Below, one piece after another: positions 1 through 64,000 of a DNA stretch of 64,000 bases. The notes beneath the pieces were generated by a model. It was not told where the DNA came from. It saw nothing but the letters and a program-made list of their open reading frames with translations, and made no database searches. The stretch's first letter is position 1. Each line of letters starts with the position of its first letter. A program made the position numbers and the translations under genes. The stretch comes from Cytophagaceae bacterium (lineage in GTDB: Bacteria; Bacteroidota; Bacteroidia; Cytophagales; Flexibacteraceae): assembly GCA_027485575.1 (NCBI GenBank), contig JAIXQU010000160.1, positions 1-64,000 of the forward strand. The letters run 5' to 3'.

Positions 1-979
1 ACCAGGTTTTGGATTGTGGGCTTTTACACCTTCAGGTCAGGCCGTCCAATTGCCAAAGGCAACATCCAGGGTTCAAATTGTTCACAATTCTGCCAATGCA
101 CCAGCTGTTGATGTTTTTGTCAATGGAGCCAAAGCAGTCCCAGGATTGGCTTTCCGAAATGCGACGCCATTTGTAAGTTTGGATGCGGGTGTGCCTTTGA
201 CAGTGGCACTTAAAGGCGCTTCAGCAGGAACTGACACGAGCAACCCAGCTTTCAGAAGAGTTTATGAATTGGCTGGTGATGAAGGTTACTATTTGATAGC
301 CAATGGCAATCTTGCACTTCCCAGTGGAGTCTATGCACCAAATCCGGATGGCATTTCAAATTCCTTTGACATTACCGTAATCGGCGGGGCCAAAGAAACC
401 TCGGCAGTTGCTACCAATGTTGATTTGAGAGTATTTCATGGTTCCAGCGATGCGCCGACAGTAGATATTAAAGCACAAGGAGTTGGTACTTTAGTTGATA
501 ATGCCCCATTCAGAGGTTCCTCTGATTATTTGCCTGTTCCTGCAGCCAATTACACCATACAAATAGCACCTGGTTCTGGTTCACCAAATCTATTGGCGTA
601 CAAAGCAGGTATAGCGGGTCTTGGAGGAAATACCGCTTTGGTTTTAGCTTCAGGTTATTTCAACCCAGCCGCAAATACAACAGGCGGAACAGCTGGACCA
701 GGTTTTGGATTGTGGGCTTTTACACCTTCAGGTCAGGCCGTCCAATTGCCAAAGGCAACATCCAGGGTTCAAATTGTTCACAATTCTGCCAATGCGCCTG
801 AAGTAGATGTTTTTGTAAACGGAGCCAAAGCAGTCCCAGGATTGGCTTTCCGAAATGCGACGCCATTTGTAAGTTTGGATGCAGGTGTGCCTTTGACAGT
901 TGCACTTAAAGGCGCTTCAGCAGGAACTGACACAGCAAACCCAGCTTTCAGAAGAGTTTATGAATTGGCTGGTGATGAA
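1..979 (+). repeat. Near-identical internal tandem repeat, period 696 bp
   Basis: Bases 1-283 recur at 697-979 with about 13 differences in 283 positions (roughly 95% identity by eye), a spacing of 696 bp or 232 codons, so the frame is kept. The second half of each unit (about 284-696 against 980-1390) is much more diverged. The similarity therefore stops abruptly at about 283/979, which suggests recent duplication or gene conversion of the first module only. Confidence 0.9.
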
Positions 980-1711
980 AGCTATACCCTGGTTGCTACC
1001 GGATTATTATTTTCTGCGATGAGTTATGCACCAAATCCTGAAGGAAGAAACAGGGCTTTTGACCTGACAGTTATGCCGGGTGCAAGGGAAATATCTTCTA
1101 CTTCTGCAACAAACAACAACGCAGAATTAAGGGTATTACATGGAGCAACGGATGCACCAAAAGTTGACGTTAGAGTTCAAGGCGGGGCAACCCTGGTTAA
1201 CAACGCTGGATTTAGAGATTTTACCAATTATCTTTCTGCTCCAAACCAAAATTTGGTTGTAGAAGTTACGGATTCTAATCAAACTGTTGTAGTTGCAGCA
1301 TTTTCAGCACCATTGTCTGCTTTTGCCGATAGTGCACTGGTAGTAATGGCATCTGGATTTTTAACCCCATCTGCAAATCAAAATGGACCTGCATTTGGTC
1401 TTTTAGCAGTTACACCAAAAGGAAATGCAATTCTGCTTCCTGTAGTAACTTCAATTGAAAAAGGGAAAGAGTCAAAAAACTTCATGGTGTATCCGAACCC
1501 ATCAAATGGCAAGTTTTCCTTGATTGGAAATGAAAATTCAACAATTGTAGATGCCCGCATTACTGGAATGGATGGCAAAGAATATATTCTTCCAATAAAG
1601 CAGAATGACAATCAGCTGGAAATAAAGAGCGAATTGAAGTCAGGTGTTTATCTATTGAGGGCGACTGACAATAAGGGAGAAACTTTCTCTCAAAGGATTG
1701 TAATTAAATAA
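1..1711 (+). CDS. DUF4397-domain T9SS cargo protein (5' truncated)
   Basis: The open frame is already running at base 2, so the N-terminus and signal peptide lie outside the window; the first possible start inside (TTG at 14) is internal to a repeat. The visible ~565 residues hold two alternating pairs of DUF4397-type beta modules, recognisable by the motifs RVQIVHNSANAP and RVFHGSSDAP or RVLHGATDAP. The last ~75 residues start at YPNPSNGKF and end in a basic RIVIK tail, a type A T9SS sorting domain that directs export across the outer membrane and is usually cleaved by PorU. The ligand or adhesive role of DUF4397 is not established. It ends just before a strong terminator. Family call is firm; function is unknown. 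Confidence 0.88.
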   Translation, partial: PGFGLWAFTPSGQAVQLPKATSRVQIVHNSANAPAVDVFVNGAKAVPGLAFRNATPFVSLDAGVPLTVALKGASAGTDTSNPAFRRVYELAGDEGYYLIANGNLALPSGVYAPNPDGISNSFDITVIGGAKETSAVATNVDLRVFHGSSDAPTVDIKAQGVGTLVDNAPFRGSSDYLPVPAANYTIQIAPGSGSPNLLAYKAGIAGLGGNTALVLASGYFNPAANTTGGTAGPGFGLWAFTPSGQAVQLPKATSRVQIVHNSANAPEVDVFVNGAKAVPGLAFRNATPFVSLDAGVPLTVALKGASAGTDTANPAFRRVYELAGDESYTLVATGLLFSAMSYAPNPEGRNRAFDLTVMPGAREISSTSATNNNAELRVLHGATDAPKVDVRVQGGATLVNNAGFRDFTNYLSAPNQNLVVEVTDSNQTVVVAAFSAPLSAFADSALVVMASGFLTPSANQNGPAFGLLAVTPKGNAILLPVVTSIEKGKESKNFMVYPNPSNGKFSLIGNENSTIVDARITGMDGKEYILPIKQNDNQLEIKSELKSGVYLLRATDNKGETFSQRIVIK

Positions 1712-1779
1712 AAACTTGAATTTTTGACATAAGACTAACCATTTAGAACAAGTTAAAAAGTACAAATTAAATTATTGCG

Positions 1780-1818
1780 AATGCGGTCTGCCTATCAAAG
1801 CAGGCCGCATTTTTTTTT
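1780..1818 (+). terminator. Rho-independent terminator after the DUF4397 gene
   Basis: A 12-bp stem (AATGCGGTCTGC at 1780-1791 against GCAGGCCGCATT at 1800-1811, one G-T pair) is followed directly by a T run to 1818. It separates the T9SS cargo gene from glnN. Confidence 0.85.
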
Positions 1819-1922
1819 CATTGATGTCTTGTAAGTTCTAAGGGTTTTTCGAGATCTATTATAAAAATTTATTCAAGGTGCTATTTTTTTAATACCTTTT
1901 TCTGAAAAAAGAATACTTTTCA

Positions 1923-1930
1923 TAGCTTTG
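1923..1930 (+). promoter_or_regulatory. Putative -7 promoter element of glnN
   Basis: TAGCTTTG matches the Bacteroidota -7 consensus TAnnTTTG and lies 38 nt before the glnN ATG. No clear TTTG was found at the expected -33 distance, only a T-rich stretch around 1896-1904. No separate nitrogen-control site could be recognised. Confidence 0.45.
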
Positions 1931-1968
1931 CCCCCTAAAATTTACACTCTTTATCAAAAAAAATATAA

Positions 1969-4152
1969 ATGGCAATTTTGCGGTTTAAAGCTTTGGAAAC
2001 GGTAAACAATAGAAAGCCGATTTCTCTTGATTTTCCAAAAGAAAGGGTCACCTCCTATTTTGGAATGTATGTCTTCGATAAAAAGAAGATGAATGAATTC
2101 CTTTCTCCTGAGGTTTATAAAGCGCTGATCAGAACCATTGAAACCAATCAAAAACTGGATCCTTCGCTTGCTGAGTCTGTGGCTTTGGCTATGAAAAACT
2201 GGTCAATAAGTCTTGGGGCCACCCATTATACACATTGGTTTCAACCTTTAACGGGTGCTACAGCAGAAAAGCATGATGCTTTTTTTGATATTGATGGTGA
2301 TTTGGTATTGGAATCATTTAAAGGTTCTGCCTTGGTTCAGCAAGAACCAGACGCATCTTCATTTCCAAACGGAGGCATCAGAAATACTTTTGAAGCAAGA
2401 GGCTATACTGCATGGGATCCCACCTCCCCAGCTTTTATAATGGACACACAGGGAGGTAAAACACTTTGCATACCTACAGTTTTTGTTTCTTACACAGGAG
2501 AGGCACTGGATAATAAAACCCCATTGCTTAAAGCTCTAAACCTGATAGATGAAGCCGCAACCCATGTGGTTCAATATTTTGATAAGGATGTTAAAAGGGT
2601 AATTGCAACCCTGGGACCAGAACAGGAATACTTTTTGGTAGATTCTGCCTTGTACAATTCCAGACCCGATCTGGTTATGAGCAACAGAACGGTTTTTGGA
2701 CATGCCCCTGCCAGAGGTCAACAATTGGAAGACCACTATTTTGCGTCCATTCCGCCTCGGGTTCAGGCATTTATGATGGATTTTGAAATGGAAGCCTGGA
2801 AATTGGGAATTCCAATTCGAACCAGACATAACGAAGTTGCACCAGCTCAATTTGAGTGTGCCCCAACTTTTACAGAAGTGAACCTTGCTGTGGACCAAAA
2901 TTCACTTTTGATGGACATTATGGAAAGGGTCGCTGAAAAACACGATTTGAGGGTTCTTTTGCATGAAAAGCCTTTTGCCGGAATAAATGGAAGCGGAAAA
3001 CACAACAATTGGTCAATGGGAACTGACAATGGCAAAAACCTGCTTAGTCCCGGAAAAAAACCAAAGGAAAATTTACAGTTTCTGACCTTTTTTATAAACA
3101 CCATAAAGGCGGTTCATGAATATGCCGATTTGTTAAGAGCCAGTATTGCATCTGCAGGAAATGACCATCGATTGGGTGCAAATGAAGCTCCTCCTGCTAT
3201 TATTTCAGTTTTCATTGGCTCGCAGTTAACAGAATTGCTTGAATCTCTGGAAAAAAATTCTGATGTAATTGAGAAGGGCGACAATCTTTACCTGAAGCTT
3301 GGAATTGATAAATTGCCAGAGATTCTACTGGACAATACCGATAGAAACAGGACTTCACCATTTGCCTTTACCGGAAATAAATTTGAATTCCGTGCTGTGG
3401 GATCTTCTGCCAATATTTCTGCGCCAATGGTTGTTCTTAATACCATTGTTGCTCAACAGCTTAAATACTTTAAATCAGAGGTCGATTCGGAATTGGACAA
3501 AGGAACCAAAAAAGAGGTAGCCATCATCAATATTTTAAGAAGGTATATTAAGGAGTCAAAGACAATACTTTTTGAAGGAAATGGGTACTCTCAGGAATGG
3601 GTAGAGGAGGCCACCAAACGAGGGCTTTCAAATATCACAACCACCCCACCAGCATTAAAATCATATCTTTCTAAAAAAGCAAGAAGCCTTTTTGTTGACA
3701 ATGGCATTTTTAATGAAAGAGAACTTGAGGCAAGAACAGAAATATACTTCGACGACTATGTGAAGAAGGTTCAGATTGAAAGCCGGGTAATTGGTGACTT
3801 AGCCTTAAATCATATCATCCCAACGGCATTGAACTATCAAAACCGGTTGATTATAAATGCCAAAGGATTAAAGGATTTGAATCTTGGAGAAGATAGCTAC
3901 AAAGTGAGTCTTGATACAATCAAAGAAATTTCTGAAAGGTTAACCATTATAAAAACCAAAGTAGAAGAAATGGTGGAGGCCAGGAAAGTAGCCAATAACC
4001 TGGATCACAGTGATGCAAGGGCAGAAGCATATTGCGAAAAAGTCAAACCCTTTTTTGATACCATCCGATACCATGTAGATAAATTGGAATTGTTGGTTGA
4101 CGATGAGGATTGGCCATTACCGAAATACAGAGAGATTTTGTTTCTGAGATAG
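1969..4152 (+). CDS. glnN: Glutamine synthetase type III
   Basis: Cytoplasmic ATP-dependent ligation of ammonium to glutamate, EC 6.3.1.2. The 727 residues match the long GSIII family (about 700-730 aa) rather than GSI or GSII. Family landmarks are TSYFGMYVF near residue 27, the catalytic-domain motifs RHNEVAPAQFE and NGSGKHNNWSM, and the EFRAVGSSAN segment. The ATG at 1969 follows the preceding TAnnTTTG element and gives the family-typical N-terminus MAILRFKAL. The gene is monocistronic, flanked by terminators on both sides. No PII or amt gene is adjacent, so its nitrogen regulation cannot be read here. Confidence 0.96.
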   Translation: MAILRFKALETVNNRKPISLDFPKERVTSYFGMYVFDKKKMNEFLSPEVYKALIRTIETNQKLDPSLAESVALAMKNWSISLGATHYTHWFQPLTGATAEKHDAFFDIDGDLVLESFKGSALVQQEPDASSFPNGGIRNTFEARGYTAWDPTSPAFIMDTQGGKTLCIPTVFVSYTGEALDNKTPLLKALNLIDEAATHVVQYFDKDVKRVIATLGPEQEYFLVDSALYNSRPDLVMSNRTVFGHAPARGQQLEDHYFASIPPRVQAFMMDFEMEAWKLGIPIRTRHNEVAPAQFECAPTFTEVNLAVDQNSLLMDIMERVAEKHDLRVLLHEKPFAGINGSGKHNNWSMGTDNGKNLLSPGKKPKENLQFLTFFINTIKAVHEYADLLRASIASAGNDHRLGANEAPPAIISVFIGSQLTELLESLEKNSDVIEKGDNLYLKLGIDKLPEILLDNTDRNRTSPFAFTGNKFEFRAVGSSANISAPMVVLNTIVAQQLKYFKSEVDSELDKGTKKEVAIINILRRYIKESKTILFEGNGYSQEWVEEATKRGLSNITTTPPALKSYLSKKARSLFVDNGIFNERELEARTEIYFDDYVKKVQIESRVIGDLALNHIIPTALNYQNRLIINAKGLKDLNLGEDSYKVSLDTIKEISERLTIIKTKVEEMVEARKVANNLDHSDARAEAYCEKVKPFFDTIRYHVDKLELLVDDEDWPLPKYREILFLR

Positions 4153-4198
4153 AAATTAACAAAAAAGGCTGGCTCGTTCCAGCCTTTTTTGTTAATTT
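4153..4198 (+). terminator. Strong terminator after glnN
   Basis: A perfect 20-bp inverted repeat (4153-4172 and 4179-4198) with a 6-nt loop has A-rich and T-rich outer arms around a GGCTGG/CCAGCC core. It starts one base after the glnN stop codon. Confidence 0.92.
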
Positions 4199-4335
4199 TT
4201 CATTAAGTGCTTTTGTAATATTTTTCGATTTGCCTTCCTTCAATTGATTGAAATAAAGTCTTTTGGAAAATAAATCCCAACTGTCTGAAAATCATTTTTT
4301 AAAGAAATTCCTTTAGGTTTCCGATATTTGAAGCT

Positions 4336-6048
4336 ATGAACGAAACGAGTTCTTCAGTAGGATTTGCGCTATTATTAGTTTTGTGTTTTATAACCCAGAC
4401 TTTATCAGGGCAAACTTTAAAGTTTGAAAAGGAGAAAAACAAATCCATTGAAGCCCAAAGTATTTTTATTGATGCTACAAAAGCAGAAATACTTCAAAAT
4501 ACGAAAGAAGCCATAACGCTTTACCAAAAATCAATTCTTGCTGATCCCAAAAATGATGCCGCTTATTATCGCTTGGCTGATATTTTTATCAAGCAAAATC
4601 AGTTTTTCGAAGCACTTTCTTATGCCAGAAAAGCAGTGGAATTGGACGAAAAAAACCAATATTACTGGGTTCAACTTGCTCAAATACAAGAACTTAATTC
4701 AGAAACAAAAGGTGCCATCAAATCTTATGAACAAATTATTAAACGATTTGAAGGAAATGATATGTATCATCTTTCCATTGCTCAGTTGTATCTTAAAAAC
4801 AAAGAATACAAAAGTGCCAGGAAGCAATTGGATAAAGCGGAGAAAGCATTGGGTTCATCTCCTGAGCTGTTTCAGGTAAGGCAAAAAATTTACCTGCAGG
4901 AAGGCAAAAATGACAAAGCAAAGGAAGAAGGAAAAAGGTGGATTGAAGCCTTTCCCAATGATCCTCAATCGAGGTTTTCCTATGCCCAATTTTTAATAAA
5001 CAATAAAGAGAATAAGGAAGCAAAAATGGTTTTAGAAGAGCTTTTGACTCTTTTTCCTGGATTTCCTGCTGCCAATTTAATGCTGGCTGATATTTATATC
5101 AATGAAAAGGATGAGCCCAACGCAGACCTTCAGATTGAAAAAGCCTTTTTAAATCCCGAACTTCCCATAGCCGCAAAAATTGATTTGGTGGCAAGTTATT
5201 TAAGTGGTTTTGGTTCAAAAAAAGAAGAGGACAGGGCAATAAAACTTTCCGACCTAATCATTCAGGCACACCCTCAGGACCCGAAAGGATACATTGTTAA
5301 GGGTGATATTTACAACAAGCTCAACAAGAAAAAAGAAGCACGTGATTTGTTCATTTTTGCCAAATCAAAGGACAAAAATAATTTCGGACTTTGGGAGCAG
5401 ATTGTACTTATTGATTTGAATATGAATGAGATAGATTCATTGGTCAAACATACCGAAGAAGCAAAAACCCTTTTTCCCAACACACCATCTTTTTCATTCT
5501 ACAACGGAATGAGCAACCTGATGAGGAAAGACTATTCAAAAGCTGTCGAAGGATTGGAACAGGCCAAAAGAATATCGCTTGACAATAAGGATATGCAGCT
5601 TGAGATTTATTCTCAATTAGGCGATGCCTATTTTAATCTGAAAGATATAGAGAAATCAAACCAGGCTTTTGATGAGGCATTGCGCATGGATTCTAACAAT
5701 GCCCATGTCCTGAATAATTATAGTTATTTTCTTTCACTGGACAAAATAAATCTAGCCAAAGCGCTGAAGATGAGTACTAAATTGATAAATCTGTTTCCCA
5801 ACGATCCCACTTACCTTGACACACATGGCTGGGTATTATTTCAAAATGGAGATTTTCCTTCTGCTTTGATCTATTTGGAGAAAGCAGCAAAAATCTCAAA
5901 TTCCGGGGTAATCTGGGAACACTATGGTGATGCATTGTCAAAAATGAGTAGGCAAACCGAAGCTGTTGATGCATGGAAACGAGCCAAGGAATTGGGAAAT
6001 GAAACATCTGAACAATTGGAAAAAAAGCTAAAAGAGAAAAGACTTTAA
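4336..6048 (+). CDS. Exported TPR-repeat protein
   Basis: 570 residues with an N-terminal signal peptide (hydrophobic FALLLVLCFITQTLS, cleavage probably near SGQT). Most of the rest is tandem tetratricopeptide repeats, for example AITLYQKSILADPKN near residue 60 and LGDAYFNLKDIEKSNQAF near 430. It probably acts as a periplasmic or inner-face outer-membrane scaffold. The stop codon abuts the ATG of the DUF4292 lipoprotein, a pairing commonly seen in Bacteroidota, so the two are surely co-transcribed. A role in envelope biogenesis is inferred from that partner; binding partners cannot be deduced. Confidence 0.85.
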   Translation: MNETSSSVGFALLLVLCFITQTLSGQTLKFEKEKNKSIEAQSIFIDATKAEILQNTKEAITLYQKSILADPKNDAAYYRLADIFIKQNQFFEALSYARKAVELDEKNQYYWVQLAQIQELNSETKGAIKSYEQIIKRFEGNDMYHLSIAQLYLKNKEYKSARKQLDKAEKALGSSPELFQVRQKIYLQEGKNDKAKEEGKRWIEAFPNDPQSRFSYAQFLINNKENKEAKMVLEELLTLFPGFPAANLMLADIYINEKDEPNADLQIEKAFLNPELPIAAKIDLVASYLSGFGSKKEEDRAIKLSDLIIQAHPQDPKGYIVKGDIYNKLNKKKEARDLFIFAKSKDKNNFGLWEQIVLIDLNMNEIDSLVKHTEEAKTLFPNTPSFSFYNGMSNLMRKDYSKAVEGLEQAKRISLDNKDMQLEIYSQLGDAYFNLKDIEKSNQAFDEALRMDSNNAHVLNNYSYFLSLDKINLAKALKMSTKLINLFPNDPTYLDTHGWVLFQNGDFPSALIYLEKAAKISNSGVIWEHYGDALSKMSRQTEAVDAWKRAKELGNETSEQLEKKLKEKRL

Positions 6049-6834
6049 ATGAAATTTTATATTCAAATTGTTCTGTTGTCCATATTGGGAATGGTTTCCT
6101 TTTCGTGTAAAAAAAAGGATAATTCCAATGGAAAAGAAAAGGGAAAAAGTTCTGAGGTTAACCGGGAACCTGCTTTAATTCTTGAACAGCAGCAATGGCC
6201 ACAGGAATATTGGACGGCTAAGGCAAAAATAAGCATTACCCATCCCCAAATGAATGTGTCATTTAATATGACATTAAGAGCAGAAAGAAATAAGCAAATC
6301 TGGTTTTCAGCTAACGCATTTGGTTTGATGGAAGTAGCAAGAGGTTTGGTAGATAAAGATTCGGTCAGGGTTTGGGATAAATTTAACAATCGATGTATGA
6401 TTGGAAACCTTGATGTCCTCCAGGGCTATGTACCCATTCCGTTAGGGTTGGGCCAACTCCAGCACTTTCTTATGGGAAGAGTTTTTTGGGATAGCCTTGT
6501 TGCTGGAAAACTTGAAGTCAGGGGAGACTCATCCTTTGTGAAAGGAAGCCAGGGCGGAATTGATTTTAAAGCGTCTATTTGGCAAAAGTATATGCTGCAT
6601 AAGGCCAAAGCAACAGACCCACAATTGGAAGTTTCTTTAGAAAACAGAAACTTCAAACCCATTTCAAATACCCTGATATCATTCGATAAAACACTTACAA
6701 GCAGCCAGACTGAAAATGGAAAAACTCAAAATACCGGGCTCAAAATAGAATTTACAAAGTTTGAATTTTTGAATTCAAAACCAGATTTTACCCTGGAATT
6801 ACCGGAAGATTGCCAGAAGCAACCGCTTAGATAG
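6049..6834 (+). CDS. DUF4292 (LolA/LolB-like) lipoprotein
   Basis: 261-residue lipoprotein with lipobox VSFSC (acylated Cys20) after a hydrophobic signal. The body fits DUF4292: the segments NMTLRAERNKQIWFSAN and VDKDSVRVWDKFNNRC correspond to the beta-sheet cradle related to LolA/LolB lipoprotein carriers. A role in moving lipids or lipoproteins to the outer membrane is inferred from the fold, not proven. It begins at the base after the TPR gene's TAA, implying translational coupling. It is convergent with the allantoicase gene, with 46 bp between them and no clear terminator. Confidence 0.83.
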   Translation: MKFYIQIVLLSILGMVSFSCKKKDNSNGKEKGKSSEVNREPALILEQQQWPQEYWTAKAKISITHPQMNVSFNMTLRAERNKQIWFSANAFGLMEVARGLVDKDSVRVWDKFNNRCMIGNLDVLQGYVPIPLGLGQLQHFLMGRVFWDSLVAGKLEVRGDSSFVKGSQGGIDFKASIWQKYMLHKAKATDPQLEVSLENRNFKPISNTLISFDKTLTSSQTENGKTQNTGLKIEFTKFEFLNSKPDFTLELPEDCQKQPLR

Positions 6835-6880
6835 TGTTTTATGACCCATAAAGTGACTTTTGGGCTATAAATTGACCCTT

Positions 6881-7918
6881 TTACAAGCCCACATTTTTTA
6901 CAATCCTTCCAAAAAGTCTCATCCTGCTGATTCCTCCATCAGGAAAAATTGAAAGCCTGACATGACTAAAGGGTCCTTTGTTTATAATTTCTGATTTGAA
7001 ATTATGTTCATGATCGGCCTTAAGTTTTGTCTGAGGTAAAATGGTTTGCCAAATGATTTCAGAATTCTGATCCAATTCAGAATCCTGGTTATTATTTAGA
7101 ACTCCTTCCAGTAAAAAGGTATCTGGATAATTGCCTTTAAAATGGCATGTATCGACCAGAATTTTGTCTATTTCCCCCTTATGCGCCAATCGGACTACAA
7201 CCCAATCCCGGTTGTTTGGTGTCCGGTTTCTTTTGGTTTCCCACCCATCTCCCATGTTTACACCACGGCCAGGCATAATCAGATTATCCATATGGCTAAA
7301 GAACATGTCATTGCATAATATAGATTTTGCTCCATTTAGGGCAGATGCAAGATCTACTTCCTCTTTTTCTCCTACCAATGCCCAATCTTTAAAAACTTCT
7401 CCATATACTTTTAACCTCGCAACACCGCCATCAGGATATATATTCAGACGCAGGTGTGTGAATATCTGTCGGTTATGGATTTCAAAAAAGTGCTGGCTTC
7501 CTGGGTTTAAAGCTGATTTTGGCAAAATTTCTATCCAGATAGTTGAATCAGATTTCAATTCAGAGGCCGAAGGGTTACCGGGCCGGTTACAAGCTTCAAT
7601 GCTTGCAAAAGGAGGGTGATTTCCTAAAAAAAAGTTGGTGTCAATATCTACACCATGAATTTTACCCGAAGTTGCCAGCTTAATGATGCACCAGTCATAG
7701 CCAGGAGTCCTCTTTCTCCTGGATTCCCATCCATCCATCCATTTTCCCCGATCGGTGTACTTGTCAGTAATGAAAATTCCCCTGCCAGGCTTTAATAGAT
7801 TTTCCTTTTCGGCAAAAAAATCATCCGATGCTTCTATTGCTTTTCCACCGAGCCTTTCAGAAGCAAGGTCAGTTAACTTGGTAAAATCTGGTCCTGTTGT
7901 AGAAATCTCCTGATGCAT
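6881..7918 (-). CDS. alc: Allantoicase
   Basis: Hydrolyses allantoate to ureidoglycolate and urea (EC 3.5.3.4). The 345 residues show the family's internal duplication: DGWESRRKRTPGYDWCIIKL near residue 65 and DGWETKRNRTPNNRDWVVVRL near 225 are paralogous halves, each followed by a GVDIDTNFF- or ILVDTCHFKGNYP-type motif. It lies 43 bp downstream of allantoinase on the same strand, so the two form a catabolic operon. No urease, uricase or ureidoglycolate lyase occurs in the window, so further processing must be encoded elsewhere. Confidence 0.93.
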   Translation of the reverse strand: MHQEISTTGPDFTKLTDLASERLGGKAIEASDDFFAEKENLLKPGRGIFITDKYTDRGKWMDGWESRRKRTPGYDWCIIKLATSGKIHGVDIDTNFFLGNHPPFASIEACNRPGNPSASELKSDSTIWIEILPKSALNPGSQHFFEIHNRQIFTHLRLNIYPDGGVARLKVYGEVFKDWALVGEKEEVDLASALNGAKSILCNDMFFSHMDNLIMPGRGVNMGDGWETKRNRTPNNRDWVVVRLAHKGEIDKILVDTCHFKGNYPDTFLLEGVLNNNQDSELDQNSEIIWQTILPQTKLKADHEHNFKSEIINKGPFSHVRLSIFPDGGISRMRLFGRIVKNVGL

Positions 7919-7961
7919 TTTTTTTGATTAAGTTTTTGCTAAAATATTAATATTGAACTAC

Positions 7962-9320
7962 TTATAGTCCATGGCCTATAAGTAAATTTCCATGGCCTAA
8001 ATGTAGAAATCTTCCGTCATCATAGACATCAAACCCCCGGACAATTGTTTTTTTTACTTTTCCAAAAAGCTCCATTCCAGTGTATGGACAAACCTTGTGC
8101 CGATGTTGGATATCAGCTTCTGTGACCAAAAATGATGAATCGGGTTCCCAAATCATTAAGTCAGCTTCATGACCCCGCATAATAGTGCCCCTTTTGCCAT
8201 CGAGCCCACAAAATTTAGCAGGATTTGTCGAAAGTAGTCTTACAATTTCCCCAACCTCGATTCCTCGTTTCCGGGCCCCGGTCCAAAAAGCGGGAAGTAA
8301 AAATTGCAGGCCAGCAATTCCTCCCCAGGCCTTTCTAAAATCTCCGGATTCCATTTCTTTTAAATCCGGCGTGGCAGGAGAGTGGTCTGTGGCTATAAAA
8401 TCAATTGTTCCATCTTTAATGGCTTCCCAAATAAGTTCATTATTTTCTCTCTCTCTGATGGGTGGTGCGCATTTAAATTGAGTTTGGCCATCTTTTATCT
8501 CTTCAGCGTTAAAAATCAGGTAGTGTGGACAAGTTTCAACGGTAATCGGAAAACCATCTTTTTTTGCCTTTCGGATTTCATCCAATGCTTCTGCCGATGA
8601 TAGATGAACAATATGAATTCGGGCCCCGGTTTCCCTGCATAGTTTTATTACAAGTTTGATGGCCTCGTTTTCCCAGGATTTTGGTCTGGATTTCAAATAA
8701 GCATGATAACTCCTTGGATTTGCCTCCAGCAATTTATCATCCGCGTTTATGGCATCCAATTCACAGTGCACGAGCAAAGGCTTGCCATGTTTTTTTAAAA
8801 TTTTCAAGGCATCCCTTAAATGGTTTTCATCGGTATTGGGAAATTCATCAATTCCGGAATGTGTAAGGAAGGCTTTTAATCCAAAAGCGCCTTGCTCAAG
8901 TAAAGCATCGAGGTGTTTTAGATTGTCTGGAACCAATCCTCCCCAAAAACCGCAGTTTACATGAAGCTTTCCAAATGCGGATCTGATCTTAAAATGGAAA
9001 TTTTCAGAAGTCGTAGTTACTGGACTGGCATTTAGTGGCATTTCGATTAAGCTCGTTATTCCTCCAGCAGCTGCGGCTTTTGTAGCGGTGTCAAATCCTT
9101 CCCAAAAAGTCCTTCCAGGCTCATTGATATGCACATGGCAATCTATCAAACCTGGAAAAATGTATTGTTCATTCCTGTCCTCCACAAAGTTAAAATGGGT
9201 ATTTTCTTCATATGGAAGGACGTCCTCAATTCCATTATCTGCAATCAGGATTTGTCCAGGAAAAATACCTCCTTTCCAGGCTATTTTTTTGCTCTTTAAA
9301 ACTCGGTTAATCTGGCTCAT
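7962..9320 (-). CDS. allB: Allantoinase
   Basis: Ring-opening hydrolysis of allantoin to allantoate (EC 3.5.2.5). The 452-residue amidohydrolase has the binuclear-metal set: H62-V-H64 in the IDCHVHINEP motif, Lys149 (FGLKAFL, expected to be carbamylated), histidines in LLVHCE and IHIVHLSS, and Asp312 in ATDHSP. ETCPHYL is typical of allantoinase and hydantoinase relatives. Assignment as allantoinase rather than dihydroorotase or hydantoinase rests on the family motifs and on the allantoicase gene directly downstream. The ATG at 9320 is preceded by AT-rich DNA without an exact TAnnTTTG box. Confidence 0.92.
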   Translation of the reverse strand: MSQINRVLKSKKIAWKGGIFPGQILIADNGIEDVLPYEENTHFNFVEDRNEQYIFPGLIDCHVHINEPGRTFWEGFDTATKAAAAGGITSLIEMPLNASPVTTTSENFHFKIRSAFGKLHVNCGFWGGLVPDNLKHLDALLEQGAFGLKAFLTHSGIDEFPNTDENHLRDALKILKKHGKPLLVHCELDAINADDKLLEANPRSYHAYLKSRPKSWENEAIKLVIKLCRETGARIHIVHLSSAEALDEIRKAKKDGFPITVETCPHYLIFNAEEIKDGQTQFKCAPPIRERENNELIWEAIKDGTIDFIATDHSPATPDLKEMESGDFRKAWGGIAGLQFLLPAFWTGARKRGIEVGEIVRLLSTNPAKFCGLDGKRGTIMRGHEADLMIWEPDSSFLVTEADIQHRHKVCPYTGMELFGKVKKTIVRGFDVYDDGRFLHLGHGNLLIGHGL

Positions 9321-9380
9321 TGACTTTCAGGTTTCATGCAAGTTCATTTTTTATTGTATTAAAATCAAACTTTAGCATAA

Positions 9381-9410
9381 AAAAAAGCCAACCTGGAAAG
9401 GTTGGCTTTT
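9381..9410 (-). terminator. Terminator of the 10723-9429 operon
   Basis: A perfect 12-bp stem (9383-9394 with 9399-9410, loop GGAA) is followed on the minus strand by a run of eight T residues. It lies between the end of the small secreted-protein gene and the start of allB, so it isolates the purine genes from the upstream unit. Confidence 0.85.
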
Positions 9411-9428
9411 GAAGTTTAAAGAGCAATT

Positions 9429-9860
9429 CTACTTGTATCCAATAGCAAAGGCTACACAGCAGGAGGTACTTTTCATGTCTGCAGGTGGGATTCTGAATTC
9501 AATTGTAAAATCACCACTTTTCTGAGCAACGAAATCATATGACTTCACAGTCTTGTCTGTTTTGTTAGAAAACAAAAGGTTGTGTTCAGTATCATAAATG
9601 GAAAATTCAATTACATCTGAAAATCCTTGACAAAGGTTTAAAACCCTGTAACTTTCCTGAGAATAAACTGAGAAGGCAGCTTCAACTACATTTTTCTTAG
9701 CGCCAAAAGCTGTTAGTGGTTTGAAGGCAGCCGATTCAAAAATATAGGTTCCAAGACCATCTTTACAAAGTCTTTTGATGGTTTTGTCGCTGCATTGGGC
9801 CTGTGCTATCTGAACAATTGATGCCAGAGCTATAGAACAAATTAGGAATATCTTTTTCAT
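9429..9860 (-). CDS. Small exported protein of unknown function
   Basis: 143 residues with a clear signal peptide (MKKIFLICSIALASIVQIAQAQ, cleavage after AQA). The mature part has five cysteines, two adjacent (STSCCVAF), and alternates short beta-like segments such as VIEFSIYDTEHNLLFSNK, suggesting a periplasmic or surface beta-sandwich stabilised by disulphides. I do not recognise a named family. The start lies 14 nt after the stop of the lipoprotein gene, so the two are co-transcribed and may act together. Confidence 0.7.
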   Translation of the reverse strand: MKKIFLICSIALASIVQIAQAQCSDKTIKRLCKDGLGTYIFESAAFKPLTAFGAKKNVVEAAFSVYSQESYRVLNLCQGFSDVIEFSIYDTEHNLLFSNKTDKTVKSYDFVAQKSGDFTIEFRIPPADMKSTSCCVAFAIGYK

Positions 9861-9874
9861 GATTTTTAGGCAGA

Positions 9875-10723
9875 CTAGTTATCGTTTACAATTTTAGACC
9901 TAAGCGTTTCTACCTTTGAGGTAAGTTTTTTAAACTCTTCTTCGTGGGTCGTGGTGTTTTCAGAATTTAAAACATCAAGACTTGTTTTAATATCCGACAA
10001 ACTCGAAATCAACGACTCAAATTCTTGTTTATCATCGAAATCCTGAAGTAATCCGATAAGTTTACCCAATGAGTTATTTTGGTCAAGCAGCCTTTTCAGA
10101 ATATCCGGATTTCTTTTATTCTTAAGCATCTGGGTAGCGATATAAGCACTTTCAGTCCAGGCACCGGCAAAGGATAAATACGCAATATCCAATCTGGATG
10201 TTTGTTTTAAAAGTATATCAGATTCCATTGACATGGTTGCCATCAAGGTTACCAAAGAATCCTTATTACCAATATTCTTTTCAAACCTTGGAATCATATT
10301 TGTTGATTCAAATATGCTGGTCAGGTTCAAACCATCGGTCAAGGTTTTAACTGCCTTGAAATAAGAAATTGCTTCCTGACTTTGGTCGTTAAATGTGCAG
10401 TAAGACAAATCTGTGGTGTAAACACCAAGATTAATTGACTTGCTGTATGGCGACATATACTTAGAAGCATTGGAAGCGGGATTTGTGATTCCACTGATAT
10501 ACTTCAAGCCAGCCCGTTGAAATATTCTTGCAACGTGAATAGGAGACGGAAGACTTTGAAAAAAGTCCTGCGTTTTGGATTCAGCAATAGAATCGCGTGC
10601 CATCATTGCTGAATCTGCTGCAGTTGAATCTGCCGCTCCAGCTTCTTTATCGGTGTTTTGGCCACACCCGAAAGCTACACTCAGAACTAATCCTGCTGTA
10701 GCAAATCGATTTTTAAGGTTCAT
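9875..10723 (-). CDS. Lipoprotein of unknown function
   Basis: The ATG at 10723 is preferred over an in-frame TTG three codons upstream because it gives MNLKNRFATAG and a normal signal with lipobox SVAFGC (Cys20). After a low-complexity Ala/Ser/Asp linker, the remaining ~240 residues look largely alpha-helical, with a Glu/Lys-rich C-terminal helix (EEEFKKLTSKVETLRSKI). No enzyme motif is visible and no family was recognised. It shares a transcript with the small secreted protein downstream. A likely promoter is present at 10799-10821. Confidence 0.72.
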   Translation of the reverse strand: MNLKNRFATAGLVLSVAFGCGQNTDKEAGAADSTAADSAMMARDSIAESKTQDFFQSLPSPIHVARIFQRAGLKYISGITNPASNASKYMSPYSKSINLGVYTTDLSYCTFNDQSQEAISYFKAVKTLTDGLNLTSIFESTNMIPRFEKNIGNKDSLVTLMATMSMESDILLKQTSRLDIAYLSFAGAWTESAYIATQMLKNKRNPDILKRLLDQNNSLGKLIGLLQDFDDKQEFESLISSLSDIKTSLDVLNSENTTTHEEEFKKLTSKVETLRSKIVNDN

Positions 10724-11034
10724 GTGTTTCAATAACGAAAAATATGTAAAGACAATTTCTTTGAGACCGGACAGACGTTTTATTTTCTACCCGTAGGACA
10801 AATGTAAAGTCAATTCACAAACCTAAAGCCATGTCCTTCAATGGTATCCTAAAAAAGGATGTAATAAATAGGGGTTAAATTTCAGAATTTATATGCAATA
10901 AGGTGCGAATGTGTGAATTGCTATTCGTATATATGTGCCCGGATTTCAGTATTGAAGGCACGTCAAAAATATAGTTAAAGGTACTGATATTTAGAATTTT
11001 AACCTTTTTTCTTAATAAAAAAAAACATAAATAA
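10724..11034. other. Divergent intergenic region
   Basis: 311 bp between the lipoprotein operon (minus) and the LOG gene (plus). It contains the minus-strand -7 element described separately and is very AT-rich just before 11035 (a nine-A run). No exact TAnnTTTG was found for the plus strand, and no ORF, tRNA or strong hairpin was seen. Confidence 0.6.
10799..10821 (-). promoter_or_regulatory. Putative promoter of the 10723-9429 operon
   Basis: On the minus strand TACATTTG (10806-10799) is an exact TAnnTTTG match, about 75 nt before the ATG at 10723. A TTTG at 10821-10818 lies only 11 nt upstream of it, shorter than the usual 17-21, so the -33 part is doubtful. Confidence 0.42.
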
Positions 11035-11772
11035 ATGGCTCAAACTCCACATTCACCTATCAGTCAGGAAGAAGAAGATAAAATCAAAAGAGCTTTTCAG
11101 AATAAAGACTGGAATGAAATCAAAATAGAAGATTCATGGGTGATTTTTAGGGTTATGTCTGAATTCGTAAAAGGGTTCGATACATTAAGTAAAATAGGAC
11201 CTTGTGTTTCCATATTTGGATCAGCAAGGACAAAAGGGGATAATCCTTACTACCTGATGGCTGAAGAAATTGCCAAAAAACTTGTAAAGCACGGTTACGG
11301 TGTCATAACCGGGGGTGGCCCCGGTATTATGGAAGCTGGGAACAAAGGGGCATTTGAGGCAGGTGGAAAGTCGGTTGGATTAAATATTGAGCTTCCTTTT
11401 GAGCAATTCAACAACGTTTATATTGACAAAGACAAGCTAATCAACTTTGACTACTTTTTTGTAAGAAAAGTTATGTTTATTAAATATGCCCAGGGTTTTG
11501 TGGTAATGCCGGGAGGAATGGGAACTTTGGATGAACTATTTGAGGCCTTAACCTTGATCCAAACAAAGAAAATAGGTCGGTTTCCTATTGTTTTGGTGGG
11601 TTCAGAATATTGGGTGGGTCTTATGCAATGGATTAAAGATGTCATGCTTGGTAAGGAACAAAATATCAATCCAGAAGATTTGGACCTTGTCAATATTGTG
11701 GACACTCCGGCAGAAGCAGTAAAGGTGATTGACGATTTCTATTCCAAATATTTGCTTCAACCCAACTTTTAA
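11035..11772 (+). CDS. LOG-family nucleoside monophosphate phosphoribohydrolase
   Basis: The 245-residue Rossmann-fold protein carries the LOG signatures GGGPGIMEAGNKGA (about residues 96-109) and PGGMGTLDE (about 160-168), the latter holding the catalytic Glu. The family cleaves the N-glycosidic bond of AMP or cytokinin riboside monophosphates. Many bacterial members act on AMP or other nucleotides, so cytokinin activation should not be assumed. It is followed after 20 bp by the lytic transglycosylase gene and may be co-transcribed with it. The LOG/TIGR00730 call is firm; substrate is uncertain. Confidence 0.9.
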   Translation: MAQTPHSPISQEEEDKIKRAFQNKDWNEIKIEDSWVIFRVMSEFVKGFDTLSKIGPCVSIFGSARTKGDNPYYLMAEEIAKKLVKHGYGVITGGGPGIMEAGNKGAFEAGGKSVGLNIELPFEQFNNVYIDKDKLINFDYFFVRKVMFIKYAQGFVVMPGGMGTLDELFEALTLIQTKKIGRFPIVLVGSEYWVGLMQWIKDVMLGKEQNINPEDLDLVNIVDTPAEAVKVIDDFYSKYLLQPNF

Positions 11773-11792
11773 ATTTTTTACGAGCCAGATAA

Positions 11793-12953
11793 ATGGAAAC
11801 GAAATTGAAATTATTTGGCTTTTCGTTTATTTTCCTGTTTGGCTTTTTTTCCTGCAATCAGGAAAAACATAACTTAATCGTTGATCCTTTTCTTCCTGAG
11901 GTGCTCACTTTTGCAGGAGACACAATTCCACTTCAGGATAAAGACATTAAAGAAAGGCTTGAAAGAGAGTTGTGGATCAACATTTACTGGCAGTCCAATA
12001 CAGCTCAGTGGTTAAAAAAATCAGGCAAATGGTTCCCATTGGTGGACAGTATTTTAAAAGAAAACCAGGTTCCGGAGGATTTTAAATATTTGATTCCAAT
12101 CGAAAGTGGATTTGAAAATGTGACCTCAAACAAAGGAGCAGCAGGTTTTTGGCAACTAATGGAGCCAACCGCTGAAGAGTTTGGCTTAGTTATTAATGAG
12201 GAAATAGACCAAAGATTGGATTTTCAAAAGTCAGCAGTGGCGGCATGCAAATTGTTAAACCGGGGTAAAAGGGTTCTTGGAAATTGGACCTCGGTTGCAG
12301 CTTCCTACAATATAGGCATTACCGGCCTCAAAAAAGTAATGGACAGCCAGTACACCAACAACTACTATGATTTGTTAATCAACCAGGAAACGGGAAGGTA
12401 TTTTTTCAGGGTTTTAGCAGCAAAACTGATTCTAACATATCCTGAAAAATATGGGTTTGGTACACTCAAAACCACAAGTTCCTATTCCACTTCAAGCCTG
12501 ACCATTGATAGTTCAATTTATGATTTGGCCTATTGGTGTCGCCAGAAAGGGTTTTCCTACAAATGTTTTCGATTGGTCAATCCCTGGATAAAAACGAATA
12601 AAATTACCTTGAATGACAGTTTGGTTTCGATTTCAGTGGCGATACCCATGGATTGTAAATTATACGCCAATGAACCAATTCCGGTAAATCCTCCATTAAG
12701 AAACGATTCTGTCCAAAATGAAAAGGAAGCCATTTTTCAAAATCTGATTGATAAAAAGGACATGGTTGGTTTAAAGTCAGCCACTACCAAATCCATAGAA
12801 GAATTTCATTTTGTAAAGGAAGGGGAAAACCTAAGCCTCATTGCCTTAAAATATGGGTTGACAATAGAGCGACTATTTGATTTAAATCCAGGTTTGAAAA
12901 AAAATCAGAATAAGATTGTAAAAGGCATGAAATTAAATATTTCCTCGAAATAA
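11793..12953 (+). CDS. MltD-like membrane-bound lytic transglycosylase with LysM
   Basis: Lipoprotein with lipobox FGFFSC (Cys21). A transglycosylase SLT domain spans roughly residues 75-230, with the catalytic Glu104 in IPIESGF, then GAAGFWQLMEPTAEEFGL and SVAASYNIG, as in family 1 MltD enzymes. One C-terminal LysM module (about 338-384) begins FVKEGENLSLIALKYGL and should bind peptidoglycan. It cleaves glycan strands non-hydrolytically to 1,6-anhydromuropeptides at the inner face of the outer membrane. Its 386 residues and single LysM are short compared with E. coli MltD. It is convergent with the acyl-CoA reductase gene, with a 21-bp gap. Confidence 0.9.
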   Translation: METKLKLFGFSFIFLFGFFSCNQEKHNLIVDPFLPEVLTFAGDTIPLQDKDIKERLERELWINIYWQSNTAQWLKKSGKWFPLVDSILKENQVPEDFKYLIPIESGFENVTSNKGAAGFWQLMEPTAEEFGLVINEEIDQRLDFQKSAVAACKLLNRGKRVLGNWTSVAASYNIGITGLKKVMDSQYTNNYYDLLINQETGRYFFRVLAAKLILTYPEKYGFGTLKTTSSYSTSSLTIDSSIYDLAYWCRQKGFSYKCFRLVNPWIKTNKITLNDSLVSISVAIPMDCKLYANEPIPVNPPLRNDSVQNEKEAIFQNLIDKKDMVGLKSATTKSIEEFHFVKEGENLSLIALKYGLTIERLFDLNPGLKKNQNKIVKGMKLNISSK

Positions 12954-12974
12954 ATATTCATCCAAAAATTAAAT

Positions 12975-13982
12975 TCAGGCCAGTGATAACAGAAACTCTA
13001 AAGTGTTTACTCCATCCGCATATTGTTCTATATCAGGCTTTTGTGCAGAGCCAAAAGGGATAGAACCCATAAGTTGACCCTTGTGAGAAAGCAGACATTG
13101 GAGATCTGGTTTATGACTTTCAATGATTTCTTTTGCATGTTCCAGATTTTTATATTCCTGATAATTCAAAACACTTATGGGTGAATAAAGTGAGTCGTTT
13201 GGTCTGATCATTAAAATATCATTGTGGAGAAATGTATCGCCATTCATTAAAAAGATAGATTGGTGATAAATGGCATTGTTCTGAAATTTATGGTTATCAA
13301 TTAACGATTTGTACTTTTCAGTTGCTTTAAATAAAGTGTCAAAATCATAATCTTCCGGAACGAGGATTTTACTTACATTTCTGCAACCCAGACCGAAATA
13401 TAAAAAAATATCATCAGCCAATAGTTCCAATTCGGCCTGGTTTTCAAAGCCATATAAAAGACCAAGTGAAGATTTTGAGCCCCGGATTAGCCTTGGGATT
13501 TGTTTAAAATAATAATGAAAGTGCAATGCCGAACTGGAACTTCCTGTAGCAATGATGGCATCAATCCCTTTCATGTTTTCGGATTTTATGAAATAATCTT
13601 TTGCCTCAGGACAAACTGAAATTAAATTTTTTACCAACCAATCAATCAGAACCTCATCATTTGTCGATGGTTTATAGACAGCGATATTTCCTGAAATGAA
13701 AACAGTTAGCAAATCATGCCAACCCACTAATGGGATATTTCCAGCCAGGATAAGGCCAACTTTTTTTGGTTTTAGATTTTCTTCAGGCACGTCTTTTGCC
13801 CAGTCCTGAAGTGTTCGTTTATCATTCCAATCCAAAACATTGGATAAGGCTAAGCCGGAAAATTCAGGAATAAAAAAGCCGTTTTTATTTTTGGCCAATT
13901 CGAAAATCTGGTCTTTATCAACTTCTTTAATCAAAGTTGTCAAATCTACCAGCGCATTTATTCTTTGTTGCGTATTCAACAT
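12975..13982 (-). CDS. LuxC-like acyl-CoA reductase
   Basis: 335 residues of the acyl-CoA reductase (LuxC) family, which reduces fatty acyl-CoA or acyl thioester to aldehyde with NADPH. Visible landmarks are LILAGNIPLVGWHDLLTVF (about residues 77-95), AIIATGSSSSALHF for cofactor binding, and the probable catalytic Cys200 in FGLGCRNVSK. No luxD/luxE partner is present, so bioluminescence is not implied; Bacteroidota commonly carry this stand-alone gene. The product may feed lipid or wax metabolism (inference). It is transcribed divergently from the biotin carrier gene. Confidence 0.82.
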   Translation of the reverse strand: MLNTQQRINALVDLTTLIKEVDKDQIFELAKNKNGFFIPEFSGLALSNVLDWNDKRTLQDWAKDVPEENLKPKKVGLILAGNIPLVGWHDLLTVFISGNIAVYKPSTNDEVLIDWLVKNLISVCPEAKDYFIKSENMKGIDAIIATGSSSSALHFHYYFKQIPRLIRGSKSSLGLLYGFENQAELELLADDIFLYFGLGCRNVSKILVPEDYDFDTLFKATEKYKSLIDNHKFQNNAIYHQSIFLMNGDTFLHNDILMIRPNDSLYSPISVLNYQEYKNLEHAKEIIESHKPDLQCLLSHKGQLMGSIPFGSAQKPDIEQYADGVNTLEFLLSLA

Positions 13983-14080
13983 TTCGCAAAATTACCTCAT
14001 TATTGTCTTTCATTTGTTCAAATATGAAACCTAAGAAGTTCTGACTTGGACAATTCAGAATTTTTTTTTGATACCAACCT

Positions 14081-14581
14081 ATGAAATACAGCCTTGATTT
14101 TGGTGGAAAAATCCTAGCCGCTGAGAAAATTGAAAATAAGATAGAGTTAGATGGTTTATCTGCAGAGTTTAAAATTCTATCCAGATCTTCAGATTCTATC
14201 GTACTTATTTTGGAAAACAAGATATACAAAGTAGACCTAATCTCCAGCAACGAAGATGGAAAAACTCAAAAAATTTCCATCAATGGAAAAGTAGCCGAAT
14301 ATGGATTAAAATCTGATTTAGACTTGATTCTGGAAAAACTTGGTGGTTCGGCAAGCAATTTGAAGTCTGCGCAAAAGATTAAGGCACCAATGCCCGGGCT
14401 TATTGTTAAGGTTTTAGTTTCAATCGGAGAAAGCGTAGAAAAAGGTCAGAATCTTTTAAATTTTGAAGCCATGAAAATGGAGAATCAAATCAAAGCCCCA
14501 GGTCCTGGCATCATAAAGAATATACTTGTTAAGCCCGGGGATAAAATTGAAAAAGGCCAGGTACTGATAGAAATAGAATAA
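14081..14581 (+). CDS. Biotin carboxyl carrier protein of an acyl-CoA carboxylase
   Basis: The 166-residue protein has a C-terminal biotinyl domain (about residues 98-166) with the biotinylation site Lys132 in EAMKMEN, preceded by KAPMPGLIVKVLV and followed by PGDKIEKGQVL, the usual half-barrel repeat. The N-terminal ~90 residues resemble the linker of propionyl/methylcrotonyl-type carrier subunits rather than AccB. Carboxylase partners are not in the window. The start at 14081 is the only good ATG. Confidence 0.85.
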   Translation: MKYSLDFGGKILAAEKIENKIELDGLSAEFKILSRSSDSIVLILENKIYKVDLISSNEDGKTQKISINGKVAEYGLKSDLDLILEKLGGSASNLKSAQKIKAPMPGLIVKVLVSIGESVEKGQNLLNFEAMKMENQIKAPGPGIIKNILVKPGDKIEKGQVLIEIE

Positions 14582-14582
14582 C

Positions 14583-15098
14583 CTAGGGTAGCCTTTCTAA
14601 AACAAGGCCTAGTGATTGAATGCCCTCCAGTTTTTCTGGACGCATATAATGATGGATATCAATGGTATACTTCCCTTTTTTCTCCAGAACCACTTCTTTT
14701 AAAAAGTAGGCAAGTTTATAATTCTTCTTTTTTGAGTATTCCCCGGTTGGCTTGCCTGAAGCAGGGTCGAAGAGAAACAAATTATCCTTTGCCTGGACAA
14801 GTTCAGCTCCTCCGGGAGTTGACAATTTATATTTTAGCCAGATGTTTTGATAAGGATAGGAAGGATCATATTGGACCTGGTACAGAAAATTTATTTTTTC
14901 ACCCGATTTTTTCACCTCAAATTCAAAATGAATCAAAGAATCTTTGCTCCACCCGTCATTTTTTAATTTTTTTATAAAAACATTTTTTTCCTTTTGTTCA
15001 CATGAGAATAAAACACTGATAATCAGTAAAAAAAAGAAAAAAATGGCAGGAAATTTTAGCCCAATAAGCTTTCGAAATAGTAGATTTGAACAATACAA
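14583..15098 (-). CDS. gldH: GldH-like gliding motility lipoprotein
   Basis: 171-residue lipoprotein with a long hydrophobic leader and lipobox SVLFSC (Cys33). The pattern KKLKNDGWSKDSLIHFEFEV, then YPYQNIWLKYKL, then MRPEKLEGIQSLGLVLER fits GldH, a lipoprotein needed for gliding and T9SS-linked surface functions in Flavobacterium. No in-frame ATG exists before the signal; the only usual alternative start is TTG at 15098, with an in-frame stop upstream at 15111-15113. It ends 1 bp from the 3' end of the biotin carrier gene (convergent). Identity is based on remembered family pattern, so moderate. Confidence 0.72.
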   Translation of the reverse strand: MYCSNLLFRKLIGLKFPAIFFFFLLIISVLFSCEQKEKNVFIKKLKNDGWSKDSLIHFEFEVKKSGEKINFLYQVQYDPSYPYQNIWLKYKLSTPGGAELVQAKDNLFLFDPASGKPTGEYSKKKNYKLAYFLKEVVLEKKGKYTIDIHHYMRPEKLEGIQSLGLVLERLP

Positions 15099-15129
15099 AT
15101 GGTAGGTATTTTAAATTTTAACGAAATAA

Positions 15130-15162
15130 TTTGTTGCAAAAATTGCAGAAAGTTCAAATTTG
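15130..15162 (+). promoter_or_regulatory. Possible promoter of the 15201 T9SS cargo gene
   Basis: TTTG (15130-15133) and CAAATTTG (15155-15162, one mismatch to TAnnTTTG) are separated by 21 nt, and the ATG follows 38 nt later. The spacing suits a Bacteroidota sigma-A promoter; the -7 mismatch lowers confidence. Confidence 0.35.
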
Positions 15163-15200
15163 CGATAAATTTATAAAATATTTTAATTGTAAGGTTCAAG

Positions 15201-17384
15201 ATGAAAAGACTACTATTCATTGGAATGGGATTAGCGTTGTGTCTAGGAGACGCAAATGCTACGAACAGTGAAACGCGAAAATTCAAGCGATTTCCTGCCA
15301 AAAAGTTTGAAACTAAAGCTCAACTTCAACAGCGATTTGCTGAAAAAGAGGACAGAGTGTTTTCAACTTTAAATGTATCAAATGTTCAACCAGCCACTTA
15401 TTCCAATAAGCGGTCAGGAGGTGGTAATTCTGTTCAGGTATCCACAGTTTCCTACTCTGATTTGGGCAAATCTATCAATCCTTTTATGTCCATTACAGCA
15501 GGAAGGAATTATGTTGCGGCAAATCCAACTTTGAATTCAGTTGCTTTGTTCAGGAGGGGTAGCCAGCAAGATAAGCCTTTAGCACAAGGTCCTGGAAATG
15601 AATTGTATTATGATTTAAATACCAGGGGAGGTGCTGAAGGTAGGTGGCAAGTAAAGCGAGGTCAGGTATGGGACAATGATCCTTTCAACCCAGGCGCTGC
15701 TAATTTTGGACCAAGGTATCCTCAAGGTGTTTTATGGAGTGCCCCTGGCCAAACAGATACGGCAGAGGCAGTTGCATTGGGTGTAACCAGGGTACTCGAT
15801 GGCAGTAATGATGCCTGGGGTGGTCTTGGAAAGGGGTGGCAAAAGCTTTCCGCCGGGTCTCAATCCAAACTAGGTCTTTGGTCTTCACAAGTTGATCCAA
15901 CTCCTGTTTTTCACTTTAGAACATATGCTTTGGATGTGACTTCCACAGGTGCCGTTTTTACTGTTGAGCCAGAAGAAGATTTATCTTCAGGAGCTGTTGT
16001 TTTCACAGATAAAGTGATGGTTCACAAGTTTACTTACAATAGTGCCCTCAATATATTTGATAGTACTACTACTTTTATTCCTTTCGTTAACAGTGGTCAG
16101 GATCCTGCAACTGGCATTGGTGATGCCCAATTGGCATTTGGACCAGATGGACAAACTGGTTATTTGGTAATAGCTGGCTTTAATCCGGATATCGCTCCTA
16201 ATTTTGCTTACACCCCTTATGTTTCTTCAACTACAGATGGAGGAGCTACATGGTCAGATTTGAAGATCTACAATTTGAACAAGACAGTAAATGAGTATGC
16301 AGATTCATCTTATGTTGATAAAGACGCTTTCAGGAACGACCTTTTGGCCAACTATATGGTGTTTAACAGTGATTCAACATACTACAGCAGTGATGATGGA
16401 GCCGCTGCCAATACCCATGCAGTAGATTACACCATTATGGATATTGATTTAACTGTGGATAAGTTTAATACTCCTCACGTTTTTGGAATATTGTGTGTAG
16501 CTGGTATTGGTGATACTCTTGCAGTTACAGGTCCCGGGTACTATTATCCTGGTTATGGTTCATGGAATTTTCATTTTACTTTGAAGCCTGGTACAGATTC
16601 TTGTTTAGCAAATGTTGTTAATCAAAATGAAACTCTTCAAGGATGCTGGGGAGATTGTGATACTGATGACAATATTAAAGAATTCAACAGACCACACATC
16701 AGTAGATCTTTAGATGGTTCTATCATTGTAATGTCATGGTATGATACAGATTTAATTGCCAATCCTCAAACCAGAGATGAGAACAATTCAAATCCTGATT
16801 TATGGGTAAGGTCTTTAAGGGTTGTAGCACCAAATGAATTCGTTTATTCTGCGCAGGCAAGAAATATGACTAAAGGTTCTGATTATGCTGGACTTGCAAT
16901 TTTAGGAAGTGTTGCTCCTACTTTGATGAATACCCCAAATGGACACGCACTTGCATCTACTGTTGCATTGCTTTCTGATTATGATCCTGTTGCAACAAAT
17001 GCACTTTGGGAAATTTCTCATTTGTATTTAAATGGAGTTAATATTTCTGCTTCCCCTGATTCATTCACTATTCCAAGACCAGGAAGATTGGTTACTACTG
17101 ATGCCAAACAATTGGTTTCCAATAAGAATGCTGATTTAGGTCTTAGTTTAGTACCAAATCCTAGCAGAGGCGCTTTTACAGCACACATCAATGTTGCAAA
17201 TTCTGGTACTGCCGATGTTAAGGTTGTTAACTCAATTGGCCAGACTGTTGAGAATTTCTCTCAATCAGTTCCGAAAGGAGGCGTTAACATGGCTTTAAAT
17301 TTAAAGAATCTTAAGCAAGGAGTTTACTTCTTATCTGTAAGGGTAGGAACGCAGGTAAGCACCCAAAGATTTGTGAAGGAATAA
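15201..17384 (+). CDS. Large secreted T9SS protein with Asp-box
   Basis: 727 residues with signal peptide MKRLLFIGMGLALCLGDANA, a central beta-rich region and a C-terminal type A T9SS sorting domain from about residue 650 (SLVPNPSRGAF ... GVYFLSV ... TQRFVKE). At about residue 345 the motif TTDGGATWSD is an Asp-box as found in sialidase/BNR beta-propellers, so a propeller fold is likely, but sialidase catalytic residues were not identified. It is monocistronic, between a putative promoter and a bidirectional terminator. Enzymatic activity is unknown. Confidence 0.85.
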   Translation: MKRLLFIGMGLALCLGDANATNSETRKFKRFPAKKFETKAQLQQRFAEKEDRVFSTLNVSNVQPATYSNKRSGGGNSVQVSTVSYSDLGKSINPFMSITAGRNYVAANPTLNSVALFRRGSQQDKPLAQGPGNELYYDLNTRGGAEGRWQVKRGQVWDNDPFNPGAANFGPRYPQGVLWSAPGQTDTAEAVALGVTRVLDGSNDAWGGLGKGWQKLSAGSQSKLGLWSSQVDPTPVFHFRTYALDVTSTGAVFTVEPEEDLSSGAVVFTDKVMVHKFTYNSALNIFDSTTTFIPFVNSGQDPATGIGDAQLAFGPDGQTGYLVIAGFNPDIAPNFAYTPYVSSTTDGGATWSDLKIYNLNKTVNEYADSSYVDKDAFRNDLLANYMVFNSDSTYYSSDDGAAANTHAVDYTIMDIDLTVDKFNTPHVFGILCVAGIGDTLAVTGPGYYYPGYGSWNFHFTLKPGTDSCLANVVNQNETLQGCWGDCDTDDNIKEFNRPHISRSLDGSIIVMSWYDTDLIANPQTRDENNSNPDLWVRSLRVVAPNEFVYSAQARNMTKGSDYAGLAILGSVAPTLMNTPNGHALASTVALLSDYDPVATNALWEISHLYLNGVNISASPDSFTIPRPGRLVTTDAKQLVSNKNADLGLSLVPNPSRGAFTAHINVANSGTADVKVVNSIGQTVENFSQSVPKGGVNMALNLKNLKQGVYFLSVRVGTQVSTQRFVKE

Positions 17385-17397
17385 TTTTCCGGATAGA

Positions 17398-17432
17398 AAA
17401 AAAGGCCACCTGGTAATCAGGTGGCCTTTTTT
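17398..17432. terminator. Bidirectional terminator between T9SS cargo gene and clpB
   Basis: A perfect 15-bp stem (17398-17412 with 17418-17432) has a GGCCACCTG core, A-rich left arm and T-rich right arm. It serves both converging genes; the clpB stop is 4 bp away. Confidence 0.92.
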
Positions 17433-17435
17433 ATT

Positions 17436-20048
17436 TTAAACCTCTAATGGAATTTGATTCATATTGATAAATTGAATCTCCTGGTTTTCCATAGTCAGCA
17501 TAATCAATCCATCCTTGTTGATTTTTCCAGCCAGGATTTCTTTCGAAAGTGGATTCATCACTTTTTGCTGGATAACTCTTTTTAAAGGCCTTGCCCCAAA
17601 TGTCGGGTCGTAACCCAAATCAGATAAAAAATTCAGTACCTGAGGCTCTGCTTCAACCAGAATTCCGTTTTCTGCCAGTCTTTGTTTTAATATTCCAAAT
17701 TGGATATCAACCACTTTTCTGATCTCTTCTCTGCTTAGCGGCCTGAACATGATCACCTCATCAATTCTATTTAAAAATTCAGGGCGGATGGTTTTTTTCA
17801 ACAACTCCATCAATTGGTCTTTTGTATCAAAGATCAAGTCGAAAGCATTCTTGTCATTTATTTTACTAAAATTTTCCTGAATCAGATTAGACCCCATATT
17901 ACTTGTCATTATAATTATGGTGTTTTTGAAATTTGCGGTCCTTCCTTTATTATCAGTTAACCTACCATCATCCAGAACCTGCAACAGAATATTGAAAACA
18001 TCTGGATGTGCTTTCTCGATTTCGTCCAAAAGGATGATGGAATAAGGGCGTTTTCTTACGGCCTCAGTAAGCTGTCCTCCTTCATCATATCCAACATATC
18101 CCGGAGGTGCTCCGACCAGTCTGCTTACCGTGTGTTTTTCCTGATATTCTGACATATCAATTCTAATCATGGCATTGTCATCATTGAATAAATAATCTGC
18201 CAGAGCCTTTGCAACTTCGGTTTTCCCGACTCCGGTAGGGCCAAGAAATATGAATGAACCGATTGGTCTTTTTGGATCCTGTAGTCCGGCACGACTTCTG
18301 CGAACCGCATCAGCAATGGCGTGAATGGCTTCATGCTGACCTGAGATTCTCTTTCCTAATTCATCTTCCAGTTTTAGGAGTTTTTCTCTGTCGGATTGGA
18401 GCATTTTGGACAGTGGAATACCCGTCCATTTGGCTACAACTTCCGCAATATCTTCGGAGGTCACCTCTTCCTTCAACATATTAGATTTTCCTGTTTCTCC
18501 CGGAATATTGTGGTAAGACAAAAGTCTTTCTTCAGCCTCCTTTATTTTCCCGTAACGCAACTCAGCCACCTTGCCGTAGTCACCTTGCCGTTCGGCCTGT
18601 TCGGCCTCAATTTTAAGCTTATCGATATTTTCTTTTTCTTTTCTTATGCCTTGAATTACGGTCTTTTCTCCTTCCCATTGTGCTTTCAATGCATTTCTTT
18701 TTTCCGAAAAATCAGCTATCTCTTTACTCAATTTGTTTTCTTTTTCCTTGTCATCTTCTCTTCTGATGGCTTCTCTTTCAATTTCCAGCTGCATAATTTG
18801 TCTTTGAATGGTATCCAGTTCTTCGGGAACAGAGTCTATTTCTATTCTTAGCTTACTTGCCGCCTCATCCATCAGGTCAATTGCCTTGTCAGGCAAAAAT
18901 CTTTCTGTTAAATACCGGTTAGATAACTCAACGCATGCGATAATGGCATCATCCTTAATTCTCACGCCATGGTGAAGTTCATATTTTTCTTTTATTCCCC
19001 TAAGGATCGATATTGAGGATTGTAAATCAGGCTCTTCGACATAGATTTCCTGAAAACGCCTTTCAAGTGCCTTGTCTTTTTCAATGTATTTTTGATACTC
19101 TTTTAATGTGGTGGCACCAATTGCATGAAGCTCACCTCTGGCCAATGCTGGTTTTAATAAGTTGGCCGCATCCATAGCGGATTCACCTCCACCAGCACCT
19201 ATCAGGGTATGGATTTCATCAATGAATAGTATAATTTCCCCCTCAGCGTCAATTACTTCCTTTATGACCCCTTTTAACCTTTCCTCAAACTCACCTTTAT
19301 ATTTTGCCCCGGCAACCAATAGTCCCATATCCAGAGAAATCACTTGCTTGGTCTTTAAGTTTTCAGGAACATCGCCAGAAACAATTCTTTGCGCAAGGCC
19401 TTCAACAATTGCAGTTTTTCCCACGCCTGGCTCGCCAAGTAGAATTGGATTATTTTTGGTTCTTCTACTTAAAATCTGAAGTAATCTTCTTATTTCATCA
19501 TCTCTACCAATAACTGGGTCTAGCCTACCTTCTAAGGCCATTTTGTTCAGATTGTTAGAATATTTCTCTAAAGCCTTAAATTTTGATTCGGCATTCGGGT
19601 CGGTTATTTTTTGTTTTTTCCGGATCTCAAGCATTGCCATTTTTAAAGGTTTTTCTGTTAATCCTGATTCTGAAAGTAGTTTTGCTACTGAATCATTTCC
19701 CATTGAAAGCCCAAGCAAGAGGTGGTCAACTGCCACGTATTCATCCCCAAATTCTTTAATTGAAGTGATAGCTTTTTGAAGCGCATCATGGGCTGGATTG
19801 CTTAAGCTCGGGCTGCCTGCGCCAGAAACTTTTGGGTAAGAATCTAAAATTGAGCTCAGTTTTAACTCAATACCAGACCTGGAAACAGAAAGTTTGTTGA
19901 AAACAAATTTGATAAGTTGGTCCTCCTCTTCAAGTATGGCTGATAGAATATGGGCTTTTTCAATTGCAGGATTGCTACGATTTGCAGCAAGCTGGGATGC
20001 TTCCTGAATGACTTCCTGGCTTTTAATTGTAAAGTTGTTAAGATTCAT
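17436..20048 (-). CDS. clpB: ClpB protein disaggregase
   Basis: Hexameric AAA+ chaperone that extracts polypeptides from aggregates with DnaK. The 870 residues show the standard order: double Clp-N domain (about 1-145), NBD1 with Walker A GEPGVGKT at 205-212, a coiled-coil middle domain (about 405-525) rich in Glu/Lys/Arg, NBD2 with Walker A GPTGVGKT at 603-610, and the ClpB C-terminal domain. The middle domain distinguishes it from ClpA and ClpC. No CIRCE-type inverted repeat was found in the short upstream region, so heat regulation is not visible. Confidence 0.97.
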   Translation of the reverse strand: MNLNNFTIKSQEVIQEASQLAANRSNPAIEKAHILSAILEEEDQLIKFVFNKLSVSRSGIELKLSSILDSYPKVSGAGSPSLSNPAHDALQKAITSIKEFGDEYVAVDHLLLGLSMGNDSVAKLLSESGLTEKPLKMAMLEIRKKQKITDPNAESKFKALEKYSNNLNKMALEGRLDPVIGRDDEIRRLLQILSRRTKNNPILLGEPGVGKTAIVEGLAQRIVSGDVPENLKTKQVISLDMGLLVAGAKYKGEFEERLKGVIKEVIDAEGEIILFIDEIHTLIGAGGGESAMDAANLLKPALARGELHAIGATTLKEYQKYIEKDKALERRFQEIYVEEPDLQSSISILRGIKEKYELHHGVRIKDDAIIACVELSNRYLTERFLPDKAIDLMDEAASKLRIEIDSVPEELDTIQRQIMQLEIEREAIRREDDKEKENKLSKEIADFSEKRNALKAQWEGEKTVIQGIRKEKENIDKLKIEAEQAERQGDYGKVAELRYGKIKEAEERLLSYHNIPGETGKSNMLKEEVTSEDIAEVVAKWTGIPLSKMLQSDREKLLKLEDELGKRISGQHEAIHAIADAVRRSRAGLQDPKRPIGSFIFLGPTGVGKTEVAKALADYLFNDDNAMIRIDMSEYQEKHTVSRLVGAPPGYVGYDEGGQLTEAVRKRPYSIILLDEIEKAHPDVFNILLQVLDDGRLTDNKGRTANFKNTIIIMTSNMGSNLIQENFSKINDKNAFDLIFDTKDQLMELLKKTIRPEFLNRIDEVIMFRPLSREEIRKVVDIQFGILKQRLAENGILVEAEPQVLNFLSDLGYDPTFGARPLKRVIQQKVMNPLSKEILAGKINKDGLIMLTMENQEIQFINMNQIPLEV

Positions 20049-20101
20049 TGTTTGATGATTTTAAATTGATTTTTTCAAAACTCAATCCAAAGCACCAAAA
20101 A

Positions 20102-20135
20102 AGACAAAATGGCTGATAATCAGATCTTTCAGCCA
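20102..20135 (-). terminator. Terminator of the thioesterase-pdeM operon
   Basis: TGGCTGA (20110-20116) pairs with TCAGCCA (20129-20135); on the minus strand the hairpin is followed by a T-rich tract (TTTTGTCTTTTTT). It lies between the end of the phosphoesterase gene and the start of clpB. The loop is 12 nt, so the stem is modest. Confidence 0.55.
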
Positions 20136-20201
20136 CTAAAAACGGTCAAATTGACTTGGTTTTAGTGACTGATTTGTTAGAATCAGGTAAAAAAGTCTTA
20201 T

Positions 20202-20897
20202 TTATAAAATTGAGCTTCCTTCTATTAGCCGGATAGAATTCCCTGCCAGTGCAAAAAATTGGTCAGTAGAATTTGGCTTTATCGAAACAGAACCTGTAAA
20301 CACACCAAAAGAAGGAAAGCAGAGGTGATTGTTGCCTTTCCAAAAGCAGGGGACTTTAACATTTTGCCTTCCGGAACCAAAAAGGGAAACTGCCGGATGA
20401 ATATGACCACAAAAATTGAATCCCTTTTCTGAATGAATTTGTGGCTCATGTGTGCAATAAAAAGGGCCTATCGTAAGATCCGGGTGAATATTAAGACCCA
20501 TTTCTTCAAAGTAGTTTAGTCCAGACTTATCATGATTTCCCAGGACAAGGTCAAAGGAGGTTTCTTTGAATTGTTTTCTCCAATTTTCGAATCGATGAAA
20601 ATCACTGTTAAAGTCGCTGTGGAAAATATCACCAAGAAATATGATTCTTTCTGGCTGAAACTCTAGTAATATCTTGTGGATTTGGGAAAAAGTTTCCAAT
20701 CCTGCCTGAGTGGGGATACCGATTCCTGATTTCCGGAAATGAGAAATTTTACCAAGATGACAATCGGATAGAAAAATGGTAGATTCTTTTTTCCAAAAGG
20801 CAAACTTTGCGGGGAAAAGAGAAATCAGTTCACCTTTTAACTCTATTTCGGCATGGGATGGTTTTTTCTTATCTGAATCGTTAACTTTTAACATCAA
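20202..20897 (-). CDS. pdeM: PdeM-like metallophosphoesterase
   Basis: 231-residue calcineurin-like phosphoesterase with the metal-binding motifs DCHLGK, GDIFHSD, GNHDKS and GHIHPAVS. These, with the C-terminal CFWKGNNHLCFPSFGVFTG region, match the ligase-associated DNA damage response endonuclease family. In most genomes that family sits beside ATP-dependent DNA ligase, Lhr-like helicase and exonuclease genes; none is here, so it is a stand-alone copy. The start overlaps the 3' end of the thioesterase gene by 17 bp, so it is translated from the same mRNA. Confidence 0.85.
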   Translation of the reverse strand: MMLKVNDSDKKKPSHAEIELKGELISLFPAKFAFWKKESTIFLSDCHLGKISHFRKSGIGIPTQAGLETFSQIHKILLEFQPERIIFLGDIFHSDFNSDFHRFENWRKQFKETSFDLVLGNHDKSGLNYFEEMGLNIHPDLTIGPFYCTHEPQIHSEKGFNFCGHIHPAVSLFGSGRQNVKVPCFWKGNNHLCFPSFGVFTGSVSIKPNSTDQFFALAGNSIRLIEGSSIL

Positions 20898-21399
20898 GGA
20901 TACTGTGAAGTTCAGTAGCTTCTTCAGGCTTAATTCTCCCGGCCAGCAAAAGTCTTAATTGCCTCCTTTTTAAGGCACCATGGAAGAACTTCCATTCATC
21001 TTCAGTTTCGGGTTCTATTTCAGGAACATCAATTGGTCTTCCATTTTGGTCTACAGCAACAAAGGTAAAAAATGCCTCATTTGACCTTTCTTTAATTCCT
21101 CTCATATTGTCTTCGGTATCAGCGACTACATGCACTTCCATAGAGGAATTAAATGAACGGGTAACTTTTGCTGAAATGGTAACTACCGAACCGAGTTTGA
21201 TTGCTTTAGAGAAATTAAGATTGTCAACTGAAGCCGTAACTACAATTCTTTGGCTGTGTCTCTGGGCTGCAATTGCGGCAACAATATCCATAAAATGCAT
21301 CATCCGCCCACCCATAAGGTTGTTTAAGGTATTGGTGTCGTTTGGAAGGACAAATTCAGTAGAGCTAACAAACGATTGTTGTGGATGCCTTTTTTTCAT
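20881..21399 (-). CDS. Acyl-CoA thioesterase (hotdog fold)
   Basis: YciA/BACH-type hotdog thioesterase hydrolysing acyl-CoA to free acid and CoA. Family markers are NDTNTLNNLMGGRMMHFMD with the catalytic-helix Asp, then AAIAAQRHS and FTFVAVDQNGRP. The ATG at 21399 (MKKRHPQQ) is chosen over an ATG 15 codons upstream because homologues begin near here and a perfect -7 element ends 4 nt before it. If that promoter is used, the mRNA would be nearly leaderless. It overlaps pdeM downstream. Confidence 0.87.
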   Translation of the reverse strand: MKKRHPQQSFVSSTEFVLPNDTNTLNNLMGGRMMHFMDIVAAIAAQRHSQRIVVTASVDNLNFSKAIKLGSVVTISAKVTRSFNSSMEVHVVADTEDNMRGIKERSNEAFFTFVAVDQNGRPIDVPEIEPETEDEWKFFHGALKRRQLRLLLAGRIKPEEATELHSILDVKS

Positions 21400-21403
21400 T
21401 TGG

Positions 21404-21411
21404 CAAAGATA
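21404..21411 (-). promoter_or_regulatory. -7 element directly before the thioesterase ATG
   Basis: TATCTTTG on the minus strand is an exact TAnnTTTG match. Only 4 nt separate its last base from the ATG at 21399, so transcription would start at or next to the start codon. A TTTG at the usual -33 distance was not seen; the closest is 10 nt upstream. Confidence 0.4.
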
Positions 21412-21450
21412 GTCATTAAGGCAAAGTTGATGGGCTTCTGACAAATAAAA

Positions 21451-21481
21451 AATGGCTCACAGTCAAGAACTGTGAGCCATT
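21451..21481 (-). terminator. Orphan terminator hairpin
   Basis: AATGGCTCACAGT (21451-21463) and ACTGTGAGCCATT (21469-21481) form a perfect 13-bp stem with a 5-nt loop, then TTTTTTATTT on the minus strand. It stands about 50 bp upstream of the thioesterase start. Confidence 0.85.
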
Positions 21482-21486
21482 ATCAA

Positions 21487-21534
21487 TCAATCGTTCAACC
21501 AAGAATAGAAATCGGTGTTGTATGTGACAGGCAT
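21487..21534 (-). CDS. Very small ORF within the candidate sRNA
   Basis: ATG to TGA encodes MPVTYNTDFYSWLND. The YxTDFYxWL pattern resembles, from memory, the start of DUF29-type proteins, but there is no continuation, so it is either a tiny peptide, a remnant or chance. No ribosome-binding site is obvious, which means little in this phylum. Confidence 0.2.
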   Translation of the reverse strand: MPVTYNTDFYSWLND

Positions 21535-21563
21535 ATGCAATTCCGATTACTGAAACAAATGTA

Positions 21564-22023
21564 TGGCGATCATTCTAAGAAGACTTGCCACAAACTCTCT
21601 TTTGCTGACCGAAGTATTAATTCAAGGGATACCATCAATTTTTCGATTTAGGATGCGAAAAATCGAATAAAACATCCATTAAAAATTAAAGGTTACATTC
21701 TTCTAAAACCATAGAAAAAGCCATAACACAGGTAAAAATTCGTTTTTTACGACAGAGAAGATTGAATAGTGAATACAGGTCCACTGAAATCTTACATGAT
21801 GCCCATTTTGGAAGTCGGGAAAGAAATTTAATGATAAAGAATTCGTTTGGCACCAAAATCTTAAAATTGGGACTGGTTTATAAGGAGCAAACTCCAGGCA
21901 AGGTTTAAAATGAACCTAAAATTCTGATGAAAAACAGGAATGGTTCCGAACTTTTCCAGAGGTGGAAAATTGAAGTCATTAAAGTAAATGTCGTTTTTAA
22001 AACCCGGAAAGTTTCGGATTAAT
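21564..22023. other. Non-coding stretch before the amidase gene
   Basis: About 460 bp with no ORF over 60 codons in any frame, AT-rich, containing several short A and T runs. No tRNA, repeat or convincing hairpin was identified. It may be decayed coding sequence. Confidence 0.5.
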
Positions 22024-22809
22024 CTACTCCAAATCTTCTTTGTATTTGACTATGGCTTTAAAAATTCCTTTTGCGGCGACTTCCTGCCCATCCGAACTTT
22101 TAAGAATTTTCTCTTCTTTTGAGTGGGTAAGATAACCCAGTTCAATAAGAACAGCAGGCATAGACGTTTTCCAAAGCACAATAAACCCTGCCTGTTTTAC
22201 TCCACGGCTATTCTTACCATCTATATTCTCAAATTGTTGTTCCACCTTTTGAGCGAATGAGAGCGATCTGTCTATATAAGCGTTTTGGATATTCGAAAAA
22301 AAGATGTGGGCAAGTGGGGAGTTGGGATCAAAACCACCATATTTTTTCAGGTAGTTGTCTTCTTTGAGCACTACGGCATTTTCCCTTTTTGCCACTCTGA
22401 GATTACCCTCTGTGGTATGCAGTCCCATGGCATAGGTTTCTGAGCCCGAAACATGGCCTGGCCCGGAATTACAATGGATAGAAATAAATAAATCGGCATT
22501 GTTTCTGTTGGCAATTTCAGCCCGTTCATGTAGTTCAATAAAATTATCAGTCATTCGGGTGTAAATAATTTTTACATCCGGGTATTTGGCCTTTATCAAC
22601 TTGCCAAGTTTTAGAACTACAGATAGGGTTACATCTTTTTCATTGGTTTTTTTTCCATGGGTGCCGGGATCTTTTCCACCATGTCCGGCATCAAGAACAA
22701 TGGTTTTAACCTTGTATTTTTTGTTTTCAACTTTAAAGGACAGAAATAATGCCCCAAAAAGAGAAAAAAGTAAGAATATAATGGTAAGTCTGAACGTTAT
22801 GATTGGCAT
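22024..22809 (-). CDS. N-acetylmuramoyl-L-alanine amidase
   Basis: Amidase_3 family zinc enzyme cutting the bond between N-acetylmuramic acid and L-alanine in peptidoglycan. The 261 residues start with a hydrophobic signal (FRLTIIFLLFSLFGALFLSF). Metal and catalytic landmarks are VLDAGHGGKDPG (first His), ELHERAEIAN (Glu), LFISIHCNSG (second His) and AVLIELGYLTH (final Glu). A segment between the second His and the final Glu is longer than in minimal AmiC domains, as is usual in Bacteroidota. It is divergent from the LptD-like gene, with promoters in the 61-bp gap. Confidence 0.93.
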   Translation of the reverse strand: MPIITFRLTIIFLLFSLFGALFLSFKVENKKYKVKTIVLDAGHGGKDPGTHGKKTNEKDVTLSVVLKLGKLIKAKYPDVKIIYTRMTDNFIELHERAEIANRNNADLFISIHCNSGPGHVSGSETYAMGLHTTEGNLRVAKRENAVVLKEDNYLKKYGGFDPNSPLAHIFFSNIQNAYIDRSLSFAQKVEQQFENIDGKNSRGVKQAGFIVLWKTSMPAVLIELGYLTHSKEEKILKSSDGQEVAAKGIFKAIVKYKEDLE

Positions 22810-22833
22810 TGGCGCCGCTATGTCTTAATTTTG
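22803..22833 (+). promoter_or_regulatory. Promoter of the LptD-like gene
   Basis: TTGG (22803-22806) and TAATTTTG (22826-22833, exact TAnnTTTG) are spaced by about 19-20 nt, with the TTG start codon 37 nt downstream. The -33 box overlaps the 5' end of the divergent amidase gene. Confidence 0.55.
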
Positions 22834-22870
22834 TCGCAAAATTGCAAAAACCTTTGCTACCAACGCTGCT

Positions 22871-25645
22871 TTGTATCGAATCTGTTTTATAGCCCTTCAG
22901 ATATTTTTCTGGCTATTGCCTTTTGTGGTCGAAGCTCAGGTAAAACCAGGAACCTTGAAACCAAGGCCAGCCAAAAACCGGTTGGCTAAAAAATCAACAA
23001 CCTCTTCCCGTGGAAACAACAAAAATCAAAATTTAAAAAAGCAGAATGTTGCTGAATTACAAATAGATACGGTAGACAGAAATGTAACACTCACTCCAGA
23101 TTCAAATAGAAAGGATACCGTAGAATTGGTTGTTGAAACCGGCACAAGCGACCTTGAAGATGAAGTGAAATATTCAGCAGAAGATTCTGTAGTTTATAAT
23201 GCCGCTGCTTCAAAAGTTTTTTTATTTCATAAAGCAAAGGTTGATTACACAAATTTAAGTCTTACCGCAGAGTATATTGAAATAGATCTTTCCAAAAGTA
23301 TTGCGTTTGCAAAGGGAATTCCTGATTCAACTGGAAAACTCAAAGGGAAACCAATTTTTACCCAGGGTGCCGATAAGTATGAGGCCAATTCCATGACCTA
23401 TAACTTCAAAACCAAAAGGGCAAAAATTCAAGGAATTGTAACCCAGCAGGGAGAAGGCTATATACATGGAGAATCTGTAAAGAAAACACCTGACAATGAA
23501 ATGTATATCAAAGATGCCCAATACACTACCTGTAACCTGGAACATCCCCATTTTCATATTCAGGCCACTAAAATAAAAGTTATTCCCGGCAAAAAGCTTG
23601 TTACGGGCCCTTTCAATATCCATTTTATGGATTTGCCTACGCCTTTTGGTTTTGGTTTTGGAATATTCCCTACACCTCAAAGTGCTTCATCAGGAATTAT
23701 TGTCCCTACTTATGGTGAAGCGGTGGATAGAGGGTTCTTTTTAAGAAATGGTGGATATTATTGGCATGTCAATGATTATGTTGATGCCCGGTTTTTAGCC
23801 GACATCTATTCTAAAGGTAGCTATGGATTTTCAGTTTTATCGGGATACAAAAAAAGATATTCCTATAGCGGCAACTTAGATTTACGGTACACAAAACGAA
23901 TTGCGGGAGATGATAATTTATCAGATGTTGGTGAGGACTTTTGGTTGCAATGGAGCCATATGCCCGAAACAAGAGGAACTTCTTCTTTTTCGGCTTCTGT
24001 CAATCTGGGTACTTCTACATTTAACAACCGAAACTCCTTCAGCGCTACTAATTACCTTTCTTCCACATTTTCTTCCAATGTTTCATATTCAAAGACATTT
24101 AAAGGAACTCCTTTTAGCCTTGGACTAAATGCAAGACAGCAGCAAAACGTGGTGACCAAACAAGTAGATCTGGATCTTCCAACTTTCAATCTAAACATGA
24201 ACCGTATTTACCCATTTAAAAGGGGAAGTTCATCTGGGAAAACCTGGTGGGAAAAAATAAGTTTTGCCTATACCATGTCAGCCCAAAACTCAATTAGCAA
24301 TGCGAAAGTTCCTACCCAGGCTTTAAATGGGGCAACGGTAATAAAGGAGTCTAATGTTCTTAATGACAGTATTTTGCCCTTCGGCCAGAAAAATTTCAAA
24401 CCTCTGTTGGACAGAATGAAAAATGGAATGAAGCACACCATTCCTGTTTCTACTTCTTTCAGTGTTTTAAAATATATCCAGGTTGCCCCAAGCTTTAATT
24501 ATGAGGAATACTGGTATCTGAAGCAATTGGATTACCGATGGGTAAATGAAAAAAAGGGAGTCGATATCGATACAATCAGGAAGTTTTCCAGGGCCTTCAA
24601 TTACAATAGTGGCATATCATTTCAGACAAGGGTTTATGGGTTGTTCTTTGTAAAAAAAGCAGGAATTGAGGCCATCAGACATATTCTTAATCCAAGCATT
24701 GGTTTTAGTTACCGACCAGATTTTTCAGATCCTAAGTTTGGAATGACCAAAGAAATTCAAGTAGATACAAATGGTAAAATTGATAGGTTGAGTCCTTTTG
24801 CGAACGCAGTTTATGGTGGAGCGCCAACAAGAGGAGAAAGTGGGTCCGTTAATTTTTCCGTTTCAAATACTTTTGAAATGAAAGTCAAAAACAAGAAAGA
24901 TACCACTGGTAAAGAGCCATTTAAGAAAATCAATTTACTAGACAATTTGAATTTTGGTTCTTCTTACAACCTGGCTGCCGATTCTTTTCAACTAGCTCCT
25001 ATTAATATTTCGGCCAGAACAACCCTTTTTGGAAATCTAAATGTCAACCTGAATGGAATAGTGGATCCCTATGCTTTTCAAGCCCCTGTTCTGAATGCTG
25101 ATGGAAAAGAGATAAAAGCCCAAAGAAGGACTCCGGTTTATGCCTGGAATGCCAGTAAAGGAATCGGACAATTAAGCTCATTTAATCTGGCTTTGAGTAC
25201 AAGCCTGAATCCAAAAGCAAGAGAGAAAAAAACATCACCCAAAAAGAAGCTCACCCCGCAGGATGAACGCGAACTTGATTTTATTAATGCCAATCCTGAT
25301 TTATATGTCGATTTTAATATTCCGTGGAATTTAAACCTTGCTTATAACCTAACGTATTCAAAATCGGGGTTTGCCAAATCGGCAATAGTTCAGTCTGTTA
25401 CTTTTAGTGGTGATGTCAATTTAACTGCCAAGTGGAAAGTAGGATTTAATTCAGGTTATGACTTTGTTAATAAAACCCTTGTCTATCCCAACATCAATAT
25501 TTACCGAGATTTACATTGCTGGGAAATGCGGTTTAACTGGGTTCCAACCGGTAACAGAGGTTCATATTCAATTGACATCAACGTAAAAGCATCCGTTTTA
25601 CAAGATCTTAAACTTAGCAGAAGAAGAAGCTGGTTTGATAGATAA
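22871..25645 (+). CDS. lptD: LptD/OstA-like LPS-assembly outer membrane protein
   Basis: 924 residues. After a signal peptide (TTG start at 22871; [17 protein letters not shown]) and a Lys/Asn-rich linker, residues ~100-260 form an OstA/LptA-like jellyroll ([19 protein letters not shown] ... [17 protein letters not shown]). The rest is a beta-barrel of alternating short strands and ends in an amphipathic strand. It should receive lipopolysaccharide from the Lpt bridge and insert it into the outer membrane. No separate lptE lies nearby. No in-frame ATG precedes the signal peptide, so TTG is accepted. Confidence 0.86.
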
Positions 25646-25653
25646 ATCAAATT

Positions 25654-26253
25654 ATGAAAAGCGTATCAGATACTCCAAATCCAGAATATTTTATCCATGA
25701 GTCTTCTTATGTGGACGAGGGAGTAGAAATAGGCCCAGGCTGTAAAGTTTGGCATTTTTGCCATTTGATGGCTCCATCAAAATTGGGGACAGGTTGCAAC
25801 CTTGGCCAAAATGTTGTGGTTTCTCCACAAGTCGTATTGGGTAACAATGTGAAAGTCCAGAACAATGTATCTATTTATACGGGTGTGGTTTGCGAGGATG
25901 ATGTGTTCCTCGGTCCAAGTATGGTATTTACCAATGTCTACAATCCCAGAAGTGCAATAAACCGAAAAAGTGAATTCCTGAAAACCTTGGTTAAGAAAGG
26001 GGCAACCATCGGTGCCAATGCCACGATAGTATGTGGAATCGAAATCGGCCAATATGCATTTATTGGCGCAGGCGCAGTGGTTAATAGAAATGTTCCTGAT
26101 TTTGCTCTTGTGGTTGGAAATCCTGCAAAACAAATCGGATGGATGAGCAAATATGGGAAGCGGCTGTTTTTTAGTGAAGACAAAACTGCCATTTGCCCGG
26201 AAAGTGATGAAGTATATGTGATTGAAGCCGGGGTAGTATCCATCAGGAAATAA
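25654..26253 (+). CDS. WbpD-like nucleotide-sugar N-acetyltransferase
   Basis: 199-residue left-handed beta-helix acyltransferase with about ten hexapeptide turns (for example [42 protein letters not shown]). The central VWHFCHLM and [10 protein letters not shown] segments match WbpD-type UDP-2-acetamido-3-amino-2,3-dideoxyglucuronate N-acetyltransferases. It lies 8 bp after the LptD-like gene and 30 bp before a UDP-sugar dehydrogenase, so the cluster probably makes a surface-polysaccharide precursor. Exact substrate is inferred. Confidence 0.82.
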
Positions 26254-26283
26254 CCGATATCAAACCAAACCAGAAAAACGAAA

Positions 26284-27573
26284 ATGAAAACAAAAATAAA
26301 TCTCCAAAACACTATTATTTCAGTGACCGGTCTTGGGTATGTTGGACTTCCAATTGCCTTGGCCTTTGGTCATAAATTTCCGGTTGTAGGCTTTGATATA
26401 AACCCTGACCGGATAAAGTTGATGCAGGATGGCATTGATCCAAGTGGGGAGGTGACTTCGGAAGAATTTAATGGGGTAAACATTGAGTTTTCTGCCAACC
26501 CAGCTTTTTTAAGAAAAGCAAATTTTCACATTGTGGCTGTACCTACGCCAATAGATGCCCATACAATGCCTGATTTAGGTCCATTGCTTTCGGCAACCAT
26601 CACCATTGCAAAATCTTTGAAACCAGGGGATTATGTTGTTTTTGAAAGCACAACCTATCCGGCTTGTACCGAAGAAGAATGCGTGCCTTTGTTGGAAGAA
26701 ATTTCAGGATTGTCCATGGGTAAAGACTTTAAAGTAGGTTTTTCTCCGGAGCGGATTAATCCGGGAGATAAGGAGCATACTCTTTCCAATGTGATAAAGG
26801 TGGTTTCCGGAAATGATGAAGAAGCCCTTGAATACATTTCTGCAGTTTACGGATGTATAGTTGAGGCGGGTATTTATAAAGCCAGTTCAATAAAAGTGGC
26901 TGAGGCTGCAAAGATTATTGAAAATACCCAGAGAGACTTGAATATCGCCTTGATGAACGAAATCAGTATGATTTGCGATAGGTTGAACATCAATACTTTT
27001 GAAGTTCTGGAGGCAGCTGGGACCAAATGGAATTTTTTAAAATTTACCCCAGGTCTGGTTGGTGGCCATTGTATTGGTGTTGATCCTTATTATTTAACAT
27101 ACAAATCAAAAGCCCTTGGCCATGACCCAAAAATAATTTTGGCAGGAAGGTACACCAACGACCAAATGCCCGGTTACATTGCCAAAAAGACTGTTCAAAA
27201 GGTTGTAAAACAAGGAAAAAGTCCATCAGAGTCCAGAGTCCTTGTTTTGGGCGCCACCTTTAAAGAAGGTGTAAGCGATGTTAGAAATTCTAAAGTGGCC
27301 GAATTGGTTCAGGAACTAAAAGCATATTCGCTGCATGTAGACGTTGTGGACCCCCTTGCTGATAAAGAAGCATTGCATGAAGAGTATCAAATTCAGGTTT
27401 TAGAAAAGCCTCAAGGTAAATATGATGCAATTGTCCTGGCCGTGGCCCACAAACCATTTTTAGAGATCGACAATAAAACCCTTCAAAGTTGGGCAAACTT
27501 TCCAGCCCTTTTGGTTGATATAAAAGGTCTTTTTAGAAAACGAGCTGAAGGATTCGAATATTGGTCTTTGTAA
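26284..27573 (+). CDS. UDP-N-acetylhexosamine 6-dehydrogenase (TviB/WbpO type)
   Basis: 429 residues. NAD-dependent four-electron oxidation of C6 of a UDP-N-acetylhexosamine to the uronic acid. GLGYVGLPIALAFG (about residues 16-29) is the NAD-binding motif; the catalytic Cys lies in GLVGGHCIGVDPYYL (about 257-271). GTKWNFLKFTPGL and LAGRYTNDQMPGY are typical of the TviB/WbpO branch rather than UDP-glucose dehydrogenase. It supplies the substrate class used by the WbpD-like enzyme just upstream, consistent with a common O-antigen or capsule pathway. Confidence 0.88.
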   Translation: MKTKINLQNTIISVTGLGYVGLPIALAFGHKFPVVGFDINPDRIKLMQDGIDPSGEVTSEEFNGVNIEFSANPAFLRKANFHIVAVPTPIDAHTMPDLGPLLSATITIAKSLKPGDYVVFESTTYPACTEEECVPLLEEISGLSMGKDFKVGFSPERINPGDKEHTLSNVIKVVSGNDEEALEYISAVYGCIVEAGIYKASSIKVAEAAKIIENTQRDLNIALMNEISMICDRLNINTFEVLEAAGTKWNFLKFTPGLVGGHCIGVDPYYLTYKSKALGHDPKIILAGRYTNDQMPGYIAKKTVQKVVKQGKSPSESRVLVLGATFKEGVSDVRNSKVAELVQELKAYSLHVDVVDPLADKEALHEEYQIQVLEKPQGKYDAIVLAVAHKPFLEIDNKTLQSWANFPALLVDIKGLFRKRAEGFEYWSL

Positions 27574-27592
27574 TCACCACTAACCAAAAAAA

Positions 27593-27635
27593 ATACTTTT
27601 TAAACTGATGGTGATCCATTTAAAAAGTATCTTTT
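27593..27635. terminator. Bidirectional terminator between dehydrogenase and comA-like gene
   Basis: A 12-bp inverted repeat (ATACTTTTTAAA at 27593-27604 with TTTAAAAAGTAT at 27619-27630) and a 14-nt loop; T runs follow on both strands. The stem is AT-rich, so its strength is moderate. Confidence 0.65.
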
Positions 27636-27662
27636 TAATATCTGATTTAAAAATCCTGAAAC

Positions 27663-28427
27663 CTAGAGTTGGCTCAGGAAGTGGTTAAAGGTATCGCCCC
27701 TGAGGCCTAACCGAATGGTTTCCAGAGGAATAATTTCATTAGGCGCAATATTTCCAAGATTGACATTTGCGCCCAACAACTTAATAAACCAAACCTGCTG
27801 TGCTTTAATGGGTGCTTCCCAAATTATTTTTTCAAAAGGAATCTGGGTTAAAATTTCATCAACCAATCCTTCTCTAACCTCGCCTGTAGACCGAAACAAA
27901 CCTACATTTCCTCCTTCACGGGCTTCCCCAATTACTTTCCATGCTCCAGCCTCAAGTTCTTTATTCATTAGCTGAATCCATTTATAAGGTGGAATTATTT
28001 TTTGCTCATCCTTTGACCCAACTTCTGAAAGTACTGTTGCTCTGGATGCTAATTTTTGAATGTATTCGCATTTTTGGTCGTGTGGGAGGTCAATTGAACC
28101 ATCACTTACTTCAGCAAATTCAAGGTTATATTTGTCAAGGACCCTAAGGTATTCATCAAATTGATTGCGGACAATGAATGCTTCCAAAAGAGTTCCTCCA
28201 AAGTACACCGGCACCCCTGCCGATTTATAAACGGCAAGTTTTTCCATCAAATTTGGAGTGACATAAGAAGTTGCCCATCCCAGTTTTACTACATCCACAT
28301 AGTTTGAGCTAACAGACATAAAATCTTCTGCCTCTCTCACGCTCAGGCCTTTATCCATTGCCATTGTGTAGCCAGAGTTTCTTGGTTTGGAAGTTCTTTC
28401 CGGTAATTTGCTTAGGTTGTAATTCAT
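27663..28427 (-). CDS. comA: ComA-like phosphosulfolactate synthase
   Basis: 254-residue TIM-barrel enzyme expected to add sulfite to phosphoenolpyruvate, giving (2R)-3-phosphosulfolactate (EC 4.4.1.19). Conserved segments include VDVVKLGWATSYV, PVYFGGTLLEAF, FAEVSDGSIDLP, KVIGEAREGGNVGLF and IIWEAPIKAQQVWFI. In archaea this starts coenzyme M synthesis; in Bacteroidota a link to sulfonate or sulfonolipid metabolism is inference. Its ATG overlaps the stop of the upstream TPR gene by 4 bp (ATGA), so translation is coupled. Confidence 0.87.
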   Translation of the reverse strand: MNYNLSKLPERTSKPRNSGYTMAMDKGLSVREAEDFMSVSSNYVDVVKLGWATSYVTPNLMEKLAVYKSAGVPVYFGGTLLEAFIVRNQFDEYLRVLDKYNLEFAEVSDGSIDLPHDQKCEYIQKLASRATVLSEVGSKDEQKIIPPYKWIQLMNKELEAGAWKVIGEAREGGNVGLFRSTGEVREGLVDEILTQIPFEKIIWEAPIKAQQVWFIKLLGANVNLGNIAPNEIIPLETIRLGLRGDTFNHFLSQL

Positions 28428-29839
28428 TGATTTGATTTTCCGTTGTTTTTTATATCCTGAATGATTTTGTAAAGCATTTTCTGTGTCTTTATATCTTCGA
28501 AAAAATCGTATAAAACTGCATGGCTATCATAATCCAGTAAAATTCCATTTTCGAGATAAAGTAAAGCCTCTTTGAAAGAACCGGAAGAAAACAGGTATGC
28601 GGCATTTCTATAATACAACAATGCTTCATCTGGCATCAAAGATATAGCCTCATTTATCATGCTGACTGCTTTTTCAATGTGGCCTCTTTCAAAATAAATA
28701 TGTGACCAATCTAACCAAAGGGTTAGATTTTCCGGGTCAATTTCATATACTTTTTCAAATGCAGTTTCGGCAGAAATGATGTTGCCTAATCCATATTCTG
28801 CCACTGCCTTATTAATCCAATAGGTAGGATTTTCCCCATCAAATTGAATGGCTTTGTTAAAAAAGTGGATGGCCTCAGAATATTTTTCCATAGCCAAAAG
28901 GCAGGAACCAATACCAAAATAGCCATCGTCCTGTTCCGGCCTTAGCTTGATAGATTTTCTGAAGTTGTGTATTGCAAGGTCATATTTTTCCAGATTTTCC
29001 ATTGCAGCACCTACCCCAACATAATATTCTGGTTGTTTGTCATTAATCAGAATGGCATCCTGAAAAGACTGAGCGGCATCCTCATATTTTTCCATATTCA
29101 TAAGAATATTTCCTTTATGAAAATGTGCGACATGCATTTGTTCTTCCAGTGCAATACAATAATCTATGGCCACCAGTGACTCCTCAAAATCCTCAATTGT
29201 ATTAAGAACATTGGCATAACTCAGCCAAAGCAGGGCATCAAACGGATCGTTATCGAGGGCAATTTTGAAATAAGGAAGCGCTAATTCAAGGTTATCATCT
29301 GCACTTAAAACAACAAGAAATTCTTCAAGACAATCATTTGCATTGGGGTCAATATCCAGAGATTTCTTAAACCAAACTACGGCATCTTCAAAGTTTTCAA
29401 GTAAGGCAAAAGTATTGGCCAGGGCATGATAAAGTCTTTCTTTTTGCTCAACAATTGGCTCAAGTTCAGTGAGATAGTGAATCACGTCTTTATGCCTTCC
29501 CTCATGGTTCATCAGTGAACATTTGAGCACAATCAGATCTATATCATAAGGAAAATATTGTTCTGCCTTTGCCACCATTTCCATGGCATTAACATTGTCC
29601 CCGCAGTTTGCTAAAACATGGGCATAGTCTAAAAGTAGTTCCGAAGAATAAGGATAGGTTTCCATGGCCTGTTCACAGGCAGTTTTGGCTTTTCCCGGTT
29701 CATTTAAAGTAACATAGTGGAAAATTATGTATTCATAGGCTTCAAGGTCAAGAAATTCAGACTTTTGATTTGCCATCATTGATTCATATTTTCTTACCCA
29801 CTCTGTTCCTTCTTTGTCGCTGTTAAATTCTTTTGGCAT
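28424..29839 (-). CDS. Cytoplasmic TPR-repeat protein
   Basis: 471 residues with no signal peptide and about ten tetratricopeptide repeats covering residues ~45-440, each with the usual W/LGYAF spacing (for example ALANTFALLENFEDAVVWF, IGSCLLAMEKYSEAIHFF). It should be an all-helical protein-binding scaffold. The 3' end overlaps the comA-like start, so the two are made together; whether it regulates that enzyme is unknown. The N-terminal ~20 residues (NSDKEGTEWVRKYESMM) are polar. Confidence 0.83.
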   Translation of the reverse strand: MPKEFNSDKEGTEWVRKYESMMANQKSEFLDLEAYEYIIFHYVTLNEPGKAKTACEQAMETYPYSSELLLDYAHVLANCGDNVNAMEMVAKAEQYFPYDIDLIVLKCSLMNHEGRHKDVIHYLTELEPIVEQKERLYHALANTFALLENFEDAVVWFKKSLDIDPNANDCLEEFLVVLSADDNLELALPYFKIALDNDPFDALLWLSYANVLNTIEDFEESLVAIDYCIALEEQMHVAHFHKGNILMNMEKYEDAAQSFQDAILINDKQPEYYVGVGAAMENLEKYDLAIHNFRKSIKLRPEQDDGYFGIGSCLLAMEKYSEAIHFFNKAIQFDGENPTYWINKAVAEYGLGNIISAETAFEKVYEIDPENLTLWLDWSHIYFERGHIEKAVSMINEAISLMPDEALLYYRNAAYLFSSGSFKEALLYLENGILLDYDSHAVLYDFFEDIKTQKMLYKIIQDIKNNGKSNQ

Positions 29840-29909
29840 CTATTATAAGTCAGTTTTACTGGCTGCCTGAGTGCAAATATCTAATTATTGAAGTCTCTTC
29901 CTAATTAAT

Positions 29910-30893
29910 TTACTTCAGTTTTGAGCAAACCCAAAGAATAGAATCTTCAAGTTTTCTGAATCTAAAATCGGGCCAGATTTCCGGGAGAGATTGGCTTCTG
30001 AATATCAGCCTTTTGGCTGACGACCTTGCGGTAAATTTTGTTAGAACGGGCCTTCTTCCTGAAAAAAAGGTAAGAATCTGGTTGATTCTCCATGAAAATT
30101 CGGAAAGGAAAGGACCAATTTCAATATCGGGCGGTTTTGCCCCGAGTTCTTTTGAAACCAATCCCAGAAAATCTTTATAGGAAATATGGCCGCCGCTCAA
30201 AACGATCCTTTCTCCGGACCCGTGTTCACTGGTCATTAACCGTAGAATAATTTCACAAACATCTCTGACATCTACATAATTGAGCCAGCCAGAAGGATAA
30301 AAGGGAATTCCTTTTACTGCATATCCAAAAAGAGAAAGGCTACTTTCAGATACACCTCCCTGCCCCAGGATTATGGATGGATTAACCATAGTGGCTTTCA
30401 GCCCTTCTTCTACGCCTCTGGCTATTTCCATTTCGGCCTGATATTTTGAATAGGCATAGTCCGAAGTTCCTTTGTCAGGGTTAAAGCCATTTCTTTCATC
30501 GATTTCGGTGGGTGCTGGTTTGCTTGGGCTTAAAGATGCAACCGAAGAAATATGAATTAATTTTTTAAGGTTTTTTGCCTTTAATGCACAGTTTACAATA
30601 TTGGCAGTACCCTCCACATTGATTTTATACAATTTGGTCCTGTCATTGGGATCAAATGAAACCATGGCCGCCGAATGAATAATATAGCTGGCATCTTCCA
30701 TCCCTTTTTGGATTGCCATCAGGTCACCAATATCACCATCAATCCATTCGATTTTTTCGCTGAAGGGCACTTCCTTACGCCTTTTTGGATCCAATCCCTT
30801 TTCAAGTGCAATGACAGAATATCCCTTTTCAAACAATGTAGCAATTATTTGTCTCCCCAGAATACCAGTTCCACCTGTTACAAAAACTTTCAA
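29910..30893 (-). CDS. Extended SDR NAD-dependent epimerase/dehydratase-like protein
   Basis: 327-residue Rossmann protein with nucleotide motif GGTGILGRQ at residues 7-15 and active-site YSKYQAE (YxxxK) near residue 149, with the Ser of ISSVASLSPS as third triad member. Sequence order resembles NAD(P)-dependent reductases of the dihydroflavonol-reductase/3-beta-HSD type; substrate is unknown. No in-frame ATG was found, so translation probably starts at TTG 30893. That TTG overlaps the stop codon of a 34-aa ORF (TTGA), suggesting coupling. Confidence 0.82.
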   Translation of the reverse strand: MKVFVTGGTGILGRQIIATLFEKGYSVIALEKGLDPKRRKEVPFSEKIEWIDGDIGDLMAIQKGMEDASYIIHSAAMVSFDPNDRTKLYKINVEGTANIVNCALKAKNLKKLIHISSVASLSPSKPAPTEIDERNGFNPDKGTSDYAYSKYQAEMEIARGVEEGLKATMVNPSIILGQGGVSESSLSLFGYAVKGIPFYPSGWLNYVDVRDVCEIILRLMTSEHGSGERIVLSGGHISYKDFLGLVSKELGAKPPDIEIGPFLSEFSWRINQILTFFSGRRPVLTKFTARSSAKRLIFRSQSLPEIWPDFRFRKLEDSILWVCSKLK

Positions 30894-30994
30894 ATTGAAT
30901 ACTCGGAGATAATGTTATAAATTATTTTAGTATAACTTCCAACAAGCCAAGGGCATATTGTCGTTTTGGCGTTTAGTTCAATTGGTTCTTCCAT
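30890..30994 (-). CDS. Small ORF overlapping the SDR start
   Basis: ATG at 30994 opens 34 codons (starting MEEPIELNAKTTICPW) ending in a TGA that overlaps the SDR's TTG start as TTGA. The layout mimics ATGA-type translational coupling, which would explain a TTG start with no ribosome-binding site. No family is recognised and the ORF is short, so it may be chance. Confidence 0.3.
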   Translation of the reverse strand: MEEPIELNAKTTICPWLVGSYTKIIYNIISEYSI

Positions 30995-31022
30995 ATTTGA
31001 ATACGTTGAATTGATTTTGGAT

Positions 31023-31517
31023 TTATATTCCTTTTTCAACTACAAAATCATTTAACCAAAAAGGTCCAAATGGGATATCTATGATACTTTTTACCTTAAA
31101 TCCCATTTTTGTGTAAAAATCAAATGAAGCATTAAATCGATTCACATTTAAAAATATTGAACTGGCTTTCAATTGCTTAGCTTGTTCTTCCGCAAAATGG
31201 ATCAACAATTTACCATATCCTTTTCCCCGGCAGGATTCATTTAGATAGAGTTTATCAATTTTAACTTTGTTTGATGGGCCAGGTGTAATTCCCATAAACC
31301 CTACCATTTTCCCCTTTTCTTCTGCTACAAAAAACACCTGGCCATTGGCCACCTGTTGCCTTAATGCCTCCGGGCTATAAAGTAAACGGAGCATATATTC
31401 TATTTGTTCTATTGAAATAATATTGGAATAGTAAATAGGCCAAATCTGGTATGCCATTTCCTGAATTGCTTCAAGGTCAGATTCTTTCGCTTTTACAATA
31501 TTTATTTTATGCTCCAT
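31023..31517 (-). CDS. GNAT family N-acetyltransferase
   Basis: 164 residues with the GNAT core: beta-strand KVDKLYLNESCR-like segment (KIDKLYLNESC), then acetyl-CoA loop RGKGYGKLLIHF (Q/RxxGxG/A), then SIFLNVNRFNASFDFYTKMGF. The acceptor is unknown. Its start overlaps the end of the Ppx/GppA gene by 11 bp, so the two are co-translated. Confidence 0.87.
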   Translation of the reverse strand: MEHKINIVKAKESDLEAIQEMAYQIWPIYYSNIISIEQIEYMLRLLYSPEALRQQVANGQVFFVAEEKGKMVGFMGITPGPSNKVKIDKLYLNESCRGKGYGKLLIHFAEEQAKQLKASSIFLNVNRFNASFDFYTKMGFKVKSIIDIPFGPFWLNDFVVEKGI

Positions 31518-32469
31518 ATTTTGAAAAAAAGAGGCCTTCCTTCATGGCAAAGGTAGAGGTATGAATGCGAGGATTTGTCATTTTCTGAATAACAAAATCA
31601 ATAAGAATGGTTGCAACGACAATCATTTCTGCCCGCAAAGGGATCATGCCTGGCATTTTTAATCTTTGTTCGGTGGTGGTATTCAAAAGTTTTTGTTTTA
31701 GAAATGTAAAATCTTCAAGGCTTAATTCATAAAATGGATTTGCCTCAACATCGGGTAATGAAATCCCATTGTATCCGAATTTCATTTCGATCAGGGTATC
31801 AAATGAGCCGGAACAACCCACCAGTATTTCTGGTTTTTCGTTCTCAATCATTTGAATAAGAGGCTCTAATTCAGATTCAAGGTATTGCAGTATTAATTGG
31901 ATGTTCCGGGTGGTTACAGGCTCCATTTTTTGAAATTTTTCAATCAACCGAAGGCCCCCGATTTCAAAGCTTTTTTTCCAGATCATTGTTTTTCCCCTGC
32001 AAAAAATAAACTCCACACTACCACCTCCAATGTCTAAGATAAGATGATTGGCCGAATCTAATACCGCTCCCGATTGTAATACTCCATTAAAAATAAGAAT
32101 GGCCTCCTCTTCTCCCGAAATTACTTCAATCTCTATTCCTGTTTCGGTTTTTAAAAAATCAATTACCGGAATTTGATTGTTTGCATTTCTAAAAACACTG
32201 GTTCCCAGTGCAGAACAATCTTTCGGGTTGATTTTGAATCTGGAAAGTTCAGTTTTGAAATCAAGTAAGGCTAGTCTTGCCCGCAATTTGGCATCCTCCT
32301 GAATTTCTCTTTTGTCCATTCCTCCACCCCCAAGTTTGACTCCTGTTTTTTTTCTCAATCCGGTTTGCAATTTACCGTCTTCCAATTTCGCAATTAAAAG
32401 CTGAAAGGTGTTGGTTCCCAGGTCGGCCACGGCTTTCCATCCTGTATTTTTGCTTGTTTTACCTTTCAT
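31507..32469 (-). CDS. Ppx/GppA family phosphatase
   Basis: 320-residue ASKHA-fold protein with phosphate motifs VADLGTNTFQLL at residues ~14-25 and LILDIGGGSVEF at ~142-153. The family includes exopolyphosphatase and pppGpp phosphohydrolase. The short length (no C-terminal HD-like extension) is typical of Bacteroidota stand-alone catalytic modules, so polyphosphate versus pppGpp preference is open. A TAGCTTTG promoter element lies about 26 nt upstream of the ATG. Confidence 0.87.
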   Translation of the reverse strand: MKGKTSKNTGWKAVADLGTNTFQLLIAKLEDGKLQTGLRKKTGVKLGGGGMDKREIQEDAKLRARLALLDFKTELSRFKINPKDCSALGTSVFRNANNQIPVIDFLKTETGIEIEVISGEEEAILIFNGVLQSGAVLDSANHLILDIGGGSVEFIFCRGKTMIWKKSFEIGGLRLIEKFQKMEPVTTRNIQLILQYLESELEPLIQMIENEKPEILVGCSGSFDTLIEMKFGYNGISLPDVEANPFYELSLEDFTFLKQKLLNTTTEQRLKMPGMIPLRAEMIVVATILIDFVIQKMTNPRIHTSTFAMKEGLFFSKYGA

Positions 32470-32495
32470 TTTGCTTTTGATATAAAGATTCGCTT

Positions 32496-32523
32496 CAAAG
32501 CTAAATGCCTTTGCCTATTTTTG
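32496..32523. promoter_or_regulatory. Overlapping divergent -7 elements of ppx/gppA and lepB
   Basis: Minus strand TAGCTTTG (32503-32496) precedes the phosphatase gene by 26 nt; plus strand TATTTTTG (32516-32523) precedes lepB by 63 nt. Both match TAnnTTTG exactly. The two elements are 12 bp apart, so the promoters would compete for polymerase. The -33 boxes are poor. Confidence 0.45.
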
Positions 32524-32586
32524 CGACCTCAAATCAATGAAAGGGCTTACTGATTTTTATTTCTTTTCATTTTTTTTGCAAAAATA

Positions 32587-33690
32587 ATGGAAACAAAGAC
32601 TGATAATTGGACTGTTCCAAATATGGAACAAAATCCAAAGAAAAAAGGAATTATAAGGGAATGGCTTGATGCTTTGGTGTTTGCCTTGGTTGTAGCCACT
32701 TTGGTACGTTGGTTCTTCTTTGAACCGTTCACCATTCCTACCCCGTCCATGGAAAAGTCTCTTCTTGTTGGTGACTTTTTATTTGTGAGTAAACTGCACT
32801 ATGGCGCAAGAACCCCGAAGACAATTCTTCAGTTCCCACTGACCCATCAAAAAATATGGGGCACAGAAATTCCTTCCTATCTGGATTGGATACAGCTTCC
32901 ACAATTTCGGTTGCCTGGATTTTCAGAGGTTAAATCAGGTGACTGCGTGGTTTTTAATTGGCCGGGAGATACTATTTATCCAACCGATCTTAAAACCAAC
33001 TATATAAAGCGCTGCGTAGGGGTGGCCGGCGATTTGTTGGAAGTTAAAAATTTACAGGTTTATGTAAATGGAAAGCCGCAGCAAAATGCTGAAATGCTGC
33101 AATACCGGTATTTGCTGGAAACCGACCAGGCCATTAACGAAAGAATATTCAATGACCTTGATATAACTGAGTATCATTCCATACCAGGCGGATATGCCAT
33201 ATTTACTACTGCCGAACGGGCAAAAAAATTGAAGGAATTTGATTTTATTAAAAATGTAATTTTAGCCTCAACCCCTGTTGGTACACCTAACGATAGGGTT
33301 TATGCCTTTGATCCGGCTACAAATTGGAATGAAGATAACTATGGCCCGATTTTAATTCCAAAAGAAGGAATGACCCTTTCAATGAATGCAGATAACATCC
33401 GAAAATATTTTACAACCATTTTGAGGTATGAAGGCCATGATAAGGTGGAGACCCAAAACGGAAAACTCCTGATTGAAGGCAAAGTGATTGATGACTATAC
33501 CTTTAAGCAAAACTATTACTGGATGATGGGAGACAACCGTCACAACTCAGAAGACAGTAGGTTTTGGGGTTTTGTTCCTTCTGACCACATTGTGGGTAAG
33601 GCCTGGTTAATTTGGTTATCCATTGATCAAAACAATAATTTTGTTCTTGATGGAATAAGATGGAAGCGATTTTTTAATTTAATTAATTAA
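32587..33690 (+). CDS. lepB: Signal peptidase I
   Basis: Membrane serine protease removing signal peptides from exported proteins (EC 3.4.21.89). One N-terminal membrane helix (about residues 28-45) leads into catalytic Ser54 of IPTPSMEKSL; Lys141 in NYIKRCVG is the general base, and MMGDNRHNSEDSRFWGFVP is box E. The enzyme has 367 residues, longer than E. coli-type minimal cores because of an insertion between boxes D and E, common in Bacteroidota. A second ATG at codon 13 is possible but lacks a better context. Confidence 0.93.
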   Translation: METKTDNWTVPNMEQNPKKKGIIREWLDALVFALVVATLVRWFFFEPFTIPTPSMEKSLLVGDFLFVSKLHYGARTPKTILQFPLTHQKIWGTEIPSYLDWIQLPQFRLPGFSEVKSGDCVVFNWPGDTIYPTDLKTNYIKRCVGVAGDLLEVKNLQVYVNGKPQQNAEMLQYRYLLETDQAINERIFNDLDITEYHSIPGGYAIFTTAERAKKLKEFDFIKNVILASTPVGTPNDRVYAFDPATNWNEDNYGPILIPKEGMTLSMNADNIRKYFTTILRYEGHDKVETQNGKLLIEGKVIDDYTFKQNYYWMMGDNRHNSEDSRFWGFVPSDHIVGKAWLIWLSIDQNNNFVLDGIRWKRFFNLIN

Positions 33691-33704
33691 TAAGCCGGTC
33701 ATTT

Positions 33705-34583
33705 TCAAACCAATAGAATTGTTGACATTCCAGCAATCATTGTCCACTTGCATATTTTACTGACTTTAAAAAATGCTTTGGTTGTGTCAGCCTTTTTTAG
33801 TTCAGCAAACAAATAAAAAATCGGAACAGCCAAAATAAGGGATGAAAATATCCACAGATTTGGCATATATAGGCTTGCAAAACAGTATGTTATAAAAAAC
33901 AGAATTGCAACTCCGTAGATAAGACTTTTGGTTTTCCGGATTCCCCAAATGATAGGTATCGTCTGACATCCATGCCGGGCATCCCCACGGATATCCTCCA
34001 TATCTTTTACTATTTCTCTGATTAAGGAAATCCAAAAAGCAAAAAGACAGAACAAGTATAACTCTTGCTTTGCAGGACCAAAGGCCAGGGAAGGCAGGAA
34101 AATGGATACTGAAGTGAGAACTGAAACCGAAAAGTTGCCAATAAAAGGAAGTCGCTTTAAGGCATTGGAATAGACCCATAACCACAAACAACAAAAGGCG
34201 ACAACAAAAAATATTTTTCTACCGAGGAAATAGCTGCAAAACAAAGAAATGGCTACAAAGGCCAAATGAGTAAACATGGCTTTTCTGCGGCTGATAAGTT
34301 TGCCAATGACTACCCTTTTGGGTTTGTTCAAAACATCTATTTTGACATCATAATAGTCGTTAATCACATACCCGCCTGCCGCTGCTGCCATCGAAGCGGC
34401 AACCAAAAGAAAGAAATGCCATATCTCAGTTTGGTTGTTCCACCATGGGTTTTGTAAAAGGTAAAATCCACAAAGAATCTGGCCAGTGGCAATCATCAGC
34501 AGATTGGGTATTCGAAGCATTCGAAATAATCCCAGAAGTTTATGCCTCCTTCTTATCCTTGAAAATTTTGACTGGCCATTCAT
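33705..34583 (-). CDS. UbiA-type prenyltransferase (GGGP geranylgeranyltransferase-like)
   Basis: 292 residues, about eight membrane helices. The two Asp motifs that bind the prenyl diphosphate through Mg are NDYYDVKID (Asn75-Asp83) and DMEDIRGDARHG (about residue 190). NKPKRVVIGK after the first motif matches the digeranylgeranylglyceryl phosphate synthase-like branch, which in Bacteroidota is annotated as geranylgeranylglycerol-phosphate geranylgeranyltransferase. The physiological acceptor in bacteria is unclear. Convergent with lepB, separated by 14 bp. Confidence 0.82.
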   Translation of the reverse strand: MNGQSKFSRIRRRHKLLGLFRMLRIPNLLMIATGQILCGFYLLQNPWWNNQTEIWHFFLLVAASMAAAAGGYVINDYYDVKIDVLNKPKRVVIGKLISRRKAMFTHLAFVAISLFCSYFLGRKIFFVVAFCCLWLWVYSNALKRLPFIGNFSVSVLTSVSIFLPSLAFGPAKQELYLFCLFAFWISLIREIVKDMEDIRGDARHGCQTIPIIWGIRKTKSLIYGVAILFFITYCFASLYMPNLWIFSSLILAVPIFYLFAELKKADTTKAFFKVSKICKWTMIAGMSTILLV

Positions 34584-34749
34584 TGTCTGGCAAATTAAAC
34601 CTCGAAAACAGTTTTAGACTTTAAATTTTTTCTGTGATTCAATTCATTCAAATCCTTTTCATTTACCAGCTGCCTTTTGTATTTGCCGTTTAGCTTTAAA
34701 AGAGTGAAATGTAATGAGAAGTAATTAATATTGAACATTGAATATAGCA

Positions 34750-36000
34750 ATGAAACAGGTTTTACGTCTTTGGTTTGAAAGTATCGGATTTGCACTAGGT
34801 GCATTGAAAGCCAACTTATTGCGAACCTTGCTTTCTTTATTGGGTGTAACCGTTGGGATTTTTGCAATTATTGCCGTTTTTACCTTAGTCGATTCTCTTG
34901 AAATTAACATCAAACAAAGCATGTCTTTTTTTGGAGATAAGGTTTTATATGTCCAGAAGTGGCCATGGATCTTTGAGAAAAGCTATCCCTGGTATAAATA
35001 TGTAAACCGGCCAGTTGCATCTCTAAACGATTTCAGGTTTCTGGAAAAAAATCTTCTAAATGCGGAATCAATAGCACTTTATGCTGCAAAAGGAGATAGA
35101 ACCTTGAAACAGGGGAGCAATTCATTCAAGGGCGTAAACCTTACAGGAATAACCTTTAATTACAACCAAATCAATGATATTCGATTGGCAGAAGGCCGTT
35201 ATTTTACCAATAGAGAAACAGAGAATAATGGAAATCTTGCCATCATTGGCGATGAAATAGCAAAAACACTTTTCCCCAATGAATCTCCGATTGGAAAGAA
35301 ATTTTCCATTAAAGGCCGGAAATTTTCAGTTTTGGGTGTAATCAACCATCAAGGCTCAAATCTTGTGGGTTTGCCGAGTAACGACATAACCTGCCTCATT
35401 CCCTACAATACTTTTGCTGAAATGTATCGCATTAAGAACGGCTGGATTGAGCCTGTAATCGCTGTAAAGGGCAGATCGACGGATAATAAATTACAATGGC
35501 TGGAAGGAGAAATAAGGGGAATGCTGAGAAGCCGAAGGGGTTTAAAGTCTTTTGAAGAAGACAATTTTGCCATCAACCGACCTGAGCTCATCGCCAAAGC
35601 GATTACAAACATTTTTGATGCTGTAAGCATTGCCGGTGCCATCATTGGTAGTTTTTCAATTTTGGTGGGAGGCTTCGGCATTGCCAATATCATGTTTGTT
35701 TCAGTAAAAGAAAGAACCAATCAGATAGGGATTCAAAAATCGTTGGGAGCCCGAAACTCTTTTATTTTGAATCAATTTCTATCGGAAGCGGTTTTCTTGA
35801 GTTTAATTGGCGGAATAGCTGGTTTATTGTTGGTTTCGCTTTTAACCTTCATTCCCGCCTCTGTTTTTGAAATTGTAATTACGCCCCAAAACATCGCTAC
35901 CGGCTTGGGCTTAAGTGTAGCCATTGGCCTTATTTCTGGTATCGCCCCTGCCCTAAGTGCAGCACGAATGAATCCTGTGGAAGCGATAAGGAGCAAGTAA
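34750..36000 (+). CDS. MacB/FtsX-like ABC transporter permease
   Basis: About 416 residues from ATG 34750, preferred over the TTG at 34738 (gives MKQVLRLWFESI). Topology is one N-terminal membrane helix (LLSLLGVTVGIFAIIAVFTL), a ~230-residue periplasmic MacB-type core, and three C-terminal helices with SVKERTNQIGIQKSLGA between the first and second. It should form a mechanotransmission exporter with an ATPase encoded elsewhere; none is adjacent. Cargo is unknown. Confidence 0.88.
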   Translation: MKQVLRLWFESIGFALGALKANLLRTLLSLLGVTVGIFAIIAVFTLVDSLEINIKQSMSFFGDKVLYVQKWPWIFEKSYPWYKYVNRPVASLNDFRFLEKNLLNAESIALYAAKGDRTLKQGSNSFKGVNLTGITFNYNQINDIRLAEGRYFTNRETENNGNLAIIGDEIAKTLFPNESPIGKKFSIKGRKFSVLGVINHQGSNLVGLPSNDITCLIPYNTFAEMYRIKNGWIEPVIAVKGRSTDNKLQWLEGEIRGMLRSRRGLKSFEEDNFAINRPELIAKAITNIFDAVSIAGAIIGSFSILVGGFGIANIMFVSVKERTNQIGIQKSLGARNSFILNQFLSEAVFLSLIGGIAGLLLVSLLTFIPASVFEIVITPQNIATGLGLSVAIGLISGIAPALSAARMNPVEAIRSK

Positions 36001-36114
36001 TTTCTACATTCAAAAATGCTTTAATGGACATTTTGGAGGCTGATAGCTTCATAAAAATCTGATATTCATTGATTTATCGCCTTTGAAGGTTTGTGGAAAA
36101 ATACTGCTATTCCT

Positions 36115-36206
36115 GGTGGCCAGGCATCTGATTTGAAGCAGTTTAGACTCGGAATCCCTGCCTGTCAGCAAACGGGGATTTCCTAATGGCAATTCCGGCT
36201 TAAACC
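36115..36206 (+). repeat. Degenerate dispersed repeat, copy A
   Basis: The first 48 positions match 48169-48216 with 41 identities without gaps, including CTCGGAAT and CTGCC, and similarity continues with a 3-nt gap to a shared AATGxCAATT segment. It sits between the ABC permease stop and the downstream terminator. No long ORF is shared by the two copies. Confidence 0.6.
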
Positions 36207-36207
36207 A

Positions 36208-36240
36208 AAAAAGGGCTGCTTTTTTTAAGCGGCCCTTTTT
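36208..36240. terminator. Bidirectional terminator between ABC permease and mdh
   Basis: A 14-bp stem (36208-36221 with 36227-36240) has AAAAAGGGC and GCCCTTTTT arms and one wobble pair. It serves the convergent mdh gene and probably the permease gene. Confidence 0.88.
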
Positions 36241-36260
36241 AATGTAAATTTTATACAGAT

Positions 36261-37199
36261 TTAAACAGCTGCCGGCATATTATCCAACACGCTCATTACT
36301 TCTTTTACCTTTCCCCGGCTGATTTCCAACAGTGCTTTTTCTTCATCATTCAGCTTAAGCTCAATAATTCTTTCAACACCATTTTTACCTAAAACCACAG
36401 GCACACCTAAATAGCAATCTTTTATTCCATATTCCCCTTGAAGTTCTATACAAACAGGGAAAATTCGTTTTTGGTCTCTTGCAATGGCTTCTACCATTTG
36501 TGCGGCCGCAGAACCAGGAGCATACCATGCAGAAGTTCCCATAAGTTTCACAAGCTCACCACCTCCATTGATTGTTCTATCTACAATGGCATCTAATTTG
36601 TCTTTGTCAATAAGTTCGGTCACCGGAATACCACTAACTGTTGTATATCGGGGAAGTGGCACCATGGTATCACCATGTCCACCCAATAACATCGCCTGAA
36701 TGTCCTTTGGAGAGCAATTGAGTGCTTCAGCAAGGAAGGCACGATATCTTGCCGTGTCAAGTATTCCCGCCATACCCATTACTCTTGTTCTTGGAAATTT
36801 AGAATGAATATGGGCGCAATATGTCATCACATCCAATGGGTTTGAAACCACGATTATTATCGCATCCGGCGAATGTTGAATTACATTTTCAGTAACTGTT
36901 TTAACGATTCCGGCGTTGATTCCAATTAAGTCGTCCCTACTCATTCCAGGTTTTCTAGGTAGACCTGAAGTGATAACAACAATATTGGAATTAGCTGTTT
37001 TGCTATAGTCGTTGGTTACACCTATGGTTCGGCTATCGTACAAATCAATTGGTGCTTTTTGCCAGATATCCAAGGCTTTACCCTCAGCAAAACCTTCTTT
37101 TATATCAAGGAGGACAATTTCATTGGCTACTTCTTTGTAGGCTAGAACATCTGCACAGGTTGCGCCCACATTGCCAGCGCCTACTACAGTTACTTTCAT
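36261..37199 (-). CDS. mdh: Malate dehydrogenase
   Basis: Converts malate to oxaloacetate with NAD in the TCA cycle (EC 1.1.1.37). The 312 residues are of the LDH-like MDH type: NAD motif VVGAGNVGATCA at residues 4-15, PRKPGMSRDDLIG with the substrate-specificity Arg that marks malate rather than lactate, NPLDVMTYCA, and catalytic His in LLGGHGDTMVP. Monocistronic, with a terminator directly downstream and 850 bp of non-coding DNA upstream. Confidence 0.95.
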   Translation of the reverse strand: MKVTVVGAGNVGATCADVLAYKEVANEIVLLDIKEGFAEGKALDIWQKAPIDLYDSRTIGVTNDYSKTANSNIVVITSGLPRKPGMSRDDLIGINAGIVKTVTENVIQHSPDAIIIVVSNPLDVMTYCAHIHSKFPRTRVMGMAGILDTARYRAFLAEALNCSPKDIQAMLLGGHGDTMVPLPRYTTVSGIPVTELIDKDKLDAIVDRTINGGGELVKLMGTSAWYAPGSAAAQMVEAIARDQKRIFPVCIELQGEYGIKDCYLGVPVVLGKNGVERIIELKLNDEEKALLEISRGKVKEVMSVLDNMPAAV

Positions 37200-37383
37200 A
37201 TTGGTAGTTATTTTGTTATTTCTAAATCAACCGCGAAAATAGAATTTGTTCGCAAAGATTTGGTCTATTTTTTATTTTACTTTTTTGACTCAGAAAGAAG
37301 TTAACTAATTTCTAACAATAAACCCAGAAGTCAAAACTGCATGAAATCCGTATTATAATCATCTGATTTATAAAGAATTAAAT

Positions 37384-37440
37384 ATGGAAAAACGATTGAG
37401 ATTTGTTGCCTTTGCGGTTCGCAAAAACAGAAATAAATAA
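37384..37440 (+). CDS. 18-codon ORF of uncertain reality
   Basis: ATG to TAA encodes MEKRLRFVAFAVRKNRNK, a basic peptide. It starts after an A-rich stretch in the mdh upstream region. There is no supporting promoter or family, so it is a weak candidate. Confidence 0.15.
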   Translation: MEKRLRFVAFAVRKNRNK

Positions 37441-37585
37441 GCATCACTACCCCTTTTCATTCTTGGAATAAACGAAGATTAATCAATAGGATTTAAATGA
37501 TTGATTTTCTATGCTTTACAACCTAACCTAAACCCTCTCAAATGTAGAGGACTCACATCTTAAGGTGAAATCCAATCATTTATGA

Positions 37586-37837
37586 ACCAAAAGCTTTTTC
37601 TATTGCGGAGTTTCGGATAAAGAACAATCTAACCGGGGTATTTTCCCATTTGCCGGGCTGTATTTTACTGCTGATGCAGCTAATACGCTTGATTTCAGAA
37701 AGTTTATTGATTTTAACCTACCATTTCAAACTCTAAATGCCCATTATCAATACCCCGATGATGCTCTAAGTATTTTCCCTAATGCAATGCTTCAAGGGGA
37801 CAGGCTTTCTGTTCCTCATGAAATTAAACATAAATAG
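37586..37837 (+). pseudogene. Stop-free remnant without start codon
   Basis: 83 codons between TGA 37583 and TAG 37835 read like protein (for example FYCGVSDKEQSNRGIFPFAG and FRKFIDFNLPFQTLNAHY). A nearby ATG at 37582 is in another frame; joining it would need a shift in the T run at about 37594-37599. No family is recognised. It may be a decayed gene. Confidence 0.28.
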
Positions 37838-38050
37838 ATTTTCAAATATGTAGCAGTCGTCGGTCGGCCATTCTAACCTTCAAAATTATTTTTTTGCAAA
37901 GATTACTTGCGACTTTTGGGTGTACCATCGGACAATATTTCCATTTGTTCAATTGAATTGGTGAACAAATATGGTGCAGCAGGTAAATAAAAAGAATTAC
38001 AGATCAGGAAACCGATACTTTACTTCGTTCCAGGTCGTTAATCTTAATAC

Positions 38051-38908
38051 TTAAATCACCTCAGATTGGGCTAAAAATTTTCTTTCGCCCACATCAAAAC
38101 CAAAACCTTTCGCCATAACATGAACAATTAAATTCTCTATGCTTATAGGAAAGCCTTCAGGTAAGTCGGCAATTGTGTTGTGTTGAATTTTATGGCCATC
38201 AAAAATGAGCACCATTCCAGAGCCAATAGTCTCCAGATAATTTCCTGAATTTATTAAAACTCCGGTGTCTTCACCAAGGCCAAGTCCGATGCAGCCAGGG
38301 TTAGATGCTACAGCCTGTGCTAATCTGCCAAACCGTCCTCTTTTGTCAAAATGGGTATCGATAATTACATTTTTGATTAAAGCCAAACCTGTTGTAATTT
38401 TTACTGCTCCTTTCAAAAGGGCATCGGCACTGTCACCTTCATATATCATGGTGTTGCTCATTGCCATGGCACCAGCACTTGTTCCTGCTATCATAAAATT
38501 ATCATTGAAATACCTGTTTTGGATAATTTTAAATAAATCAGTTCCGCCCCAAATTGTGCTTAGCCTTAACTGGTTACCTCCGGTAAACATAACGCCATCA
38601 CAATTTCTTAGCCTTTCATGGTATTCGGGTAAATTCGTATCTGCTCTGTTTCTCACATGCATCAAACCTACATTGTGGCAACCCAATCGGGCAAAGGCTT
38701 CAATATAACCCGCCCCAACTTCTGCCGGTATCATGGAAGCGGTGGTTACTACTTCAATTCTTGAATTTTTTCCTTTCGACTCAGATAAAATTCTTTGAAG
38801 AATTCCAAACTCGAAAAAATTGAGCGTGTTAAAAGTAATAGCACCTTCTGGATCGGTACCTTTGTCGACATTCCCCCCAATGGCTATTAATTTTCCTTTT
38901 GGAACCAT
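38051..38908 (-). CDS. cphB: Cyanophycinase
   Basis: 285-residue serine exopeptidase of family S51, hydrolysing multi-L-arginyl-poly-L-aspartate to beta-Asp-Arg (EC 3.4.15.6). Nucleophile Ser144 lies in AGTSAGAMAMS; FTGGNQLRLS and GLGEDTGVLI are also conserved. Cyanophycin synthetase (cphA) is not adjacent as it often is. It is 48 bp downstream of the M1 aminopeptidase on the same strand and probably in one operon with it, so the context suggests peptide degradation. Confidence 0.88.
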   Translation of the reverse strand: MVPKGKLIAIGGNVDKGTDPEGAITFNTLNFFEFGILQRILSESKGKNSRIEVVTTASMIPAEVGAGYIEAFARLGCHNVGLMHVRNRADTNLPEYHERLRNCDGVMFTGGNQLRLSTIWGGTDLFKIIQNRYFNDNFMIAGTSAGAMAMSNTMIYEGDSADALLKGAVKITTGLALIKNVIIDTHFDKRGRFGRLAQAVASNPGCIGLGLGEDTGVLINSGNYLETIGSGMVLIFDGHKIQHNTIADLPEGFPISIENLIVHVMAKGFGFDVGERKFLAQSEVI

Positions 38909-38956
38909 ATATTTTTTCTTTTCAGTGCTGGATGAGGCCTTTTAAGGACGGGAAAA

Positions 38957-41539
38957 CTATTCTAAATATTCGAGAATTTCACCAAATTCTTGATTTTTAA
39001 AGGCATTTTTTATCTCAAGTCGCTTTTCTTTTATTTCCGAATTAGAAATATAATTCTTCATAATCTGATAGGTTCCTATGACAAAATCCGCCTTCTTTTT
39101 CTTCATAGCCTGGGTAAAAAGGAGATTCAGACCTTCTTTTAAGGTTATGGAATCAGCGGTTAAAAGGAATCTTCCAAAAGACTGAATGACCTCATATTGG
39201 TCACTTTCCGTTGGCATGGTTAAAGCATTTTTAAACCAAACAAAGGATTCTTCCCCCTTTTTTGACGCATAATATTCTGCTAAAATCTGCCTATACTCAT
39301 TCAATTCCTGGGAAGGAATTTGACTGATTTTTTTGGCCAGGTCTGGATAGCCCTCTTTTATGTAGCCTTTGTAAGCGATTTGAGAAACGGAAACAGATGA
39401 ATCTGACATTCCTTTCTCAAGACATTCTTTTTTATTTTCGAAGGTGTGTTGGTTTAAAATTTTATATGCCATCGTCCTAACCTGTGGAATTTCATCTCCC
39501 CAGGCCATCAGCTTTATTTTTTCAAGCATTGGCTTTTGGGTTGCCAGATCCTCATCTCCGATAAATTCTAGTGCCAAGTGCCGGTTTGCCCAAAAATTGT
39601 CAGAAAGGGCTGCTTTCATTGCATTTCGGGTATTTGGAAAATCTTTAAACTCTGACTTTAACTTTTGAAGAGCTTCATATCTATGCATACCATGAGCGGC
39701 ATAAGTATATTGGGCGATGAGGCTTTTTAAACTTTGAGTAAATTGAACAGTGGCAAGGAGATTTAAATCGGCATCCCAAATAATAGTTTCAGGAATGCTA
39801 TCCGTAAAGAACTCAACGGTATCTACTGCTTTATTCAATTCAAATTCAATGGTTTTACATTCATTTTTTGTCCAAACTTCTAACTTCCCTGGTATTTTGT
39901 AGATGGGAGTAAAGTTTGGATCCTGTGTTTGTTTAATTACAAGGGTGGTTTTTTTTCCTTCTGTTTTTGAGTCAATGACAAGTTCAGGATGCCCGGGTAA
40001 AAGAAACCATTGATTAAAAAACCAATTCAAATCCTTTCCGGTCACTTTTTCAAATGCCAACCTAAGATGATGAATTTCAGTATTTTGAAATGCATTTTGG
40101 TGCAGATATTCTTTCAAGGATTCAAAGAAAGCCTCATCGCCAACCAGCCTTCTGAGCATGTGTAAAATCCTACCTCCTTTTGCATAGGAATGGCTGTCAA
40201 ACATATCATCCGGTTTTTTATATTCGAATCGTATCATTGGCTCTTGCTTTCTGGTAGACTCATAAAGATATTGTTGTTTCTCTCTGAAAGCTTGATAATC
40301 AGCCTCATCTTTTCCATATTTATATTCATCCCATAAATATTGAGCGTAGTTGGCAAAAGACTCGTTCAGTGGCAGATTCGCCCAGGATTCAATGGTAACC
40401 AAATCCCCAAACCACTGATGAAAAAGCTCATGGGCAATAATGTCGTCCCAGCTTTTATCAATTAATTCCCTTTGTGTGGATTGCACAGCCTCCATAAATG
40501 TGGATGCAGAAGTGTTTTCCATGGCACCCGAAACAAAATCTCTGACCACCACCTGATCGTACTTTGGCCATGGATATGGATAACCCAATTTGTTTGAAAA
40601 GTATTCCATCATTTTTGGGGTGTTTCCAAAAATCTTCTTTGCATACTTTTCAAATTTAGGTTCTACCCAATACGAAACAGGGATATTCCTCCACTTGTCC
40701 TTGACCACTGCATATTCACCTATTGCCATCATAAAAAGATAAGGTGAATGGGGTTGCTTCATTTCCCATTTATCTGTTCTAAAACCACTTTTTTCTTCTT
40801 TGGAAGAAACCAAAACACCATTTGAAAGTGTTTTGAAGTTTTTTTCAATGGTTATGGAAATTTCCTGGGTACATTTTTCATTGGGGGTATCTAAAGTTGG
40901 GAACCAGCAGGCTGCAGATTCTGTTTCCCCTTGTGTCCAGATTTGCCGGGGCATAGTAGAGTCTGTCCCCAATGGATTGATAAAATAAAGTCCTTTGTTG
41001 CTGGTGATGGCTACTCCTCCACTGGCAGGTAGCTCATTTGGTTTTGAGATGTAGTCAATAAATATCTGGATTTCTTCTCCTTTTAAAATCTGTTTTAATC
41101 CATAAATTTTTAATTTAAGACCATCATAATTGTATTTACTGTTTATGGTTCCAGTTTTTCCAGATACCTCAACAGCTTTTATTTCAAACCCTTTTGCATC
41201 CAGTTCAATTTCGTTTTGGGCATAGAAATGCGGTTTTAGTTTAAGGTTTGCTTTTCCATAAAGAAATTGTTTGGTCCAATCAAAGCTCACCTCCAATTGG
41301 GTATGGATTAAATCCCAATTTTTGGGATCCGAAGGTTTATACCCATTTTTTTTGGCCACCCAAATTGGATTGGGTTTCGATTTGAATACCTTAACAATAG
41401 AATCTGAAGGAATTACAAATGCCTTACCAGAAGCCAATTGAGGTGTCGGATTAGATTTTTTCTGGCATCCCAGGAACAGGAATAACGCAAAAAAAACAAG
41501 CTGAAATTTTATCAAAACAATTTTATGCAAAACTTTCAA
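38957..41539 (-). CDS. M1 family aminopeptidase lipoprotein
   Basis: 860-residue zinc metallopeptidase anchored as lipoprotein (lipobox FLFLGC, Cys25). Substrate-recognition GAMEN at residues 338-342, zinc motif H370-E-L-F-H374 with the third ligand Glu393, then the HEAT-like C-terminal half (about 580-860). It removes N-terminal amino acids from peptides, probably on the outer-membrane face or periplasmic side. It begins 17 bp after porZ and is followed by cyanophycinase, making a tdk-porZ-M1-cphB operon. Confidence 0.92.
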   Translation of the reverse strand: MKVLHKIVLIKFQLVFFALFLFLGCQKKSNPTPQLASGKAFVIPSDSIVKVFKSKPNPIWVAKKNGYKPSDPKNWDLIHTQLEVSFDWTKQFLYGKANLKLKPHFYAQNEIELDAKGFEIKAVEVSGKTGTINSKYNYDGLKLKIYGLKQILKGEEIQIFIDYISKPNELPASGGVAITSNKGLYFINPLGTDSTMPRQIWTQGETESAACWFPTLDTPNEKCTQEISITIEKNFKTLSNGVLVSSKEEKSGFRTDKWEMKQPHSPYLFMMAIGEYAVVKDKWRNIPVSYWVEPKFEKYAKKIFGNTPKMMEYFSNKLGYPYPWPKYDQVVVRDFVSGAMENTSASTFMEAVQSTQRELIDKSWDDIIAHELFHQWFGDLVTIESWANLPLNESFANYAQYLWDEYKYGKDEADYQAFREKQQYLYESTRKQEPMIRFEYKKPDDMFDSHSYAKGGRILHMLRRLVGDEAFFESLKEYLHQNAFQNTEIHHLRLAFEKVTGKDLNWFFNQWFLLPGHPELVIDSKTEGKKTTLVIKQTQDPNFTPIYKIPGKLEVWTKNECKTIEFELNKAVDTVEFFTDSIPETIIWDADLNLLATVQFTQSLKSLIAQYTYAAHGMHRYEALQKLKSEFKDFPNTRNAMKAALSDNFWANRHLALEFIGDEDLATQKPMLEKIKLMAWGDEIPQVRTMAYKILNQHTFENKKECLEKGMSDSSVSVSQIAYKGYIKEGYPDLAKKISQIPSQELNEYRQILAEYYASKKGEESFVWFKNALTMPTESDQYEVIQSFGRFLLTADSITLKEGLNLLFTQAMKKKKADFVIGTYQIMKNYISNSEIKEKRLEIKNAFKNQEFGEILEYLE

Positions 41540-41556
41540 TTTTTTGATGTTAAGGG

Positions 41557-43947
41557 TTAATCAAGGATTGCCAATTTAGAAAAACAACTTTTTTCACCTT
41601 CGGGGGTGGTGGCAATTATCATATAAATTCCTGGATTTACACGTTGTTTGTCATAAGTAAATCCATCCCAGGTTGCCAATCCTCCTTTTGAAGTGGTTTC
41701 ATAAACCAGTTTGCCCGAAGCAGTCACAAATTTAACTGTGGAATTGGATGCAAGGCCAGATACTGCAATTAAGCCATCATATCCTTTTTTGACCGGGTTT
41801 GGAAAAAGGCTGATATTTTGATTCGAACAGTCTTTTGTCACGGGTTCTCCGTTTTCATCCAAGGTTTCATTGGCATCTGTCTGGTAAGAAATGCAACCTT
41901 TATCAGTGGCAATAAAAAGTTCACCGGAAGCTTTATTTAAAGCAATGTCATATATCAGATTTGATAATAAGGGGCTGTTTTTGGTTGTAAAATGACTGAT
42001 TAGCTTTGTGATGTCGGCATTAAAAAGCCAAATCCCGTTGTCTTTTGTTCCTACCCATTTCCGGTTGGCACCATCCACTTCAATGCTGGTAACCACGTCA
42101 TTTTCAAGTACCGGCCTTCCGGCTTCTGGTGGAAAAATGGGGGTAGAAGCAGTTAAACCTCCAGGCGCAAAGGCATTGATGGGATTGTAAAATACAGCAA
42201 GGCCTTTTTCGGTACCCACCCAGACGTAACCAGATTTGTCTTCCTTTATATCGTAAATATTATTGCTGGGAAGACCACCTGTTTTTTCCCCTGTAGTTAA
42301 CTTTACACGTTTGGTTATGTCGTTTCCGATTATCCAAATAGCTGCGTTGCCAGATTCGGAATTGGGCGCCATTCTTATCCATTTAAAGTTGTTTTGGTCA
42401 ACCATAATGTCCAATGGAAACAACTGGTTTGATGATGGCAATTTGATTACATCCCACGATGACCGTTTGGTATAATCTTCGCCAGCTCTCAAAACCCGCA
42501 AGGAGCCGGCATCTATTTCATAGTTTCCTGCCCATAGATTTCCAACTTTGTCAAACGAACAGCCTCCTACTTTAATGTATTGGTAGGCCCTTGTAAAATC
42601 ATGAATGCAGGTTTCTCTTTGGTAAGAGAAATTGCATAATCCACCACCAGTTGTGAAGTCATTCATGATGGAAAATCTATCCTGGTCTTTAACAATGATG
42701 CCATAACCGAATGAAGCCAGATATAATTTTTTGTCAGAAGGATTGTAATAACTCCTGACATAATCCTGAACTCTGGGAAGTTTTGGATCAAAAGATGGAT
42801 CATAAGTAGTCCAGTTGTTGTCTTTAAAGATGGCAAATCCACCCGATATTTTGCTTTCCTGGCCTGCGGCTGGGAATGAGTACCCACCTGAGTGGAGCAC
42901 CACCTCATCGTTATAACTTGTTAAAGAAAAGGAAGTATTGAATATCGGGCCGTTGGGGAGTATTCTGGTTGTATCCAATCCCTTAATCTTTAATAGTCCA
43001 TTGTCTAAATCGGCTATGAACTTTGTATCTTCAGCATAAAAAGCCGCAGAGGGACGGGATATTTTTTTATAGTAAATTCCATCTAAAGTGTCAATTCCTT
43101 TGAAATCTGATGCGTTAATTTCAATCACATTGTCCTTCGTACAAAAGATATATTGCCCATTAAAATAAGAGACAGACCTTTTTACATCGTAAACAAGAAA
43201 TTCCAATTTGAAGGGAGCTGAAGGATAATTGATATGGAGGCCATACCAGGTAGAAAGAATCAGATTTCCCTCAAGTGAATCCAAAGTAAAAAAATCAGCT
43301 GGATTGGTAGGAAGAGAGGGCAGGTTTCTATAATTTCTCCATTGGCGGTTATTCCTGAACTGTCCCTTTATTGAAATCGATTTTAATCCTTCGGCTGTAA
43401 TGGCATATATCGTGTCCTTAAACTGAATGCAGTCTCTTACCTGGATGGTGGTTTCATTAATGCCCATTGCCGTATTGCTTTCTTTTACCTCCCTTTTTTG
43501 AAGGTTAATAACTACAATTCCAAAATTGGTTGAGATATAGGCCAAGCTTCCAGACATCCTGATAGAATTGATCCGCTTGGAACCAATTATATTTCCGGTG
43601 AATATGTCGTTGACATTCGTAATTTTATTGTTTTCAAATAAATCTATATTTCCATTTTCATACCCGATTGCAAGCAGATTTCTTGTCGGGTGCTTTTTCA
43701 TTGATGAAATTCCAACATCACTCAGGCCTTCAATTTTGCTAAGAACCTCAATGGACCCATCTGCAAGATGATAAGAAAAAATCCCGGACGAGGTGGCTAC
43801 AAATAATTTGTCTTCCATTTTTTCAATCGCCAGCGCATTCGCAAAGGAGGCGTGCATTCTCCAGCTACCTATTGGAATGGACTTTCCAAACTGTGCAAAA
43901 GACTGTGTGACTGTAAAAACAAAAAGAATCAAAAATTGTAATCTCAT
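41557..43947 (-). CDS. porZ: PorZ-like T9SS propeller protein
   Basis: About 796 residues from ATG 43947 (a TTG three codons earlier directly abuts the tdk stop). Signal peptide ends near SFAQFG. Two seven-bladed-propeller regions (about 25-340 and 345-715) precede a T9SS-type C-terminal domain from about residue 720 (SLFPNPVKKGYDG ... GIYMIIAT). The opening PIGSWRMHASFANALAIE and WVGTEKGLAVFYNP match PorZ, part of the PorU-V-Q-Z surface complex that attaches cargo to A-LPS. It is co-transcribed with tdk. Confidence 0.87.
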   Translation of the reverse strand: MRLQFLILFVFTVTQSFAQFGKSIPIGSWRMHASFANALAIEKMEDKLFVATSSGIFSYHLADGSIEVLSKIEGLSDVGISSMKKHPTRNLLAIGYENGNIDLFENNKITNVNDIFTGNIIGSKRINSIRMSGSLAYISTNFGIVVINLQKREVKESNTAMGINETTIQVRDCIQFKDTIYAITAEGLKSISIKGQFRNNRQWRNYRNLPSLPTNPADFFTLDSLEGNLILSTWYGLHINYPSAPFKLEFLVYDVKRSVSYFNGQYIFCTKDNVIEINASDFKGIDTLDGIYYKKISRPSAAFYAEDTKFIADLDNGLLKIKGLDTTRILPNGPIFNTSFSLTSYNDEVVLHSGGYSFPAAGQESKISGGFAIFKDNNWTTYDPSFDPKLPRVQDYVRSYYNPSDKKLYLASFGYGIIVKDQDRFSIMNDFTTGGGLCNFSYQRETCIHDFTRAYQYIKVGGCSFDKVGNLWAGNYEIDAGSLRVLRAGEDYTKRSSWDVIKLPSSNQLFPLDIMVDQNNFKWIRMAPNSESGNAAIWIIGNDITKRVKLTTGEKTGGLPSNNIYDIKEDKSGYVWVGTEKGLAVFYNPINAFAPGGLTASTPIFPPEAGRPVLENDVVTSIEVDGANRKWVGTKDNGIWLFNADITKLISHFTTKNSPLLSNLIYDIALNKASGELFIATDKGCISYQTDANETLDENGEPVTKDCSNQNISLFPNPVKKGYDGLIAVSGLASNSTVKFVTASGKLVYETTSKGGLATWDGFTYDKQRVNPGIYMIIATTPEGEKSCFSKLAILD

Positions 43948-43956
43948 AAAATTCAA

Positions 43957-44547
43957 TTAGTTAATTTCGTTAAAGCATTTTCTGCACCTGGCTTCATATT
44001 CAGCAGTTGCACCAAGAAGTACTTTTTCTTCAGATAAAGCCAGCCTGTAAGAATGAGAAGCAACCGAGCCGCATTTCATACAAATGGCATGTACTTTGGT
44101 TACAAATTCAGCAATCGCCATTAAAGCTGGCATTGGACCAAAAGGTTTGCCGAGATAGTCCATATCAAGGCCAGCCACTATCACTCTGATTCCCTGATTT
44201 GCTAAAGTCTGACATACTTCAACGAGCGAATCGTCAAAAAATTGAGCTTCATCTATCCCCACCACTTCACCGTGGTGTACATGCAATAATATTTCGCTGG
44301 AAACACTGATGGGTGTTGAACGGATTGAATTTAGATTATGGGAAACCACGTCTTCCTCATGGTAGCGCTGGTCAATTATCGGTTTAAAAATTTCTACCTT
44401 TTGCTTTGCAAGAGATGCTCTTTTTAGCCTTCGAATAAGTTCCTCAGTTTTTCCGGAAAACATGGACCCGCAAATAACTTCAATCCATCCTTGGGAGGGG
44501 GCTTTTTCTTTACTTCGGCCAGGTGTAAAAAGAGGCTCAATAAACAT
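43957..44547 (-). CDS. tdk: Thymidine kinase
   Basis: Type II thymidine kinase phosphorylating thymidine for salvage (EC 2.7.1.21). The 196 residues include P-loop [11 protein letters not shown] (about 28-38), the DEAQFF motif near 99, and zinc-binding pairs CMKC and CRKC; lasso loop ATAEYEARC follows. A perfect TATCTTTG element ends 7 nt before the ATG, so the transcript may be almost leaderless. First gene of the operon with porZ, the M1 peptidase and cphB. Confidence 0.95.
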
Positions 44548-44554
44548 AATCGGC

Positions 44555-44584
44555 CAAAGATAGTAGAATGAAAATGGACCTAAA
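44555..44584 (-). promoter_or_regulatory. Promoter of the tdk-porZ operon
   Basis: On the minus strand TTTA (44584-44581) and TATCTTTG (44562-44555) are spaced by 18 nt. The second is an exact -7 consensus match and the ATG begins 8 nt after its last base. Confidence 0.6.
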
Positions 44585-44665
44585 CAGGTTTGATATTGAA
44601 CTTTTTTATAAAATTTGATTCAGATTCTTGAATTGGCTCAAAACTATACAGTTACTTTGGGACTT

Positions 44666-44673
44666 TATTTTTG
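44666..44673 (+). promoter_or_regulatory. -7 element of lgt
   Basis: TATTTTTG matches TAnnTTTG and ends 20 nt before the lgt ATG. A TTTG at 44656-44659 is too close to serve as the -33 box. Confidence 0.42.
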
Positions 44674-44693
44674 TGTAAATTACGGGTAAACCT

Positions 44694-45797
44694 ATGGCAT
44701 TCAGTTTGTTGTTTATTTTGTGGGATGCTTTTCCAGAGATTTGGCCTAATGGACCCATTCCGGTTCGGTGGTATGGTTTATTTTTTGCTGCAGCGTTTTT
44801 TCTTGGGCAGATTGTAATTACCAAAATTTTTAAAGCCGAAGGGAAGACGGAAAAGGACGTAGATGCCCTTACATACTACATGATTATTGCGACTGTAGTA
44901 GGTGCAAGGCTGGGTCACTGCCTGTTTTATCAACCAGAAATTTACCTTGCAAATCCAATCGAAATATTAAAAATCTGGGAAGGTGGCCTGGCATCTCATG
45001 GTGCAACAGTAGGAATAATTGTCGCCATGTGGCTGTACAGCAGGTCAAGACCCGACCAATCCTGGTTTTGGATTTTGGATAGAATTGTAATTGTAGTTGC
45101 ATTGGGCGGTGCATTTATCAGAATGGGAAACCTGATGAATTCAGAAATCATTGGGAAACCAGCAAACCTTCCATGGTCTATGGTTTTTGTTCATTCATTT
45201 CAATCCCGAATAGAATCGGTGGAAGGCGAAAGGATAGACAACCTTTCATTTAAAAAAGGAGAAGGCGACACCTTGATTGATGGGAAAACCTATGCACCAA
45301 TTTTCGTTGATTTTGTTTTTAAAAGAGATCAAATGGATGGAACATCAATGGCCGCTTTTACCCAAAGTACCATTCCAAATGCAGTGGAAAGTTCAAATCA
45401 GGATGAACCCCATTTATTATATAATGTTACCGGGGCCCAACCCCAATCTGGTTTTTCAAAGGATGGAAAGCCTACCTTGCAGGTAAAGGTCTATGGTTTA
45501 CTCAGGCATCCTGCCATGGTCTATGAATCGCTTTCTACATTTTTCCTTTTTGTTCTTTTGTTTTCGATTTGGGATAAAAAGAGGAAAGATTTACCGGAAG
45601 GAAGGCTATTTTCCCTTTTTGTCATCGTCCTGTTTACACTCCGGTTTTTTTACGAATTCTTAAAAGAAAACCAGGTCTCCTTTGAATCTGATCTTCCGCT
45701 CAACATGGGTCAGTTTTTAAGTATTCCTTTGGTGATAGGAGGTTTGTTTTTGTTTTTCAGAACTTTTTCAAATTCTGCAACAAAAAAAGCGGATTGA
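44694..45797 (+). CDS. lgt: Prolipoprotein diacylglyceryl transferase
   Basis: Inner-membrane enzyme transferring diacylglyceryl from phosphatidylglycerol to the lipobox Cys of prelipoproteins (EC 2.5.1.145). At least seven helices; signature GGAFIRMGNLMNSEIIG near residues 139-155 and HPAMVYESLSTFF near the C-terminal part. The 367 residues exceed the usual ~270-300 because of a ~75-residue insertion after the signature. The many lipoproteins in this window are its substrates. Confidence 0.92.
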   Translation: MAFSLLFILWDAFPEIWPNGPIPVRWYGLFFAAAFFLGQIVITKIFKAEGKTEKDVDALTYYMIIATVVGARLGHCLFYQPEIYLANPIEILKIWEGGLASHGATVGIIVAMWLYSRSRPDQSWFWILDRIVIVVALGGAFIRMGNLMNSEIIGKPANLPWSMVFVHSFQSRIESVEGERIDNLSFKKGEGDTLIDGKTYAPIFVDFVFKRDQMDGTSMAAFTQSTIPNAVESSNQDEPHLLYNVTGAQPQSGFSKDGKPTLQVKVYGLLRHPAMVYESLSTFFLFVLLFSIWDKKRKDLPEGRLFSLFVIVLFTLRFFYEFLKENQVSFESDLPLNMGQFLSIPLVIGGLFLFFRTFSNSATKKAD

Positions 45798-45978
45798 GTT
45801 TTTTCGAAAGCCCTTATTTTGGCATAACCGAAAATTAGTTTTATAATTGCAACTCCAAAGCAAAGTCAGGGAATTAAACTACATTCTCAGACTTAACCTG
45901 AAAATTCCTATTCACATCTTTTTATTGCAAATCCTTATCTAACTGGATTTCCCATAATTCGGATTAATTTCAAAAAAA

Positions 45979-45986
45979 TACGTTTG
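45979..45986 (+). promoter_or_regulatory. -7 element directly before the rho ATG
   Basis: TACGTTTG is an exact TAnnTTTG match, with only 5 nt between its last base and the ATG at 45992. The upstream -33 candidate is a poor TTCG about 17 nt away. Confidence 0.5.
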
Positions 45987-45991
45987 CATTC

Positions 45992-47863
45992 ATGCATACC
46001 GCAGAAGATTTAAAAAACTACCTCAGCTCCGAGTTGAAAGAGATTGCCGAAAAGGCAGGTGTAAAAAGTTACAAAAAGCTTACTAAGGAAGAACTTATCA
46101 GGCAAATTCTTGATGCTCAAAAAATTGTAGCTGCGCCCAAAGAAGTGGCTTCTGAAAGTTCAAATAACTCTGACAACGGAAGGAGAAGGCCAAGGCTAAG
46201 AAAACCAGTTGAAACCGTTCCGGGGATTCCATTTGAAAATGAAGAAAACGAACCAGAAGCAGAACAAGTTGCCCCGCCTGTGGTGAATTCAAATGCAGAA
46301 AGAAAAACGGCAAGCCTGATCGCTGAAGATATCCTGAAAGATTTTAAAATGGATATTGATCAGATAATGGGTTCGTTTTCCAATGAAGCAAATCTGGAAC
46401 AACCAAAATCTGGTGAAGGAAAAGTAGAAGATGAAAATCAAAAACCAACCGAAACACCATTACAGGAGAATAACCAAAGGGAAAATCGATTCAGGAATGA
46501 TCGTCCTGAAAGAAACGACAGGTTTAACAACAGGCCAGAAAGAGGTCAGGGAAATAGCAGACCACCATATGGCGAAAATCAACCTGAAAGAAATCAACCC
46601 TCAGACCGGAACCAACAACCTGAAAGAAATCAGCCTTTAGATAGACCTGGTTTTGCAGACCGAGGACCCGTTGGTGATAAACCAGAATCGCTCGAGCCTC
46701 CAGTTCAGCAATACAGACCCAGAAGACAAGATGTTGTTTTCAGGGAATTTGATGGCGTAGTTACCAATATGGGTGTTTTGGAAATCACAAACGAAGGTTT
46801 TGGATTTTTAAGATCACCGGAATACAATTATCTCTCCAGCCCGGATGATGTGTATGTGTCGCCATCTCAAATCAAGCTTTTTGGTTTGAAAACAGGTGAT
46901 ACGGTTACAGGTCAAATAAGAGCACCAAAAGAAGGCGAGAAATATTTTGCGCTGTTAAAAGTTGAAAATATCAATGGAAAAACAACCGATGAAATTCGGG
47001 ACAGGGTTCCATTTGAGTATTTAACCCCCTTATTTCCAGACCAGAGATTAAATCTAAGCACTACCTCTGATCAACTTTCAACCCGAATTCTGGACCTGTT
47101 TGCGCCGATCGGAAAGGGACAAAGAGGAATGATTGTTGCCCAGCCAAAAACCGGTAAAACGGTATTGTTAAAAGAGATTGCCAATTCAATTTCTAAAAAT
47201 CACCCGGAGGTATTTTTGATAGTACTTCTGATTGATGAAAGACCAGAAGAAGTGACAGACATGCAGCGAAGTGTGAAAGCTGAAGTCATTGCTTCCACTT
47301 TTGACGAGCAGGCAGAGCGACATGTAAAAGTTGCAACCATTGCCCTTGAAAAAGCCAAGCGATTGGTTGAATGTGGTCACGATGTAGTTATCCTTCTGGA
47401 TTCCATAACCAGGTTGGCCAGGGCATACAATACAGTAATTCCTTCGTCAGGAAAAATACTTTCCGGTGGTGTGGATGCAAATGCATTGCACAAACCAAAA
47501 CGCTTTTTTGGAGCGGCCAGAAATGTAGAAAATGGAGGTAGTCTTACCATTATCGCTACAGCTTTGATAGATACCGGTTCAAAAATGGACGAGGTAATCT
47601 TTGAAGAATTTAAAGGCACTGGCAACATGGAACTTCAGTTGGACAGAAAACTGGCAAACAAGCGGGTTTATCCAGCCATTGATGTTCCAGGTTCAGGCAC
47701 AAGAAGAGAAGATTTGCTGATGGACAAGGAAGAGCTTCAAAGGGTTTGGATTTTGCGCAAGCACATGAACGATATGAATGCGATAGAGGCCATGGAGTTT
47801 TTGAAAGACCGCATGAAGTTCACAAAGAGCAATGCCGAGTTCTTGGCTTCGATGAGCAAATAG
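45992..47863 (+). CDS. rho: Transcription termination factor Rho
   Basis: RNA-dependent hexameric ATPase ending untranslated transcripts. The 623 residues comprise an N-terminal Rho-N/SAP-like helix (1-45), a disordered Arg/Asn/Gly/Pro-rich insert (about 60-245) typical of Bacteroidota, an RNA-binding cold-shock-like fold (about 255-330) and the RecA-like ATPase with Walker A AQPKTGKT and [11 protein letters not shown]. It ends at the terminator at 47892. Upstream is a promoter element so close that the mRNA may be leaderless. Confidence 0.96.
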
Positions 47864-47891
47864 GAAAGGCAAAAGTTTTAAGTAAAAATTC

Positions 47892-47921
47892 AAAAACCAG
47901 GTGTAATGACCTGGTTTTTTT
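47892..47921 (+). terminator. Terminator after rho
   Basis: A perfect 11-bp stem (AAAAACCAGGT at 47892-47902 with ACCTGGTTTTT at 47909-47919), a 6-nt loop and a T run to 47921. It lies 28 bp after the rho stop. Confidence 0.9.
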
Positions 47922-48266
47922 GGTTTTAAGGTATTTTGATTTATGAAAAAAGTGGTTGAGGCAACCCTATCAAAAAATCCGAATCCTGCCACACAGTATG
48001 TGGCAACCACTTCAAAAATTTACTGCCCTGCCACAATATTTGTTCTATTTCATCGTTAATAATTTAACCCGGATTTGTCGGTAGGACTTTGTTATGAGAG
48101 TCTAAAGTTTAAAAAAATCAGGACCTTTTATTAGAAATTCATGTCAGTGCTACGGATACAGAAAAAAAGGTGGCAAAGCCTCTGATTTCAAGAAGTTTAT
48201 ACTCGGAATACCTGCCAGTGGGCAGAGATTTCCCAATGACAATTACAGGTTTTAATCAATAGTTGA
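47922..48266. other. Non-coding start of the accessory region
   Basis: About 345 bp. A nested inverted repeat is visible: TGCCACA/TGTGGCA (47987-47993 and 47999-48005), flanked by GTGGTTG (47952-47958) and CAACCAC (48004-48010). A 38-codon ORF at 47943-48059 covers the same bases and has no family. Copy B of the dispersed repeat follows at 48169-48257. Confidence 0.45.
48169..48257 (+). repeat. Degenerate dispersed repeat, copy B
   Basis: Matches 36115-36206 (41 of the first 48 positions identical, then a 3-nt gap and continuing similarity). Two reading frames are open across it, but neither matches an open frame in copy A, so it is more likely a non-coding repeat or a very old remnant. Confidence 0.6.
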
Positions 48267-48781
48267 ATGAAAACCATTCTTGTGGAATTGAGGAAATGGC
48301 TTGGGCTTAGCCAATCAGAAATGGCGGGTATAATGCAAATTTCCCGAAGCCAGTATTTTCCATGGCTGAGTTGGGCAAAAGACAACTGGAACCTGACACA
48401 ATAGTTCTTCTGTTGGCAATTTACCACCAAATGGAAAATGCTCCGGCCCACCAAAACATTCTGGATTTGGAAAATGAGGTGTTGGAGTCGTTTTTACTGG
48501 AGGCAGAAAAGAATACCCGATTTGTGGAATTGAAAACGATTTTGAAAAAGCGCATGGATAAATTTAAAGAGCCATTTCCGGAGCGTTTTTTCCATCTTCC
48601 GGATCAAGAAATTGTGCCCATTGGAAATGATGCGCAAACTGAAATTTTAAAGGAAATTGCCAGATTAACAACCCGCCGGCTGCACCGCTATAAAAATGTG
48701 TATAAACAAAAACTGAAATCTGAGTTAGAACTCGTTTGCTGCAAGGCCGTGGAAGAATATTTGCGCAAAATACTTGCCTAA
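48267..48781 (+). pseudogene. Frameshifted XRE-type helix-turn-helix protein
   Basis: ATG 48267 opens 30 codons of a clear HTH N-terminus (MKTILVELRKWLGLSQSEMA then IMQISRSQY), after which the frame breaks. The continuation (MAELGKRQLEPDTIVLLLAI) is found two bases out of frame from 48362 and runs to 48781. The shift lies in the TTTT run at 48356-48359; removing two T residues restores ISRSQYSMAELGKR, a normal XRE recognition helix. The intact protein would be ~170 residues with a helical, Lys-rich C-terminus. It could be a pseudogene, an assembly error or a frameshift site. Confidence 0.75.
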
Positions 48782-48941
48782 ACAACAGAAAACCAGAAAC
48801 AGAGGCGGGCTTAACGCAAGTTCAGAAAGTTATTAAGCATGGTGGCTGGAGTGAGATTTGCTATTTCTTATGGAAATTGTATTAAAAAGGTGAAAAAAAA
48901 TAATGCAAAATGGCCTGAGTTTCTACCTATGAATTATATTG

Positions 48942-48970
48942 TTTCCCGATTTATCAAATTTGTATTTTTG
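48942..48970 (+). promoter_or_regulatory. Promoter directly before mntA
   Basis: TATTTTTG (48963-48970) is an exact -7 match ending 4 nt before ATG 48975; TTTC at 48942-48945 lies 17 nt upstream of it. Transcription would start at or next to the start codon. Confidence 0.5.
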
Positions 48971-48974
48971 CAAA

Positions 48975-49274
48975 ATGGCAATTTCGATTTCCACACCTGA
49001 TGTACTTTTTAAATGGTTGCAAAACAGTGGCCTACAAAAAAAATATGGCTTAAAAAAAATTGGTGTATTTGGGTCCTTTGCCCGAGGCGAACCTCATAAA
49101 GATATTGACCTCCTTTTAGAAGATGAACATATAGACTGGAAATCTCTAGAAGCGTTTCGTCATGAATTTCAAATTCAAACAGGTGAAAAACTAGATATTA
49201 TGGTTAGGCAATTTGCTGAGCCACTCATTTTGAAAACAGCTCTCAGAGATATCCGATATGCAGCCTTCGCCTGA
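48975..49274 (+). CDS. mntA: MntA-like nucleotidyltransferase antitoxin
   Basis: 99 residues from ATG 48975; an upstream TTG at 48939 would place the promoter inside the gene and is rejected. Minimal nucleotidyltransferase with GSFARGE at residues 33-39 and the metal-binding pair Asp43/Asp45 in KDIDLLL. MNT proteins of this type AMPylate the HEPN partner and neutralise it. The usual Ser before the first Asp (GxxSDxD) is Lys here. The 3' end overlaps hepT by 17 bp, typical of the MntA-HepT module. Confidence 0.87.
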   Translation: MAISISTPDVLFKWLQNSGLQKKYGLKKIGVFGSFARGEPHKDIDLLLEDEHIDWKSLEAFRHEFQIQTGEKLDIMVRQFAEPLILKTALRDIRYAAFA

Positions 49275-49704
49275 GTATGATCTGTTATTTCTTCTTCGAA
49301 TATTGGAAGTATCGGAAAAGATTTCCTTGTACAGTGCTGGTTATGAAGAGGCTGTGGAATTTTTTGAGGCCAATGACCAAAAGGAATTTAATGCCTGTTT
49401 AAATTTATTGGCGCAAATAGGAGAACATGCAAATAAAATTTCCAACGAAACTAAAGCATTGAATGTCAAAGTGGAATGGGAAAAATTATATGGGTTTCGG
49501 AATAGACTTGTACACGATTATACTGGAATAGATAAGTTCATAACCTTTGAAATTATCCATCATTCGATTCCTGAAATTATTGATTCCATTTCTGAACTTA
49601 TTCATTTTGGTATTTCAATTCAACATTTTATTGGGGCTGACTTGGAAATAGCACAGACCAGTCCATATTTGAAACATGTGAATTTCAGAAGATTGAAACT
49701 TTAA
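49258..49704 (+). CDS. hepT: HepT-like HEPN ribonuclease toxin
   Basis: 148-residue all-helical HEPN protein with the catalytic motif RX4HXY at Arg81, His86 and Tyr88 (RNRLVHDY). Members cleave RNA (for example tRNA) and are silenced by polyAMPylation at the motif Tyr by MntA. Gene order antitoxin then toxin with overlap supports translation from one mRNA. The motif is intact, so the toxin is probably active. Confidence 0.87.
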   Translation: MQPSPEYDLLFLLRILEVSEKISLYSAGYEEAVEFFEANDQKEFNACLNLLAQIGEHANKISNETKALNVKVEWEKLYGFRNRLVHDYTGIDKFITFEIIHHSIPEIIDSISELIHFGISIQHFIGADLEIAQTSPYLKHVNFRRLKL

Positions 49705-49833
49705 ATACTAAACCTGCAATCCATTGTTTGATTTTTAGGCCTTGAAAAAAGGAAATTTTAATTTTCAAAAGAAGGAAGACGTAGAGGAGTTGTCCATAGT
49801 TTTAATAAAAATTTCCTTCCCAGTGTAGATTTT

Positions 49834-50067
49834 TCATTCAGCCTCTCTCCGGTCCTTCACCAGCTCATCTGCAAAATATGATTTTATATCTTTTAATAGT
49901 TCCAGGGTTTTGGCAAATGAAAAATCATCCGGATAAAGCCTGGATGTCCCTGCCGCTTCCTCAAAAATCACTTTCACCTTTACTGGTTTTTTCCTGGGCG
50001 GCTGGCTGTCAAGCAAAACTTTTCCATTGAAATAAGTACCTACAATTGTAAAACGTATATTTTTATT
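49834..50067 (-). CDS. Orphan antitoxin-like small protein lacking an ATG
   Basis: The stop-free frame runs from TAA at 50070-50068 to TGA at 49834. It reads as VGTYFNGKVLLDSQPPRK then PVKVKVIFEE, followed by a helical tail SFAKTLELLKDIKSYFADEL, a pattern seen in small Bacteroidota antitoxins with an AbrB/Phd-like N-terminal strand. No ATG lies in frame; TTG at 50016 would cut the conserved start, so an ATT or ATA start, or a lost start codon, is likely. No toxin (PIN or RelE) follows. Could be a decayed gene. Confidence 0.45.
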   Translation of the reverse strand, partial: NKNIRFTIVGTYFNGKVLLDSQPPRKKPVKVKVIFEEAAGTSRLYPDDFSFAKTLELLKDIKSYFADELVKDRREAE

Positions 50068-50330
50068 TTAAGGTAGTTGGTTTAAATAACAATGCAAAAA
50101 CTCAAATCTGGATTTATGCAAAGCATGATAATAAGTTGTCAGCGGTGGTAATTATCCATTATTCTAAAAACAGCTTCAAAGATTTCCGTCGATCTCCCCT
50201 TGTAAAGTCTGAAAAAAATATTTTCAATTTTTTTTTCAATGGATTGAATAAATCTGCTCCACCCACGTTTTACATCCAATTCTGCCCCCTGGCAGAGGAA
50301 TACAACTCAAATACAAAAGTTTCAACAACA
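50068..50330. other. Intergenic region before the coiled-coil gene
   Basis: About 260 bp, AT-rich with a nine-T run near 50228. An in-frame extension of the downstream gene from ATG 50136 is open but its composition does not look coding. No hairpin or exact -7 element was found. Confidence 0.4.
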
Positions 50331-50744
50331 ATGAATCTTTCCACGATAAGTAAGGGGTCCGAAGTTGACAACCTGCTTAAATTCACAACAAAACGTAAGG
50401 ATGATCTTGTTTTTCGCCAAATCGTATTGAACAGGGAGAAAAGCGAGATGAGTGAATCGGTAACGGACATCGATACTGAACTGGCCAAAGTCAATGCAAA
50501 AATTGTGGCTTCAAATGCTATTTTAGGTGTTTTGACAGATACGGAAGAACTTCGGGATGAAAATCTGAAAAAAGAGCGGTTGGATGTGCGCCGGAAAGGA
50601 TTGGAAAACCGCAGGGAGGACGCCAATGTAATGGCGCTGATAATGTTGGATTTTGAATTGGAAGAAATAGCCGTTCGAATCACCAAAACAAATGAACTGA
50701 TAAGTGGCCTCAACACCAGAAAAACAGAATTAGGGGGCGCTTAA
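50331..50744 (+). CDS. Unknown coiled-coil protein
   Basis: 137 residues from ATG 50331. After ~30 residues it is nearly continuous helix with heptad-like spacing (VTDIDTELAKVNAKIVASNA, LDFELEEIAVRITKTNELI) and many charged residues, so a coiled coil is likely. No cysteine, signal peptide or membrane segment. I recognise no family. It lies in the accessory region and ends at a terminator. A longer form from ATG 50136 is possible but its added residues are atypical. Confidence 0.6.
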   Translation: MNLSTISKGSEVDNLLKFTTKRKDDLVFRQIVLNREKSEMSESVTDIDTELAKVNAKIVASNAILGVLTDTEELRDENLKKERLDVRRKGLENRREDANVMALIMLDFELEEIAVRITKTNELISGLNTRKTELGGA

Positions 50745-50789
50745 CGCAAGTGTAAAAAACAATAAATTTGTAAAACCAGGGGAGAAAAG

Positions 50790-50816
50790 CCGGCAGTGTG
50801 AGTTGCCGGTTTTTTT
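50790..50816 (+). terminator. Terminator after the coiled-coil gene
   Basis: CCGGCA (50790-50795) and TGCCGG (50804-50809) form a GC-rich 6-bp stem with an 8-nt loop, followed by seven T residues. Confidence 0.75.
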
Positions 50817-51227
50817 GTTGCACCTATGCTTTTTGTTGCATATGGATATCAAAATTTGCTAAAAAAAATAGTAAATCATTGACTGCCCACTTTGTCTATT
50901 GAAGCATTGGTTAGTATGCCAAAAAACGGGGAGATGAGATTAATAATTGCTGAAGCATAGGTTTGAGTGCCATAGACCAGGGAGAAGTATTGTCTTTGGC
51001 ACACAGGCCCTGAAAAGAAAGACCCAACCAAGGAGGCACGAAAAGGTATCCTTGGAATCTTGAAACTATTATCAAGGACCATATAACCCTTCCGGAAATG
51101 AACCATTCAAATTTGAAATCTGGTAAAAATTGTAATTAAAGGAAGGCTCTTTTGACATTTGAAAGGTTGAAAAACATTCTTAATAGCCTTAAAAACAGAA
51201 TACTAGCCTCTCACAAAAAAATAATTC
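50817..51227. other. Stretch without a confident gene
   Basis: About 410 bp. A 76-codon minus-strand frame (50876-51106) ends with a hydrophobic segment (ASAIINLISPFFGILTNA) and might be a remnant of a membrane protein, but it has no family match I recognise. Nothing else is visible. Confidence 0.4.
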
Positions 51228-51503
51228 ATGAAAGAAAAACAAGAAAAAAAACATGCCGGCGTATGGCTGGATGGTCACCATGCCAGCATTATTGCAAACG
51301 CACCTGGAAATGAAACCGGCGATTTTGTGGTCGAAGAAAGAGTGGGCACGCCCGAAAACCTGAAAGACGGCAACGAACACAACTACAACAATCTAAAACA
51401 AGCCGACACCCTGCATTATTTCAAATCGATTGCACAGAAGTTGTTTTCATACGATGAAATTCTGCTATTTGGCCCAGGAAAGGCGCAGGAACAGTATCTT
51501 TGA
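51228..51503 (+). pseudogene. Truncated eRF1-like (BaeRF-type) protein
   Basis: 91 residues matching the N-terminal part of a Bacteroidota family related to the eRF1 middle domain: AGVWLDGHHASIIAN, then a Gly/Asn-rich loop, then YFKSIAQKLFSYDEILLFGPGKAQEQ (in two parts). Intact members continue for ~40 residues after GPGKxQEQ; here a TGA follows EQYL almost at once. The missing part contains a conserved helix-strand-helix, so the product is probably inactive. Cause may be a point mutation or frameshift; no downstream frame restores the family sequence. Confidence 0.65.
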
Positions 51504-51602
51504 GAAAAAAGTAGCCCCGCAGTACACCGGGGTATACAAGATAGACTTTCCGGTGTATTACCGATAGCTAGCTCTTATAAAAATAGACCAAAAAAAATGT
51601 AA

Positions 51603-51610
51603 TATATTTG
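51603..51610 (+). promoter_or_regulatory. -7 element upstream of the DUF2079 gene
   Basis: TATATTTG is an exact TAnnTTTG match, 57 nt before the DUF2079 ATG and 9 nt before a 15-codon leader ORF. No -33 TTTG was found. Confidence 0.4.
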
Positions 51611-51619
51611 TCTAACTAA

Positions 51620-51667
51620 ATGAAACGTTTGGAGTTAGCTCTCTTATACAATAATTCGATTTTTTAA
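51620..51667 (+). CDS. 15-codon ORF abutting the DUF2079 start
   Basis: ATG to TAA encodes MKRLELALLYNNSIF, and the TAA is directly followed by the DUF2079 ATG in the same frame. It begins about 5 nt after the expected transcription start. It may be a leader peptide for coupling, or the former N-terminus of the gene cut off by a stop. Confidence 0.3.
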   Translation: MKRLELALLYNNSIF

Positions 51668-53185
51668 ATGCAAACTGAATCGCATTCTTCTGCCAAATTT
51701 GGTCAGATTTTCAGCAAGCAACTGGCTTCTTTTCAATCTTGGTACCGAATACCAGCCTATTTTATTTTAGCTTGGTTTTTCGTTCACAATGTATTGAAAG
51801 CCTGGTGCCTTAAAATAAATGCCCATGACTATGGTATACAAGTAGTAGCGGCTAAAAATGCCCTCCTTCATGGCAATTTTTATTGTGATGTGATAAACAT
51901 GAATTATCTGGGTGACCACTTTTCGCCCACATTACTTCTTATTTCCCCACTGCTGCTATTAGGTTACCATCCAGTGGTGATGCTTTTATTTCAAAACATC
52001 CTTCTTCTTCTTGTCTTCTTTATTATATACAGAATCTTTCGGATTCAGCTGGGACACCGAAACGCAGAATTCGCAACTCTTTGTTTTACCCCAAATCTGT
52101 TTATCAACGAGGTATTCGTGCACGATTTTCATATTGAGGCACTTGGAGCGGTATTATTTCTTCAACTTGTTTACCAAGTGGCGGCGGATCAATCTGGTAG
52201 ATGGAGCTTTTGGCTGATTTTTCTGATGCTTTGTGGGGTCAAGGAAGATGTTGCTCTAGTTCTAACCTTCTTTGGTATAGCCTTATTTCTCCAGTTTAGG
52301 AAATGGAATTATCTGCTGGTTAGCCTTTTTTCTTTGTGCTACTTTTTGGCGGTTGTTTTTTGGCTAATGCCTTATTTTTCGGACGGAGTTATCACTCATA
52401 TTGGTCGTTACAAATCGCTTGGGGCTAATCCTGAGGAAATTGTTCAAAATGTTGTTGCAGACCCTTTTCTGATTTTTAATCAAATAAAGTGGCCGGAAAT
52501 CAAATGGCTATTCGATGCATTTTATTATCTTCCATTTCTTTGTCCATTGATTCTTTGGGCTGCATGTGTTCCCATCTTCTATAACACCATCTCAGACTAC
52601 CCCATCCAATACAAATTTTGGTGGGTACATTCATACCTCATTTTTCCTATTTTCTTTTTGTGCATTTTTAGGTCAATTGGATGGGCAAAGGCTAATCAGA
52701 ATTTGTTTTCTGCTCAGCTTGAAAGAAGGTTCAAATGGCTGGAAAGAATGAGGGCTTTTGGCGATAAACGACTCTCATGGGTGCTTATATTGGTTGGATT
52801 TTCGATTCTTGTGATTCCCAATTACAAAGGTATGTTTGATTCAACCTACAGCATTGGACCACTCTTTAATGCCATCGGCAAAAATTTCGAAGTTGTCCAA
52901 CAACTTCGAAACGAGGTAAAATTTAAGATTCCGGCAAAAGCCTCAGTTGCTGCAACTAGTGAACTTCAGCCTCATTTGCTCGAATTTCCTTACGCTGGTG
53001 TTCTTGGTTTTCCCGAAAATGACTCTCTCACGCTTCAAAAAGCTGAATATCTTATCCTTTTCAAAAAAAAAGTCTCTTGGCCATTTTCCGATTCTTTAAA
53101 TTATGACAACTATATCCAAAAGTTGGGACCAAGATTTCTGAAAACTTATGAATCAAGAGATTTAATGTTAATGAGACGGCAGTGA
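51668..53185 (+). CDS. DUF2079 integral membrane protein
   Basis: 505 residues with about nine membrane helices. Conserved DUF2079 features are HDYGIQVVAAKN (residues ~53-64), NYLGDHFSPTLLL (~79-91), VHDFHIEALGAVLF (~154-167) and CGVKEDVALVL. The family shares the fold of GT-C glycosyltransferases; acceptor and donor are unknown. The C-terminal ~110 residues are a soluble domain. A fragment of another GT-C protein follows directly, suggesting a cell-envelope glycosylation locus in decay. Confidence 0.85.
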   Translation: MQTESHSSAKFGQIFSKQLASFQSWYRIPAYFILAWFFVHNVLKAWCLKINAHDYGIQVVAAKNALLHGNFYCDVINMNYLGDHFSPTLLLISPLLLLGYHPVVMLLFQNILLLLVFFIIYRIFRIQLGHRNAEFATLCFTPNLFINEVFVHDFHIEALGAVLFLQLVYQVAADQSGRWSFWLIFLMLCGVKEDVALVLTFFGIALFLQFRKWNYLLVSLFSLCYFLAVVFWLMPYFSDGVITHIGRYKSLGANPEEIVQNVVADPFLIFNQIKWPEIKWLFDAFYYLPFLCPLILWAACVPIFYNTISDYPIQYKFWWVHSYLIFPIFFLCIFRSIGWAKANQNLFSAQLERRFKWLERMRAFGDKRLSWVLILVGFSILVIPNYKGMFDSTYSIGPLFNAIGKNFEVVQQLRNEVKFKIPAKASVAATSELQPHLLEFPYAGVLGFPENDSLTLQKAEYLILFKKKVSWPFSDSLNYDNYIQKLGPRFLKTYESRDLMLMRRQ

Positions 53186-53189
53186 TGGT

Positions 53190-53828
53190 TTGGGGACCTT
53201 GGCAATCGCCTATGCTGTATTTTTCCTGATAAAAACCAGAAAAGTCACCCGACCGCTTGCTCTTCCTTTCCTGATATGGACTGGAGTTTTTATGATTTAC
53301 CATTTGATTGAACTGGGACAAATGAGACAACATGACTATTACATGATGCCCTACCTACCCATTTTTAGCATTCTTATGGGATTTGGTGCTTACAAATTGC
53401 TGAATTCCCAATTCAGAAAACTGGCTGTTGCTCTTTTGATTCTTCAACCCATTTTAGCTTGCGTCCGGATAATTCCTGCACGGTTTTTAACTAAAGAACC
53501 GGATTCAAGAAAAATTTTTTATGACCAAAATGCACTAAATAAACTTCAACAAATGGTTCCGGATTCAGCACTTTGCATTGTTGGGCCAGACGACTCAAAG
53601 TGCATTTATTTCTATTTCTTAAAGAAAAAAGGATTTGGGTACAGCGAAAATCTTTCTAAAGATGAACTGGCCGATTACGTTAAAAGAGGTGCAAAATACA
53701 TCTATACAACCCAAAATGAATTGATTACCAATCCGGAAATCAGCCCGTTTCTGGATAAAAAAATAGGACAGGAAGGAAATTTTCTTGTCTATGCTTTAAA
53801 AAACCAAGAACAAAGAATCAGCCGGTGA
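53190..53828 (+). pseudogene. C-terminal fragment of a GT39/PMT-like glycosyltransferase
   Basis: The 212-residue frame starts inside a membrane helix (LAIAYAVFFLIKTRK) with no proper start codon and contains HDYYMMPYLPIF, typical of the last helices of ArnT/PMT-like enzymes, then a soluble C-terminal domain. The catalytic N-terminal half (about 300 residues with the DE motif) is missing, replaced upstream by the complete DUF2079 gene. A deletion or recombination junction at about 53185 is inferred. Its 3' end overlaps mfd by 11 bp. Confidence 0.68.
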
Positions 53829-56800
53829 TAGACTTGGTTTCAACCATGGCCAGCAACTCTATCCCCTTTTCTATGCTTTTTACCCCTTCAAACTTAAGCA
53901 TCAGCTTTTGGCCGACTTCTTTGAGTACACAAAGACCAGGATTTAGTTTTACAAAATCTAGAACGGCTCCAAAGGTATCGGTTTGAAAGAATTCTGAGTT
54001 TGGCTTTGAAATGAAATAGCCCCGCAGGTTGTTGTCTTTCAAAATCAGTTTTTCAAAGCCCAAACCAACAGCCAGCCAGCGCAATTCTACAGACCGCATC
54101 AATTGTCGCACCGATTTTGGTATTGGCCCAAAGCGGTCGCTGAGGTTTTTTTCAAATTCAGCCAGTTGTTCTTTGGTTTTGAAATCGTCAAGCTGGGTAT
54201 AAAGGCCAAGTCTTTCAGTAATATTTCCAACATAGTTTTCTGGGATAAGCAGCTCTAAATCAGTCTCAATGATGCAATCCTCCAGAATGGGTTTGATGGA
54301 AAGTTCATGGGCAAAAAGGGACTTAAACTCCGTTTCTTTCAATTCCTGAATGGCTTCATCCAATATTTTATGGTAGGCTTCAAAACCCAAATCTGTAATA
54401 AATCCGCTTTGCTCAGAACCCAGAATATCACCAGCTCCACGGATGTCCAGGTCCCGCATGGCCACTTTGAAACCGTCCCCCAAATCGGAAAATTCTTCTA
54501 AAGTATGCAGCCTTTTTCTGGCATCGGCGGTAAGCAAACTCAAGGGAGGTGTAAACAGAAAACAATAGGCTTTTCGGTTGCTTCGCCCAACACGGCCCCG
54601 CATCTGGTGCACATCAGAAAGGCCAAACATGTGTGCCTGGTTGATGATGATGGTGTTCGCATTCGGAATGTCCAGCCCGCTTTCCACAATGTTTGTAGAA
54701 ACCAAAACATCGTAGTCGCCATCTATAAACTTAAGCATAACATCCTCAAGTTTAGAACCTTCCATTTGTCCATGAGCTACAGCAACTTTTGCGTCAGGAA
54801 CAAGTTTGAGAATGATATTGGCCAGATTATCCAAATCACCAATCCGGTTATGAATAAAAAAGACCTGTCCACCACGTTGCAATTCATAGCGGATAGAATC
54901 CCGCATAATGGTTTCTGAAAAAGCATGAACCTCTGTGGTAACAGGCTGACGATTAGGTGGTGGTGTGGCAATAATGCTCAAATCCCTGCTTCCCATCAAC
55001 GAATGTTGGAGCGTTCTTGGAATGGGCGTGGCCGTTAAGGTCAGGTTGTCAACATTTACCTTAATTTCCTTGAGTTTCTCTTTGGCCTTTACACCAAACT
55101 TCTGCTCTTCGTCGACTATCATCAGACCCAAATCCTTGAAATCTACCCGTTTGCCCAGCAACATGTGGGTACCTATCAAAATATCAATCTCGCCTTTTTT
55201 TACTTTTTCCAGCGTTTTGGTCACTTCCGCTGCAGATTTGAAACGGTTGATGTATTCTACATTGCAAGGAAATTTAGACAGCCTTTCTTTAAAAGTTTTG
55301 TAATGCTGCATGGCCAAAATGGTGGTTGGAACCAAAATTGCAACTTGCTTGCTATCAGCCACAGCCTTAAAAGCAGCACGAATTGCCACTTCTGTTTTCC
55401 CAAAACCAACATCCCCACAAACCAATCGGTCCATCGGATAGGGCTTTTCCATATCGGCCTTTACATCGTTTGTAGCCTTTGCCTGGTCGGGAGTATCTTC
55501 ATAAATAAAGGAACTTTCCAGCTCCACCTGCATATAAGTATCCCGACTAAAGCCAAAACCCGCTGAAGCCCTGCGCTTTGCATAAAGATTGATAAGGTCC
55601 TTGGCAATATCTTTTACCTTTTTCCGAACCTTCTTTTTCTTGTTTTCCCATTCTTCGGAACCCAACTTGGAAATGCTTGGCGGCTCACCTTCTTTACCAG
55701 AATATTTGGAAATTTTATGCAGCGAATGGATGCTGACAAACAGATAATCATTGTCCCGATATACCAAACGAACTGCTTCCTGTTGCCTTCCCGCCACCTC
55801 AATTTTCTCCAAACCGGCAAATCGGCCTATGCCATTGTCGATGTGGGTTACATAATCTCCAGGTTGAAGCGTTTTCAATTCCCTCAGCGTCATGGCTTTG
55901 GACTTTGAAAACTTCTCCTTTCCCTTGTACCTGTGGAAACGTTCGAATATCTGATGGTCGGTGTAGCATATCAGTTTCAGGTTTCGATCCTCGTAACCCT
56001 TGCTTAGGTTAAGGTACAAACTGGTGAAATGGACACCATGGTTGATTTCGTCAAAAATAGTTTGTAGTCGTTCCAGTTGTTTGGGAGAATCGGCACAAAT
56101 GATGGCTTTGTAACCCATTTGTTCAAATTGACCCAAAGTATTAGCCAGCAGGTTGAAATCTTTGTTAAAAGAAGGCTGGGGTTTGCCCGAAAACTCAATC
56201 AGATCCGCATCTTTTGGCGCCTTGCTGCCAAAATGGATTTTGGTAAAAGGTTTTATACTTTTTGCAAACTCAGGACCATTGTCATACAATTGCTCAGGTT
56301 TGGAAATCAAGCCCTTGGCACCCAACTTTTCCAGTAAATGGGCCCATTCTACTTCCACCTGGTTAAATACTTTTTGAATGGCAGCCTGGGCATTTTCGAT
56401 ATCTTTTATCCAAACGGTTGTGGTGTCAGGCAAAAAAGAAAGCAGTGATTCTCTGGTTTCCAGAAGCATTTTCGACTGCACATTGGGCAAAATGTTAACC
56501 GCCTCTACCTTTTGGATAGAAAGCTGAGATTCAGGATGTACGAAACGAATGGATTCAATTTCATCGTCCAGCAATTCAAGCCGTATGGGATATTCGGATG
56601 CATAAGAAAAGATGTCCACAATAAAGCCACGGACAGCAAACTGACCAGGCTCAAACACAAAATCGGTTTTCTCAAAATCGAACTCATGCATCAACTCATG
56701 CAAAGCATCAAAGTCCAGCTTTTCACCCACTTTGATGGACCAGCTATTGGATATGAGGGACTTGCGGTTGATAACTTTTTCTGCCAAAGCCTCCCCGAAA

Positions 56801-57183
56801 GTTACCACCATAAATGATGATTTTTCTTTAATGGCCTGACTTACAGCCGAAAGCACTTCTGCCCGCTGCAACACATTGGCATTGTCTATTTCCTCATAGT
56901 GATATGCCTTTTTGTAACTGGAAGGAAAGAAAAGTGGCTTTACGGTTTGCTCGTTGAGCTGCTGAAGGTCATCCAGAAAGTAAGCAGCTTCTTCCTTGTC
57001 GTTTAGTATAAAAATCTGAAATTCAGGTTTTTGCTGGTAAATGGCGGTAGCCACAACGGCATCCATAGAGCCAGCAAGCCCCTTGGTAAAAATGTTTTTT
57101 ACCGTATTGCCTTGCAGCTTTTCCGCCAGCACCTGAACCAAAGGTTCGGCCTGGTAGAGCTGCACAAAATCTTTGATGCGCAT
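53818..57183 (-). CDS. mfd: Transcription-repair coupling factor Mfd
   Basis: Removes RNA polymerase stalled at DNA lesions and recruits UvrA. The 1121 residues have the expected order: UvrB-homology region (about 1-330), RNA polymerase-interacting domain (about 400-480, GDYVTHIDNGIGRF), RecG-like helicase with Walker A GDVGFGKT at 590-597, the DEEQ box VDEEQKFG, GSEQSGFITDLGF, and the TRCF C-terminal domain. The 3' end overlaps the glycosyltransferase fragment by 11 bp. Confidence 0.95.
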   Translation of the reverse strand: MRIKDFVQLYQAEPLVQVLAEKLQGNTVKNIFTKGLAGSMDAVVATAIYQQKPEFQIFILNDKEEAAYFLDDLQQLNEQTVKPLFFPSSYKKAYHYEEIDNANVLQRAEVLSAVSQAIKEKSSFMVVTFGEALAEKVINRKSLISNSWSIKVGEKLDFDALHELMHEFDFEKTDFVFEPGQFAVRGFIVDIFSYASEYPIRLELLDDEIESIRFVHPESQLSIQKVEAVNILPNVQSKMLLETRESLLSFLPDTTTVWIKDIENAQAAIQKVFNQVEVEWAHLLEKLGAKGLISKPEQLYDNGPEFAKSIKPFTKIHFGSKAPKDADLIEFSGKPQPSFNKDFNLLANTLGQFEQMGYKAIICADSPKQLERLQTIFDEINHGVHFTSLYLNLSKGYEDRNLKLICYTDHQIFERFHRYKGKEKFSKSKAMTLRELKTLQPGDYVTHIDNGIGRFAGLEKIEVAGRQQEAVRLVYRDNDYLFVSIHSLHKISKYSGKEGEPPSISKLGSEEWENKKKKVRKKVKDIAKDLINLYAKRRASAGFGFSRDTYMQVELESSFIYEDTPDQAKATNDVKADMEKPYPMDRLVCGDVGFGKTEVAIRAAFKAVADSKQVAILVPTTILAMQHYKTFKERLSKFPCNVEYINRFKSAAEVTKTLEKVKKGEIDILIGTHMLLGKRVDFKDLGLMIVDEEQKFGVKAKEKLKEIKVNVDNLTLTATPIPRTLQHSLMGSRDLSIIATPPPNRQPVTTEVHAFSETIMRDSIRYELQRGGQVFFIHNRIGDLDNLANIILKLVPDAKVAVAHGQMEGSKLEDVMLKFIDGDYDVLVSTNIVESGLDIPNANTIIINQAHMFGLSDVHQMRGRVGRSNRKAYCFLFTPPLSLLTADARKRLHTLEEFSDLGDGFKVAMRDLDIRGAGDILGSEQSGFITDLGFEAYHKILDEAIQELKETEFKSLFAHELSIKPILEDCIIETDLELLIPENYVGNITERLGLYTQLDDFKTKEQLAEFEKNLSDRFGPIPKSVRQLMRSVELRWLAVGLGFEKLILKDNNLRGYFISKPNSEFFQTDTFGAVLDFVKLNPGLCVLKEVGQKLMLKFEGVKSIEKGIELLAMVETKSITG

Positions 57184-57200
57184 GGATGAGAACTTGGGTA

Positions 57201-57208
57201 CAAAACTA
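57201..57208 (-). promoter_or_regulatory. -7 element of mfd
   Basis: On the minus strand TAGTTTTG is an exact TAnnTTTG match, 17 nt before the mfd ATG. No -33 TTTG was identified. Confidence 0.4.
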
Positions 57209-57249
57209 AGGCTTAGTTTGGGCTTTGGCTATAGGGTGATTAATTTTCA

Positions 57250-57281
57250 TTTGCTTCCTGCCCCAAATTCCTATTTATTTG
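57250..57281 (+). promoter_or_regulatory. Promoter of tRNA-Ser
   Basis: TTTG (57250-57253) and TTTATTTG (57274-57281, one mismatch to TAnnTTTG) are spaced by 20 nt; the tRNA begins 15 nt later. Confidence 0.5.
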
Positions 57282-57295
57282 CAGCCCAGTTATTC

Positions 57296-57383
57296 AGAGA
57301 GGTGTCCGAGTGGCTGAAGGAGCACGCCTGGAAAGCGTGTATACGTCGAAAGCGTATCGAGAGTTCGAATCTCTTCCTCTCTG
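57296..57383 (+). tRNA. tRNA-Ser (anticodon GGA)
   Basis: An 88-nt class II tRNA. Acceptor stem AGAGAGG (57296-57302) pairs with CCTCTCT (57376-57382), discriminator G57383. The anticodon arm CACGC-CTGGAAA-GCGTG gives anticodon GGA at 57330-57332, reading UCC and UCU. A long variable arm (ATACG/CGTAT) is typical of serine tRNAs, and the T arm is GAGAGTTCGAATCTC. CCA is not encoded. Confidence 0.96.
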
Positions 57384-57388
57384 CAAAC

Positions 57389-57418
57389 AAAAAATCCCGT
57401 CATTTGGCGGGATTTTTT
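57389..57418 (+). terminator. Terminator after tRNA-Ser
   Basis: A perfect 11-bp stem (AAAAAATCCCG at 57389-57399 with CGGGATTTTTT at 57408-57418) with an 8-nt loop, five bases after the tRNA end. Confidence 0.9.
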
Positions 57419-57529
57419 GCTTTATTCAGATGATTTTCAAGTTAAATAATGAGGAATTTTTGTTGTTAAATCAGGCTAATTTACTGATTACCAAATCCTA
57501 TTTCCTTATAATTTTTGAGTTTTGCTTTT

Positions 57530-59941
57530 TTACTTATTCTTCACCCATTTATCAAGCCAGCTATCCATCTCCCAAAGCATGTGCATGATGTTTTCTCTGG
57601 CTGCATAACCGTGACTTTCAAAAGGTAGTAAAACCAACCGGGCCTTGCCGCCATTTCCCTTTATGGCCTGGAAAAGCCTTTCACTTTGCAGTGTGAAAGT
57701 TCCAGGATTGTTATCTGCATCTCCATGGATCAACAAAATCGGACTTGAGAATTTATCTGCAAAGTTGAACGGCGACATGGTATTGTATATTTTTTGCGCC
57801 TGCCAGTAATTTCGCTCCTCAGACTGAAATCCAAAAGGAGTTAACGTTCTGTTGTAGGCACCGCTTCGGGCGATACCAGCTGCAAACAAGTTGCTATGGC
57901 AAAGGAGGTTGGCCGTCATGAATGCGCCATAGGAGTGACCCATTACGGCGCATCTGTTTTTGTCCACCAAACCCAGAGAATCTACATATCGAATGGCCGC
58001 TTCGGCATCAGCAACAAGTTGCTCGTTGTAGGTATCGTTTGGTTCTTCAGTTCCTTTTCCGATTATGGGAAACTGCGCATCTTCCAGAATGGCAAAACCC
58101 CTGTTTACCCAATAAACGGGTGTGGCCCAATTGATAGAAATGAAGGTATGAGGCGATTCTTTAACCTGACCTGCTGCCTTATCATCCTTATATTCTGTGG
58201 GATAGGCTTCCATTAACATGGGTAATTTACCCGATTTGGCTTTGTCGTATCCGGCAGGCAAATACAAAGTAGCAGACAATTGAACCCCATCTTTTCTTTT
58301 ATAAAATATCTTTTGCTTGCTCACTTTAGCCATTGATTCATACGGATTTGGCCTGAAGGTAATTTGTCTTGGGGCATCCTTCTTTCCGAAATTCCGGATA
58401 AAAAGGTTCGGCATTGTTTTAGGTGCTTCTATGCTGGTAATCAATAGCTTTTTCTCTATATCCAATACCTTGACAATGGTTTCATAGGTAGATTTTCCAT
58501 CTGCCCTCCAAAGCCGCTTTGTCTTTTTGGTGGCAATTTCAAATTCATCCAGAAAAGGCTTATTTCCTTCGGGTGAGCATCCCTCTCCTTCCAGATATAG
58601 CTTTTTTCCATCTTTGCTAAACTCCAGAACTGGACGGTTCATGGCATTGAAAGTAGTGGCAAAGGCACCCGGGTCGCCATAAACATCTTCACTGCTTCGG
58701 TCAAAAATTAACTTTGGCTCCTGTTTTTCAAGGGATGGATTGATGGAATAAACCCTTGTATTCCTCGTTTTCCACCAGAAATCCTGGACTATGGCAAAAT
58801 CTCCCTTGCCAAAACTCATGTCAGATACCCGGTTTTTCAAATAGCAAATCGACTTTGGCTGTGTAAAAGGAGCATCCGCCTGAAAAATCTGGTCTCTGAA
58901 TTCAGACGGATTTTTAGGGTCGCCACCATCCGGGGCCTCCGCCCAAACCAAAGTAGCCGGCTTGTCGTCTCTCCATGAAATTTCTCTTTTTCCTGCTGCT
59001 ACAGCATCAAAATCAGAAGGAATTTTATCCTGCAGGGGCCTGTCATAAAATGTACTAAGCTTTTGACCATCAGAAGTATAAATATTAAATTGGCTGGCAA
59101 ATGAACCAAAGGTCAGCGTGTAACTATATGGCTGTTTTACTTCTTCGGACATCAGATTCTTTCCATCCGGAGAAAGAGAAACTCTTTTGTAAACTGCCTC
59201 GGGCAAAACGGTTTTTCCGGGAGTTCCGTTCAGATAAACCCTTGTGATATTGGCCATTGCATAGTAATCAAATTTGGCTTCATCCTGCTTGTTGCGCAAC
59301 AAATCCTGGAAAGTCCTTGCCGGGGCTTTGGTTCCGGTTGCATCCTGGGTGGCTGGTCCTTTGGGCAAAACCCGGGTATCGGGAAACTTTCCTTTTTCGC
59401 CTTTGGATTTAACCAACAGGCTTTGCCCATCGGCATCCCATTGAACAGGAGCGCCCACTACAGCATTCAAATGATGCGTATTTGTATTTTTGGCTATACC
59501 GGTTTTGAGGTCAAGAATCCAAAGTTCAAGGTCATTTGGTAAAACCTGAATAAAGGCAAGATGGGTTTCTTGCGGTGAAATGATCAGGCTTTGCATTTTT
59601 AGGTTTTGAGGCAACCCGGTCACAGGTATTTCTTTGGCATCCGGAAGACTAAACAGCTTTATTCCAGTGTAATAGGTTCCCCTTGCCTGGTTAAAATTTT
59701 CTGGATTTATCCGCAAACCTGCCAACCTAAGCTCTGGTTCAGCCAATTCATCCAGTGACTTGTAGAGCGGCCTTTCAATCTGCATCAGATATTTGTTTGA
59801 CTTTGTAATCAGATTCTGGGCTGGGGCTTTGGTGTCGGCCAATTCCAAAATTTCTTTTGGTGGCATTTGGTAATTGGTTTGGGCAAAAACATTTACCATA
59901 AAGGCAAGGCTTGCCAGACTAAGCAAATACTTAATTCTCAT
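57530..59941 (-). CDS. S9 family prolyl-oligopeptidase-like peptidase
   Basis: 803-residue exported serine peptidase (signal peptide ending near VFAQ). An N-terminal beta-propeller (about 60-540) covers a C-terminal alpha/beta-hydrolase with Ser670 in GHSYGAF, Asp743 in HGDADNN and His777 in ESHGYAA. The sequence around FGFQSEERNYWQA resembles the glutamyl-endopeptidase/CGEP branch rather than DPP4, so Glu specificity is possible but unproven. Its role is peptide processing in the periplasm or outside. Confidence 0.9.
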   Translation of the reverse strand: MRIKYLLSLASLAFMVNVFAQTNYQMPPKEILELADTKAPAQNLITKSNKYLMQIERPLYKSLDELAEPELRLAGLRINPENFNQARGTYYTGIKLFSLPDAKEIPVTGLPQNLKMQSLIISPQETHLAFIQVLPNDLELWILDLKTGIAKNTNTHHLNAVVGAPVQWDADGQSLLVKSKGEKGKFPDTRVLPKGPATQDATGTKAPARTFQDLLRNKQDEAKFDYYAMANITRVYLNGTPGKTVLPEAVYKRVSLSPDGKNLMSEEVKQPYSYTLTFGSFASQFNIYTSDGQKLSTFYDRPLQDKIPSDFDAVAAGKREISWRDDKPATLVWAEAPDGGDPKNPSEFRDQIFQADAPFTQPKSICYLKNRVSDMSFGKGDFAIVQDFWWKTRNTRVYSINPSLEKQEPKLIFDRSSEDVYGDPGAFATTFNAMNRPVLEFSKDGKKLYLEGEGCSPEGNKPFLDEFEIATKKTKRLWRADGKSTYETIVKVLDIEKKLLITSIEAPKTMPNLFIRNFGKKDAPRQITFRPNPYESMAKVSKQKIFYKRKDGVQLSATLYLPAGYDKAKSGKLPMLMEAYPTEYKDDKAAGQVKESPHTFISINWATPVYWVNRGFAILEDAQFPIIGKGTEEPNDTYNEQLVADAEAAIRYVDSLGLVDKNRCAVMGHSYGAFMTANLLCHSNLFAAGIARSGAYNRTLTPFGFQSEERNYWQAQKIYNTMSPFNFADKFSSPILLIHGDADNNPGTFTLQSERLFQAIKGNGGKARLVLLPFESHGYAARENIMHMLWEMDSWLDKWVKNK

Positions 59942-60068
59942 TGTTTGATTGATTTGAAGTTCAAATTAAAGGCGATTTCCTGAAAAGTAATTAGATTTGG
60001 GATAAGTGGTTTACTTGAAATGAATCCGGGAAAGTTGAGTTATTACAATTGACAGGTCGCAGCCTGGG

Positions 60069-60245
60069 TTCGAGCCTCTCGAATCAAAACTGCTTCGCAG
60101 TTCAACCATCGTCGATGTTTGGGTGTTGGGCACCCTGGTTGACGGCTACCGGATGGCTGCGGCCCGGATAGAATGGAAAGCCCGGACTGAGGGAGGCACG
60201 ACCGAAGGAGGACTTGAAGAGATAGCCGGAAATGTCCGCCCAAAT
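60069..60245 (+). ncRNA. GC-rich multi-hairpin island, candidate structured RNA
   Basis: Bases 60121-60240 are 62% GC (75 of 120), against roughly 40% in the neighbouring genes. Successive stems are visible: TTCGAG/CTCGAA (60069-60083, loop CCT), AACTGC/GCAGTT (60088-60102), CATC/GATG (60107-60117), GGGTG/CACCC (60121-60135), and a long-range CGGCTA/TAGCCG (60143-60148 with 60223-60228). GCCCGGA occurs twice (60162 and 60180). It may be a repeat element or structured RNA; strand is unknown. Confidence 0.4.
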
Positions 60246-60410
60246 GGTTTTAGAAATAGTCTTAATAAAGTGTTGATTGGCAACTCAATTTTGGCAATTG
60301 GTGCTTTTTGTGTTTTTGGAAAATGAACTTCCTGGCCTGTTTTGGCTAGAGATTGTCCGGTTGGGTTGGGTTTTTCCGAACATGTCAGATTTGGGTCTTG
60401 CAAAAATGAG

Positions 60411-60443
60411 AAAAACCCCGATGTTTATGTCATCGGGGTTTTT
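60411..60443. terminator. Bidirectional terminator after the gliding-type gene
   Basis: A perfect 13-bp stem (AAAAACCCCGATG at 60411-60423 with CATCGGGGTTTTT at 60431-60443), a 7-nt loop, and T runs on both sides. It ends the minus-strand gene that stops at 60465 and could also end a plus-strand transcript through the GC-rich island. Confidence 0.9.
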
Positions 60444-60464
60444 CATTTTTTTTGGCTTAAAGGC

Positions 60465-63400
60465 TTACCGTTGAATTTCTAACCAACCATTTTGCTCATC
60501 CACATTCGGAATCTTCAAGGTATAAAAATATGTACCGGGCTGGATTCCTTTTGCATCCCAATCGTTGTTATAAGAACCTGAATTGAAAACTTCTTCTCCC
60601 CACCGGCTTCTTACATTCAGTTTTGAACCCGGAGGCAGATTTCGAATGACGAAAATATCATTCAAACCATCCCCATTCGGTGTAAACAAAGTTGGGATAA
60701 ATAACTGGGTATCTTCTTCAATTTCAAGTTCTTTGCTCACTTCACAACCAATTGAATCCTGCACCAGAATTGTATATTTACCCGGATTTAGGTTGCCGAA
60801 AAGGGTATCCGGTTTGTAGCTAAAGAAGGAACCTTCATCAAAAGAAACCAAATAAGGAGCCACCGAACCTTTCACAGTATCTAACAAAATAGAACCTTGG
60901 GCAAACCCATTGGCCGAAGATTTGTATTGCCTGGCTGCAATGTTAATCTGGGTAGGCTGGGTTAACGAAATTGGAAAAACCCTGCTTGCCTGGCAAGCCC
61001 CATATTGTTGAACAATAAGGTTAAACTGGCCGGCAGGTAGTCCACCAAATTCAAATTTGTTGTTGAAGAAAATATTGCCAGGTATAGAATCTTGTTTGAC
61101 AAGTGTTCCTGAAGAGGCTTCAACCACTTTCAACGTTACAGGTCCGGTTCCATTCAGTGAATCTATCAAAACCGATCCTGAATTTTCTCCGAAGCATTTT
61201 ACGTTTTTCAAGCTGAATTTGAACCTGAGTGGGGAGTTTCCAGGAATATTAAAACTGGTATCATAGGCACAACCTGCCCCGGGACCACTGTCCGTCAAGC
61301 GTAGTGTATATGGATTGCCTGCCGCTCTTCTGGATAATCCCGAAAGTGTTAAAGTATCTCCTGCAAAAGACTTTAAAACGGTGAAAACATTTGGAATCGA
61401 ATCAAAAGAATATTTAAAACCTGGTTGCCCACCAGTAAACGTAAATTTGATTTTGCCGTCAAAGTTTTCACAAGTACTTGGTGTGATGCCGGCAACATTG
61501 AAGCTTACTCTATCTGGTGGCTGCACTACCCTTACATATTTGACCTCACAACCAGGAGTAGAAGCGTCATTTACAGTGATTCCGTACGTGCCTGGTTTTA
61601 ATTGACTAAACACTGAATCAGTTTGAACTTTTAGGATTTGACCCTGCTCATCATTTATAGTGAAATTATAAGGCTTTGTGCCTCCGGTTAACCCGGACAA
61701 CCTTACGATGCCATTTGTATCGCCAATACATGGTTTTACTACAACTACCTGCTGTGCACGAGGACTATTGCTTGGCAGATTGACAATGAATTGTTTGCTG
61801 CAATTGTTCGTGTCTGTAATTTGAAAAACATAATCACCACCTGCCAGATTGATTAATATACTATCGGCCGGAACGGTTACTGGTAAAAACACAGTGGCGC
61901 CCGGAAGTTTTACCTCCAGTTTTTTATCCCCTGCGCCTCCGGAGAATTCGAGTAGCTTAATTTGACCGGTAGGTGCAAAACACTGAGATTCAATAATCAA
62001 ACCAGCCGAAAGCTTAAGTGAATCAGGTTGAGAAATATTTACCAGGGCGGTATCTAAACAACCTGTTTGCAGGTCTTTAAAGAAAAGTTGAACCTGCCCT
62101 GCTCCAAATCCCTGGGGTATTGGGTTGTTAATTCCCACGGTAGAATAAGTGCCGGAATCACCACTGAGGCTATACTGATAAAGTCCTGAACCATTCCGCA
62201 CAGTGTCGAGCCTTATCTGACCATTAAACTGGCCATAACAAAGTGGAAGGGATGTAATAGAAACCTGTGCCTGAAGTGCGCCTGGAGCAGTTAAGGTCCT
62301 GACATTCTGTGTAAAACATCCGGAAATTGTATCTATTACTTCCATGGTGTAGGTTCCGGCTGGCAAACCTGTAAACAGTCGGGTGGTCGTGTAAGGGTCA
62401 GCTGGTCTGATTCTGAATTTATATTTATTCAAATCACCTGAAGCATCGGTAACCGCCACAAACTCCAGTTTTCCATCCGCTTGAGCGATACAAGGTGTTG
62501 GATTGGTAGAGGAAACTGAAACGGTATAGGCATTTTGAACGATGATATTAACTCCTGAAACTGTTGTAGAGCAAGCAGTTACTGAATCTTTTACCAAAAC
62601 TGAATAAGTGCCTGGTGTCAATCCAAAGAAAAATGGAAATGGCTGATTGGAAGGCCCATTGGGCAACAAACTATAATTGTATCTTCCGGAACCCCCGGAG
62701 GCCTGAGCCGTTATTGAACCCGTGGCGCCACCTGCACAATTTATGTTGGATGGTGTCACATTGACTTGCAATGAACAAGGCCGGCAACGAATATCTCCCG
62801 CAGGTAATACCGAAATATTCAAGGTGGCTGTACTGTCTTGTCCTTTTCCAAAGTTGGAAGGAACACATGTTAATGTAGTATCAAAAATGGCCACTGCCTG
62901 AATAAGTGCGCCATTGACCAAACCATTGAATGTAAAGAAGGTATCGACTGTGGTTGAAATCAACGTGTCGTTTCTCCACCATTGTACTTTGAAATCTACT
63001 TTTCCTTTCAGATTGGTTTGAACGCCAAATCGAACCGGGGTGTTAGGACAAATTACCTGCCCAGAAGCAGGGGAAATCTGTGAAATAGAAGTTGAAGCCG
63101 TAAATGATTCAATCTGAGTGACTTGTTGAATACCAGAAGTATCCGATTGTTTGATAATGCAATTGGAAATTAATCTTGAGAAAACCACCGCCCGCACGGT
63201 ATTCACTGGTAGCCCTGGAAATAAAATCAGCGTTTGATTGGTATCCGTTGGCAATTGCACTCCATTGACAATCCATCGGTAGCCAACATTTGGTAAATTA
63301 TTGATATTTAATGCTTTCAAGGTGGCAAATTGTCCGATACAAGCCTGAACTTTTATTGGGTCTATTCCAGCCAATGCCTGAAGATTGGATGGAATTATGT

Positions 63401-64000
63401 TAACCTTAATTGAGTTTGACCAGGCAGAATCCGGATTGAGACATTGTGGAATTCCGGTAAGCTTAACCTGAACCGAATCTCCATTTTTCAGGGAGTCTAT
63501 CCTGAATGTTGAAGTATTCACATTTAGCGGTTTACCATTCAAATACCAGGCATATTGAGGCAAAGCGATATTCGCCAGATTGGCGGCTGAAAAAGAAACG
63601 GTATCGCCACTGCATATCTGTTGTTTATCCGCTGATATGGACACAAGCGGCAATGAAGTCTGTGTTAAAATAGAGAACCTTGCCGTGTCATTACAAGCGT
63701 TTGAATCAAACAAAATCAAAGTATAATCACCGGCAGCCAAATCTTTGAAAACTGAATCAGCTGGTAGATTTCCGGCTTGGAAAAGCCCATTATCTAAAAA
63801 TAGTCTGTATGTCCAAGGGGCACCATTTCCACCAGAAATAGAAACCATTCTTGCCGTGCCGGTTGAATCCTGACAAGCTGAATTTCCGGTTGAAACGGCT
63901 TGCAAATCAACCAAACCTGGGCCTGGAATGATAAATGAAGTATCTAAATCACAAGCAGAAAGACCGCGAATTGTCATTTGGTAGGTTCCGGCTTTTAAAT
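60465..64000 (-). CDS. SprB-like surface protein with gliding-type C-terminal domain (5' truncated)
   Basis: The frame continues past the window end (codons before ATG 63977 read KAGTYQ, matching repeats), so the N-terminus is missing. The visible ~1178 residues contain about seven SprB-type repeats of ~80-90 residues (for example VKCFGENSGSVLIDSLNG and KPCIGDTNGIVRLSG), many Ig-like modules in the first half, and a final gliding motility-associated (type B T9SS) domain: FIPTLFTPNGDGLND then RWGEEVFNSG then PGTYFYTL. Such proteins are exported by T9SS and act as adhesins moved along the surface during gliding. Confidence 0.9.
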   Translation of the reverse strand, partial: LKAGTYQMTIRGLSACDLDTSFIIPGPGLVDLQAVSTGNSACQDSTGTARMVSISGGNGAPWTYRLFLDNGLFQAGNLPADSVFKDLAAGDYTLILFDSNACNDTARFSILTQTSLPLVSISADKQQICSGDTVSFSAANLANIALPQYAWYLNGKPLNVNTSTFRIDSLKNGDSVQVKLTGIPQCLNPDSAWSNSIKVNIIPSNLQALAGIDPIKVQACIGQFATLKALNINNLPNVGYRWIVNGVQLPTDTNQTLILFPGLPVNTVRAVVFSRLISNCIIKQSDTSGIQQVTQIESFTASTSISQISPASGQVICPNTPVRFGVQTNLKGKVDFKVQWWRNDTLISTTVDTFFTFNGLVNGALIQAVAIFDTTLTCVPSNFGKGQDSTATLNISVLPAGDIRCRPCSLQVNVTPSNINCAGGATGSITAQASGGSGRYNYSLLPNGPSNQPFPFFFGLTPGTYSVLVKDSVTACSTTVSGVNIIVQNAYTVSVSSTNPTPCIAQADGKLEFVAVTDASGDLNKYKFRIRPADPYTTTRLFTGLPAGTYTMEVIDTISGCFTQNVRTLTAPGALQAQVSITSLPLCYGQFNGQIRLDTVRNGSGLYQYSLSGDSGTYSTVGINNPIPQGFGAGQVQLFFKDLQTGCLDTALVNISQPDSLKLSAGLIIESQCFAPTGQIKLLEFSGGAGDKKLEVKLPGATVFLPVTVPADSILINLAGGDYVFQITDTNNCSKQFIVNLPSNSPRAQQVVVVKPCIGDTNGIVRLSGLTGGTKPYNFTINDEQGQILKVQTDSVFSQLKPGTYGITVNDASTPGCEVKYVRVVQPPDRVSFNVAGITPSTCENFDGKIKFTFTGGQPGFKYSFDSIPNVFTVLKSFAGDTLTLSGLSRRAAGNPYTLRLTDSGPGAGCAYDTSFNIPGNSPLRFKFSLKNVKCFGENSGSVLIDSLNGTGPVTLKVVEASSGTLVKQDSIPGNIFFNNKFEFGGLPAGQFNLIVQQYGACQASRVFPISLTQPTQINIAARQYKSSANGFAQGSILLDTVKGSVAPYLVSFDEGSFFSYKPDTLFGNLNPGKYTILVQDSIGCEVSKELEIEEDTQLFIPTLFTPNGDGLNDIFVIRNLPPGSKLNVRSRWGEEVFNSGSYNNDWDAKGIQPGTYFYTLKIPNVDEQNGWLEIQR

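Follow-up and report, generated by a model that had tools for sequence, protein, structure and literature searches.

The window analysed here is a stretch of 64,000 nucleotides (64 kb) from a Cytophagaceae bacterium. A GC-rich island at positions 60069-60245 sits in the gap separating two large minus-strand open reading frames (ORFs). The first of these, 57530-59941 (−), is peptidase-like, with a weak match to the dipeptidyl-peptidase Dpp5 (67.8 bits against a cut-off of 900), and the second, 60465 to at least 63977 (−), has a T9SS sorting-domain match that is below threshold (31.3 bits against a cut-off of 35). An earlier sequence-only reading had placed a block of 62% GC between two large genes. 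Its position agrees with these ORFs and the block is real, its GC content being equalled or exceeded in 4 of 6383 sliding 177-bp windows, but the measured value is 56.5% (39.1% window-wide). ORFs running across the island, for example 60146-60403 (−), look spurious in our judgement also. The features of the gap are as follows.

60067-60085, plus strand: REP-type hairpin GGTTCGAG-CCT-CTCGAATC, from a pattern search of the genome
60088-60102, plus strand: small hairpin AACTGC-TTC-GCAGTT between both repeats, from reading; one of two 6-bp inverted repeats
60104-60122, plus strand: stretch with an exact counterpart in the C57 paralogue (19 of 19 bases by blastn), an upstream extension of this Flavo-1 subfamily
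60157-60241, plus strand: Flavo-1 homologue of type b (helix P1 and core, without side hairpin), from model R1 and RF01705
60159-60162, plus strand: 5′ arm of P1, GCGG, pairing with CCGC at 60236-60239, from model alignment and sequence
60236-60239, plus strand: 3′ arm of P1, CCGC, from model alignment and sequence
60411-60443, no strand given: terminator-like inverted repeat CCCCGATG..CATCGGGG with A and T runs, from sequence reading

The last of these had been called a strong terminator and is terminator-like in our reading; it may serve the gene ending at 60465 (−) and is separate from the repeats. At least four consecutive hairpins had also been described. Taken alone, the hairpins are not above chance: the RNA folding energy of the island is no better than that of shuffles (z 0.04 on the plus and −0.44 on the minus strand), and its two perfect 6-bp inverted repeats compare with 0.59 in shuffles, a count reached by 63 of 500. 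The structure is real nonetheless, as homology and covariation reveal. We find that the island is a composite of two unrelated dispersed repeats, both of known kinds, lying side by side. The earlier proposal was a "REP-like repeat or conserved structured RNA", a useful lead whose two halves apply to different parts of the island and of which "RNA" is the weak part.

REP-type hairpin and Flavo-1 homologue

The 5′ part of the island is explained by a hairpin family surrounding a REP-transposase gene on contig C120 of the same genome. The pattern GGTTCGAGN{2,5}CTCGAAYC occurs at 10 places genome-wide, seven on C120 and one each on C51, on C53 (93% identity over 28 bases) and in the window; the reversed pattern, searched as a control, occurs at 0. 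The seven C120 copies flank the transposase gene on both sides, and the hairpin at 60067-60085 is thus of a palindrome that is repeated in the genome and flanks a REP-transposase gene, which suits the REP-like half of the earlier proposal for the island. The product of the C120 gene matches NF047646 at 76.6 bits, just below the cut-off of 80, and two other transposases of this genome exceed that cut-off (94.7 and 121.5 bits). By sequence reading, the tetranucleotides GTAG and GTGG are absent beside the window hairpin; an excerpt of PMC6006769 describes TnpA-REP subclass 2.6 as likewise being without a GTAG/GTGG foot. On C120 one hairpin is found in a tandem array. The REP-transposase genes at L145, L142, L144 and L143 (on C120, C31, C189 and C121, respectively) each lie amid their own distinct hairpin repeats, and the transposase gene at L152 (G028:C3) lies amid other short hairpin repeats.

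The 3′ part, which carries the CCCGGAT motif, is almost certainly homologous to the Rfam family Flavo-1 (RF01705). At gathering thresholds Rfam returned no match in the window, and a permissive scan of 60130-60260 returned Flavo-1 as its sole match, full-length at 60157-60236 (+). This match scores 23.3 bits (E 0.0037) against a gathering score of 42, and by Rfam's own rule the copy thus stays outside the family. The sequence-only reading had tentatively likened it to CCCGGAT-containing islands in other Bacteroidota genomes. A BLASTN comparison, which the sequence-only reading had proposed as a check, finds a paralogue in the same genome on contig C57 (76% over 105 bases). Across the window's genome RF01705 has three matches above the cut-off and three more at 27.9-39.2 bits.

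A second model, R1, was built from A2, an alignment of 21 same-genus type-b copies that includes the C57 paralogue and leaves out both the same-genus type-a copies and the window copy. R1 has a single match in the 64 kb, at 60157-60241, with 60.4 bits and an E value of 9.5e-15. It also recovers all 57 loci of other genera picked by RF01705 (59 matches at E 0.01), so that R1 and RF01705 describe one family. Sequence and fold together thus indicate that the window copy shares descent with accepted Flavo-1 members. In the R1 alignment the window copy, itself ordinary, lacks both members of one helix-3 pair.

Fold and covariation of the family

The fold of Flavo-1 is kept by compensatory change. 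For the 18 pairs tested in A2, 92.3% of 376 cells are paired and covariation is 0.353, compared with 0.111 when shuffled (0 of 500) and at most 0.072 with slid partners. In A3, made of the 59 matches from other genera, covariation is 0.434 against 0.136 shuffled and 85.8% of cells are paired, values that lean towards the model since A3 was aligned to the same model whose pairs are counted; among the pairs of the same-genus model, the outermost one and the innermost two hold poorly there. The sequence-only reading had named as its refuter a single copy with neither covariation nor a transcript. The CCCGGAT part is instead multicopy, both in its own genome and in relatives, and the relatives covary.

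Comparison of the copies adds two helices to Flavo-1 and splits it into two structural types. A closing helix, P1, exists besides the Rfam core (P2). In type a, a side hairpin of variable length, P3, follows the core, and in type b, which includes the window copy, a short AAAT-like bulge replaces P3 by our reading. Neither P1 nor P3 is among the base pairs of the RF01705 model. For P1 we used a separate set of 82 type-a copies that match a fixed pattern, one of them from a viral contig and with the listed locus L409 left out; P1 was placed in all but 4. Its last pair in these 78 copies is T-A in 15, G-C in 47, A-T in 13, C-G in 2 and G.T in one. Best complementarity, with equal weight for G.T and A.C, decided the P1 partner, so the paired share is inflated and the ratio of these two mismatches is not. 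A reading as C-GNA-G is possible for 18 of the 32 short P3 hairpins whose loops have 3-5 bases, in 5 cases directly and in 13 if one extra G is allowed. Loops of this kind are unusually stable in DNA and are not unknown in RNA either.

Dispersal and mobility

Flavo-1 is dispersed, patchily and in widely varying copy number. At E≤0.01, RF01705 matches 14 of 59 genomes (the window's own and its relatives), with 5-9 matches in each of five same-genus genomes and 23 in G041. A sample of the phylum gives matches at E 1e-5 in 33 of 247 genomes, under strict filters and with 18 candidates scored per genome, which makes the copy numbers lower bounds. In the richest genus, two complete genomes reach at least 38 and at least 41 matches at E 0.001 (150 candidates scored in each, again giving lower bounds). 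The fixed type-a pattern is present in at least 119 stretches of the public genome set, and among the matches listed 76 of 80 are titled Bacteroidota or groups belonging there, such as Flavobacterium, Sphingobacterium, Mucilaginibacter, Chitinophaga, Tannerellaceae and Saprospiraceae. The other 4 of the 80 listed come from metagenome bins labelled Spirochaetales, Spirochaetes or Acidobacteriota (L351, L400, L375 and L403), where the pattern may reflect transfer or mis-binning. In one Tannerellaceae bin, Roe453_bin14, at least six contigs (L364, L383, L388, L414, L420 and L425) carry the type-a pattern, which suggests a copy-rich lineage in Bacteroidales. Among plasmid records, the window element has no match at E 1e-3 and the G041 element has 4; one viral contig carries the fixed type-a pattern. 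Sampled GC skew, computed as a check of replication-strand bias, was weak or irregular.

In G258 five same-strand Flavo-1 copies lie within about 31 kb (478-510 kb; L275 and L276), above the genome-average density. An integron-like array was considered for this cluster and set aside, since ordinary genes without a cassette array fill the one 16-kb stretch, out of 36 kb, whose ORFs were read.

R1 finds no copy beside the orthologues of the window's flanking genes in G001, where the two orthologues are on separate contigs, or in G002, where the peptidase gene alone was found; neither genome shows a clean empty site. The place of the window copy is thus not common to these relatives, through either gain or loss. 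Between the two complete genomes of the richest genus (15 and 15 loci compared), two pairs of loci are homologous on both flanks and three on one, and in both fully homologous pairs the differences between the stems are matched across the two arms. The retention of some copies at orthologous places points to a slow turnover or to their being of some use.

In G041, Flavo-1 is found inside a unit of 142-143 bp with 17-bp inverted ends and 4-bp target duplications. Of the units with both ends readable, 10 of 14 have identical flanking 4 bases (shuffled mean 2.3, maximum 7 in 2000). The carrier of Flavo-1 has thus transposed in this one genome, and the loci concerned (L077-L095) form a MITE-like family whose target duplications are NTAN-like. 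Inverted ends of this kind were found in no other copies inspected by eye. In the window an 11-nt inverted pair (91%) brackets the island, which could be a chance match.

RNA and DNA readings

Flavo-1 has no orientation bias with respect to genes. Between tandem genes (n=67) it is sense in 32 cases and antisense in 35 (p 0.81), and no gene-arrangement group departs from half. These counts derive from 124 copies entered, 100 of them with a called ORF of ≥100 aa on both sides, using crude ORF calling and with a few loci that are mutually orthologous; seven loci had been left out beforehand, either as blast-only, cut or weak (L096, L105, L106, L124 and L136) or for short flanks (L182 and L201). 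Placement is mostly intergenic.

We also compared pair types with those of 59 tRNAs from the studied loci, a control of a single family. The core helices, apical stems (those with ≥80% Watson-Crick pairs) and P1 of Flavo-1 contain 1806 Watson-Crick, 18 G.T and 15 A.C pairs, and the tRNAs 915, 69 and 7. The G.T share is 1.0% in Flavo-1 versus 7.0% in tRNAs (Fisher p 1e-17) and G.T:A.C is 18:15 versus 69:7 (Fisher p 4e-5), p values that overstate the difference because the copies are related. The tRNAs were kept at ≥14 of 17 standard pairs with G.T counted as good, which slightly favours G.T over A.C among them. In the apical stems alone, G.T outnumbers A.C by 7 to 1, which is the RNA-like direction and a ratio like that of tRNAs.

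In print, the part of PMC9723704 dealing with Flavobacterium psychrophilum describes Flavo-1 matches as indistinctly sense or antisense to transcribed regions, with many outside them. Taken with the orientation and pair-type counts and with the transposing carrier in G041, this remark suggests that a DNA element fits better than an RNA, and the balance tips somewhat towards the DNA reading. A partial literature search did not find Flavo-1 described as a repeat or mobile element.

The island combines a REP-type hairpin of the C120 family with a divergent Flavo-1, and we consider it probable, by a small measure, that the latter is a non-autonomous element that folds as DNA. One strand of Flavo-1, as single-stranded DNA or within a cruciform, would form a rod interrupted by purine-rich internal loops, with P1 closing it and, in type a, P3 at its side; whatever enzyme copies or moves the element may recognise it in this shape. 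The gap upstream of the peptidase gene is probably where the window copy arrived, or was retained, in this lineage, and the copy would have no designed role for either neighbouring gene. For the family as a whole we put forward, tentatively and at a little less than even confidence, that Flavo-1 is not RNA at all and that it is a non-autonomous DNA element spread across Bacteroidota, with a complex fold made up of P1, the purine-loop rod P2 and P3, the last often closed as C-GNA-G, bound as folded single-stranded DNA by an enzyme yet to be found.

The foremost alternative is that Flavo-1 is a structured small RNA or RNA domain, as Rfam has it (type: gene, sRNA), and that the window holds a divergent copy transcribed from the plus strand. 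The strong compensatory change would suit such an RNA, as would the tables of Weinberg et al. seen in an excerpt of PMC2864571, where Flavo-1 is entered as "y" (probably) RNA and "n" for cis-regulatory. A passage of a 2022 review (PMC9029176) names it among the most abundant small RNAs and there gives no function. In the richest genus five copies (L210, L215, L222, L231 and L232) have the sense orientation and end 15-23 bases short of a called ORF, so that some could act as leaders; by eye the ORFs that follow look like lipoprotein starts. Downstream of these copies, L215 is orthologous to L232 and L222 to L231. The even split of orientations (32 versus 35), the scarcity of G.T pairs with no overall excess over A.C, the transcript remark in the PMC9723704 excerpt and the carriage of Flavo-1 by a transposing element in G041 all count against an RNA, and we regard this alternative as rather unlikely.

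Alternatively, Flavo-1 could be a chromosomal protein-binding or cruciform site, or a hairpin acting generally on mRNA ends, kept for the cell's use and not for its own mobility. A fold maintained at orthologous loci by paired changes, in mostly intergenic positions, is what such a site would display, but its presence is patchy (33 of 247 genomes in the phylum sample, 14 of 59 among the own genome and relatives), its copy number varies widely and in one lineage it was multiplied by transposition, and we judge a cellular role of this kind improbable.

Far less probable is that Flavo-1 is the cognate REP of Bacteroidetes REP transposases. The idea was suggested by an excerpt of PMC6006769 in which TnpA-REP genes of subclass 2.6 are flanked by atypical structures with copies elsewhere, and there is one adjacent case (L152, G028:C3). 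This is the only Flavo-1 match at 69 Y1-transposase loci, Rfam finds none at the 20 REP-transposase-like loci, and the REP-transposase loci that were read have other hairpins, which leaves a REP transposase unsupported as the mover of Flavo-1. Chance GC-rich hairpins with no homology, which the folding energies would allow, are refuted by the E value of 9.5e-15 from a model that excludes the window copy, and have practically no probability left.

Returning to the non-autonomous DNA element, the family matters more here than the window copy, for its extended fold and for the evidence that the fold matters in DNA. Flavo-1 is an Rfam family of unknown function, and the observations above give reasons to re-file it as a DNA repeat. 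Other orphan "structured RNAs" might be separated into RNA and DNA folds by a simple test, the count of G.T versus A.C in their covarying helices. Should Flavo-1 prove to be a DNA element, a major bacterial phylum would contain a yet unknown enzyme that moves it.

Among known systems, the nearest is Flavo-1 (RF01705) itself: the window copy has its core strands, helix order and internal loops in a full-length alignment, and differs in scoring below the gathering score and in the lost helix-3 pair. The 5′ hairpin resembles the REP sequences of REP-associated tyrosine transposases (NF047646) in recurring on both sides of the C120 gene, but it is without the GTAG/GTGG foot and has few copies distant from the gene; Flavo-1 itself accompanies such genes at one of 69 Y1-transposase loci and at none of 20 REP-transposase-like ones. 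In G041 the short element that contains Flavo-1 has inverted ends and target duplications, as MITEs do, whereas around the window copy no comparable ends are seen, the 11-nt, 91% pair that brackets the island being perhaps a chance match. Flavo-1 resembles the attC sites of integrons in its conserved unpaired bases and its variable end, on what would be a folded single strand, but is scattered in both orientations, with neither cassette array nor integrase in the part of the G258 cluster that was read.
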